The translations under genes were made by a program, and so were the position numbers. From contig JAKAZY010000004.1 of NCBI GenBank assembly GCA_021826425.1, positions 1 to 37,287 of the forward strand: DNA of 37,287 bases. The letters run 5' to 3'. Of the stretch, positions 1-37,287 are shown one piece after another (the first letter of the stretch is position 1; the number at the start of each line of letters is the position of its first letter). This stretch comes from Pseudomonadota bacterium. GTDB lineage: Bacteria > Pseudomonadota > Alphaproteobacteria > Acetobacterales > Acetobacteraceae. The notes beneath the pieces are model-generated. The model was not told the origin of the DNA. It worked only from the letters and a program-made list of their open reading frames with translations, and did no database searches.

Positions 1-85
1 GAAGCGGATTGCTGCGGGCTCTGCCGCGGGGTTTGGCGGCCCGGCTGCCGGGATAAACGAAGCCGCCCTTGCAGGCAGCTTCTTT

Positions 86-181
86 AGAGCTTTCAACTGA
101 ACGCTCTGGTTTTATGTTTGAGCGAGCCATTTCATGCAGTTATCTTGACGCCGCCGCGTCAATCTGAATGCATATTGCGCT
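86..181. repeat. Dispersed intergenic repeat, type 3 copy 1
   Basis: This stretch is closely similar (about 85% by eye) to 31095-31196 in the same orientation. Both share the inner run ATCTTGACGCCGCCGC and the end ATGCATATTGC. It opens with an imperfect inverted repeat ending in TGAACGCTCT. It lies just downstream of the nitroreductase stop codon and contains no supported gene. It belongs to the mosaic repeat family listed elsewhere in this window. Nothing else is seen in bases 1-187. Confidence 0.75.
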
Positions 182-187
182 GACAAA

Positions 188-778
188 TCAAAAACCGCCC
201 TCGAAGGCAAGCTCGGTAACCGGCTTACGCGGGCTTGGCGTCTCCATTGCCTGCAACGCCTCGGGCAGCAAGGTCTTCGGCCCCTGTCGGCCAATCGCAA
301 CGGCGGCTTCAACCCGGAATCCCGCCGGCACTTTCAGCTCGGTATAGATGCGCTCATAAGCGATCCCGGCCATACCATGCGCCTGCCAGCCCATAAAGGC
401 CGCCTGCAGGGCCAGATAACCCCAGGCGGCGCCTGCATCGAAGGAATGGCTGTGCGAAGGCACCGGCGTATCCTTGCCAGGCACGGCCATGGTCTCTGAG
501 GACACAATGAATACGATCGCAGAAGCCGTTTTAGCCCAGCTCTGGTTGAACGGGTTCAGCAGCCCCAGAAACTTGTCCCAATGGGCATTGTCCCGCCGGG
601 TATAGAGAAACCGCCATGGCTGCGAATTATAGGAGGATGGCGCCCAGCGCGCGGCCTCGAACATCGTTCGCAGCGTGTGCTCGGAAATCTCCTCGCCGGT
701 GAAGGCGCGGGGCGACCAGCGCTCCAGGAAGATCTGGTCGATCGGATGGTCAGCGGTACGGGAATTCGCCGTGGTCAT
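188..778 (-). CDS. Nitroreductase family protein
   Basis: A 196-residue FMN-dependent nitroreductase-fold protein, presumably a cytoplasmic NAD(P)H oxidoreductase acting on nitro, quinone or similar electron acceptors; the substrate cannot be read from sequence. Family signatures are RWSPRAF near residue 20 (phosphate-binding Arg of FMN), APSSYNSQPWRF near residues 46-57, and a later glycine-containing segment around GWQAHGMAGIA. Length is normal for the small single-domain subfamily. The ATG at 778 is preceded by a GAGGAG ribosome-binding site, which fixes the start. It stands alone on the minus strand, about 80 bp downstream of the CHAP gene, and ends next to a dispersed repeat. A second, more RutE-like family member lies at the other end of the window. 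Confidence 0.85.
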   Translation of the reverse strand: MTTANSRTADHPIDQIFLERWSPRAFTGEEISEHTLRTMFEAARWAPSSYNSQPWRFLYTRRDNAHWDKFLGLLNPFNQSWAKTASAIVFIVSSETMAVPGKDTPVPSHSHSFDAGAAWGYLALQAAFMGWQAHGMAGIAYERIYTELKVPAGFRVEAAVAIGRQGPKTLLPEALQAMETPSPRKPVTELAFEGGF

Positions 779-857
779 GCATCACTCCTCAGGTTGAGCG
801 AGGCAAGCTTAGTCGCGGGTGGAGACGCTGGCAAAACCCGCCGGCGAAGGCGGCAGA

Positions 858-1838
858 TTATTGCAGATTGCGGTCCGGCGCCTCGCTGGCCACCGGGCTG
901 GCCATCGGCGCTTCGGCCACTTCGTTACGCCCGTTGCTGTCCGCAGCGATCACCGTGCCGTTATCCGGCTGTTTATAAATGAAGCCATAGGTTGGGTAGA
1001 CAGAGCCCATCATGGCGCCGTCTCCGAGTTCAACCCTCACGTCCGTCCAGTTATTATTCGGCGAGACATCCTGCACCGTCACGTCGTTGGTGATGGAGCC
1101 CGGCACCCAATTGGCTTGCGTTACGAGAATCGTCCGCGGGCCGAGAACCGCCGTGACAACCGCGACATGGCCGAGCGGCATGCGGCCGATGGAACGGAAG
1201 TTCAGCACCGCGCCGGTCATCGGCGTGTTACCGCGCGCATAGCGCCCGGCCGCTTCAGCCCACCAGAGGAAGGCATCGCCAGAAAGCTCGATATGCGAAA
1301 CCTCACGCGCGTAAGGCACGCATTGCAGGCGCGAATGGCGATACTCTGCCGCCACACGCTCGTAATGGGTGTGATACGCGGAGGCATAATGCGTTTCGTG
1401 CCACGAATGCTTAGCCGCGACATAGAGATGGTGAGAATAATGCACGGAGGCATAATGCGTTTCGTGCCGCAGATGCTTCGCCGCCACATACACATGGTGA
1501 GAATAGTGCTCGGACAGATGGTGAGAATAGTGCACGGAGGCATAATGCGTCTCGTGGCGTATCGCGCTGTGATGCGTGGTCCTGGCCAGATGCTCAGCCC
1601 TCATATGCTCTCGGCTGACCAATTTATGCACGGACAGAGTATGGTGCGGGGAGGTTGTATGCCGCGTGGACACGCGGGTGGCAGTGCGGTGCAAGGCCAC
1701 GTGATGAGCGCTGGCATGATGTGTGGAAGCCTGCGCGCACGCCGGAATCAAGACGGAAACCGCCGCGATAGAAACGCCTGCAAACCAGGCGCGCGCAGCA
1801 CGGCTGAACGAGCGAGACGGTGCCCCGTCCAGGACCAT
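858..1838 (-). CDS. Secreted His-rich CHAP-domain protein (putative peptidoglycan hydrolase)
   Basis: A 326-residue protein from the chosen start. Residues ~15-37 form a signal peptide (hydrophobic core, then ACAQA|S). Residues ~39-168 are extremely His/Tyr-rich and include tandem ~22-residue repeats with the core HETHYASVHYSHH, visible in the DNA as ~66-bp direct repeats. Residues ~170-245 resemble a CHAP amidase/endopeptidase domain: Cys173 in LQCVPYAR, His224 in GHVAVV and Asn243 in QANW form a plausible catalytic triad. The family usually cuts peptidoglycan stem peptides or amide bonds. The low-complexity arm may bind metal or the wall; that is inference. An in-frame start at 1973 exists, but it adds 45 residues before the signal peptide and has no clear ribosome-binding site, so 1838 is preferred (GGTGAG upstream). 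No obvious operon partner. Confidence 0.75.
   Translation of the reverse strand: MVLDGAPSRSFSRAARAWFAGVSIAAVSVLIPACAQASTHHASAHHVALHRTATRVSTRHTTSPHHTLSVHKLVSREHMRAEHLARTTHHSAIRHETHYASVHYSHHLSEHYSHHVYVAAKHLRHETHYASVHYSHHLYVAAKHSWHETHYASAYHTHYERVAAEYRHSRLQCVPYAREVSHIELSGDAFLWWAEAAGRYARGNTPMTGAVLNFRSIGRMPLGHVAVVTAVLGPRTILVTQANWVPGSITNDVTVQDVSPNNNWTDVRVELGDGAMMGSVYPTYGFIYKQPDNGTVIAADSNGRNEVAEAPMASPVASEAPDRNLQ
1380..1560 (-). repeat. Tandem ~66-bp coding repeats (His-rich arm)
   Basis: Within the CHAP gene, segments beginning GCATAATGCGT (plus-strand reading) recur near 1384, 1450 and 1540 with only a few substitutions. One copy carries a duplicated sub-unit (ATGGTGAGAATA appears twice, near 1495 and 1518). 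The period is a multiple of three, so copy number can change without shifting the frame. Confidence 0.85.
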
Positions 1839-2262
1839 TTTCTGTCTCACCCGAGCTGACCAAAACACGAAAGAAGCATGTGTGCTGGTTACGGGTGGAT
1901 TGCAGGCAACGCAATGCGAAACTGCGACAAAATTACAACACTGACATGTTTTTGCCGATCTTGGCGCCATCACGAGACGACGTTTAAGATAATTTTCCTA
2001 AAACACAAAACCGTATTCATAACAGTTGCAGCGGGGCTTGCCGCAGGCCGAGTCGTAAAAAAGAGAGAAAAGATCGCTCAGCCAAATTTTTGGCGTGCGC
2101 TGGCCTCAGATCAAGCCGCTTTACAGGGAAATCCCGGGCATTGAATAACCCCTACTCGATTGATTCAGAATAGATTTAGAGAAGGAGGGCGGGCCGCGCA
2201 TGTGGTCCGCTCTGATTCTGTTCGGCTGCAACAGTTAACAAAAAATTGAACCGAAGCTGGGG
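1839..2262. other. Intergenic region without a gene
   Basis: About 420 bp between the CHAP start and the RidA stop. It must hold the CHAP promoter, but no convincing -35/-10 pair could be assigned. Bases ~2155-2187 (ATTGATTCAGAATAGATTTAGAG) look like a decayed piece of the dispersed repeat, compared with the copy near 33175-33210. No strong terminator hairpin is visible for the RidA operon. Confidence 0.4.
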
Positions 2263-2613
2263 CTACCGGCAGGCGGTGATCATAATTTCGACAAGGTAGG
2301 CCGGGTCCGCCAGCTTGGCTTCCACGCAGGCCCGCACCGGCGCCTGGCCTTCGGGCAGCCAGGCCGTCCATACCTTATTCATCGCTTCTCGGTATGACAT
2401 ATCCTTTAGCCAGATCTGCGCCTGGAGCATGCGGGTATTGTCGGTGCCATGCGCTTCCAGCAAGGCATCGATCTGTTCCAACACGTCCTTGGTTTGTGCG
2501 GTGATATCGCCGGAGGTGTCCCTCGCGACCACGCCCATGGTGTAGACGAACCCGTGATACTCAACAGCCTTGGACAGAATTGGGCTGGTTTCGGTGCGAA
2601 TGATGCGGCTCAT
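2263..2613 (-). CDS. RidA/YjgF/UK114 family protein
   Basis: A 116-residue single-domain RidA-family protein of normal length. Canonical members are trimeric enamine/imine deaminases that hydrolyse reactive 2-aminoacrylate and related intermediates in the cytosol. The typical C-terminal block is present: APVRACVEAKLADP, with the conserved carboxylate-binding Arg (residue 94), followed by a VEI strand. The start at 2613 has a GGAG ribosome-binding site eight bases upstream. It is the last gene of an apparent minus-strand operon: quinone oxidoreductase, lipoprotein, RidA, with only 12 bp between the lipoprotein stop and this start. Its sequence is closer to the broad YjgF group than to archetypal RidA, so the exact substrate is uncertain. 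Confidence 0.85.
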   Translation of the reverse strand: MSRIIRTETSPILSKAVEYHGFVYTMGVVARDTSGDITAQTKDVLEQIDALLEAHGTDNTRMLQAQIWLKDMSYREAMNKVWTAWLPEGQAPVRACVEAKLADPAYLVEIMITACR

Positions 2614-2625
2614 GAAAAACTCCGT

Positions 2626-2952
2626 TTAGTTAACGATATGTGGTGCCACAACCGGCACGTTGTTCACGCTGGGCGTGCCGTTCTGGTTGCCATATTCCTC
2701 GCAATTCTGAATCGCCTGGTCGCGCTGGCTCATGGCGCCCATGCGCTCGGCGTCGAAGACCTGCATCGGCGCGCCGTAACGAAGCCCGTTCTGCAGGGTG
2801 CGCGCCTGCAGATCCAGCGTGCTGTTTTGGTAGCCGGCATCGGCGGCATTGGTGCAGGCGGTGGCATCCGCCTGGGTGGCCTGGCTTTGCGGCTGGCTTG
2901 CACACCCGGCGAGAAGCAGGATGGACGCAGCGGCCAGGAAGCTTGATTTCAT
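2626..2952 (-). CDS. Small putative lipoprotein, unknown function
   Basis: A 108-residue protein with an N-terminal lipoprotein signal: a hydrophobic run then LLLAGC, with Cys17 as the likely lipidated residue. The mature part is short, Gln/Ala/Asn-rich, with one further Cys pair candidate (Cys33 and a Cys in QNCEEYGN) and a Pro/Val-rich tail. I do not recognise a family. It sits between a quinone oxidoreductase (51 bp upstream) and a RidA-family gene (12 bp downstream) and is probably co-transcribed with them. A longer in-frame reading starts upstream at 3138 but would run through the end of the oxidoreductase gene and place the signal peptide internally, so 2952 was chosen. Confidence 0.7.
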   Translation of the reverse strand: MKSSFLAAASILLLAGCASQPQSQATQADATACTNAADAGYQNSTLDLQARTLQNGLRYGAPMQVFDAERMGAMSQRDQAIQNCEEYGNQNGTPSVNNVPVVAPHIVN

Positions 2953-3002
2953 GTGCAATACCCGAATTGTCTGCGCGAGCCATATCCGCTTTCGGGAAAA
3001 AC

Positions 3003-4001
3003 TCAATCGGCGACGTGCAGCAAGATCTTGCCGATATGGGTGCTGGCTTCCATCAGCGCATGCGCCTGGGCCGCCTGCTCCAGGGGAAACACTTTGTCGA
3101 TCACCGGGGCCACCTTGCCATGTTCCAGCAACGGCCAAACCTTCTGCTTCAGCGCGGTGGCGATGGCCTCTTTCTCTTGGGCGGTACGCGGGCGCATGGT
3201 AGAACCGGTGATGGTCAGGCGTTTGAGCATCACCGGCATCAGGTCGATCTCTGCTTTTGAGCCCTGCATGAACGCCACCTGCACCAGCCGCCCGCGCGGG
3301 GCAAGGGTTTTGATGTTGCGCTGGGTGTAGGGAGCCCCCACCATGTCCAGCACCACATCCACCCCGCGCTTATTTGTCAGCTCGGCTATCACCTGCTGAA
3401 AATCCCGGGTTTTGTAATTGATGGCGGTGGCGCCGTAACGCTCGACGAAGGCGCATTTCTCATCCGAGCCGGCGGTGGCGAACACGGCCGAGCCCTGCGC
3501 CCGGGCAAGTTGGATCGCGGTGAGGCCAATACCGGAGGTGCCGCCATGCACCAGCAGGCTTTCTTGCGGCGTCAGCCCCGCCATGTCGAACACATTCGCC
3601 CAGACGGTAAAGAAGTTCTCGGGCAGAGAAGCGGCCTGCAGCGCATCATACCCCTCCGGCCAATGCAGGCACTGCCCGCAGGCAACGGCGACATATTCGG
3701 CATAGCCGCCGCCATTGCACAAAGCCGTCACTTTGTGGCCAGGATAGAAACCGCTCGCCATCGGGTCAAGGGCCACCACTTCGCCCGCCACTTCGAGGCC
3801 GAGAATCGGGCTGGCGCCAGGTGGAGCCGGATAAAGCCCTTTGCGCTGCTGCACATCCGGGCGGTTTACGCCGGCCGCCTGCACGCGGATCAGCACCTCG
3901 TTCCCCTTCGGCACGGGCAGAGGTCCTGTGGCCAGCACCATCACCTCCGGGGCGCCTGAGGTTGGAACATCGATATATCGCATTGTCTGGGGCAGGTTCA
4001 T
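3003..4001 (-). CDS. NAD(P)H quinone oxidoreductase, PIG3-type MDR family
   Basis: A 332-residue zinc-free medium-chain dehydrogenase/reductase. An N-terminal GroES-like domain holds AAGVNRPDVQQRKGLYP (residues ~45-65) and GLEVAGEV. A Rossmann fold holds VHGGTSGIGLTAIQLA (~150-165). The C-terminal part has the IDKVFPLEQAAQAHALME pattern seen in quinone oxidoreductases. Zinc-ligand motifs of alcohol dehydrogenases are absent. It likely uses NADPH to reduce quinones or other electrophiles in the cytosol. The ATG at 4001 is preferred because family members have a short leader before MRYIDV, but the ribosome-binding site is weak and 3983 is an alternative. It is first in the operon with the lipoprotein and RidA genes. 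The divergent region upstream contains a perfect inverted repeat. Confidence 0.85.
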   Translation of the reverse strand: MNLPQTMRYIDVPTSGAPEVMVLATGPLPVPKGNEVLIRVQAAGVNRPDVQQRKGLYPAPPGASPILGLEVAGEVVALDPMASGFYPGHKVTALCNGGGYAEYVAVACGQCLHWPEGYDALQAASLPENFFTVWANVFDMAGLTPQESLLVHGGTSGIGLTAIQLARAQGSAVFATAGSDEKCAFVERYGATAINYKTRDFQQVIAELTNKRGVDVVLDMVGAPYTQRNIKTLAPRGRLVQVAFMQGSKAEIDLMPVMLKRLTITGSTMRPRTAQEKEAIATALKQKVWPLLEHGKVAPVIDKVFPLEQAAQAHALMEASTHIGKILLHVAD

Positions 4002-4066
4002 GCGCGTATATCGCCGTCCTCTTCGCGCTTGCGTCAACCCTGACCAGGTGCGAGTTGGAGCGCAAT

Positions 4067-4106
4067 GATTGCAACCCCCACCGCCAAGGCAACCGGGGTT
4101 GCAATC
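4067..4106. promoter_or_regulatory. 12-bp perfect inverted repeat in a divergent promoter region
   Basis: GATTGCAACCCC at 4067-4078 is matched exactly by GGGGTTGCAATC at 4095-4106, with a 16-bp spacer. It lies between the divergent quinone oxidoreductase (start 4001) and substrate-binding protein (start 4162). No T-tract follows on either strand, so a terminator is unlikely. It could be an operator for an unlinked regulator or part of a repeat element. Confidence 0.5.
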
Positions 4107-4145
4107 TGAATCGCCATCTAACTCATTGATGAGATAAGGATTCAC
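4103..4145. repeat. Decayed fragment of the dispersed repeat
   Basis: AATCTGAATCGCCATCTAAC followed by ATGAGATAAGGATTCA resembles a shortened, degenerate copy of the type-1 element in the orientation found at 31195-31240. It sits directly upstream of the substrate-binding protein start. Confidence 0.5.
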
Positions 4146-4161
4146 GGTTTAGGTTGGGCCA

Positions 4162-5322
4162 ATGCACATAATCCACCGCCGAACGCTGCTTGCCGCCGCC
4201 GCCATGCTCGGCCTTGCCGGGCCCGGCCGGGCCGCCAGCCCAACCAGCAAGACCAGCAGCCCCGCGCCCGGGCCGCAATTTGGCGCGGCCTTGCCGTTGA
4301 GCGGCCCATACGCCCTGGAAGGGGATGAAACGCTGCGCGGCATCCAACTCGCGATCGACGTGGTGAACGCCGGCGGGGGCATTGCCGGAGCGCCCGTTGC
4401 CCTTGCCCAAGCGGATATGCCCGCCCAGCCCGGCGCAGCTGGCGCGGTGAACTGGCTTATTTCCAGCCATAACGTGAACATCTTGCTGGGTAGTGGCGCC
4501 TCCGCCCTATCCTACCCAGCCACGGCCGCGGCGGAGCTGGCGCAGACACCCTTTATCGAGCTTACCGCCATGGCCGACGGCATCATGACGCGCGGTTTCA
4601 AATATCTGCTGCGCACATGCCCCACCACGGGCATGGCCGGAAAACTCGCGGCCAGCACCATCCAGGCCCACTTTACTGGGCGTGAGCTCGGGCTGCTGTT
4701 CAACACCGGGGCCGGGGCGGGGGCGATTGCCGCGGCGGTGACGGCGGCGCTGAACGCGGCCAGGCTGCCCATCACCCTCTCAGCGGGTTACCCGGAGGAT
4801 GCTGTTGATCTCTCAGAGCAGGCGGAGCGGATGATGCGCGCCAAGGTGGATGTGCTGCTGCATGCCGCCGGGCCGAATGATAGCCTGGCGCTTTTCCAGG
4901 CCATGAAAGGCTTGAACTGGAGGCCGGCAACGCTGATCGGCCTTGGCAATGGCTATGAACTGCGCGATACGCAGGCCGCTATCGGTGGCGCGCTGAACGG
5001 CACACTGGTGATCGCCGCACCGTTTTTCCCCGGTCCGGCGCAACAAATAGCGGATGCTTACGCGGCCCGTTACGCCGTACCCCCGCGCTCAGCTGAATCG
5101 TGCACCGCTTATGTGGGCGCCAAACTGGTATTCGACACGTTGAACACAGTAGGCGCAGATCCCACCAAGCTGCTGAACGCCATGCGGAAACTGAACTTGG
5201 CGCCAGGCTTGCTGTTGAACGGCTTTGGCGCCAGATTCGACGCTTCCGGCCAAAACACCGCCAGCTTCGTAACGCTGCAACGCTGGAAAGATGGTGCGCT
5301 GGTCGCGGCCCAAACCACATGA
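4162..5322 (+). CDS. Periplasmic ABC-type substrate-binding protein (LivJ-like)
   Basis: A 386-residue protein with a twin-Arg-containing signal peptide (HRRTLLAAAAMLGLAGPGRAA, cleavage near residue 25) and a type-1 periplasmic binding fold (Peripla_BP_6). Visible family segments are GAALPLSGPYALEGDETLRGIQLA, an INILLGSGAS-like strand, and the C-terminal SCTAYVGAKLVFDTL. Such proteins deliver branched-chain amino acids, amides or aromatic acids to an ABC importer, or act as sensors. No permease or ATPase genes are adjacent, so it is an orphan here and the ligand is unknown. Its stop overlaps the start of the acyltransferase gene (ATGA at 5319-5322), implying translational coupling. The ribosome-binding site is weak. 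Confidence 0.8.
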   Translation: MHIIHRRTLLAAAAMLGLAGPGRAASPTSKTSSPAPGPQFGAALPLSGPYALEGDETLRGIQLAIDVVNAGGGIAGAPVALAQADMPAQPGAAGAVNWLISSHNVNILLGSGASALSYPATAAAELAQTPFIELTAMADGIMTRGFKYLLRTCPTTGMAGKLAASTIQAHFTGRELGLLFNTGAGAGAIAAAVTAALNAARLPITLSAGYPEDAVDLSEQAERMMRAKVDVLLHAAGPNDSLALFQAMKGLNWRPATLIGLGNGYELRDTQAAIGGALNGTLVIAAPFFPGPAQQIADAYAARYAVPPRSAESCTAYVGAKLVFDTLNTVGADPTKLLNAMRKLNLAPGLLLNGFGARFDASGQNTASFVTLQRWKDGALVAAQTT

Positions 5323-6472
5323 AACCGAATTCCGCCAAACTGGTGCCCTTGGAAGGGCTGCGGGGTATCGCCGCCGTTATCGTGATGCTGGGGCATATGG
5401 TGCGGGGACTGGTGCCGCCGCAACCCGGCACTCTCGACAGCCTGAAGCAGATTCATCATTGGATGCTGAATGGCGCCGCCGCCGTCTCCGTGTTCTTCGT
5501 GCTTTCCGGCTTCATCCTCAGCCTGCCTTTCGCAAAGGACAGCAGCCTGGCCCGCGTGGCAGCCGCGCTGTTGAAACGCTGGCCCAGGCTCGCCGCGCTT
5601 ACCGTCATCGCCTGCCTTCTCTCCTGGGGCATGATCGTGCTGAGCCATGATTATTACGAGCAGGCAGCCGCACTTTCCGGAAATTACTGGATGCGGACAC
5701 ATTTCAACGCCCCGCTCGATGGCCACGAAATTTCCTGGATAGAGGCCCTGCACGACGGGCTGTACCGCGTCTATCTCTTTGGGGATGTAGAGTTCGATTC
5801 CCCGCTCTGGACAATGCGGATCGAACTGTTCGGCAGTTTCGCCATCTTTCTCGCCGCGCCTTTGCTATTTGCTTTAAAAAACTGGCCGTTGCGCCTCACC
5901 GCCGTCGCGGGGGCGATGCTGGCGGCCGGCACGAATTTCCCGCTCACTTATCTTTCCGATTTCCTGGCCGGCACAGTTTTGGCCATGCTGTACGCCGAAA
6001 ACAAGCTGCCCGAAAATCCCAACTGGCTGGCTGCCGCAATGACCTTGGCGGGCGTGTACCTGTTCTGCTTCTCCTCGGTTGAGCACCGAGCGATCTACTT
6101 GCCGGTGAAAGCCATCGTGCCCGCCGCCAAATACGCCCATTTCGTCTGGGCCGCGAGCGCTGCGCTCATTATCATGCTGCTGCTTGGCAACCCTTATCTG
6201 CGCCGCGTATTTTAAAACCATGGGCGGCCTGGCTGGGACTGCTCTCCTTCCCGCTTTATCTGCTGCATGTGCCCATCATGCTCTCCGCCGGGGCGGCGAG
6301 TTTCACGCAGGCTGTGCCGGCCCTGGGCGTCACCGGTGCGGTGATTCTGGCCGCCGCCGTGAGCATCGGCCTTACAACGCTCTGTTCTCTGCCTCTGGCC
6401 TGGATAGATCGCGGCTGGACCAGGCTGCTCGGCCGTGTGGTGGGTATTTTTATCAAGCGCGCCGCAAGCTAG
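5319..6472 (+). pseudogene. Acyltransferase 3 family membrane protein, interrupted by a frameshift
   Basis: The first part (298 residues, to a TAA at 6213-6215) is a multi-pass O-acyltransferase of the OafA/acyltransferase-3 type: LVPLEGLRGIAAVIVMLGH at the N-terminus, then VFFVLSGFIL. Such proteins acetylate or acylate envelope polysaccharides at the inner membrane. The frame breaks in the TTTTAAAA run at 6210-6217. The -1 frame continues without interruption as KPWAAWLGLLSFPLYLLHVPI, exactly the expected family C-terminus, to a TAG at 6470-6472. Adding a single T to the run restores one ~385-residue protein. This is therefore either a real inactivating deletion or a sequencing error. The TAG itself overlaps the start of a dispersed repeat. 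Confidence 0.75.
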
Positions 6473-6624
6473 AGCGCGATGACTTTATATTCGCTCACTT
6501 TGCGAGCGAGCCTAAGGTCTGAATCTCCCTCTATCTCATTGTTTTAGTGGCGGATTCAGATTTTAGATCGAATCACGTCGTGATCGGCTCTAAAATCATC
6601 CGGCTCTAAAAGCTGAACGCTCTA
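6470..6624. repeat. Dispersed intergenic repeat, composite of types 1 and 2
   Basis: Starts TAGAGCGCGATGACTTTA at the acyltransferase stop codon and contains the imperfect hairpin TTCGCTCACTTTGCGAGCGAG. Bases 6528-6568 are identical to part of the copy at 16826-16930. A second palindromic module follows at 6553-6606 (GATTTTAGA ... TCTAAAATC around ATCACGTCGTGAT) and matches, in reverse orientation, the end of murI. It ends CTGAACGCTCTAG. Confidence 0.85.
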
Positions 6625-6649
6625 GGGGGCCCAGAGCCGGCGTTTCGCT

Positions 6650-7558
6650 CTACCCGCTCAGCCCCAGCGCCGCCTGGAACTCCACCCATTCGCGCTTGGA
6701 AAGACCAGAGCCTTCCTGCGCCACAGCCTCGCCTGCCAGCATTTTCTTCAACGCCTCCAGCATCTTCGCCGAGAACGTCACCGCCCCCAGCCGGTAATCG
6801 CAGAACGCCTTGTAGGAAAGCGGCACCCAGGCTTCGGTGAGCTTCAGCATCGCCTCGGCATAAACCCGGATTTCGTATTGCGCATGGGCATCGGCGCGCA
6901 GCCGCAGGAAGTGGAACAGATTATGTAAATCCGTCTTCCAGTACCACTGGGTATAGGTGTTCAGCGTCAGGTTCATCCGCGCCAGCTCCCGCGCCAGCCC
7001 GGTTTCCTCGCCCAGCATCTCTTCGTAATGGCCGTAGGTCTGTTCCGCGTCCTGGCGGAGCATCTCCATCACCCTGGCGGTGGTTTCAACGTCCAGCACC
7101 TCGCCACGGCCCTGGCGGTTGTCCGCGGATTGTTTGGCCATCTGCTCGGGCGCGGGCAGGTAATAATCTTTATCCAGAATAGAATAGCGCGCGGAATATT
7201 CATTCACATTGGCAGTGCGGTGCCTGATCCATTGCCGCGCCACAAAAATCGGCAGCTTTACGTGGAATTTTATCTCGCACATCTCAAACGGTGTGGAGTG
7301 GTAATGACGCATGAGGTAGCGGATCAGCCCCTCATCCTCCAGCGCCCGCCGGGTGCCGCGCCCGTAGGAAACGCGGGCGGCCTGCACCACAGCGCCATCA
7401 TCGCCCATGTAATCCACCACCCGCACAAAGCCGTGGTCCAGCACCGGAACAGCGGTGAAAAGCTGTTCCTCAAGGACGGCCACTGTAGGGCGGCGCGTGG
7501 CGTGAGAGGCAGCGCGCGCGGCCTCGATCTCGGATTGCTGTTCGGTTGAGAGGCTCAT
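6650..7558 (-). CDS. thyX: Flavin-dependent thymidylate synthase
   Basis: A 302-residue ThyX, which makes dTMP from dUMP using FAD, NADPH and methylenetetrahydrofolate. The diagnostic ThyX motif is present at residues 112-124 ([13 protein letters not shown]), including the conserved Ser and the Arg residues that bind FAD and dUMP. The N-terminal ~35 residues form an extension typical of alphaproteobacterial members. Downstream segments such as [18 protein letters not shown] also fit the family. The start at 7558 has AAAGAG upstream. It is monocistronic here, divergent from ssrA. No thyA is seen in the window, so whether ThyX is the only thymidylate synthase cannot be judged. Confidence 0.95.
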
Positions 7559-7569
7559 GCCGCATCTCT

Positions 7570-7597
7570 TTCACATTCTGCGATTCGGCACTATATG
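7570..7597 (+). promoter_or_regulatory. Candidate sigma-70-type promoter of ssrA
   Basis: TTCACA at 7570-7575 and TATATG at 7592-7597, separated by 16 bp, lie at the right distance (a start near 7604) upstream of the tmRNA acceptor piece and divergent from thyX. The match is 5/6 and 4/6 to consensus. Confidence 0.45.
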
Positions 7598-7604
7598 AAC
7601 CTCG

Positions 7605-7929
7605 TCAGCTTGCTGACTATGGCGATAAACGATGCGTGGAATAAGCGTTGTGGACCCGGGGGCAGTACCCGGCGCCTCCACCAGATTCCATTCCAGGCGT
7701 CCTGATGACGAAACGGCGCAGCCGTGTAGTCTGAATCAGGCCGCCCAGAATAGTTTGGGGGCGAAATAGACTCGACACGCGTGGTAAAGGCCCATCTTTT
7801 GCCCGGCATTGTACCGCCGTTATCGGGCTAATTTTTAAATGCGAACGATAACAACGTAGCATTCGCTGTCGCTGCCTAATCAGTAGCTAAGCGCGGTTCG
7901 GGGGGCACCGGGCAACAGAAGCCCCCCAC
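7605..7929 (+). ncRNA. ssrA: tmRNA, circularly permuted two-piece form
   Basis: The acceptor piece comes first: a T-arm with stem CCGGG/CCCGG (7656-7672 region), then CGCCTCCACCA ending at 7683. The coding piece begins GGGGGCG at 7757 and pairs with CGCCTCC over seven base pairs, including a G-U at the third pair, the alanine identity signal. The tag reading frame runs from 7841 to a TAA at 7877-7879 and reads ANDNNVAFAVAA, the usual alphaproteobacterial AND...AVAA form. Bases 7684-7756 are the segment expected to be processed out. The T-loop GGCAGTA lacks TTC, which I recall as usual for this lineage. A GGGGGGC/GCCCCCC hairpin (7900-7927) marks the 3' side of the coding piece. The exact 5' and 3' ends are estimates. 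It rescues stalled ribosomes together with SmpB. Confidence 0.93.
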
Positions 7930-7931
7930 TC

Positions 7932-8527
7932 ATGTTTACCGTAATCTTGACGTGGCGCGGCAATGAATTCGGCGAGGGCAATCTGCTCTCCCGGGCGCTG
8001 GTGGAAGGCGGCATTCCAAGCTTGGTGAAGCTGCTGAACCAGGATTTTGCCGGCTTGTTCGCGCGCGATACCCTGGAGCCCATTCTGGGCGGGGTGTTGA
8101 TGAAAGACGCGCAGTATCAAATCGCCTTTCATTCCAGCCTGGCTGCCCGGCATGAGAACAGCGCTACCCTGCCCACCCCAGCGCCAGAGCAGGACGCCAT
8201 TTATGCCGACGAAGCCTCAAAACACGCCTACCTCACCAGCAAAATGCGCCGCCAGCTTGCCGAGGGCGGACGTATCGGGGTTACCAGAGCCCCACCCCGG
8301 TAAACTGGCCTGAAAGTGCTGCCCTGCACGCCGCCCTTAACCGGTTCGGCCGCAACAAATTACTGGTGGTACAGCCAAACCCTCAGCGCAACGGCAAGGC
8401 CGAGCCGCTCGACCAGGGGCTTTTCCATGGCTATCTGGCTGAGGCGGCACCGCCGGATAAAGGCTGGCTTTTTGACCCCGTGAGCTGGGGCACCCTGTTG
8501 CGGGCCACATTGCGCCTGGCGCGCTAA
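7932..8527 (+). pseudogene. Unknown protein, frameshifted near 8280
   Basis: The first frame gives 123 residues (from ATG 7932 to TAA 8301-8303). The -1 frame from about 8279 continues as GVYQSPTPVNWPESAALHAAL and LLVVQPNPQ to a TAA at 8525-8527. One extra base in the GGGGTT run at 8277-8282 would join them into one ~198-residue protein. The reconstructed pattern (an N-terminal G-N-E-F-G segment, YQIAFH, a SKMRRQLAEGGRIGV block, and ALHAALNRFGRNKLLVV) reminds me of an uncharacterised alphaproteobacterial family often linked to glycan genes, but I cannot name it. The start follows directly on the ssrA hairpin with no ribosome-binding site, so the N-terminus is uncertain. It could be a decayed gene or a sequencing error. 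Confidence 0.5.
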
Positions 8528-8529
8528 AC

Positions 8530-8606
8530 AAAAAAAGGCGGTGCGCAATGCACCGCCAAGTTTAGGGAGGAAACGTCCAAGAAAATAGGAGAGAAACTCA
8601 TCCTAT
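8530..8606 (-). ncRNA. Probable MmgR/alpha-r8-type trans-acting sRNA
   Basis: On the minus strand a TATAAT box (8617-8612) precedes a ~77-nt transcript. It contains a 5' hairpin ATAGGA...TCCTAT (8606-8585), a single-stranded TTTCCTCCCT (complement of 8564-8573), and a terminator with stem GGCGGTGC/GCACCGCC, loop of five, and seven Ts (8557-8530). From memory, the alphaproteobacterial alpha-r8 family (MmgR of Sinorhizobium, ~77 nt, linked to polyhydroxybutyrate granule control) carries an ultraconserved UUUCCUCCCU. The match in motif, length and architecture is strong. That motif is complementary to Shine-Dalgarno sequences, so it would probably repress translation. No -35 box is obvious. Confidence 0.65.
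8537..8557 (-). terminator. Rho-independent terminator (sRNA and any ispF read-through)
   Basis: Perfect 8-bp stem GGCGGTGC (8537-8544) / GCACCGCC (8550-8557), loop GCAAT, followed on the minus strand by seven Ts (8536-8530). Confidence 0.85.
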
Positions 8607-8756
8607 GCACAATTATATATCCCAGCCTGTTGAGCGGCGAAACTTGCAATTGCGCAGCGCAGCAATGCCAAAAAGCTGGCAGGATGAAGTTTGCTTCACG
8701 CGGCTATCGGCGGCCAAGCCAGCCACCACCCCAACCTGCACGATGCTTCAGGGCCT

Positions 8757-8838
8757 GTTAGAGTGCAATCGCTTTAGATTGAACCACCGATGGTTCAGTC
8801 TAAAGCGTGGATCGCCATCTAACGCATTGATTAGAGGC
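8757..8838. repeat. Dispersed intergenic repeat, type 4 variant
   Basis: Starts GTTAGAGTGCAATCGCTTTAG and contains a strong palindrome, CTTTAGATTGAACCA / TGGTTCAGTCTAAAG (8772-8805), followed by GGATCGCCATCTAACGCATTG as in other copies. It lies between ispF and the sRNA promoter. The rest of 8607-8871 shows no gene. Confidence 0.7.
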
Positions 8839-8871
8839 TGATAATCTTGGCTCGAACACAGGGCGGTGCGC

Positions 8872-9357
8872 TTAATCCTGCGGCACCAGCACAATCACCG
8901 CCGCCTGCGCCGCTATGCCCTCGCCGCGCCCGGTGAAGCCCAGTTGCTCGGTTGTAGTGGCTTTTACGGAAACCAGATCGATGGAAACGCCCATCAGCGC
9001 CGCCAGCCGCTCGCGCATCGCCAAAGCGTGCGGGCCGATTTTCGGGCGCTCGCAGATGATCGTCACATCCGCATTGGCAAGCCGCCCGCCCCGTGCCGCG
9101 ATGCGCGCCGCCGCGTGGCGCAAAAACCGGGCGCTATCAGCGTCTTTCCAGGTATCCTCGCTAGGCGGAAAATGCCGCCCAATATCGCCCTCGGCCAACG
9201 CGCCATAAATGGCGTCGCATAGCGCATGGATGCCGACATCGGCATCCGAATGCCCCGCCAAGCCTTTTTCATGCGGGATTTTCACCCCGCAAATAATCAT
9301 GTCGCGATTTTCGGCCATGGCGTGAACGTCAAAACCGGTGCCGATGCGCGGGATCAT
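8872..9357 (-). CDS. ispF: 2-C-methyl-D-erythritol 2,4-cyclodiphosphate synthase
   Basis: A 161-residue monofunctional IspF, the fifth step of the non-mevalonate isoprenoid pathway, a zinc-dependent trimer in the cytosol. Metal ligands Asp10 and His12 (GFDVHAM) and His44 (DVGIHAL) are present, as are GHSDADV (35-41) and the C-terminal [19 protein letters not shown]. The ATG at 9357 has GAGGAG nine bases upstream, which fixes the start; an upstream in-frame reading to 9444 lacks family similarity. Many alphaproteobacteria have an IspDF fusion beside dusB-ntrBC. Here only the IspF half is present, divergently oriented from dusB, so IspD should be encoded elsewhere. Confidence 0.95.
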
Positions 9358-9437
9358 GCGTCTTCTCCTCAAATTACCGCGCCGGAATGCACGTATGGCG
9401 GCATTATCGTCAATAACCATCATTGCGCGGCGGGGCA

Positions 9438-9453
9438 TTGGCAACTAATTTGC
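9438..9453 (+). promoter_or_regulatory. Candidate sigma-54 -24/-12 promoter before dusB-ntrBC
   Basis: TTGGCAACTAATTTGC has GG and GC with exactly ten bases between, as in the YTGGCA-N-TTGC consensus. The predicted start (~9465) falls just after the ATG at 9461, so use of this promoter would imply a start at the ATG at 9482 or a near-leaderless transcript. Confidence 0.3.
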
Positions 9454-9460
9454 CCAAATC

Positions 9461-10516
9461 ATGAGCAACAGTACTTTCCCCATGATCCAACCGCTGACAA
9501 TCGGCCAAGGCCCCCGGCGGGTACGTCTGGAGTATCCAGTTATTCTCGCGCCGCTTTCGGGCGTGACCGACCTGCCCTTCCGCGCCTTGGTGAAGGCGCA
9601 AGGCGCCGGGCTGGTTGTGTCAGAAATGATCGCCTCCTGGGCAATGGTGCGGGAGAACCGCAACACGCTGCGCATGGCCGAGGTGGTTTCCGCGGGCGGC
9701 CCAAATTCCGTGCAGCTTGCCGGCTGCGACCCGGAGGCGATGGCCGAAGCCGCGAAAATCGCCGTGGGGCTGGGGGCGGACCTCATCGACATCAATTTTG
9801 GCTGCCCGGTTAAAAAAGTGGCCATTGGGCAATTGGCGGGCTCCTCGCTGATGCGCGACGAGGTGCTGGCCGGACGGATTCTGGAAGCCACCGTGCGCGC
9901 GGTGGACGTGCCGGTGACCTTAAAAATGCGCATGGGCTGGGACCATAACAGCCTGAACGCCCCCAATCTGGCGCGCATTGCCGAGCAGGCGGGCATCGCC
10001 ATGCTCACCGTACATGGCCGCACCCGTCAGCAATTCTACGAAGGTGTCGCGAACTGGGATTTCATCGCCGAGGTGAAAGCCGCCACCGCCCTGCCGGTGA
10101 TCGCCAATGGCGACATCACCAGCGAGCACAAAGCCGCGGAGGCTCTGCGCCGCTCGCGCGCTGATGGCGTGATGATCGGGCGCGGGGCGTATGGCCGCCC
10201 CTGGTTTTTGCAGCAGGTGATCGATTATCTCACCACCGGCAGCCTTACGGCCCCACCCTCCCTGGCTGAACAGAAAGAGATATTGCTGTGCCATTACCGC
10301 GCCATCCGCGCGCATTTCGGCGAGCAGGCGGGCACAAGGCTGGGGCGCAAGCATGTGGCCTGGTACAGCCAGGGGCTGCACAGCTCCGCTGGCTTTCGCG
10401 CCCAGATGAACCGGCTGGATTCCGGCGAGGCCGTGGAGGCGCTGATCCATCAATTCTACGATCCGCTGATCGAACAAGGCTTCATCCGGCAGGATGAGGT
10501 GGCGCTCGCGGCATGA
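9461..10516 (+). CDS. dusB: tRNA-dihydrouridine synthase B (NifR3)
   Basis: A 351-residue FMN-dependent Dus enzyme that reduces uridines in the tRNA D-loop with NADPH. Residues 29-41 read LAPLSGVTDLPFR. The catalytic Cys115 is in DINFGCPVKK. TVHGRTRQQFYEG and the GVMIGRGAYGRPWF phosphate-binding block are present. It heads the dusB-ntrB-ntrC-ntrY-ntrX cluster, the classic nifR3-ntrBC arrangement of alphaproteobacteria. The ATG at 9461 has no clear ribosome-binding site; ATG 9482 (residue 8) is possible, because the conserved domain only begins near residue 20. A candidate sigma-54 promoter lies immediately upstream. Confidence 0.93.
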   Translation: MSNSTFPMIQPLTIGQGPRRVRLEYPVILAPLSGVTDLPFRALVKAQGAGLVVSEMIASWAMVRENRNTLRMAEVVSAGGPNSVQLAGCDPEAMAEAAKIAVGLGADLIDINFGCPVKKVAIGQLAGSSLMRDEVLAGRILEATVRAVDVPVTLKMRMGWDHNSLNAPNLARIAEQAGIAMLTVHGRTRQQFYEGVANWDFIAEVKAATALPVIANGDITSEHKAAEALRRSRADGVMIGRGAYGRPWFLQQVIDYLTTGSLTAPPSLAEQKEILLCHYRAIRAHFGEQAGTRLGRKHVAWYSQGLHSSAGFRAQMNRLDSGEAVEALIHQFYDPLIEQGFIRQDEVALAA

Positions 10517-10559
10517 GGCGCATGAAAGCACAAGGCTGGACCAAGCGGAGCAAAGCGGC

Positions 10560-11702
10560 ATGAGCGGGTTTAAAAAAGCATTCAAAATCGTCCGCCGCGC
10601 GCCGCATGAAAAGCGGGTCCGGCTGGACCCCGCGCAAATTCTGGAAAACCTGCCCATCGCCGTGGTGGTGCTGGACGAGCAGGATGTGATCTCTGATGTA
10701 AATTACGCGGCGGAGGAGTTTTTCGGCGCCTCCAAAAATATTCTCCAGCACTCCAACCTGGGTGAATTGCTGCCGGTGGACCATCCAGTGTTTCTGATGA
10801 TGGAGCGCGCCCGCAGCGCCGGGGTGAGTATAGCCGAGCATGATTTGGTGCTGGAAGGCCCGCGCATGGCCCGGCGCGGCTGCACCGTGCTGGCCAGCCC
10901 GATGGACCAGCCCGGCTATGTGATGCTCACCTTCCAGGACGAATCCGCCGCCAAGGCGCTGGATCAGCAGATGTCCGCCCGCAATGCGGCGCGCTCCATC
11001 ACCGGCATGGCGGCCATTCTGGCGCATGAGGTGAAAAACCCGCTTTCTGGCATTCGCGGTGCGGCACAGCTTCTGGAACTCAACGCCGCCCCGCAAGACA
11101 AGGAACTCGCGGTGCTCATCCGCGACGAGGCAGACCGCATCCGCGCCATGGTGGAGCGCATGGAAACCTTCGGCGAGAAGAAGCTGGAACGTCAGGCGGT
11201 GAACATCCACCGGGTGCTGGAGCATGTACGCAAGCTGGCGGGCTCGGGTTTTGCCTCAAGCATCAAATTCGTCGAGACCTACGACCCTTCCTTGCCGCAT
11301 GTGCTGGGCGACCGCGACCAACTGATCCAGGTGCTGTTGAATCTGGTTAAGAACGCTGCCGAAGCGATTGCCGGCGGGGAGAGGCAGGATGGTGAAATTC
11401 ACCTCACCACCGGCTTTCAGCATGGCGTGCGGCTTTCCGCTTCCACCGGGCGCTCGCGCCCCAATCTGCCGCTTTTTGTTTCCGTGCGCGATAACGGCCC
11501 CGGCATCCCGGAGGATATCAGGCGGCATTTGTTCGAGCCGTTTGTCTCCACCAAGGCGGCGGGCTCGGGACTGGGCCTGGCACTGGTGGCAAAGATCATC
11601 GCCGATCATGGCGGGTTGATCGATGTCGATAGCCACCCCGGCCGCACGGAATTTCGTATCCATCTGCCCGTCTATGAAGACCCCGAAGAAGGCGTGAATT
11701 AA
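10560..11702 (+). CDS. ntrB: Nitrogen regulation sensor histidine kinase NtrB
   Basis: A 380-residue cytosolic sensor kinase/phosphatase for NtrC, normally controlled by GlnB/PII. It has an N-terminal PAS domain (LDPAQILENLPIAVVVLDE onward, residues ~20-110), a dimerisation/phosphoacceptor helix with His156 in ILAHEVKNPLSGIRGA, and a C-terminal ATPase domain with N-box LNLVKNAAEAI, G1 VRDNGPGIPEDI and G2 GSGLGLALV. No membrane segments, as expected. Start at 10560 was chosen because it lies past the dusB stop with a GGAG upstream; an earlier start at 10494 would overlap dusB with unrelated sequence. ntrC follows after three bases. Confidence 0.93.
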   Translation: MSGFKKAFKIVRRAPHEKRVRLDPAQILENLPIAVVVLDEQDVISDVNYAAEEFFGASKNILQHSNLGELLPVDHPVFLMMERARSAGVSIAEHDLVLEGPRMARRGCTVLASPMDQPGYVMLTFQDESAAKALDQQMSARNAARSITGMAAILAHEVKNPLSGIRGAAQLLELNAAPQDKELAVLIRDEADRIRAMVERMETFGEKKLERQAVNIHRVLEHVRKLAGSGFASSIKFVETYDPSLPHVLGDRDQLIQVLLNLVKNAAEAIAGGERQDGEIHLTTGFQHGVRLSASTGRSRPNLPLFVSVRDNGPGIPEDIRRHLFEPFVSTKAAGSGLGLALVAKIIADHGGLIDVDSHPGRTEFRIHLPVYEDPEEGVN

Positions 11703-11705
11703 GTT

Positions 11706-13163
11706 ATGACGCTTCCCACCATACTCGTCGCCGATGATGACCGTTCGATCCGCACTGTGCTGACCCAGGCTTTGGGGCGCGCGGGGTATCAGGTCCGCGC
11801 CACCGCCTCCGCCGCCACTCTTTGGCGCTGGGTGGAAGATGGCGAAGGCGATGTTGCCATCACGGATGTTATCATGCCGGATGAAAACGGGCTGGACCTC
11901 ATTCCCCGCATCCGCCGCATCCGTCCGGAATTGCCGGTTATCGTGATGAGCGCGCAAAGCACGCTGACCACCGCCGTGCAGGCCACCCAGCGCGGGGCGT
12001 TTGAATATCTGCCCAAACCGTTCGATTTAGGTGATTTGCTGGCCGTGGTGGATCGGGCGTTAAAACAGCCGATGGCCCTGGCCGCCCTGCCTGGAGCGCG
12101 TAAGTCTTCAGCCGATGATGCAATGCCGCTGATCGGCCGCTCCCCTGCGATGCAGGAGATCTACCGGGTCATCGCGCGTCTTACCACCACCGACCTCACC
12201 GTCATGATCAACGGTGAATCCGGTGCCGGCAAGGAGCTGGTGGCGCGCGCCCTGCACGATTACGGGCGCCGCCGGCAAGGACCGTTCGTGGCCATCAACA
12301 TGGCCGCCATCCCGCGCGAGCTGATCGAGAGCGAGCTGTTTGGCCATGAGCGTGGCGCCTTTACCGGCGCCACCAACCGCCATATCGGGCGGTTTGAGCA
12401 GGCGGCGGGTGGCACGCTGTTTCTGGATGAAATCGGCGACATGCCGCCAGAAGCCCAGACCCGTCTGCTGCGCGTGTTGCAGGAAGGGGAGTTTATTACC
12501 GTCGGCGGCCGCCAGCCCATCCGTGCCAATGCCCGCATCGTGGCGGCCACCCACCGGGATCTGCGGTCGCTCATCCGCTCCGGCCAGTTCCGCGAGGATC
12601 TGTTCTACCGGCTCAACGTGGTGCCGATCCGGCTGCCGCCTTTGCGCGAGCGCCCGGATGACATCCCCGTGCTGGCGCAGCATTTCATGGGCAAGGCGCA
12701 GGCCGAGGGGCTGCCGGCGAAGACCATCGACACGGCGGCGATGGCGCTGCTCTCCGCCTATCGCTGGCCGGGCAATGTGCGCGAGCTGGAAAACGTGATC
12801 CGCCGACTGGCCGCGCTGGTGCCGCAGCCGGTTATCACCGAGGAGATCATCGCCCAAGAGCTGACGGATTATGCCCCGATGGACGAACCCGCAGCCCCGA
12901 TTTCCGGCGAGGAGGGCGACAACATGACCATGGTTGTCGAGCGCCATATCGCCCGGCTGTTAGCCTCCTTACGCGAATCCGGCGAGGAGGGCGTGCTGTA
13001 TGAACGCGCCTTGGCTGATCTGGAGCGTCCGCTGATCCGCATGACCCTGGCTGAAACCAGGGGCAACCAGATCCGCGCCGCCGCCTTGCTCGGCCTCAAC
13101 CGCAACACCTTGCGCAAGAAAATCCGCCAGCATGGCATAGGGGTGCAGCGTCGTGTCGGTTAA
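11706..13163 (+). CDS. ntrC: Nitrogen regulation response regulator NtrC
   Basis: A 485-residue sigma-54 activator. The receiver domain carries phosphoacceptor Asp54 ([11 protein letters not shown]). The AAA+ domain has Walker A GESGAGKE (~169-176), a complete GAFTGA loop (~217-222) that contacts sigma-54, and [13 protein letters not shown] as Walker B. A C-terminal Fis-type helix-turn-helix ends the protein ([20 protein letters not shown]). Phosphorylated by NtrB, it should activate nitrogen-scavenging genes such as glnA, amtB or nif. Start ATG 11706, three bases after the ntrB stop. Confidence 0.95.
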
Positions 13164-13184
13164 AACCTTGCGGCGCTGGGTGGG

Positions 13185-15413
13185 ATGAGCGACCACCCGC
13201 CGGAAACCGAAAGACCATCGCCCTCCAGGCTCGCCTGGGCGGCGGATCTGATGCTGGGGCGGGTGGCAACCCTGCTGGTCGCCTCGGTCGCGCTGGCACT
13301 CGGCATCATCACCTTCGCCCTGCTGGCGGGGCGGGTGCGCATGCCCATGCATTCTGGCGGGGCCGTGGCTCTCATCGTCGCGGATTTCGCGGCCTTGCTG
13401 CTGTTGATTTTGGTGCTGGCCGGGCGCGTGACCAGGGTGATGCTGGAGCACCGACGTGGTGCTGCGGGTGCGGGGCTGCATGTGCGCCTGGTGCTGCTGT
13501 TCGGCGGCGTGGCGGCGGTACCCGCCGTGCTGGTAGCCATTTTCGCCATTGTCTTCTTCAATTTCGGCATCCAGGCCTGGTTCAATAATCGGGTACAGAC
13601 GGCCCTGGCCGAAAGCGACCAAGTGGCGCAAGGCTACCTCACGGAGCATGAGAACGACATCAGGCTCGATGCCCTGGCGATGGCAAACGATCTATCCCAG
13701 GCCGGGTCGGTCTTCTTTGGCGACCCCAACGAGTTCGCCTCCTATCTTGTTGGCCAGACCTCCACGCGCGGTCTCACCCAGGCGGTTATTTTTGACCCGC
13801 TGACCGGGCAGGTGATCGCCTCCGCCGGGCTGTTCGCGGGGATGGCGGCCAGCATCCCGGACCATAACGCCATCGCCCAGGCCAATAGCGGCGAGGTGCC
13901 TGTGATCAGCCCGCATGGCAGCACGGTTGAACAGGCGGTCATCAAGCTCGACATCACGCCGCCCTTGATGTTGATGGTGGAGAAGCCGATCGACCCGGCG
14001 ATTCTGGACCATGTCAACAAAACGACCCAGGCGGTAGCCGAATATCAGCGCCTCGCCAAAAACCGCTCGCAGCTGGAGGTTTCCTTCGCGCTGATCATCG
14101 CGGTGCTCACGCTGCTCGTGCTCTCGGCTCTCGTCGGTTTTGGCCTCGTCATCGCCAACCAGATCGCCAAGCCGCTTGGGCATCTTATCCGCGCCGCGGA
14201 ATCCGTACGACAAGGCGACCTCGACGTACAGGTGCCTGAGCACGCCACGGGGGACGAGATGGAAGGGCTTTCGCGCGCATTCAACCGCATGACCGCCCAG
14301 CTTGCCGCACAGCGGGGCGAGCTGCTGGACGTGAACAACCAGCTCGACGAGCGGCGGCGCTTTACCGAGACGGTGCTGGCCGGCGTTTCCGCCGGTGTTA
14401 TCGGGCTGGACGCGCAAGGGCGAATCGAATTGCCTAACCGCGCCGCCTCGGAGCTGCTGCAGCTCGACCTTTTGCCCCGGACCGGACAAAATCTAGCCGG
14501 GGTTGTGCCAGAATTCGCACCTCTCATGGCATCCGTGATGGCCAACCCGGAACGCCCCGCCACGGCGCAAATCGAACACGGCATGGGCGTCGCCAAGCGC
14601 GTGCTGCTGGTACGAATTGGTGCCGAGATGAAGGAAGGTATCGCGGATGGTTTCATCGTGACCTTCGATAACGTGACCGAGCTGATGTCCGCGCAGCGCA
14701 AGGCCGCCTGGGCAGATATCGCGCGCCGGATTGCGCATGAGATCAAAAACCCGCTCACCCCTATCCAGCTCTCCGCCGAGCGGCTGAAACGCCGCTTTGC
14801 CAAGGAGATCACCTCCGACCCTGAAAGCTTTACCCAATGCGCTGAGACCATCGTGCGGCATGTGGGCGATATCGGCCGGATGGTGGATGAATTTTCCTCC
14901 TTCGCCCGCATGCCGCAGCCGGTGATGCGCCCGGAATCACTGGAGCGGCTTGCCCGCGAGGCGATGGTGCTGCAGCGTGTGGCGAAACGGGACATTGAGT
15001 GGAGCGTAGAGATCGACACCCCTTTACGCGCCCAATGCGACCGCCGGCTGATCGGCCAGGCGCTGACGAATCTCTTGCAGAATGCCGCAGATGCGGTCGA
15101 AATGCGCGAAGGGGCGCGCCATGTTGCCTTGCGCCTTTACAGGCAAGGTGAGATGGCGGTGCTTAGCGTGACCGATGACGGGGTTGGCCTGCCGGAGACC
15201 GGACGGGACCGGCTGACCGAGCCTTATGTGACCCATAAGCCGAAAGGCACCGGCCTCGGGCTTGCCATTGTCGCCAAGATCATGGAGGACCACGGCGGGC
15301 GGCTTGAACTCAAAACCGCGCCGGGCGGAACCGGCGCCGAGGTCTGTTTGATTTTGCCAGCTCTACCGGAGACTGAGATGCTGGAGGATGCGAAGGAGTT
15401 GCCCGCCCGATGA
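13185..15413 (+). CDS. ntrY: Membrane sensor histidine kinase NtrY
   Basis: A 742-residue NtrY, partner of NtrX. The N-terminus has three hydrophobic segments (~22-50, ~58-80, ~98-128). A periplasmic sensing region follows (~130-295), then a fourth membrane segment (~300-325), HAMP (~325-375), PAS (~385-490), the phosphoacceptor His518 in RRIAHEIKNPLTPIQLSAERLK, and an ATPase domain with LLQNAADAV and KGTGLGLAIV. NtrYX systems respond to nitrogen and redox or microaerobic cues and often affect envelope genes in alphaproteobacteria. It begins 21 bp after ntrC, and its stop overlaps the ntrX start (15410-15413, ATGA). Confidence 0.94.
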   Translation: MSDHPPETERPSPSRLAWAADLMLGRVATLLVASVALALGIITFALLAGRVRMPMHSGGAVALIVADFAALLLLILVLAGRVTRVMLEHRRGAAGAGLHVRLVLLFGGVAAVPAVLVAIFAIVFFNFGIQAWFNNRVQTALAESDQVAQGYLTEHENDIRLDALAMANDLSQAGSVFFGDPNEFASYLVGQTSTRGLTQAVIFDPLTGQVIASAGLFAGMAASIPDHNAIAQANSGEVPVISPHGSTVEQAVIKLDITPPLMLMVEKPIDPAILDHVNKTTQAVAEYQRLAKNRSQLEVSFALIIAVLTLLVLSALVGFGLVIANQIAKPLGHLIRAAESVRQGDLDVQVPEHATGDEMEGLSRAFNRMTAQLAAQRGELLDVNNQLDERRRFTETVLAGVSAGVIGLDAQGRIELPNRAASELLQLDLLPRTGQNLAGVVPEFAPLMASVMANPERPATAQIEHGMGVAKRVLLVRIGAEMKEGIADGFIVTFDNVTELMSAQRKAAWADIARRIAHEIKNPLTPIQLSAERLKRRFAKEITSDPESFTQCAETIVRHVGDIGRMVDEFSSFARMPQPVMRPESLERLAREAMVLQRVAKRDIEWSVEIDTPLRAQCDRRLIGQALTNLLQNAADAVEMREGARHVALRLYRQGEMAVLSVTDDGVGLPETGRDRLTEPYVTHKPKGTGLGLAIVAKIMEDHGGRLELKTAPGGTGAEVCLILPALPETEMLEDAKELPAR

Positions 15414-16795
15414 CCGAGATTTTAATCGTGGATGACGAGCCGGATATCCGGATGCTGGTCGAAGCGATTCTCAAAGATGAGGGTTACGAAGCCCGTAGCG
15501 CCGGCACCTCGGACGAGGCGCTGGCCGCGTATCGTGCGCGCCGCCCCTCCCTGGTGATTCTTGATGTCTGGCTGCAGGGCTCCAAGCTGGATGGTATCGG
15601 TATTCTGGACGTACTGCACCAGGAGGTGCCGCGCGTGCCGGTGGTGATGATCTCCGGCCATGGAACAATCGAAACCGCGGTTGCCGCCATCCAACGCGGT
15701 GCTTACGATTTCATTGAAAAACCATTCAATTCAGACCGTCTGCTGCTGGTGGTGAAACGCGCGCTGGAGGCCGCCAAACTGGAGCGCGAGAATGCCGAGC
15801 TGCGCCTGCGCGTGGGCAGCGACACTGACCTGACTGGCGAAGGCCATGGCATAGCCAGCCTGCGCAACGCGGTGGAGAAAGTTGCCCCCACCGGCTCACG
15901 CGTGCTGATCTCCGGCCCGCCGGGTTCGGGCAAGGAGACCGTGGCGCGGATAATCCACGCCAAGTCTCGCCGGGCGGATGGTCCCTTCGTGGTGATGAAC
16001 TGCGCCATTCTGGCACCGGAAAAATTCGAGGCGGAGCTGTTTGGCATCGAAGCTGGAACAGAAGCCCCGCGCAAGCAGGGCGTGCTGGAACGCGCCCATG
16101 GCGGCACCCTGCTGCTCGACGAAGTTTCCGAATTACCCATGGAGATGCAGAGCAAAATCGCCCGCGTGCTGCAGGACCAGAGCTTTGAGCGCGTGGGTGG
16201 CGCTACGAGGGTGAAGGTGGATATCCGCGTGCTCGCCACCACGGCAAAGGACCTCCAGGCTGAAATCACGGAAGGCCGTTTCCGGGAAGATTTGTATTAC
16301 AGGCTTTGCGTGGTCCCGCTGCGCGTGCCGCCCTTGAAGGAGCGGCGAGAGGATATTCCCGCCCTGGCCAATCATTTCCTGCAACACGCAGCGGAGATTT
16401 CCGGCCTGCCGGCCCGCTGCCTGGCCTCGGATGCCGTGGCGGCGTTGCAGGCGCATGACTGGCCGGGCAATGCCCGGCAGCTGCGCAACGTGATGGACTG
16501 GCTGATGATCATGCGCTCAAACGAGCCGGGAGAGCTGTTCCATGCCGAGCATCTGCCAACCGAGCTTGCCGCCCACGCGCCGCGCGCTTTAGCCATCGAC
16601 CCGGCGGCGGACGTAATGGCGCTGCCGCTGCGTGAGGCGCGGGATGTGTTCGAAACGCAATATCTGCAGGCTCAGCTTCTGCGCTTTGGCGGCAACATCT
16701 CGCGCACGGCGAATTTTGTCGGCATGGAACGCAGCGCCCTGCACCGCAAGCTGAAGCAGCTTGGCATTGGTGCCGCCGAGGACAAGGTGGCCTGA
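15410..16795 (+). CDS. ntrX: Response regulator NtrX
   Basis: A 461-residue NtrC-family regulator with phosphoacceptor Asp52 (ILDVWLQGS), an AAA+ domain with Walker A GPPGSGKE and Walker B GGTLLLDEVSELP, and a Fis-type C-terminal helix-turn-helix (GNISRTANFVGMERSALHRKLKQLGI). Between ELFG and the Walker B the GAFTGA loop is missing; the stretch reads GIEAGTEAPRKQG instead. As is usual for alphaproteobacterial NtrX, it is therefore unlikely to activate sigma-54 and probably acts as a sigma-70-type regulator or repressor. It is coupled to ntrY by a 4-bp overlap and is the last gene of the operon; a dispersed repeat follows 30 bp later. Confidence 0.94.
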   Translation: MTEILIVDDEPDIRMLVEAILKDEGYEARSAGTSDEALAAYRARRPSLVILDVWLQGSKLDGIGILDVLHQEVPRVPVVMISGHGTIETAVAAIQRGAYDFIEKPFNSDRLLLVVKRALEAAKLERENAELRLRVGSDTDLTGEGHGIASLRNAVEKVAPTGSRVLISGPPGSGKETVARIIHAKSRRADGPFVVMNCAILAPEKFEAELFGIEAGTEAPRKQGVLERAHGGTLLLDEVSELPMEMQSKIARVLQDQSFERVGGATRVKVDIRVLATTAKDLQAEITEGRFREDLYYRLCVVPLRVPPLKERREDIPALANHFLQHAAEISGLPARCLASDAVAALQAHDWPGNARQLRNVMDWLMIMRSNEPGELFHAEHLPTELAAHAPRALAIDPAADVMALPLREARDVFETQYLQAQLLRFGGNISRTANFVGMERSALHRKLKQLGIGAAEDKVA

Positions 16796-16825
16796 ACGCG
16801 TGCCTGACGACTGAGAGCAATATGC

Positions 16826-16930
16826 GTTTAGAGAGCGATGACTTTAGGTTCGCTCAATTTGTCAGCGAGCCTGAAGTCTGAATCGCCCTCTATCTCATTG
16901 TTTTAGTGGCGGATTCAGATTTTAGAGAGG
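16826..16930. repeat. Dispersed intergenic repeat, type 1
   Basis: TTAGAGAGCGATGACTTTAG onward, with the arms GTTCGCTC and CAGCGAGCC, then CCCTCTATCTCATTGTTTTA shared exactly with the 6470 copy, ending ATTTTAGAG. It sits between the convergent ntrX and sensor-kinase genes, where it could act as a terminator-like structure. Confidence 0.85.
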
Positions 16931-16946
16931 ATCGCACTCACGCGGT

Positions 16947-18398
16947 TCACGCGGTGCGCTCTTGTTCTTTGCTTTGGCGATCCTCTTTATATACCGGAAT
17001 CGAGATGATGGCGCGTAGGCCAGGATGATTATCCTGCAGGTACAGCGTGCCGTTATGAAGCTGGGCAACGGCCACGACCAGCGCCAACCCCAGGCCTGAG
17101 CCCGCGGTGTTACGCGCTGACTCGGCACGGAAGAATCGCTGCGTTGCGCGGACCTTGTCCGTCTCCGCGATGCCGGGCCCGCGGTCGGCCACCGTGATCT
17201 GCACCACGTTGCCAGTTATCCTGGCTGAGAAATTGATGACTGTGAGGGATTCCGAAAACTTTAAAGCATTGTCGAGAAGATTCACCACCGCTTGCTGGAT
17301 CAGGTCGCGGTCCGCCAGCACCGGCAGCGGCTCGGTGATCTCGGTATGAAGCACGATCTGCTTGTCCTCGGCAACGGCGCGATAAAGCTCATCAAGATCC
17401 AGCAGCACCGGCGCCAGGTTGATGGGCGCGAAAGCCGCGCGGCGCGAGCCGGCCTCGATTTCTGAAATGCGCAATAACGCCTCGAAGACCGATACGATAC
17501 CATCGAGATCCTGGGTCGCGCGGTCGATGGCCGCCTGCATCTCCTCTTTGGTGCTGGCATGCAGTGCGGCATCCTCAAGCCGGCTGCGGGCGCGTGTAAC
17601 CGGCGTACGCAGATCATGCGCGATGGCGTTGGAAACGTGGCGCACTCCATCCATCAACCGGGCGATGCGATCCAGCATTTCGTTGATGGACATCGCCAAC
17701 TCATCGAATTCATCGCCCACGCCGCTCACCGGAACGCGGCGGGAAATATCGCCCCTGGCGATGGCCCCGGTGGTGGCGGAAATATTCCTGATAGTCCGCC
17801 GGAACACCGAGCGGATGAACAGCGCACCCAGAATACCCAGCGCCATCATCAGGCTCAACGCCCAGATCAGCCCAGCTCGCAGCACGTTGCGCAGCTCCAG
17901 CCGCGCCCGCACATCCCGCCCCACCAGCAATCTCATCCCGCCGGGCAACGCCTGAACCTGCAGCAGCGCCACGGAAGCGACGCCCTGGCGCGTCACCGGC
18001 AGCTCGTACCAGACATTATCCTGTGTCAGGCCAGCCGGCCAATGGTCAAGATTGCCGATCAGAATCTGGCCGGTGGCACTCAGCAAGAGATAGATGCCAT
18101 CTGGCTCGGATTCATTAGTCAGCCGGTTATGAATATCCGTTTCGAGCAAAGGCAGGCCGCCCAGCGCCTCCTGCTCCAGCAATGTCTGTGAATCGCTATG
18201 TATGGCATTCTGGACTTGGTGCTGCAGCAACCCCAGCGTGGAATACCAAAGTGCCACCGCCAGCACGAAGGCAGAGACACCGAAAACCCCCGCGTATACC
18301 AGGGCAAAACGCACCCCCGCGGAGCGGAACAATGCCCCCCGCCCGCGGTCGCCAACGGGTGGAGCCCCGCTGGCGGAAGCTGGGCCATGCCACGCCAT
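16947..18398 (-). CDS. Two-component sensor histidine kinase (EnvZ/OmpR-type partner)
   Basis: A 483-residue inner-membrane kinase. TM1 is at ~30-55 and TM2 at ~172-195, with a ~115-residue periplasmic sensor between. HAMP is at ~195-250 (RRTIRNISATTGAIARGDISRRV). The phosphoacceptor is His261 in NAIAHDLRTPVTRARSRLED. The ATPase domain has NLLDNALKFS, ADRGPGIAETD and GSGLGLALV. It lies 20 bp downstream of the response regulator that it presumably phosphorylates, in the order htrA, regulator, kinase. The signal is unknown, but co-transcription with a DegP-like protease suggests envelope or protein-folding stress. The ATG at 18398 has a weak ribosome-binding site. Confidence 0.9.
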   Translation of the reverse strand: MAWHGPASASGAPPVGDRGRGALFRSAGVRFALVYAGVFGVSAFVLAVALWYSTLGLLQHQVQNAIHSDSQTLLEQEALGGLPLLETDIHNRLTNESEPDGIYLLLSATGQILIGNLDHWPAGLTQDNVWYELPVTRQGVASVALLQVQALPGGMRLLVGRDVRARLELRNVLRAGLIWALSLMMALGILGALFIRSVFRRTIRNISATTGAIARGDISRRVPVSGVGDEFDELAMSINEMLDRIARLMDGVRHVSNAIAHDLRTPVTRARSRLEDAALHASTKEEMQAAIDRATQDLDGIVSVFEALLRISEIEAGSRRAAFAPINLAPVLLDLDELYRAVAEDKQIVLHTEITEPLPVLADRDLIQQAVVNLLDNALKFSESLTVINFSARITGNVVQITVADRGPGIAETDKVRATQRFFRAESARNTAGSGLGLALVVAVAQLHNGTLYLQDNHPGLRAIISIPVYKEDRQSKEQERTA

Positions 18399-18418
18399 GG
18401 CTATCTGGTCATCCAGCC

Positions 18419-19102
18419 CTAGGCGTCTTCCGCACGCAACATGTAGCCGGCGTTGCGCACCGTGTGCAGCAGCGACGTCTCGAAGGGCTTATCGACCTTC
18501 TGGCGCAACCGCGAGACATGCACGTCGATCACGTTTGTCTGCGGGTCGAAATGATAATCCCATACGCCTTCCAGCAGCATGGTGCGGGTGACCACCTGGC
18601 CAGCATGGCGCATCAGATACTCCAGCAGCCGGAACTCGCGCGGCTGCAGATCGATCTTCTGTGTACCGCGCCGCACGGAGCGCGAGAGCAGATCCATCTC
18701 CAGATCCCCCACCTGCAGACGGGTGGCCGGGCCATCGCTCTTGCCCCGGCGGGTCAGCGCTTCCACGCGGGCCAGCAACTCGGCGAAGGCAAACGGTTTG
18801 GTGAGGTAGTCATCACCACCGGCCTTCAGCCCTTTTACGCGGTCATCCACTTGCCCGAGCGCGGAGAGAAACAGCACCGGAGTGGCGTTGTCCTGGCCTC
18901 GCAATGTTTCCAGCAAACGCAAACCGTCGATGCCGCCTGGCAGCATGCGATCCAGGATGATTGCGTCGAAATTCTCCGACGCCGCCAGGAACAGGCCGTC
19001 TCGGCCATTATCGGCATGTTCCACCGTGTGCCCGGCTTCGCGCAGGCCCTTCAGGACGAACCCAGCCACATCCCTGTCGTCTTCAACGACGAGTATCCGC
19101 AT
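18419..19102 (-). CDS. OmpR/PhoB-family response regulator
   Basis: A 227-residue regulator: receiver domain with acidic pocket VEDDRD, phosphoacceptor Asp51 (IILDRMLPGG), conserved Lys in YLTKPFAF, and a C-terminal winged helix (LQPREFRLLEYLMRHAGQVVTR ... NVIDVHVSRLRQKVD). It starts immediately after the htrA stop (a few bp) and precedes its cognate kinase, so the three genes form one transcript. It may regulate the upstream protease gene as a feedback loop, as in CpxR or CiaR systems; this is inference. Confidence 0.92.
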   Translation of the reverse strand: MRILVVEDDRDVAGFVLKGLREAGHTVEHADNGRDGLFLAASENFDAIILDRMLPGGIDGLRLLETLRGQDNATPVLFLSALGQVDDRVKGLKAGGDDYLTKPFAFAELLARVEALTRRGKSDGPATRLQVGDLEMDLLSRSVRRGTQKIDLQPREFRLLEYLMRHAGQVVTRTMLLEGVWDYHFDPQTNVIDVHVSRLRQKVDKPFETSLLHTVRNAGYMLRAEDA

Positions 19103-19104
19103 CT

Positions 19105-20127
19105 CTACTCCCCTATTTGAACCGGTCGCCGTCCAACAATGACCGGCACGTGGAATATATGTGCATTTTCCTGAACCCCAAGGACCACTTTTCGCCCAGG
19201 CGCCATCGAAGCGATCGCGCGGGTGAGACCGTCCGCCCCAGAAATCGCCTCTCCATTCACCGTAACAATCACGTTAGACTGAGACAACCCTGCCAGATCA
19301 GCCGGCCCGCCGGGCTCCAACGCCGTGATCTGCGCCCCTGGTTTTCCATCCTGCGGGTCTGCGACAGAGACGCCCAGCCAGCCGCGCGCAACCTCGCCAT
19401 GGGCGATGAGCTGGGCCACGATCGGTGCGGCGCTATTGCTGGGAATCGCGAAACCGATCCCTACCGATCCGCCAGAAGGCGAGACAATTGCTGAATTTAT
19501 GCCAATCACCCCGCCCTGCATATCAAAAGCCGGACCGCCGGAATTGCCAGGGTTGATCGGCGCATCGAGCTGCAGGAAATGGTTGAACGGCCCCTCGCCA
19601 ATGTCGCGCCCCTCGGCCGAAATAATCCCGAGCGTGAAAGAGTTGCCCAGTGCAAAAGGGTTGCCCGCAGCCAGCACCCAATCGCCGATTTGCACCTTAC
19701 TGGAATCGGCCCAATGCGCGGGATGAAGCGGTTGGGAGGGCTTTATCCTGATGATCGCGATATCTGTCAGGTCGTCAGCCCCGACCAATTGCGCCGTTAA
19801 TTTTTCTCCATCATTCAAAGTTACCGTAATTTGCGCCGCCCCGGCGATAACGTGGTCATTGGTCACAATGAGCCCGGTGGAACTAATGATAAAGCCCGAC
19901 CCGGCGGCTTCGGTTAATGGCGGCGTGGCTTTGCCCCCCTGTACCGGTGCGGGGGTTTCGCCCTGTCCGCCGGAAGCCTCCGTCACCGTGATGCCAACCA
20001 CGCTGGGTGCGACCATTTTCACCAGGGGGGCGAGCGAATGCGGCGTCCCCTGGAACAGGCTGAACTGCGCGGATGCCGCAGCGGGAATTACCCAGAGTAA
20101 GCTCAGCGCCAATATCCGCCACCGCAT
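19105..20127 (-). CDS. HtrA/DegP-like periplasmic serine protease with one PDZ domain
   Basis: A 340-residue trypsin-fold protease. A signal peptide (ILALSLLWVIPAAASA|Q, ~20 residues) sends it to the periplasm. The catalytic triad is complete: His92 (VTNDHVI), Asp122 (LTDIAIIR) and Ser196 (INPGNSGGPAFD). A single PDZ domain (~245-335, RGWLGVSVAD ... GPADLAGL) follows, which makes it DegS/HhoA-like rather than two-PDZ DegP. It would degrade misfolded envelope proteins or cleave a regulatory substrate. Start ATG 20127 has GGAG upstream; a longer in-frame reading to 20208 lacks support. It heads the operon with the regulator and kinase. Confidence 0.92.
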   Translation of the reverse strand: MRWRILALSLLWVIPAAASAQFSLFQGTPHSLAPLVKMVAPSVVGITVTEASGGQGETPAPVQGGKATPPLTEAAGSGFIISSTGLIVTNDHVIAGAAQITVTLNDGEKLTAQLVGADDLTDIAIIRIKPSQPLHPAHWADSSKVQIGDWVLAAGNPFALGNSFTLGIISAEGRDIGEGPFNHFLQLDAPINPGNSGGPAFDMQGGVIGINSAIVSPSGGSVGIGFAIPSNSAAPIVAQLIAHGEVARGWLGVSVADPQDGKPGAQITALEPGGPADLAGLSQSNVIVTVNGEAISGADGLTRAIASMAPGRKVVLGVQENAHIFHVPVIVGRRPVQIGE

Positions 20128-20320
20128 TTTGTGCTCCAAACCTCTCCGACGCCGCCAAACACCTGCCCGCCTGGCCCTGTTCTGCCATGGCGGCCGTGTG
20201 CAGGCCAATGCGCCAAATGGTTGCGCTTGCCCCGCAATTATAGTCCAATACTGGCCGCGAGGTGTTGAAAACGCTGCACAGCCTCACGACGTGCCCCTTA
20301 TACAGAAGGAGGGTAACAGC

Positions 20321-20659
20321 ATGAGCCCGAAACGCATCGATCCATCTTCCATCGATATCGAATACCTGAAGAGCGAGTTCGAAAAATTCCGCAGCGGGCT
20401 TGGTGAAACCACCGAAAAGATGGGCGACAACGCGCATGCCGCGCTGGAGCAGATTACCGCGTACCTGAATGGCGGCGATCTTTCCTCGCGTGTTGCCTCG
20501 CTCGAGGAGGAACTGGAGGTCCTGGGTGCCCGGCTGAAGGACGGCAGCAAGGATGCCGTGGCCAAGCTTGAAACACAAGTCAGCGCCCGCCCGTTAGCCT
20601 CACTGGCGATCGCGTTTGGCGTGGGCATGCTGGCCGCTGGCTTGCTGCGCCGCAGTTAG
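20321..20659 (+). CDS. ElaB/YqjD/DUF883-like membrane-anchored protein
   Basis: A 112-residue protein with an acidic helical N-terminal part (SSIDIEYLKSEFEKFRSGL, then a coiled-coil-like SRVASLEEELEVLGARLKD) and a C-terminal transmembrane anchor (PLASLAIAFGVGMLAAGLLRR). In enterobacteria such tail-anchored proteins (YqjD, ElaB) bind ribosomes in stationary phase. The ribosome-binding site AAGGAGGG is strong and fixes the start. The next gene, seven bases downstream, encodes a small two-helix membrane protein, as in the enterobacterial yqjD-yqjE pair. Confidence 0.75.
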   Translation: MSPKRIDPSSIDIEYLKSEFEKFRSGLGETTEKMGDNAHAALEQITAYLNGGDLSSRVASLEEELEVLGARLKDGSKDAVAKLETQVSARPLASLAIAFGVGMLAAGLLRRS

Positions 20660-20665
20660 CACTGA

Positions 20666-21067
20666 ATGAGCCTTGCCCGCCACGTGCGCTTTTTATGCAA
20701 GAGCGCGGCATTATCGGCCAGCATGGCGGTGATGGTGCTGTGCTTGGCGCTGGGGGCGTTGGGGCTTCTTGTCGCCGCCTTCATCATCTGGCTGAGCCAC
20801 TTGCTGGGCATGGCCGCCGCCGTGGCGATTGCTGGGGCGGTGCTGCTCGTTATGGCGTTCATCGTAATGGGCGTGGCTAGGCTGGCGCTTGTCCGCATGC
20901 AGGCCAACCAGCCCAGCCTCGCCGCCGAGGCCCTTGGCATGTTCGGCTTTGGCCTGAGGATGGCAACCCTCATCATCCGGCGCGATCCCAGCAAGGCGCT
21001 GCTGACCGCGATGATCGCCGGTGCGCTTGCCGAATATCTCTCTGGCAAGCGCCCGCCGGGAGATTAA
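20666..21067 (+). CDS. Small membrane protein of the phage-holin/YqjE-like (Holin_X) type
   Basis: A 133-residue protein with two long adjacent hydrophobic helices (~15-45 and ~48-72), a short basic loop and an amphipathic C-terminus. This topology is shared with the DUF1469/Holin_X family (YqjE), whose role is unknown despite the holin-like name. It starts seven bases after the DUF883-like gene, so the two are translated together. No lysis genes are near, which argues against a true phage holin. Confidence 0.65.
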   Translation: MSLARHVRFLCKSAALSASMAVMVLCLALGALGLLVAAFIIWLSHLLGMAAAVAIAGAVLLVMAFIVMGVARLALVRMQANQPSLAAEALGMFGFGLRMATLIIRRDPSKALLTAMIAGALAEYLSGKRPPGD

Positions 21068-21154
21068 TGCCAGCCAGCCCAAGCGCCGAGTGATGACCGC
21101 TGGGCAAAAACCAATCCACCCCCACCCCGCTGCGGGGCAGGGTTCTGGACAAGG

Positions 21155-21706
21155 CTATTTGGTGTTGTTCGCCGCCGCCTGAAGATCGGAAGCACGGGCG
21201 AGTATCCGATTCTCCAGCCCGTTGGCGATTGACGGATCAGCCGGGGTGTCCACCCATTGCCCGCCTTGCAGATTTTGCTGGAACACACTCACCTGGATGG
21301 CGTCGGCCGTGAGGGTCTTGCTGAGAATATAAGCGTTGGCCTTAAAGCGCGTATCCGGCGCGGAGGGCGGGCTGTACCAATCGGTGATGATAACGCCGCC
21401 AAACGGATCTGCGGAGACCAACGGCATGAAGGAAAGCGTGTCGAGCGTTGCCCGCCACAGATAGGCGTTGACCTGGATATTGGTGTTCGCGCCGGCATTG
21501 CTGTTGGCGCCCTGACCCAGGGTGAACAAGCTGCCCGAACTGGCCGGGGCGGGGCCGAAACCGCCTTGCTCATAATTATTGACTTGCGGAACGGAGGTTT
21601 TCAAACCGCCACAGGCGCTGAGCGACAACAAGCCGACAGCCAGGCCGGCGGGGACGGCAATGCGTTGAATAATCCTCAATTCTACTCTCCAAGCCCGAAA
21701 CTGCAT
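21155..21706 (-). CDS. DUF3576 family lipoprotein
   Basis: A 183-residue lipoprotein: hydrophobic signal ending LLSLSACGG (lipidated Cys32). The mature domain has the DUF3576 pattern YLWRATLDTLSFMPL, DPFGGVIITDWYSPP and ILSKTLTADAIQVSVFQQ. The family is widespread in alphaproteobacteria and its function is unknown. The ATG at 21706 has GGAGG nine bases upstream. It is downstream of, and in the same direction as, the porin gene but separated from it by a terminator. A GC-rich palindrome (CCCCGCTGCGGGG near 21126-21138) lies past its stop, toward the convergent YqjE-like gene. Confidence 0.8.
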   Translation of the reverse strand: MQFRAWRVELRIIQRIAVPAGLAVGLLSLSACGGLKTSVPQVNNYEQGGFGPAPASSGSLFTLGQGANSNAGANTNIQVNAYLWRATLDTLSFMPLVSADPFGGVIITDWYSPPSAPDTRFKANAYILSKTLTADAIQVSVFQQNLQGGQWVDTPADPSIANGLENRILARASDLQAAANNTK

Positions 21707-21774
21707 GTTGTTTAGCCTCCAACCATTATTCCGCCAAGGGCTGGGGTGGCAGAGACACGGATCGTGTCAAAAAA

Positions 21775-21806
21775 CAAAAAGGGCGGCGGTTGCCCGCCAC
21801 CCTTTT
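21775..21806 (-). terminator. Rho-independent terminator of the porin gene
   Basis: Minus-strand stem GGGTGGCGG / CCGCCGCCC (one G-U pair) with a 4-base loop at 21781-21802, flanked by AAAA/TTTT pairs and followed by TTTTTGTTTTTT. The A/T flanks on both sides make it potentially bidirectional. Confidence 0.85.
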
Positions 21807-21836
21807 CTTGCCAATCCGGCAGGATTGTTTACATGC

Positions 21837-23114
21837 TTACCACTTAAGCGTGGTACCCACAGCAATGATCTGCTCATGCACGTTGGAGCGAGCGCCCGCA
21901 ACGGTCGTCGGCTGGTGCTGTTGGCCATACAGATACTGGATAAAGAAGCCAATGGGCTTGGCCAGCTGATAATTGGCTCCAACCGCCACGCCGTTTTCGT
22001 TCAACGTGCGAGCCGTGCCGCTCTTGCCAGGAACATAGGCACCTGAGGATTGCTGGTTAAAATAGGAAGCGCCCAGCGTGTACGGCCCGATATTGTAGGA
22101 CGCGCCCACAATGTAACCGAGCGCGTTACGAGCACCCTTTGGCTTGAAGTAGTAGCTGTCTTCCAGCTGGCCGTATTTAACGTTGCCGCCGACCGTAAGA
22201 CCCGCATAGGTGGTTTGTGCACCAGCCTCGAACACGCTCAGCTCATCATAACCATACGGGGCGCTGGCACCATAGCTGCCATTGGTGCTGCTCAGCGGCG
22301 CGCCGTGCAGGTAACCAACAGAGACCTTGTTGGCGAAGGCGTCGATTTTATTGCCGTAGGACACCGCCACATCCAGCGTGTTGCGGCGGCGGCCGTTGCT
22401 GCCACCGGCAACCGAGGTGGCGGCGGAGCCGTTGGCACTGCCGGGCTGATCCTGACCTTGCTTGAGGCCGTTGGAGCTAGGCTCGAAGCCAATGATGCCG
22501 GACAAGTTGCCACCCAGCACTTCAACAGCCGGGGTCTCATACACAAACTTGCTGGTTGTATAGAGATGGCTGGAGTCAGCGTAGACAAACTGCCCAGGGC
22601 TGCTCGGCAGGATGTTGAAGGGGCCGCCATCGGCATTGAACTGCGCGCCATCGCCGAAATTCTCGATCACGCCAGCCTGAGCCAAGGTGAAGGCGGAATC
22701 GGTATCGCCAAAGCGGAAAAAGCCGTAATCAGGCGTGCCGATATAACCGTAGCCACGGCGGATATAGAGCGAGCCAACGCCGTTGGTGCCGGTGTCGCTC
22801 GGGTTCGCCCGAACGCCCGCATTCGAGGTCGTGGTGCGCAGCTCAAACTGCACGCCGTACATGATGCCATTCAGCGTCTCGGCATCAAAACCGGGAAGCA
22901 GGCGGAAATCGCCGAAGGTGGAAACACTGTTCAGCTTATAGCCCGCGGCGTCGCTGCCCATGTTGGTGGCACCGTATGCGCCAACGCCGAACTGGAAATA
23001 GCCATTCAGGTGAACAACGATGGTGCCTGGGGCAGCAACGGGCTTGGCCGGCTGGGCGAAGGCAGCGCCCGTGGCAAGCATTGTCGCCGCAGTGGCCAGA
23101 AGTAGTTTGCGCAT
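21837..23114 (-). CDS. Gram-negative porin (outer-membrane beta-barrel)
   Basis: A 425-residue outer-membrane protein. The signal peptide is LLLATAATMLATGAAFAQ (cleavage after Ala20-Gln region), then the first strand VVHLNGYFQFGVGAYG. Alternating aromatic strands run through the sequence, for example YGYIGTPDYGFFRFGDTDSAF and GASYNIGPYTLGASYF, and the protein ends VGTTLKW, the aromatic C-terminal residue recognised by the BAM complex. This fits general diffusion porins of the Porin_4 type seen in Rhodospirillales. The start at 23114 has GAGGAG upstream. It is monocistronic, with a strong terminator and an AT-rich upstream region. Confidence 0.9.
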   Translation of the reverse strand: MRKLLLATAATMLATGAAFAQPAKPVAAPGTIVVHLNGYFQFGVGAYGATNMGSDAAGYKLNSVSTFGDFRLLPGFDAETLNGIMYGVQFELRTTTSNAGVRANPSDTGTNGVGSLYIRRGYGYIGTPDYGFFRFGDTDSAFTLAQAGVIENFGDGAQFNADGGPFNILPSSPGQFVYADSSHLYTTSKFVYETPAVEVLGGNLSGIIGFEPSSNGLKQGQDQPGSANGSAATSVAGGSNGRRRNTLDVAVSYGNKIDAFANKVSVGYLHGAPLSSTNGSYGASAPYGYDELSVFEAGAQTTYAGLTVGGNVKYGQLEDSYYFKPKGARNALGYIVGASYNIGPYTLGASYFNQQSSGAYVPGKSGTARTLNENGVAVGANYQLAKPIGFFIQYLYGQQHQPTTVAGARSNVHEQIIAVGTTLKW

Positions 23115-23479
23115 AATTCATCTCCTCATTCGCCGGAAGCGATGTTTCATCAACCCAAGGAGCCCATGGAGGCACCCAATTGCGCGTCTGGCACTGACAG
23201 GCCGCCCGCAATGTCGAGGCCCTTAAATATCCATCCACAAACGGAAGCAATCGCATACTTCTTTGTTCATTTGTTATTCAGGAGACTGTGGCGGCAGCGC
23301 CACAACTATATTACACTAATGTTAATTAATTATTTTAGTATTTGCTGAATTTTTCTTGATATATGACAATATGATTACATACTTTTCTGTTATTATCTAC
23401 TCATATTGTAGTTATATAATAGGGTTTAGTCTGGCGCGTGGCACATCCCCAGCGCACATAAATTTTTGTATAATATTCC
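23115..23479. promoter_or_regulatory. Porin upstream region with AT-rich block
   Basis: About 365 bp with no gene. Bases ~23240-23420 are strikingly AT-rich against the GC-rich surroundings and contain many TATA/TTAA words plus a 7-bp hairpin, TGTGGCG/CGCCACA around 23286-23304. It probably holds the porin promoter and UP-like elements and may bind nucleoid proteins. No exact promoter can be assigned. Confidence 0.45.
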
Positions 23480-24103
23480 CTAAAGAAAGGCCTCTATCGC
23501 CCCGATGCCGGCGCAACGAAATGTCAGCCCGCGCACCCGCGCGCCGGTTATTCCCCCCAGCGCGTAGGTTCTTATCCGCCCGGCCTGGCGGGCCAGTTTG
23601 AGCCACCCTGAAACGCCCAATCCGGGCGCACCGGGATGCGTGGCCGTCGGAAAAACTGGCGATATGAAAATCAGCGCCACACCGGCCCGGCGCGCTTTGG
23701 CGATTTGCGCCGCGTTATGGGCCGAGGCGCTGCGCAAAATCGGCTTGCCCCCCGCATTGTGTGCCGCCGCGCCGCCACGCAGATGCAGCCCTGCCCCCAG
23801 CGCCGCCGCCAGCCGCGCATCCCCGGCGATGATCAGTGTCAGCCGCCGCGCCCGGCAGATCCGCGCCGCCGCCTTGGCCAGCCGGGCGCGGTCCGGGTGC
23901 GAATCGTGGCGGAACAGCACCCCGCACAACCCCACTGGCAGCCGGCTGATAATGGCTAACGGGTCCGGCGTGCGGCCTTCATCGGTAAACAACCAGAGTG
24001 GTGGCGGGCCGGGTTTGCGCCGCGCATCTGGCGCGCTCTGCGCCTGCCTGCCCAAGCGGCGGCGCTTTACCACGCGGCCCCAGGCGATTAACCGTCCATC
24101 CAT
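23480..24103 (-). CDS. Thiamine phosphate synthase/TenI family protein
   Basis: A 207-residue TIM-barrel protein of the ThiE/TenI family. Diagnostic pieces are LWLFTD near the start, LRRG-like GLHLRGG, ISPVFPTATHPGAPGLG and a C-terminal YALGGIT ... GIGAIEAF. ThiE couples HMP-pyrophosphate to the thiazole phosphate, while TenI-like members isomerise the thiazole; divergence in the phosphate-binding end makes the choice uncertain. The ATG at 24103 overlaps, on the opposite strand, the yggS ATG (24102-24104), so each gene's control sequence would lie inside the other. No other thi genes are adjacent. Confidence 0.75.
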   Translation of the reverse strand: MDGRLIAWGRVVKRRRLGRQAQSAPDARRKPGPPPLWLFTDEGRTPDPLAIISRLPVGLCGVLFRHDSHPDRARLAKAAARICRARRLTLIIAGDARLAAALGAGLHLRGGAAAHNAGGKPILRSASAHNAAQIAKARRAGVALIFISPVFPTATHPGAPGLGVSGWLKLARQAGRIRTYALGGITGARVRGLTFRCAGIGAIEAFL

Positions 24104-24770
24104 GCCCGACCCTAGCCTGATCGCCCGGAATCTCGAAACCATCCGCGCCCATATCGCCCAAGCCGCCCGCGCAGCCGGGCGGGATCCATCTGAGATCGTG
24201 CTGATTGGCGTTAGCAAGACGCATCCAAAGGCGGCGGTACTGGAGGCCATGGCGGCCGGGCTGTTCATCTTCGGCGAGAACCGGGTGCAGGAAGCGGCGG
24301 AAAAATTCCCCATCGCGGGGGCCCGGCTGCACATTATCGGCGGGCTGCAAACCAATAAAGCCGCACAGGCCGTACGGCTGGCCGATAGCATCGACAGCCT
24401 GGACCGCCCGCGTTTGGCCGACGCCATTGCCCGCGCCGCCGATGAAAAAGGCCGGCTGCCGGAATTGCTGGTGCAGGTGAATATCGGCGATGAGCCGCAG
24501 AAATCCGGCGTTCCGGCCGACGAGGCCGATGCCTTCATCCGCGCCATGCGCGCCCGCTTTGGTGATGCGCTGAAAGGGCTGATGTGCATTCCGCCGGAGG
24601 CCGAAGACCCCGCGCCATATTTCCGCAGGCTTGCCACCATGGCCGATATTCATGGCCTGGCGGTACGCTCCATGGGTATGTCCAGCGATTACGCGGCGGC
24701 GATTGCCGAAGGCGCCACCCATATCCGCATCGGCTCGGCGCTGTTCGGCCACCGGAGCGCCCGCGCCTGA
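24102..24770 (+). CDS. yggS: YggS family pyridoxal-phosphate homeostasis protein
   Basis: A 222-residue PLP-binding TIM-barrel protein (PROSC/YggS family) that buffers and delivers PLP. The lysine for PLP is in LIGVSKTHP. FGENRVQEAAEKF, LHIIGGLQTNK and the C-terminal RSMGMSSDYAAAIAEGATHIRIGSALFG are all canonical. The ATG at 24102 begins the conserved N-terminus and overlaps the thiE-like start on the other strand; no ribosome-binding site is visible. It lies upstream of mreC with a 160-bp gap, in the place where mreB would usually be. Confidence 0.93.
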   Translation: MPDPSLIARNLETIRAHIAQAARAAGRDPSEIVLIGVSKTHPKAAVLEAMAAGLFIFGENRVQEAAEKFPIAGARLHIIGGLQTNKAAQAVRLADSIDSLDRPRLADAIARAADEKGRLPELLVQVNIGDEPQKSGVPADEADAFIRAMRARFGDALKGLMCIPPEAEDPAPYFRRLATMADIHGLAVRSMGMSSDYAAAIAEGATHIRIGSALFGHRSARA

Positions 24771-24932
24771 TTCCGCGCCCGCCAAAGCCTGCCGGCTCCA
24801 GTTTGAAAAACATTTAATGATTTAAATTAACCAGGTCAGGCCTGTTTCGTGCTTATGCGGACTGTGCGGCGATAACTTTTGGCTGTATCTGCAAGCCTGT
24901 CATCCTTTTGCCCTTCGGAGATCAGCTTCCCG

Positions 24933-25823
24933 GTGATCAGATTATCGGTCCCGTTACGCCAAGCGTTATCGCGCCTGACCCTGCCCGTGATGCTGGTGTT
25001 TTCTCTCGGCTGCGTGCTGATCGGCCGCGCCGACCAGAATTTTTCGAGCCACCTGAGCGCCGCACTCGATGATATCCTGGCACCGGCCTACATGCTTGTC
25101 TCCGGCCCCATCCAGGCAGCGGAACATGGCACCGGCGAAATTGGCCATCTTTTCTCGTTAAGCGAGGAGAACGATCAACTGCGCGAGCAGAACGCCGAGC
25201 TGCTGCAATGGCAGGAGGTGGCAATGGCCCTGGCCGCGCAGAACGACGCGCTGAAGGCCTCGCTGCATTTCATGCCCTCGCCCACACCGGAATTTTCCAC
25301 CGGCGAGGTGGTGGCGGATCTCGGTGGGGTTTATGCACGCTCGGTGCTGGTGCTGATCCCGCCCGGCAGCGGCAATCCGCAAAACCTGATGGGCGCTGTG
25401 GCGCTGGATGGGCGCGGCCTTGCTGGCAGGGTTGTGGATACGGGCAGCCGCTCGGTTCGGGTGCTGCTAATCACCGATATCAACAGCCGCGTTCCTGTTG
25501 CCATCGGCACCAGCGGCGCGCCCGCCCTGATGGCCGGCACTAACGGCCCGGACCCGTCTTTGCTCTACTGGTCGCCCGGCCAGCCGCCCGCGGAAGGGGC
25601 GATGGTTCTCACCAGTGCTGAGGGCGGTGCCTTCCCGCCCGGCCTGCCCGTTGGCATCATACATTATGACCAGAATAATCAGCCCGTGGTGCTGCCGCTC
25701 GCTGATCTAGACGGGCTACGCCTGCTGCGCCTGTTCAGCTACCCGGATAGACTCCCGGCATTGACGCCGATCCCTCATGCCGGGGCGGCGGCAGCCGCCA
25801 AAACGAACCACCGGAAACATTGA
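24933..25823 (+). CDS. mreC: Rod shape-determining protein MreC
   Basis: A 296-residue elongasome protein from the chosen GTG start: a short cytoplasmic tail, one transmembrane helix (LPVMLVFSLGCVLIG), a coiled-coil-like stretch (SLSEENDQLREQNAELLQWQEV) and the beta-rich periplasmic MreC domain. GRGLAGRVVDTGSRSVRVLLITD is the family hallmark. It links cytoplasmic MreB to PBP2/RodA. GTG 24933 begins VIRLSVPLRQAL, the common N-terminus; an in-frame TTG at 24879 would add 18 residues without a ribosome-binding site. It heads mreC-mreD-mrdA-rodA-murI; mreB is not adjacent. Confidence 0.88.
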   Translation: MIRLSVPLRQALSRLTLPVMLVFSLGCVLIGRADQNFSSHLSAALDDILAPAYMLVSGPIQAAEHGTGEIGHLFSLSEENDQLREQNAELLQWQEVAMALAAQNDALKASLHFMPSPTPEFSTGEVVADLGGVYARSVLVLIPPGSGNPQNLMGAVALDGRGLAGRVVDTGSRSVRVLLITDINSRVPVAIGTSGAPALMAGTNGPDPSLLYWSPGQPPAEGAMVLTSAEGGAFPPGLPVGIIHYDQNNQPVVLPLADLDGLRLLRLFSYPDRLPALTPIPHAGAAAAAKTNHRKH

Positions 25824-25826
25824 GCC

Positions 25827-26372
25827 ATGGCCCGCGGTTCTACCCTGCGCCGGTCTACCCGCCCGTGGCGCCAGGTTGACGCTGTCTCGCGATGGCTTTT
25901 CCCCTTCGCGACATTGGTCTTCGGCCTGTTCGTCATTGGCATGCCGTTTGGCATTCCCGGCCAGGCGGCGCTGCGGCCGGTCTACGCCATGGCCTGTGTG
26001 TATTTCTGGTCGCTCTACCGGCCGGGCTCGCTGCCTGCACCGCTCGTGGCGTTGTGCGGGCTGTTGCTGGACCTTCTGGGCCTGTCTCCGTTCGGTGTTT
26101 GGGCGGTGCTCTTGCTGCTGCTGCAATGGGTCACGCTGCTGTTGCGGCGCAAGCTCGTGCCGGGGCGCTTTCTTCTGGTCTGGGCGGTATTCACGGCAAT
26201 GGCAGCGGTGAGTGTGACTCTAGCCTGGGCGGCGGCTTGCGCCTTCGATGAAACCTGGCTTCCTACCACACCGCTGGGGTTTGAATGGTTGCTCTCGGCC
26301 GGAATATACCCGGCCTTGGCAGCGCTGCTCATCAAGGCGCATCGCGGCCCGGCGGCGGTGGAACTGGCATGA
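25827..26372 (+). CDS. mreD: Rod shape-determining protein MreD
   Basis: A 181-residue inner-membrane protein with four to five hydrophobic helices. The typical MreD segments are YFWSLYRPGSLPAPLVALCGLLLD (residues ~60-83) and LGLSPFGVWAVLLLLLQW. It is part of the MreBCD elongation complex. It begins three bases after mreC, and its stop overlaps the start of mrdA (ATGA at 26369-26372). The sequence is poorly conserved in general, so the call rests on topology, these motifs and the operon position. Confidence 0.9.
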   Translation: MARGSTLRRSTRPWRQVDAVSRWLFPFATLVFGLFVIGMPFGIPGQAALRPVYAMACVYFWSLYRPGSLPAPLVALCGLLLDLLGLSPFGVWAVLLLLLQWVTLLLRRKLVPGRFLLVWAVFTAMAAVSVTLAWAAACAFDETWLPTTPLGFEWLLSAGIYPALAALLIKAHRGPAAVELA

Positions 26373-28258
26373 AGCGTCAGGCCAAGAACCGCACCTCGTT
26401 CTCGCGCCGGGCCTTTCTGATCGGCGCAGGCCAGGCGGCGGTGTTCGCCGCCATCACGACACGGCTTTACCATCTGCAAATCGCCGAGCATGGCAAATAC
26501 GCGCTGAAGGCGAAGCAGAACTCCATTTCCGAACGGCTGGTCGCCCCCCTGCGTGGCATCATGACAGACCGCTTCGGCGCGGTTCTGGCGGGTAACCAGC
26601 AGCACTGGAACGCCCTGTTTGTGAAGGATATGGCACCAGAGCCAGACGCGGTGCTGGAGAATTTCTACCGCCTCATCCCGCTCTCCGATGCCGAGAAGGC
26701 CCGTATCCAGCAAGATCTGGCAGCCCATCCCGGCTATATTCCAGTGATGCTGAAAGACTGGCTGGATTGGCCCGACATGGCGGCGATCGAGGTAAATACG
26801 CCAAACCTGCCGGGCGTGATCGTACAGGCGGGTTCCAGCCGCACCTATCCGCTGGGGGCCATCGCGGCGCACGCCGTTGGCTATGTCGGCCGACCGAACC
26901 AAAAGGAGACGGAGCAAGATTCAGTGCTGGCCCTGCCGGGCATGCGCGTGGGCCGCACCGGCGCTGAGGATGCGAACGACCTCGCCCTGCGCGGCGCGCC
27001 CGGTTTTGTGCAAACCGAAACAAATGTACGCGGCGAGGTGATGCGCGTGGTGGCGCAGGATAACGGCACGCCGGGGCAAACCGTGGCGCTGGCGCTGGAT
27101 TCCGGGTTGCAGCAGCTCGCCGTGCAAAGCCTGAGCAGCCAAACCGGCGCGGTGGTGATGCTGGATGCCACAACCGGCGAAATTCTCGCCATGGCCAGCA
27201 CCCCCTCCTTCGACCCAACATTGTTCGACAGAGGCGTGCCCAACGATATCTGGAACGGCTGGATCAACGACCCCCGACATCCGCTGCTCAACAAAGCCGC
27301 CGCCGGGCTGTTCGCCCCCGGTTCCACCTTCAAGCCCAGCGTCGCGCTGGCAGCGCTAAAATGCGGGGCCCTCACGCCCGATTCCACCCATAACTGCCCC
27401 GGCTTCCTCAAACTCGGGAGGCATATTTTCTGGTGCGACAATCACGACGCCCACGGCACTATCAATGTTGTGGATGCGCTGAAGGTCAGCTGCGACGTAT
27501 TTTTCTACAAAACCGCTCTGGATACCGGCATCGACCGCATCGCCGCCATGGCCTCGATCATGGGCCAGGGTGTCGATCTCGGCTCAGATGTGCCGAATGC
27601 TTCCGTCGGGTTAGTGCCCACACATGCCTGGGCCAAGCAGCACGGCATCGACTGGGTAGAAGGCAATACCGTGGTGCAGGGCATCGGCCAGGGCTACACC
27701 CAGCTCACGCCGCTTGCCCAGGCCACCATGGTTGCCAGGCTTGCCTCTGGCTTGGCGGTCACCCCGCATCTCGCCCGCCGCGTGGGCGGGGTGCTGCAAC
27801 CCGAATCCCTGCCCGGCGGGGCCCCGGCTTTGGATGTGGACGACCAGCATCTCGCGGTTGTCCGCCAGGGGCTGTTTGCGGTGGTCAACGACCCCGCCGG
27901 CACCGGCTATGGCGCGCGGCTGACCATCCCTGGCGTACAGATGGCGGGCAAAACCGGCACCGCCCAGGTGCACGACAACACCGCGGCTGAAAAAGCCAGA
28001 AACTTTAACGACATGACCATGGCCTGGGCGCAGCGCCCGAATGCCTGGTTTGTGGCCTATGCGCCCGCCGACGCGCCGCGCTACGCCGTGGCCGTTATGG
28101 TGGAGCACGGCAATTTCGGCGCGCAAACCGCAGCGCCCATCGCGCACGACATGATGACCTATGCCTTGCTGAACGACCCCGCGGGGCGGGACCAACCCTT
28201 GGCCAACCCACCCCCCATGCCACCGTTAACCGTGCCGCAGCAGGGCGCCAGCGCATGA
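26369..28258 (+). CDS. mrdA: Penicillin-binding protein 2 (peptidoglycan transpeptidase)
   Basis: A 629-residue class B PBP that cross-links lateral-wall peptidoglycan, working with RodA. An N-terminal anchor (FLIGAGQAAVFAAITTRLY) is followed by the pedestal domain with RLVAPLRGIMTDRFG. The transpeptidase domain has the nucleophile Ser319 in STFK, SCD at 374-376 and KTG at 528-530, all three active-site motifs. A Pro-rich tail ends the protein. The start overlaps mreD and the stop overlaps rodA (28255-28258), implying tight translational coupling. Confidence 0.95.
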   Translation: MKRQAKNRTSFSRRAFLIGAGQAAVFAAITTRLYHLQIAEHGKYALKAKQNSISERLVAPLRGIMTDRFGAVLAGNQQHWNALFVKDMAPEPDAVLENFYRLIPLSDAEKARIQQDLAAHPGYIPVMLKDWLDWPDMAAIEVNTPNLPGVIVQAGSSRTYPLGAIAAHAVGYVGRPNQKETEQDSVLALPGMRVGRTGAEDANDLALRGAPGFVQTETNVRGEVMRVVAQDNGTPGQTVALALDSGLQQLAVQSLSSQTGAVVMLDATTGEILAMASTPSFDPTLFDRGVPNDIWNGWINDPRHPLLNKAAAGLFAPGSTFKPSVALAALKCGALTPDSTHNCPGFLKLGRHIFWCDNHDAHGTINVVDALKVSCDVFFYKTALDTGIDRIAAMASIMGQGVDLGSDVPNASVGLVPTHAWAKQHGIDWVEGNTVVQGIGQGYTQLTPLAQATMVARLASGLAVTPHLARRVGGVLQPESLPGGAPALDVDDQHLAVVRQGLFAVVNDPAGTGYGARLTIPGVQMAGKTGTAQVHDNTAAEKARNFNDMTMAWAQRPNAWFVAYAPADAPRYAVAVMVEHGNFGAQTAAPIAHDMMTYALLNDPAGRDQPLANPPPMPPLTVPQQGASA

Positions 28259-29415
28259 TCGAATATGGCAGCCTAAGTTTGCGCCGCCCCTTCCGCGAAC
28301 GCTCCTTCGGCCTGGCGCGCAAGCTGATGCGGGTGAACTGGCTGTTCGTGCTTTGCGTCTGCCTGCTGGCGGGGGTGGGGTATGCGGCCCTTTATTCCGC
28401 CGCCGGCGGCTCGCCGCAACCTTACGCGCAAAGCCAACTCATCCGGTTTTGCGGCGCGCTGGTGCTTATGCTCGGCATCGCCATGGTGGATATCCGCTTC
28501 ATCGCCAAACTCTCCTGGCCCGCCTGGGTTTTTGGTATCCTCCTGCTCATCGCGGTGATGAAATTTGGCCATGTGGGCCTGGGCGCGAAGCGCTGGATGA
28601 CCGTGGGCGGCATGGAAATTCAGCCCTCAGAGCTGATGAAATTGTTTCTGGCCATGGCGCTGGCCCGCTATTTTCAGCGCGCCACGCCTGAGCAAACCGG
28701 CAACCTGCTTTTCGTGCTCCCCGCCATCCTCGCCGCCCTGGTGCCGATGGGGCTTATCTTGAAAGAACCCAATCTCGGCACCGCCATCATCACCGGTACC
28801 ATCGGCGCCACGGTGATGCTGGGGGCGGGCGTGCGCTGGTGGTGGTTCGCGCTCGTAGTGGTGTTTATCGCCATCTGCGCGCCGGTTATTTACCACCATC
28901 TGCACGCCTACCAGAAAGCGCGGATCGACATCTTCTTGAACCCCGGCGCCGACCCGCTGGGAGCAGGCTACAACATTATCCAGAGCAAAATCGCGCTCGG
29001 CTCCGGCGGATTCTTCGGCCAGGGTTTTCTGCACGGCACCCAGAATCAGCTCAACTTCCTACCTGAGAAACAGACGGATTTCGTCTTTACCATCATCGCG
29101 GAGGAGTTCGGCTTCTTTGGCTCCGTAGCGGTGCTGGGGCTGCTGATGTGCATCGTGACGATGGGTTATTACACGGCGCTATCCTGCAGCCATGTCTATG
29201 GACGGCTGTTGGCTTTGGGCATCGCCACGAATTTTTTTCTCTACTGCTTCGTCAACCTCTCGATGGTAATGGGCCTTATTCCCGTAGGCGGCGTGCCGCT
29301 TCCGCTCATCTCCTATGGCGGCTCGGCGCTGACCGCGGTGATGCTGGGTTTCGGGGTGCTGATGTCGATCCATGTACACCGGGATGTGGACTTTCCCGAG
29401 CACGAGGAATTCTGA
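28255..29415 (+). CDS. rodA: SEDS peptidoglycan glycosyltransferase RodA
   Basis: A 386-residue multi-pass SEDS protein that polymerises lipid II for cell elongation. Family signatures are GAKRWMTVGGMEIQPSELMK, DPLGAGYNIIQSKIALGSGG with the conserved Asp233, FLHGTQNQLNFLPEKQTDF and the C-terminal GGVPLPLISYGGSAL. The loop usually reading QPDLGT is EPNLGT here, with Asn173 at the Asp position reported as important in E. coli RodA. It is overlapped at its start by mrdA and followed by murI after six bases, consistent with one wall-synthesis transcript. Confidence 0.95.
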   Translation: MIEYGSLSLRRPFRERSFGLARKLMRVNWLFVLCVCLLAGVGYAALYSAAGGSPQPYAQSQLIRFCGALVLMLGIAMVDIRFIAKLSWPAWVFGILLLIAVMKFGHVGLGAKRWMTVGGMEIQPSELMKLFLAMALARYFQRATPEQTGNLLFVLPAILAALVPMGLILKEPNLGTAIITGTIGATVMLGAGVRWWWFALVVVFIAICAPVIYHHLHAYQKARIDIFLNPGADPLGAGYNIIQSKIALGSGGFFGQGFLHGTQNQLNFLPEKQTDFVFTIIAEEFGFFGSVAVLGLLMCIVTMGYYTALSCSHVYGRLLALGIATNFFLYCFVNLSMVMGLIPVGGVPLPLISYGGSALTAVMLGFGVLMSIHVHRDVDFPEHEEF

Positions 29416-29421
29416 GACTGC

Positions 29422-30207
29422 ATGGCGATCCTGGTGTTCGATTCCGGCATCGGCGGGCTGGGTGTCGTCGCCGCGCTAAACCAGCTTGCCCCCGGCCTGC
29501 CGCTAACGTACCTCGCCGATAACGGATTCTTTCCCTACGGTGAAAAACCGGACGAGATTTTACTGCCGCAAATCATCCGGGTGATCGGCGAGGCGCTTGC
29601 GCGGCAGGCGCCCGAAGCCGTAGTGATTGCCTGCAACACCGCCAGCACGATTGCCCTGGCCGCCCTGCGGGAGGCGTTCGCGCTGCCCTTCATCGGCTGC
29701 GTGCCGCCCATAAAACCCGCCGCCGCCGCCAGCCATACGCGCAGCATCGGCGTGCTGGCCACCAAAGCCACCGCGCGACGGCCTTACCTCAACGGCCTCA
29801 TCGAAAAATTCGCTGCAGACTGCACGGTGTTCACCCTTGGTGCGCCCACATTGGCGGAGCTGGCAGAACAAAAATTCCAAGGTGCCAGCGTTGATGTTTC
29901 CAACGCCGTAACCCCCCTTTTCGTGCAACCCGGCGGCGAAGCCATCGATGCGGTGGCGCTGGGCTGCACGCATTACAGCTTCCTGCTGCCTGAGTTTCTG
30001 ACCCTGCGGCCAGATATTTCCTGGCACGACCCCGCCATGCCGGTTGCAAAACAAACGCTGAAAATCATCGAAGGGCTAAGCCTTTCGCAAGTCCCGCGCA
30101 CCGCGCACTGTACGGGCGCGGCAATTTCACCGCAGCTCCTGGCACCGTTTGCGCTAAAGCCGGATGATTTTAGATCGAATCACGACATGATCCGCTCTAA
30201 AATCTGA
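29422..30207 (+). CDS. murI: Glutamate racemase
   Basis: A 261-residue racemase that supplies D-glutamate for peptidoglycan. DSGIGG at 7-12 and both catalytic cysteines are present: Cys71 (ACNTAST) and Cys182 (LGCTHYSFLLP), with PYGEKP for substrate binding. The domain ends near residue 245 (LLAPFALK). The last ~14 residues (DDFRSNHDMIRSKI) and the TGA are encoded by a palindromic dispersed repeat, so the original stop was probably replaced. It is the final gene of the mre operon. Confidence 0.94.
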   Translation: MAILVFDSGIGGLGVVAALNQLAPGLPLTYLADNGFFPYGEKPDEILLPQIIRVIGEALARQAPEAVVIACNTASTIALAALREAFALPFIGCVPPIKPAAAASHTRSIGVLATKATARRPYLNGLIEKFAADCTVFTLGAPTLAELAEQKFQGASVDVSNAVTPLFVQPGGEAIDAVALGCTHYSFLLPEFLTLRPDISWHDPAMPVAKQTLKIIEGLSLSQVPRTAHCTGAAISPQLLAPFALKPDDFRSNHDMIRSKI

Positions 30208-30221
30208 ATCCGCCTCTAGTG
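30163..30221. repeat. Dispersed repeat, type 2, reading into murI
   Basis: GGATGATTTTAGATCGAATC then CACGACATGATCCGCTCTAA and AATCTGAATCCGCCTCTAG. It forms an imperfect hairpin (GATTTTAGA / TCTAAAATC) and matches the reverse complement of 6553-6606. Its first part is translated as the murI C-terminus. It lies between the convergent murI and VIT-family genes. Confidence 0.85.
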
Positions 30222-30246
30222 TCGGCGCTTTCGCCAAGCTCTCACT

Positions 30247-30936
30247 CTAAACCACTGCCCCGAACAAATGGCCGATCAGCATGGTCGCCGCCATCGCCAA
30301 GGCTCCCCAGAAGGTAACGCGGATAGCGGGTTTCAGCGCCGACGCGCCCCCCGCCCAGGCGCCGGTGGCCCCCAACACCGCCAGGCACAACAGTGCCCCA
30401 AGCCCAAGGCCGGGAATCAGCAACGCGGCTGGCAAGGTCAACGTGAAGATCAACGGGGCCGCCGCCCCGACGGAGAATGTGACGGCCGAGGCCATCGCCG
30501 CCTGAATGGGATTGGCGCGGGTGAGTTCGAAAATGCCCAATTCGTCTCGCGCATGGGCGCCCAGTGCATCCCGGGCCATCAACTGCAATGCAACCTCGCG
30601 CGCCAGTTCCGGTGCAACACCACGCGCCTCGTAGATGCCAGCCAACTCGTCGACCTCCGCCTCGCCTTCCGCCGCCTGCTCCTCGCGCTCCCGCGCTAGA
30701 GCCGCGGTCTCAGTATCCGCCTGGGAGCTGACAGACACATACTCCCCCGCCGCCATCGCCATGGCACCCGCCACCAGCCCCGCAATACCCGCCACCAGCG
30801 CATCATGGCGCGCCCCGCTGGCCGAGATCACGCCCAAAATCAGGCTGGCCGTGGAGATAATGCCGTCATTTGCCCCCAGCACGGCGGCGCGCAACCAGCC
30901 CGTCCGCCCGATCAGATGATTTTCGCTGTGTTGCAT
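30247..30936 (-). CDS. VIT (vacuolar iron transporter/CCC1) family protein
   Basis: A 229-residue membrane protein of the VIT1/CCC1 (DUF125) family, which exports or sequesters Fe2+ or Mn2+. The family core GANDGIISTASLILGV opens helix 1. AGAMAMAAGEYVSVSSQADTE ends helix 2 and leads into a cytosolic helical domain rich in Glu (metal-binding side chains). Three C-terminal helices follow. The preferred start is ATG 30936, after a G-rich ribosome-binding site; 30993 is an in-frame alternative. It is monocistronic. In an acidic, iron-rich habitat a metal-export role would be sensible, but that is inference. Confidence 0.88.
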   Translation of the reverse strand: MQHSENHLIGRTGWLRAAVLGANDGIISTASLILGVISASGARHDALVAGIAGLVAGAMAMAAGEYVSVSSQADTETAALAREREEQAAEGEAEVDELAGIYEARGVAPELAREVALQLMARDALGAHARDELGIFELTRANPIQAAMASAVTFSVGAAAPLIFTLTLPAALLIPGLGLGALLCLAVLGATGAWAGGASALKPAIRVTFWGALAMAATMLIGHLFGAVV

Positions 30937-31094
30937 CACGCCCCCATTGAGCAGGTGAAGTGAGTGAGTTGGTGAAGTAAGACCATTTGGCACATTACCA
31001 CATCATTGCACTTTCAAAAAACTCAGAACGCCTCGCAATTTCAACACCGTGCCGCCAACGCGTTTCCTTGTGGGAAGATCTGACCGTTTAGCCC

Positions 31095-31291
31095 AGAGCG
31101 TTCAGTTCTAGTTGAACGCTCTGATTTTGCGTTTGAGCAAGCCGTTTCGTGCATTTATCTTGACGCCGCCGCATCAATCTAAATGCATATTGCTCTAAAA
31201 TCTGAATCCGCCTCTAAAACAATGAGATAAAGGGCGATTCAGACTTCAGGCTCGCTCGTAAAGTGAGCGAACCTAAAGTCATCGCGCTCTA
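31095..31291. repeat. Dispersed intergenic repeat, type 3 followed by type 1 (inverted)
   Basis: Opens with a perfect 10-bp inverted repeat AGAGCGTTCA / TGAACGCTCT (31095-31104, 31113-31122). It continues with the type-3 module like 86-181, then an inverted type-1 module that ends ...AAAGTCATCGCGCTCTA at 31291. The CTA at 31289-31291 is the complement of the TauE stop codon. Upstream bases 30937-31094 hold no gene beyond the presumed VIT promoter. Confidence 0.88.
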
Positions 31292-32038
31292 GGCACGCAA
31301 AAACATCCCAATCGTCAGCGCGATGCCAATTCCGCTCACCACCAGTCGCAAAGCTGTCTCCGGCACCCGGCGCAAAAGCACAACCCCAATCTGCGCACCC
31401 ACCATCGCGGCAATGCCCAGCACCAAAACCAGCGTCCAGTTCTGCTTGCTTTCCACTAGAAAAATCGCGGCGGCGGCAACGTTCATCACCCCGGCCAGCG
31501 CGTTTTTCGTTGCCCCCGCGGCACGCACGGCAACGCCCACGGCGGTTAACACCGCCAGCATCAAAATACCGATGCCACCACCAAAATACCCGCCATAAAT
31601 CGCGATGGCGAATTGCAACGCCAGCGTAATGCGCGGCGAGATCGGCGGCTTTTCACCCTCCGCCCGCTTGCGCCTGAAAAAACTGCCCCAAATGAACACC
31701 AGCGTGGCAAACAAAATCAGCCAGGGCACCAGATGCGTGAAAAAGCTCACTGGCGTTGCCAAGAGCAGCAACGCGCCCAGCGCGCCGCCAATCAGGCTCG
31801 CGGTGATGAGCATTTGCAGCGAAAGCCCCGCCGCCCCTTCGGCCATGTGCCGCCCGGCCCAGCCGGCCGCGGCTTGGCTGGGAAACAGCGCGATGGAGGA
31901 CGTTACGTTGGCGGCGCGCGGGTCAAGCCCCGCCAACAGCAAAGCGGGAAAAGTTACAAACGAGCCGCCGCCCGCCAGCGAGTTCATCATGCCGGCCAGC
32001 AGCCCCGCCACCGCCAGCACGATGATGGAAAAATTCAC
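31289..32038 (-). CDS. TauE/SafE family (sulfite exporter-like) permease
   Basis: A 249-residue membrane protein with about seven to eight helices. The family repeats are visible: GMMNSLAGGGSFVTFPALLLAG at the N-terminus and GGYFGGGIGILMLAVLTAVG in the middle. Members export sulfite, sulfoacetate or related organic anions, but specificity cannot be read here. The start overlaps the PfkB-kinase stop by four bases (32035-32038), so the two genes are co-translated. The stop codon TAG is the first triplet of a dispersed repeat, exactly as in the acyltransferase gene. Confidence 0.88.
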   Translation of the reverse strand: MNFSIIVLAVAGLLAGMMNSLAGGGSFVTFPALLLAGLDPRAANVTSSIALFPSQAAAGWAGRHMAEGAAGLSLQMLITASLIGGALGALLLLATPVSFFTHLVPWLILFATLVFIWGSFFRRKRAEGEKPPISPRITLALQFAIAIYGGYFGGGIGILMLAVLTAVGVAVRAAGATKNALAGVMNVAAAAIFLVESKQNWTLVLVLGIAAMVGAQIGVVLLRRVPETALRLVVSGIGIALTIGMFLRA

Positions 32039-33015
32039 GCCAGCAGCGCTGCCAGCTCCGCCGCCGGGGGCCGGGCGCCAATGCGCGAAATGGCAAGCGA
32101 CGCCGCCTTGGCGCCCAGCCGTCCCGCGGCATCCAGCCCATGGCCCCGCGTGTAAGCAGCCAGAAAACCGGCGGCATAGGCATCGCCGGCGCCGGTCGTG
32201 TCCACCACCTGCACCGGCACCGGCGCAATTTCTATCGCCTGGCCTTCATGCAGAATAACGCTGCCCACCTCGCTGCGGGTCAGCACCGCCAGCTTCACAT
32301 CCGCCGCCGCCCTGGCTGCCGCTTCCTCGAAGCTGTTCACCTCGTAAAGGCTGCACACCTCCACTTCGTTGGCGAAGAGAATATCCACCCCCTCGGCGAT
32401 CAACCGGCGGAAGCCATCGCGGTGCCGGTCCACGCAGAACGCATCGGAGAGCGACAAAGCCGTCTGCTGCCCCGCCGCGCGGGCCATGCGCGCGGCCTCG
32501 GTAAAGGCCGCCTGTGCAGCTGGTGGGTCGAACAAATACCCTTCCAGATATAGCACTTTCGAGGCCGCGATCACCGTCTCGTCCAGATCATGCAGGCCGA
32601 ATTCACCGCCCGCACCCAAATAAGTGTTCATCGTGCGCTGGCCATCCGGCGTTACGAGAATCAGGCAGCGCGCCGTGGGCACCGACGCTTCAAGCGGCGC
32701 TGTGGCGTAATGCACGCCAACGGCAGCGATCTCACGCCGGAACACAGCGCCCATTTCATCCCTCGCCACCTTGCCGATGAACGCCACATTGGCACCAAGT
32801 GCTGCCGCCACCGCGCAGGAATTAGCGACAGACCCACCCGAGGCCGTCACCCCGCCCTGCATCGCCGCGGTCAACCTGGTTGCGGTGTCCGCGTCGATCA
32901 GTTGCATTGCGCCTTTCGGCATGTCGTGGCGGCTTAAAAATTCGTCATTTGTTGGTAGCAAAAAATCGACGATGGCATTGCCAATGCCGGTGATATCGAA
33001 TTGTGACACGGCCAT
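32035..33015 (-). CDS. PfkB family carbohydrate/adenosine kinase
   Basis: A 326-residue ribokinase-fold kinase. The N-terminal GIGNAIVDFL and ASGGSVANSCAVAAALG (substrate-binding loop) and the C-terminal DTTGAGDAYAAGFLAAY (catalytic Asp and anion hole) are canonical. The overall pattern is closest to the adenosine kinase-like PfkB proteins of alphaproteobacteria, but the substrate is unproven. ATG 33015 follows GGGGAG at a normal distance and is preferred over the in-frame GTG at 33027. It is first in a two-gene transcript with the TauE-like permease. Confidence 0.88.
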   Translation of the reverse strand: MAVSQFDITGIGNAIVDFLLPTNDEFLSRHDMPKGAMQLIDADTATRLTAAMQGGVTASGGSVANSCAVAAALGANVAFIGKVARDEMGAVFRREIAAVGVHYATAPLEASVPTARCLILVTPDGQRTMNTYLGAGGEFGLHDLDETVIAASKVLYLEGYLFDPPAAQAAFTEAARMARAAGQQTALSLSDAFCVDRHRDGFRRLIAEGVDILFANEVEVCSLYEVNSFEEAAARAAADVKLAVLTRSEVGSVILHEGQAIEIAPVPVQVVDTTGAGDAYAAGFLAAYTRGHGLDAAGRLGAKAASLAISRIGARPPAAELAALLA

Positions 33016-33111
33016 ATTCGCTGACACTCCCCGGGTTACAGCGGCGATGGGTTAGCATCGTGGACCGGGCTGGGCAAACGCCAGGAAGGTTGTTTAGCCA
33101 TCTGCCCCGTG

Positions 33112-33271
33112 CTAGAGCCGGTGGTTATAGATCGACCCGCTTCGCGGGGGAATCTGAAGTCTGGATCGCACCCTAATCTATTGGTTCAGAGGCAGATTTA
33201 GACATTAGAGCCTGGTCGTTTCAAGTTCAGTCGCGGCGCGATCCACCTTGAAACATGAATCAGTCTCTAGT
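33112..33271. repeat. Dispersed intergenic repeat, diverged copy
   Basis: From GCTAGAGCCGGTGG to ATCAGTCTCTAG. It contains the hairpin ACCCGCTTCGCGGGG, the familiar ATCTGAAGTCTGGATCGC / TTCAGAGGCAGATTTAGA modules and the palindrome GTTTCAAG ... CTTGAAAC (33218-33254). It lies between the divergent PfkB kinase and bactofilin genes. The rest of 33016-33349 shows only the bactofilin ribosome-binding site. Confidence 0.7.
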
Positions 33272-33349
33272 TGATGTTTTCGGGCGGATCGCTCAGGCGG
33301 TCCGGTTATTTGGCGCAAACCTAACGCGATAAGCCAACACGGAGGATAA

Positions 33350-33967
33350 GTGTTCAACAAGCGCAAAACGGAAGAGCCACAACCGGTCTCCACCGCGCTC
33401 CCGGCGGACCAGGCAAAGCCATCCCCATCCTCACCGGCGGATAACGCCGCCGACAATCTTTTTAATCCATCAAGCTTCCAGGAGAGCCCCATGGCCCGTT
33501 CGCCTTTTGCGCCAACACCGAGCCCCACCATCCCGTCCAACCCGATTCCACCTGCCTCGGCACCGCGCTCATTGATGCCCAACACCCCCTCGCGTGAAGC
33601 CGCCGAGCGTCGTACTTTGGTAGTAGGTCGAGGCATTTCCGTGCAGGGCACCGTGCAGGATGCCGAACGCCTGGTGGTTGAAGGCACGGTTGAGGCCACG
33701 ATGATCAATGCTAACGAACTCTCCATCGCCCCCGGCGGCGTGTTCAAAGGCGAGGTTGAAGTGGATGACGCCGAAGTGGCCGGCACCATTGACGGCACCC
33801 TGGTGGCCCGCGCCACGCTGGTTGTGCGCGCCACCGGCCGCGTGCTGGGCACCGCGCGTTGCCGCCGCCTGCAGGTTGAGGATGGCGGGCAGATCACTGG
33901 CCGAATCGAGATGCTGAACGAGACAACGACATCCGCCCCTGCCCCCGCTTCGCTGACGGATGCCTGA
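33350..33967 (+). CDS. Bactofilin family cytoskeletal protein
   Basis: A 205-residue protein with a Pro/Ser-rich disordered N-terminus (~1-85) and a central beta-helical bactofilin (DUF583) domain. Repeats run from RRTLVVGRGISVQGTVQDAERLVVEGTVEA through VFKGEVEVDDAEVAGTIDGTL to GRVLGTARCRRLQVEDGGQITG. Bactofilins polymerise without nucleotide into membrane-associated filaments that localise wall enzymes, stalk or shape factors. The start is GTG 33350, fixed by GGAGG five bases upstream. It is monocistronic with a strong terminator. Proximity to the wall-synthesis operon is suggestive only. Confidence 0.92.
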   Translation: MFNKRKTEEPQPVSTALPADQAKPSPSSPADNAADNLFNPSSFQESPMARSPFAPTPSPTIPSNPIPPASAPRSLMPNTPSREAAERRTLVVGRGISVQGTVQDAERLVVEGTVEATMINANELSIAPGGVFKGEVEVDDAEVAGTIDGTLVARATLVVRATGRVLGTARCRRLQVEDGGQITGRIEMLNETTTSAPAPASLTDA

Positions 33968-33994
33968 TCGCGCCGGTGGATTAGTGTGACGCAA

Positions 33995-34026
33995 ACCCGG
34001 AGCCACCATGCGGCTCCGGGTTTTTT
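33995..34026 (+). terminator. Rho-independent terminator of the bactofilin gene
   Basis: Perfect 10-bp stem ACCCGGAGCC (33995-34004) / GGCTCCGGGT (34012-34021), 7-base loop, followed by a run of six Ts (34021-34026). Confidence 0.93.
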
Positions 34027-34038
34027 ATTGCGGGTGCT

Positions 34039-35544
34039 CTATTGAATAACGGTCTGCGACTCTCTCCCGAGCATCAATGCCAGACGATCCAGCCGCCGCA
34101 GCACGGCATCCCCCGCGAATACGCCGTTCGCCGCCGCCAGGCTAAGCACCAGCCGGTCTTGCGGCAGGGTCAGCTCGGTTCCCGCCAGCAGATGCGGCGT
34201 ACCGGCGGAAAGCGTATAGGCCAAGCGCAAAGCGGTGCCCAAGGTATCGGCCCGCTGTGCGGCCTGCATGTCCAATAGCGCGCGGGCGGGTGCAAGAAAC
34301 CCAGCTTCGGGGGGCGCATCATAGCGCACCGCCGTCGCCAGCGCCAAATACGCCCTAGCATGATGGTCCAGGCTCATCCCCGCCTGACGCATCACGCGCA
34401 TGAACGCCTGCTCGGCCCGGTATTCAGGGTGTTCATGGCTGCCGATATCCGAGAGCCAGCAAGCCGCCTCGCGCAGGCGCTTCTGGGCGACAGTTTCGCC
34501 GGAGAATAATGGCGCCGTCCAGGCCACCAGGGCCTGCGGCAGATTGGCATCGCGCACCGTCCCGCGCACGAGGTCCCTTGAGGCCGCGAGCAGCGGGTCT
34601 TCGGCGCGGATTTCCGGCGGCAATAGGCGGGAAAACCAGCCCTCCCGTAAGCCATTGGCCGAAAACACTACCCGCGCAGCACCCGTGGCGCGCAGCAGAC
34701 GCCGCAAGATTACCGCCGCATAGGGCAGATCCTCTATGCGTTTGCGCGGCACACCGGGCAGCCGTTCGATCAGCTTACGCCCGCCCTCGCTGAGCACCCC
34801 GGCAAGATCGCGCGCCTCTTCACGATTGATTGTGTAATGGTGAACGATGTTCAGCGGGTAACCGGTCTGCGCGATATGGATGCGCGCCAGCGCCCGGAAG
34901 GCGCCGCCGGAGAGGTACAAATCCTTCCCCGCCGCTTCCGCCGCGAACGGCACATCAGCGAGTGCCTCGATCATCACCGTGCGGGCGCGGGCGATATCCT
35001 CCCCGGCGCGCTCGGCGAGGCGGATAACGCCCACCGGCAACGTCACCGCCTGACCCACTTTGCCGGCATCGAGCCTAATCAGCTCCAGCGAACCACCGCC
35101 GAGATCAGCCAGCAGCCCATCCGCGCCAGGAATGCCGCAGAGCACGCCCTCGGCCGAAAGAGTTGCCTCCTCCTCGCCGGAAAGCACCGAAACCCGCAAG
35201 TCCGGCAGGCGTTTCATGATCGCCTTCACGAAGGCCGCGCCGTTCTCGGCATCGCGTACGGCCGAGGTCGCCAGCACATCAACCGGGCTCGCCCCCATGG
35301 CGCGGGCAATGGCGGCGTAGCGGTGCAACACGGTTTCAGCCTGGGCCAGCGCGTCATCCTTCAGCCGGCCGGTGCTGGTCATGCCCTTGGCCAGGCGCAG
35401 CACGGCCTTCTCGTTGAAAATCTGCATCGGGTTGCGCAGCTCACCCTCGTAGATCACGAGCCGTACCGAGTTTGACCCCAGATCGACCACAGCCCGGCGG
35501 AACGCCGGGCGAGCCTGGTGGCCGGAATGGGTCACCTGATCCAT
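34039..35544 (-). CDS. Ppx/GppA family phosphatase (exopolyphosphatase-like)
   Basis: A 501-residue ASKHA-fold enzyme that hydrolyses polyphosphate and/or pppGpp. N-terminal motifs are VVDLGSNSVRLVIYE (residues ~19-33) and LLADLGGGSLELI (~142-154), with GVLSGEEEA-type VLSGEEEATLSAEG between. A C-terminal HD-like helical domain holds DIGSHEHPEYRAEQAF. The length and C-terminal extension fit alphaproteobacterial Ppx. The start has GGAGAG upstream. It lies between bactofilin (convergent) and the TsaB-RimI operon. Ppx and GppA activities cannot be separated by sequence reading. Confidence 0.9.
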   Translation of the reverse strand: MDQVTHSGHQARPAFRRAVVDLGSNSVRLVIYEGELRNPMQIFNEKAVLRLAKGMTSTGRLKDDALAQAETVLHRYAAIARAMGASPVDVLATSAVRDAENGAAFVKAIMKRLPDLRVSVLSGEEEATLSAEGVLCGIPGADGLLADLGGGSLELIRLDAGKVGQAVTLPVGVIRLAERAGEDIARARTVMIEALADVPFAAEAAGKDLYLSGGAFRALARIHIAQTGYPLNIVHHYTINREEARDLAGVLSEGGRKLIERLPGVPRKRIEDLPYAAVILRRLLRATGAARVVFSANGLREGWFSRLLPPEIRAEDPLLAASRDLVRGTVRDANLPQALVAWTAPLFSGETVAQKRLREAACWLSDIGSHEHPEYRAEQAFMRVMRQAGMSLDHHARAYLALATAVRYDAPPEAGFLAPARALLDMQAAQRADTLGTALRLAYTLSAGTPHLLAGTELTLPQDRLVLSLAAANGVFAGDAVLRRLDRLALMLGRESQTVIQ

Positions 35545-35587
35545 GCGTCACTCTCCATCAGGGCGGCTCCGTACCAAAGATAAATTT

Positions 35588-36670
35588 TCATGACTGATGC
35601 ACAGCCTGCGCGCCAAGGTCCAGGCGCAGCAGCACCGCATCATCGCCATCCTCGTAATAGGCGTTTCGCAAACCACATTGCACGAAGCCAAACTTTTCAT
35701 AAAGCGCGCGCGCCGGGTCATTGCCGCGCGCCACTTCCAGATACACCGCGCCTATGCCCCCGGCGCAGAGTCTGCGCAAACCTTCGCGCAGCAAGGCAGC
35801 GCCTATGCCCTGGCGCTTTGCCAAAACACCCAAGGTTAAAATCTCCGCCTCGTCCAGCACCGCACGCAGCAGAATGAACCCGCTGGCGTCATGCGTCAGC
35901 GCCAGCACACCCGGTTGGCGCAGCAACGTGGCAAACGCCGCCTCGTTCCATGGCTCATGCGCAAATGCCAGCTTGTGCATCGCCGCCAAGGCGGCGGCAT
36001 GGGCGGGGCCGGCCTCGGTAATCGGGTTCATGAAGGGGGGGGGTCGTAAGCCCGCGGCCGGCAGCTTGGCCTCGGGCGGGTCCACATAAAGCGGCACCGC
36101 CGCACCCGGCGCCTGCCCTTCGGCCTTTTGCTTCAGCGCCGCGCAGCCAACCCAGGCAGCGTCGACCAACCGCGCGCCGGTCAGCATCACATCCGCCCCC
36201 TTGGCGGCGAGATATGCCGCCACAAGGGCTGCTTCCTCCCCGGCAATGGCCACGGGCATGGATGGCACGGGCAGGGCGTCATCCGCAAATGCCTCCGCTT
36301 TGCCCTGGCGCAGCAAAAACAACCGCCCGCGCCGGGCGCGAATGCCAACCCAGAGCGGGCGTGGCAGACCTGGCAGCGCCTGTGCATAGGCAGCCGCTGC
36401 CGTAACGCCCCACAGCGGCACCCCAAGCCCGGCGGCAAAACCCTGCGCCAGCGCGATGGAGGTCCGCAGCCCGGTAAAACTGCCCGGCCCGGTACAGATG
36501 GCGATATCGGTGATGGCTTGGCTGTGCGCTGCCTCCTGCAACAAGAGCGGCAGGGTTTCGATCAAGCCCGGCTTCAGCTTCGCGGTCCAGCTTCGCAGCA
36601 CCACCCCATCCGCCGCCAGCAACGCCAGCCCGGCGCGCGGGCCGGAGGCGTCTAACGCAATCAGGCTCAC
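35588..36670 (-). CDS. TsaB-RimI fusion: t6A biosynthesis subunit joined to ribosomal-protein acetyltransferase
   Basis: A 360-residue reading frame with two complete domains. Residues 1-~208 are TsaB (ALDASG, ICTGPGSFTGLRTSIALAQG, then WGVTAAAAYAQAL), a partner of TsaD/TsaE in making N6-threonylcarbamoyladenosine in tRNA. Residues 214-360 are a RimI-type GNAT N-acetyltransferase (acetyl-CoA loop KRQGIGAALLREG, then LEVARGNDPARALYEKFGF). The joint is PPPFM, encoded across nine Cs (36035-36043 on the plus strand as G). With eight Cs, TsaB would end in PPPS-stop and its TGA would overlap the RimI ATG (36031). The fusion may thus be real, variable or a base-call error. The start overlaps the RutE-like stop. 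Confidence 0.85.
   Translation of the reverse strand: MSLIALDASGPRAGLALLAADGVVLRSWTAKLKPGLIETLPLLLQEAAHSQAITDIAICTGPGSFTGLRTSIALAQGFAAGLGVPLWGVTAAAAYAQALPGLPRPLWVGIRARRGRLFLLRQGKAEAFADDALPVPSMPVAIAGEEAALVAAYLAAKGADVMLTGARLVDAAWVGCAALKQKAEGQAPGAAVPLYVDPPEAKLPAAGLRPPPFMNPITEAGPAHAAALAAMHKLAFAHEPWNEAAFATLLRQPGVLALTHDASGFILLRAVLDEAEILTLGVLAKRQGIGAALLREGLRRLCAGGIGAVYLEVARGNDPARALYEKFGFVQCGLRNAYYEDGDDAVLLRLDLGAQAVHQS
36035..36043. other. Homopolymer G9 (C9 on coding strand) at the TsaB-RimI joint
   Basis: Nine identical bases exactly at the domain boundary. A change of one base switches between a fused protein and two overlapping genes. It is the most slippage-prone tract noticed in the window. 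Confidence 0.8.
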
Positions 36671-37254
36671 GCGAGTTCAGCCGCCTCCTCAAAGGCCAGG
36701 CGCGGCAGGCGCGGCGGCAAGGCTTCATCTGGCTTGGGATGGCCGAGATTGATGAGGAAATTCGACCGCCAGTTCTTTTTCGTGAAGAAAGCGCGGTCCA
36801 GCTTGGCGCGGTCGAAACCGGACATCGCCCCGGTAGCAAATCCCATCGCCCTTGCCGCCAGCATGAAATACGCGCCCTGGAGGGAGGAGTTGCGCATCGC
36901 TGTTTCCTCCGCCAGGTCCGGATTACCGGCAAACCAGGGCTTCACATCCATGCCGGGGTAAAGCTCGGGCAGTTTGAGGTAGAATTGCGGGTCGAACGCC
37001 ACCACAACCGTAACCGGGGCGGCGGCAACGGGCTCTATATTCCCGGCCGAGAGGCATGGCCGCAGCAACGCCTTACCCTCCGGCGTGCGGATGAACAGGA
37101 ATCGCGCGGGCGAGCAATTGGCCGAGGTCGGACCCATTTTCGCCAGCTCATACAGCGCGCTCAGCGCCTCGTCTGAAACCGGTGCATCACTGAACCAGGA
37201 ATGGGTGCGCGCTTTGCGGAACAGCGCATCCAGCGCCGCGTCATCCAGAGCCAT
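36667..37254 (-). CDS. RutE-like nitroreductase family protein (malonic semialdehyde reductase type)
   Basis: A 195-residue flavin reductase of the RutE/HadB subgroup. Typical segments are LFRKARTHSWFSDAPVSDE at the N-terminus, LAKMGPTSANCSPARFLFI, and GAMSGFDRAKLDRAFF with SNFLINLGHPKP near the end. In E. coli RutE reduces malonic semialdehyde to 3-hydroxypropionate in uracil breakdown; no other rut genes are here, so it may be a generalist. The ribosome-binding site AGGAGG lies six bases upstream of the ATG at 37254. Its stop overlaps the tsaB start (36667-36670), so it is first in that operon. Bases 37255-37287 hold only this upstream region. Confidence 0.85.
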   Translation of the reverse strand: MALDDAALDALFRKARTHSWFSDAPVSDEALSALYELAKMGPTSANCSPARFLFIRTPEGKALLRPCLSAGNIEPVAAAPVTVVVAFDPQFYLKLPELYPGMDVKPWFAGNPDLAEETAMRNSSLQGAYFMLAARAMGFATGAMSGFDRAKLDRAFFTKKNWRSNFLINLGHPKPDEALPPRLPRLAFEEAAELA

Positions 37255-37287
37255 TCTGCCTCCTGTGGGTTACGCCGCCTGTGTAAC

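Follow-up and report, generated by a model that had tools for sequence, protein, structure and literature searches.

The closest described genes include a pair from Gluconobacter oxydans, GOX_RS06930 and GOX_RS07380, which are CHAP genes named as candidate endopeptidases; 1-3 cross-links persisted in their single transposon mutants, for which the authors raise possible redundancy (PMC10727944). This pair comes from the same bacterial family as the locus described below, encodes the same domain, and matches the two genes per genome found in most Acetobacteraceae searched in this study. The comparison with these two proteins is by description only, and the passage describing them mentions no arm (PMC10727944). 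The window analyzed here (the whole stretch of 37,287 nucleotides) carries a CHAP gene on the minus strand, read from its sequence and open reading frames as running from a start ATG at 1838 to a last codon ending at 861. In the 326-aa product, a signal peptide leads into an arm of 128 residues, which is followed by a CHAP domain and then by a C-terminal tail. The features of the locus, in window coordinates, are:

1728-1838, minus strand: type I signal peptide, residues 1-37, ending in ...PACAQA with an AxA cleavage motif
1344-1727, minus strand: His/Tyr-rich arm, residues 38-165, 128 aa, predicted to be disordered (pLDDT mostly 27-43)
1379-1514, minus strand: tandem repeat of a 66-bp unit (HETHYASVHYSHHLYVAAKHLR type), in frame, 2.1 copies
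1490-1538, minus strand: 24-bp (8-codon) nested repeat, 2 copies
1540-1556, minus strand: first HETHYA copy, 30 codons before the next copy
1110-1331, minus strand: CHAP domain (PF05257), from the profile match and homologue alignment
1322-1320, 1169-1167 and 1112-1110, minus strand: catalytic codons Cys173, His224 and Asn243, respectively
861-923, minus strand: C-terminal tail EVAEAP...APDRNLQ, conserved in the alignment
1893-1940, minus strand: conserved, non-coding element TGTTGTAATTTTGTCGCAGTTTCGCATTGCGTTGCCTGCAATCCACCC upstream of the gene, with the core usually ~94 bp ahead of the start ATG

An earlier note on this DNA had placed a histidine-rich tandem-repeat arm on a secreted CHAP protein at 1290-1720. 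The observation itself is confirmed and its interpretation supported in part, and the interval covers most of the arm but misses its first residues and includes the start of the CHAP domain (the arm runs from 1727 to 1344). The note's reading of the protein as secreted, with a CHAP fold and an intact Cys/His/Asn triad, is likewise supported. The last residue of the signal peptide (A37) is invariant in the alignment of 19 homologues and the AlphaFold2 model has a helix at residues 11-30, while the CHAP profile match on which the reading depended was found at 48.1 bits against a cut-off of 26 bits (50.4 bits in another run). Cys173, His224 and Asn243 are invariant in all 19 homologues, and the residue two before the Asn is Gln in the window protein and Glu in three others (L017-L019). 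In the AlphaFold2 model the beta core is confident, most of its blocks having pLDDT 77-91, and confidence is low for the arm, the tail and the stretch around the catalytic Cys helix; a domain-only model was similar. The first Foldseek matches were CHAP proteins (probability 1.00), and the matches included Gsp amidase, the trypanothione synthetase amidase domain, PlyPy, an S. aureus amidase and LysK; with low TM-scores (0.3-0.5 at best), these support the fold class only. Judged by sequence and predicted fold, the window protein belongs to an established enzyme type, the CHAP amidases/endopeptidases, and a putative peptidoglycan hydrolase that would act in the periplasm, its host being Gram-negative. 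It also has the type I signal peptide, basic arm and tail (EVAEAP...AP(N/D)RxL(Q/R)) of a secreted, armed class of CHAP proteins in the Acetobacteraceae. An antisense open reading frame opposite the CHAP gene (819-1859, plus strand, 346 aa) had no support of any kind and was rejected as a gene; it is taken as a mirror of the CHAP frame, a by-product of GC-rich codon use. Elsewhere in the window are a permuted (alphaproteobacterial) tmRNA gene at 7565-7930 (plus strand), a match to RF00519 (suhB/mmgR sRNA, 45.6 bits) at 8523-8598 (minus strand), and, ~25 kb from the CHAP gene at 26285-29412 (plus strand), the gene for Penicillin-binding protein 2 (mrdA) followed by an FtsW/RodA-family gene.

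The arm of the window protein contains 32 His among its 128 residues, together with 17 Ala, 15 Ser, 13 Thr, 10 Tyr, 9 Arg, 3 Lys and 8 Glu, and has no Asp, Asn or Gln. Its His content of 25% compares with 2.5% overall in 225 open reading frames (71,293 aa) from 21 stretches of the genome totaling ~237 kb, among which the arm ranks first for His in windows of 60 residues as well as 130 (33 His in the best 130-aa window versus 18 for the runner-up). Tandem Repeats Finder recovered both the 66-bp unit and the nested 24-bp unit, and HETHYAS occurs three times in frame, with codons starting at 1556, 1466 and 1400 (spacings of 30 and 22 codons). The highest-scoring in-phase self-match, at 22 codons, reached 43, whereas none of 300 codon shuffles scored above 17, indicating that the 66-bp repeats far exceed what codon shuffling yields. 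The 17-bp repeat core has three copies genome-wide, all within the arm.

The window genome groups with Acidocella, in agreement with the acidophile host proposed in the earlier note. Acidocella facilis ATCC 35904 falls in the same genus, the protein at L162 (same genus) being that of the named locus L003. Homologues were present in 146 of the 150 genomes searched in the family (Acetobacteraceae), mostly as two per genome, and where the second CHAP gene was sampled (L100-L102, L104-L109) it encodes a short lipoprotein lacking the arm. One genome (G014) carries a tandem pair of armed CHAP genes on a single contig (L118 and L119; arm His 17.5% and 12.1%). At class level, matches came from 48 of 289 genomes, four of these 48 belonging to the window's own family, and many of the matches fetched from outside the family are lipoproteins. 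Where Acidocella and Acidiphilium loci have enough flanking sequence, a RidA-family gene almost always adjoins the CHAP gene, and about half the Acidocella loci have a nitroreductase gene on the other flank. The C-terminal tail, though not part of the CHAP domain and predicted to be disordered, is kept in much of the family; arm His averages 17% in proteins with the tail motif versus 9% in those without it.

The CHAP domains of the 30 Acidocella species are readily aligned (70-100% pairwise identity), whereas most arms are unalignable (median z of 0.7-1.0 versus shuffled arms at 75-85% CHAP identity) and range from 18 to 128 residues after trimming. Arm composition is conserved where arm sequence is not: His makes up 23.1 ± 3.1% (sd) of the arm, and the observed sd lies below the ~4.6 expected from binomial sampling of ~85 residues alone, so that no tighter hold on composition could be measured, with kinship also narrowing the spread. 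Asp, Asn and Gln, whose codons are one mutation from those of His, account for ~1-2% each. About 13 of the 30 arms contain significant internal repeats, with periods of 22, 12, 24, 6, 13 and 5, and the repeat units differ among species (THETHYVHLARY in L002, HYKHYAASHYRHYAA in L163, HEAHYT in L166, HHVAY in L179). Since arms without significant repeats are similarly His-rich, His is not just the by-product of one repeat, and the arm sequences speak for selection that would act on composition rather than for amplification of one lucky unit. The Acidocella arm with the lowest His (L169) has the highest Lys/Arg (22%).

The expectation in the earlier note that homologues would keep the His content holds for Acidocella, with 13-28% in all 30 species, but not for the family as a whole, where arm His is 10% or more in 59 of 94 armed proteins and below 5% in 23. 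Positive charge is the more general property, with Lys+Arg exceeding Asp+Glu in 93 of the 94 arms; the species are related, and these counts are thus not independent. On a CHAP tree whose backbone is poorly resolved, His-rich arms are found in the Acidocella/Acidiphilium branch (including most Acidiphilium) and again in another branch, whose 29 proteins mostly have short arms, and one block of ten proteins is His-poor. The arm of one family member (L046) is a 247-residue Pro-rich repeat (xFxPPAYxPPAG) that is almost His-free. In the acidophile group (44 arms), His trades off against Lys/Arg (rho -0.70), and the sum of the two has an sd of 0.035 versus 0.077 if they were independent. This trade-off is mostly a contrast between Acidocella and Acidiphilium and is weak inside Acidocella alone (rho -0.28, p 0.13); composition closure by itself also yields a small negative correlation. 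Arm His correlates with genome size (rho -0.53) and GC content (rho -0.44), but both are confounded with phylogeny and are not counted here in favor of acid adaptation.

There are several potential explanations for these patterns. The one we favor, to which we would give an even chance, is that the protein is a periplasmic CHAP peptidoglycan hydrolase with a disordered, polycationic N-terminal tether in which charge, not exact sequence, is selected. Through electrostatic attraction to peptidoglycan carboxylates, LPS, membrane or another anionic surface of this kind, the arm would keep the enzyme in place, with composition and charge under selection and with exact sequence and length turning over freely through tandem-repeat slippage. 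In a simple pKa model (His pKa 6.3), the arm is positively charged throughout, at ~+46 at pH 3, ~+41 at pH 4.5, ~+28 at pH 6 and ~+8 at pH 7.5. In Acidocella and several relatives, His would supply most of this charge and would be fully charged at acid pH, so that in an acid periplasm it would equal Lys or Arg as a positive charge. The persistence of positive charge throughout the family, together with the trade-off between His and Lys/Arg, favors electrostatic attachment of this kind over metal binding.

A possible but not a probable alternative is that the arm acts as a pH switch, binding at acid pH and releasing or relaxing near neutral, such that attachment or activity follows external pH. 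The wall attachment switched by pH that the earlier note suggested is plausible from the computed charge, which drops from ~+41 at pH 4.5 to +8 at pH 7.5, and the His-rich arms, including those of Acidocella and most Acidiphilium, cluster on the tree (20 changes versus 44.6 when shuffled). The gene also has its own conserved upstream element, which the Acidocella alignment resolves into a block TGTTGTAaTTTTGtCGCA...TTGCg...GCAaTCCACCC with TTGTCTTAA further up. A 30-bp pattern from it (two mismatches at most) occurs in 33 of 38 Acidocella genomes, nearly always in single copy and at the CHAP gene wherever that gene was located, compared to two matches in all for the reversed pattern; it is partly visible in L009-L011 and L014, and Rfam gave no match at the element. 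The TGT-N8-TGT in the element is spaced like OmpR-family sites, among them that of CenR (TGA-N8-TGA; PMC9275681), but because the letters differ, CenR was not assigned as the regulator. However, three acidophile homologues (L014-L016) carry Arg in place of His (2.6% His and 23% Lys/Arg in the L014 arm), and these would not switch. An electrostatic tether would work without a switch, which would follow if the organism meets near-neutral pH. As a single proposal, a wall hydrolase targeted by composition alone, through a sequence-free, length-variable His-rich tether with near-constant charge under selection despite repeat turnover, attachment strength set by periplasmic pH and a gene-specific conserved control element, is offered only tentatively.

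It is unlikely that the arm is a passive, low-complexity spacer drifting by slippage, with a functionless composition in which His is kept by inheritance only. Such a spacer could account for the range of arm lengths (~20 to 130 residues), for tandem repeats that differ among species and for the His-free arms of some family members. However, arms that are mostly unalignable over the genus vary in His by only 3.1 points, non-repetitive arms are similarly His-rich, and Asp, Asn and Gln, each one mutation away from His, stay rare.

Metal binding, also raised in the earlier note, appears more doubtful still: an arm chelating Zn, Cu or Ni in the periplasm, thereby buffering metals or regulating the enzyme, would fit the abundance of His and the ATCUN-type His at position 3 of the predicted mature N-terminus (STHH; position-3 His in 13 of 28 Acidocella proteins), but position-3 His is near background elsewhere in the family (12 of 88), the H-x-H spacing is strongly depleted (41 versus 119 expected, with a z inflated by relatedness and repeats), Arg takes the place of His in relatives, the arm has little Cys, Asp or Gln, and most His would be protonated at an acid periplasmic pH.

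The favored reading, an electrostatic tether, concerns a little-studied question, namely how wall-cutting enzymes are positioned in the acid periplasm of acidophiles. The 30 species versions, which differ in arm length and repeat units, form a ready panel for asking whether charge alone could target such an enzyme and whether a pH response would depend on His. What appears new is the arm's mode of evolution, and the composition-conserved arm is a variant for which no description was found. Searches of the open-access literature, which are weak evidence of absence, found no paper on a His-rich arm joined to CHAP and a linker; for His-rich tandem repeats in acidophile periplasmic proteins they likewise found none, and wider searches gave only loosely related work.

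Compared to known systems, the arm shares a high His content in an unstructured stretch with the Hpn-like metal-binding proteins of Helicobacter (PMC8704837), but it has no Gln-rich part, avoids H-x-H and has its His swapped for Arg in relatives. The conserved chelating spacing of a metal-binding protein is absent, with H-x-H depleted and His lost in part of the family. With CHAP hydrolases and endolysins (PlyPy, LysK, LysGH15, the S. aureus amidase 5t1q and PcsB, the last among the weak sequence matches of the window protein), the predicted core shares its fold and the Cys-His-Asn residues. The difference lies in the targeting part, which in those proteins is a folded wall-binding or coiled-coil domain and here is proposed to be a disordered cationic arm.
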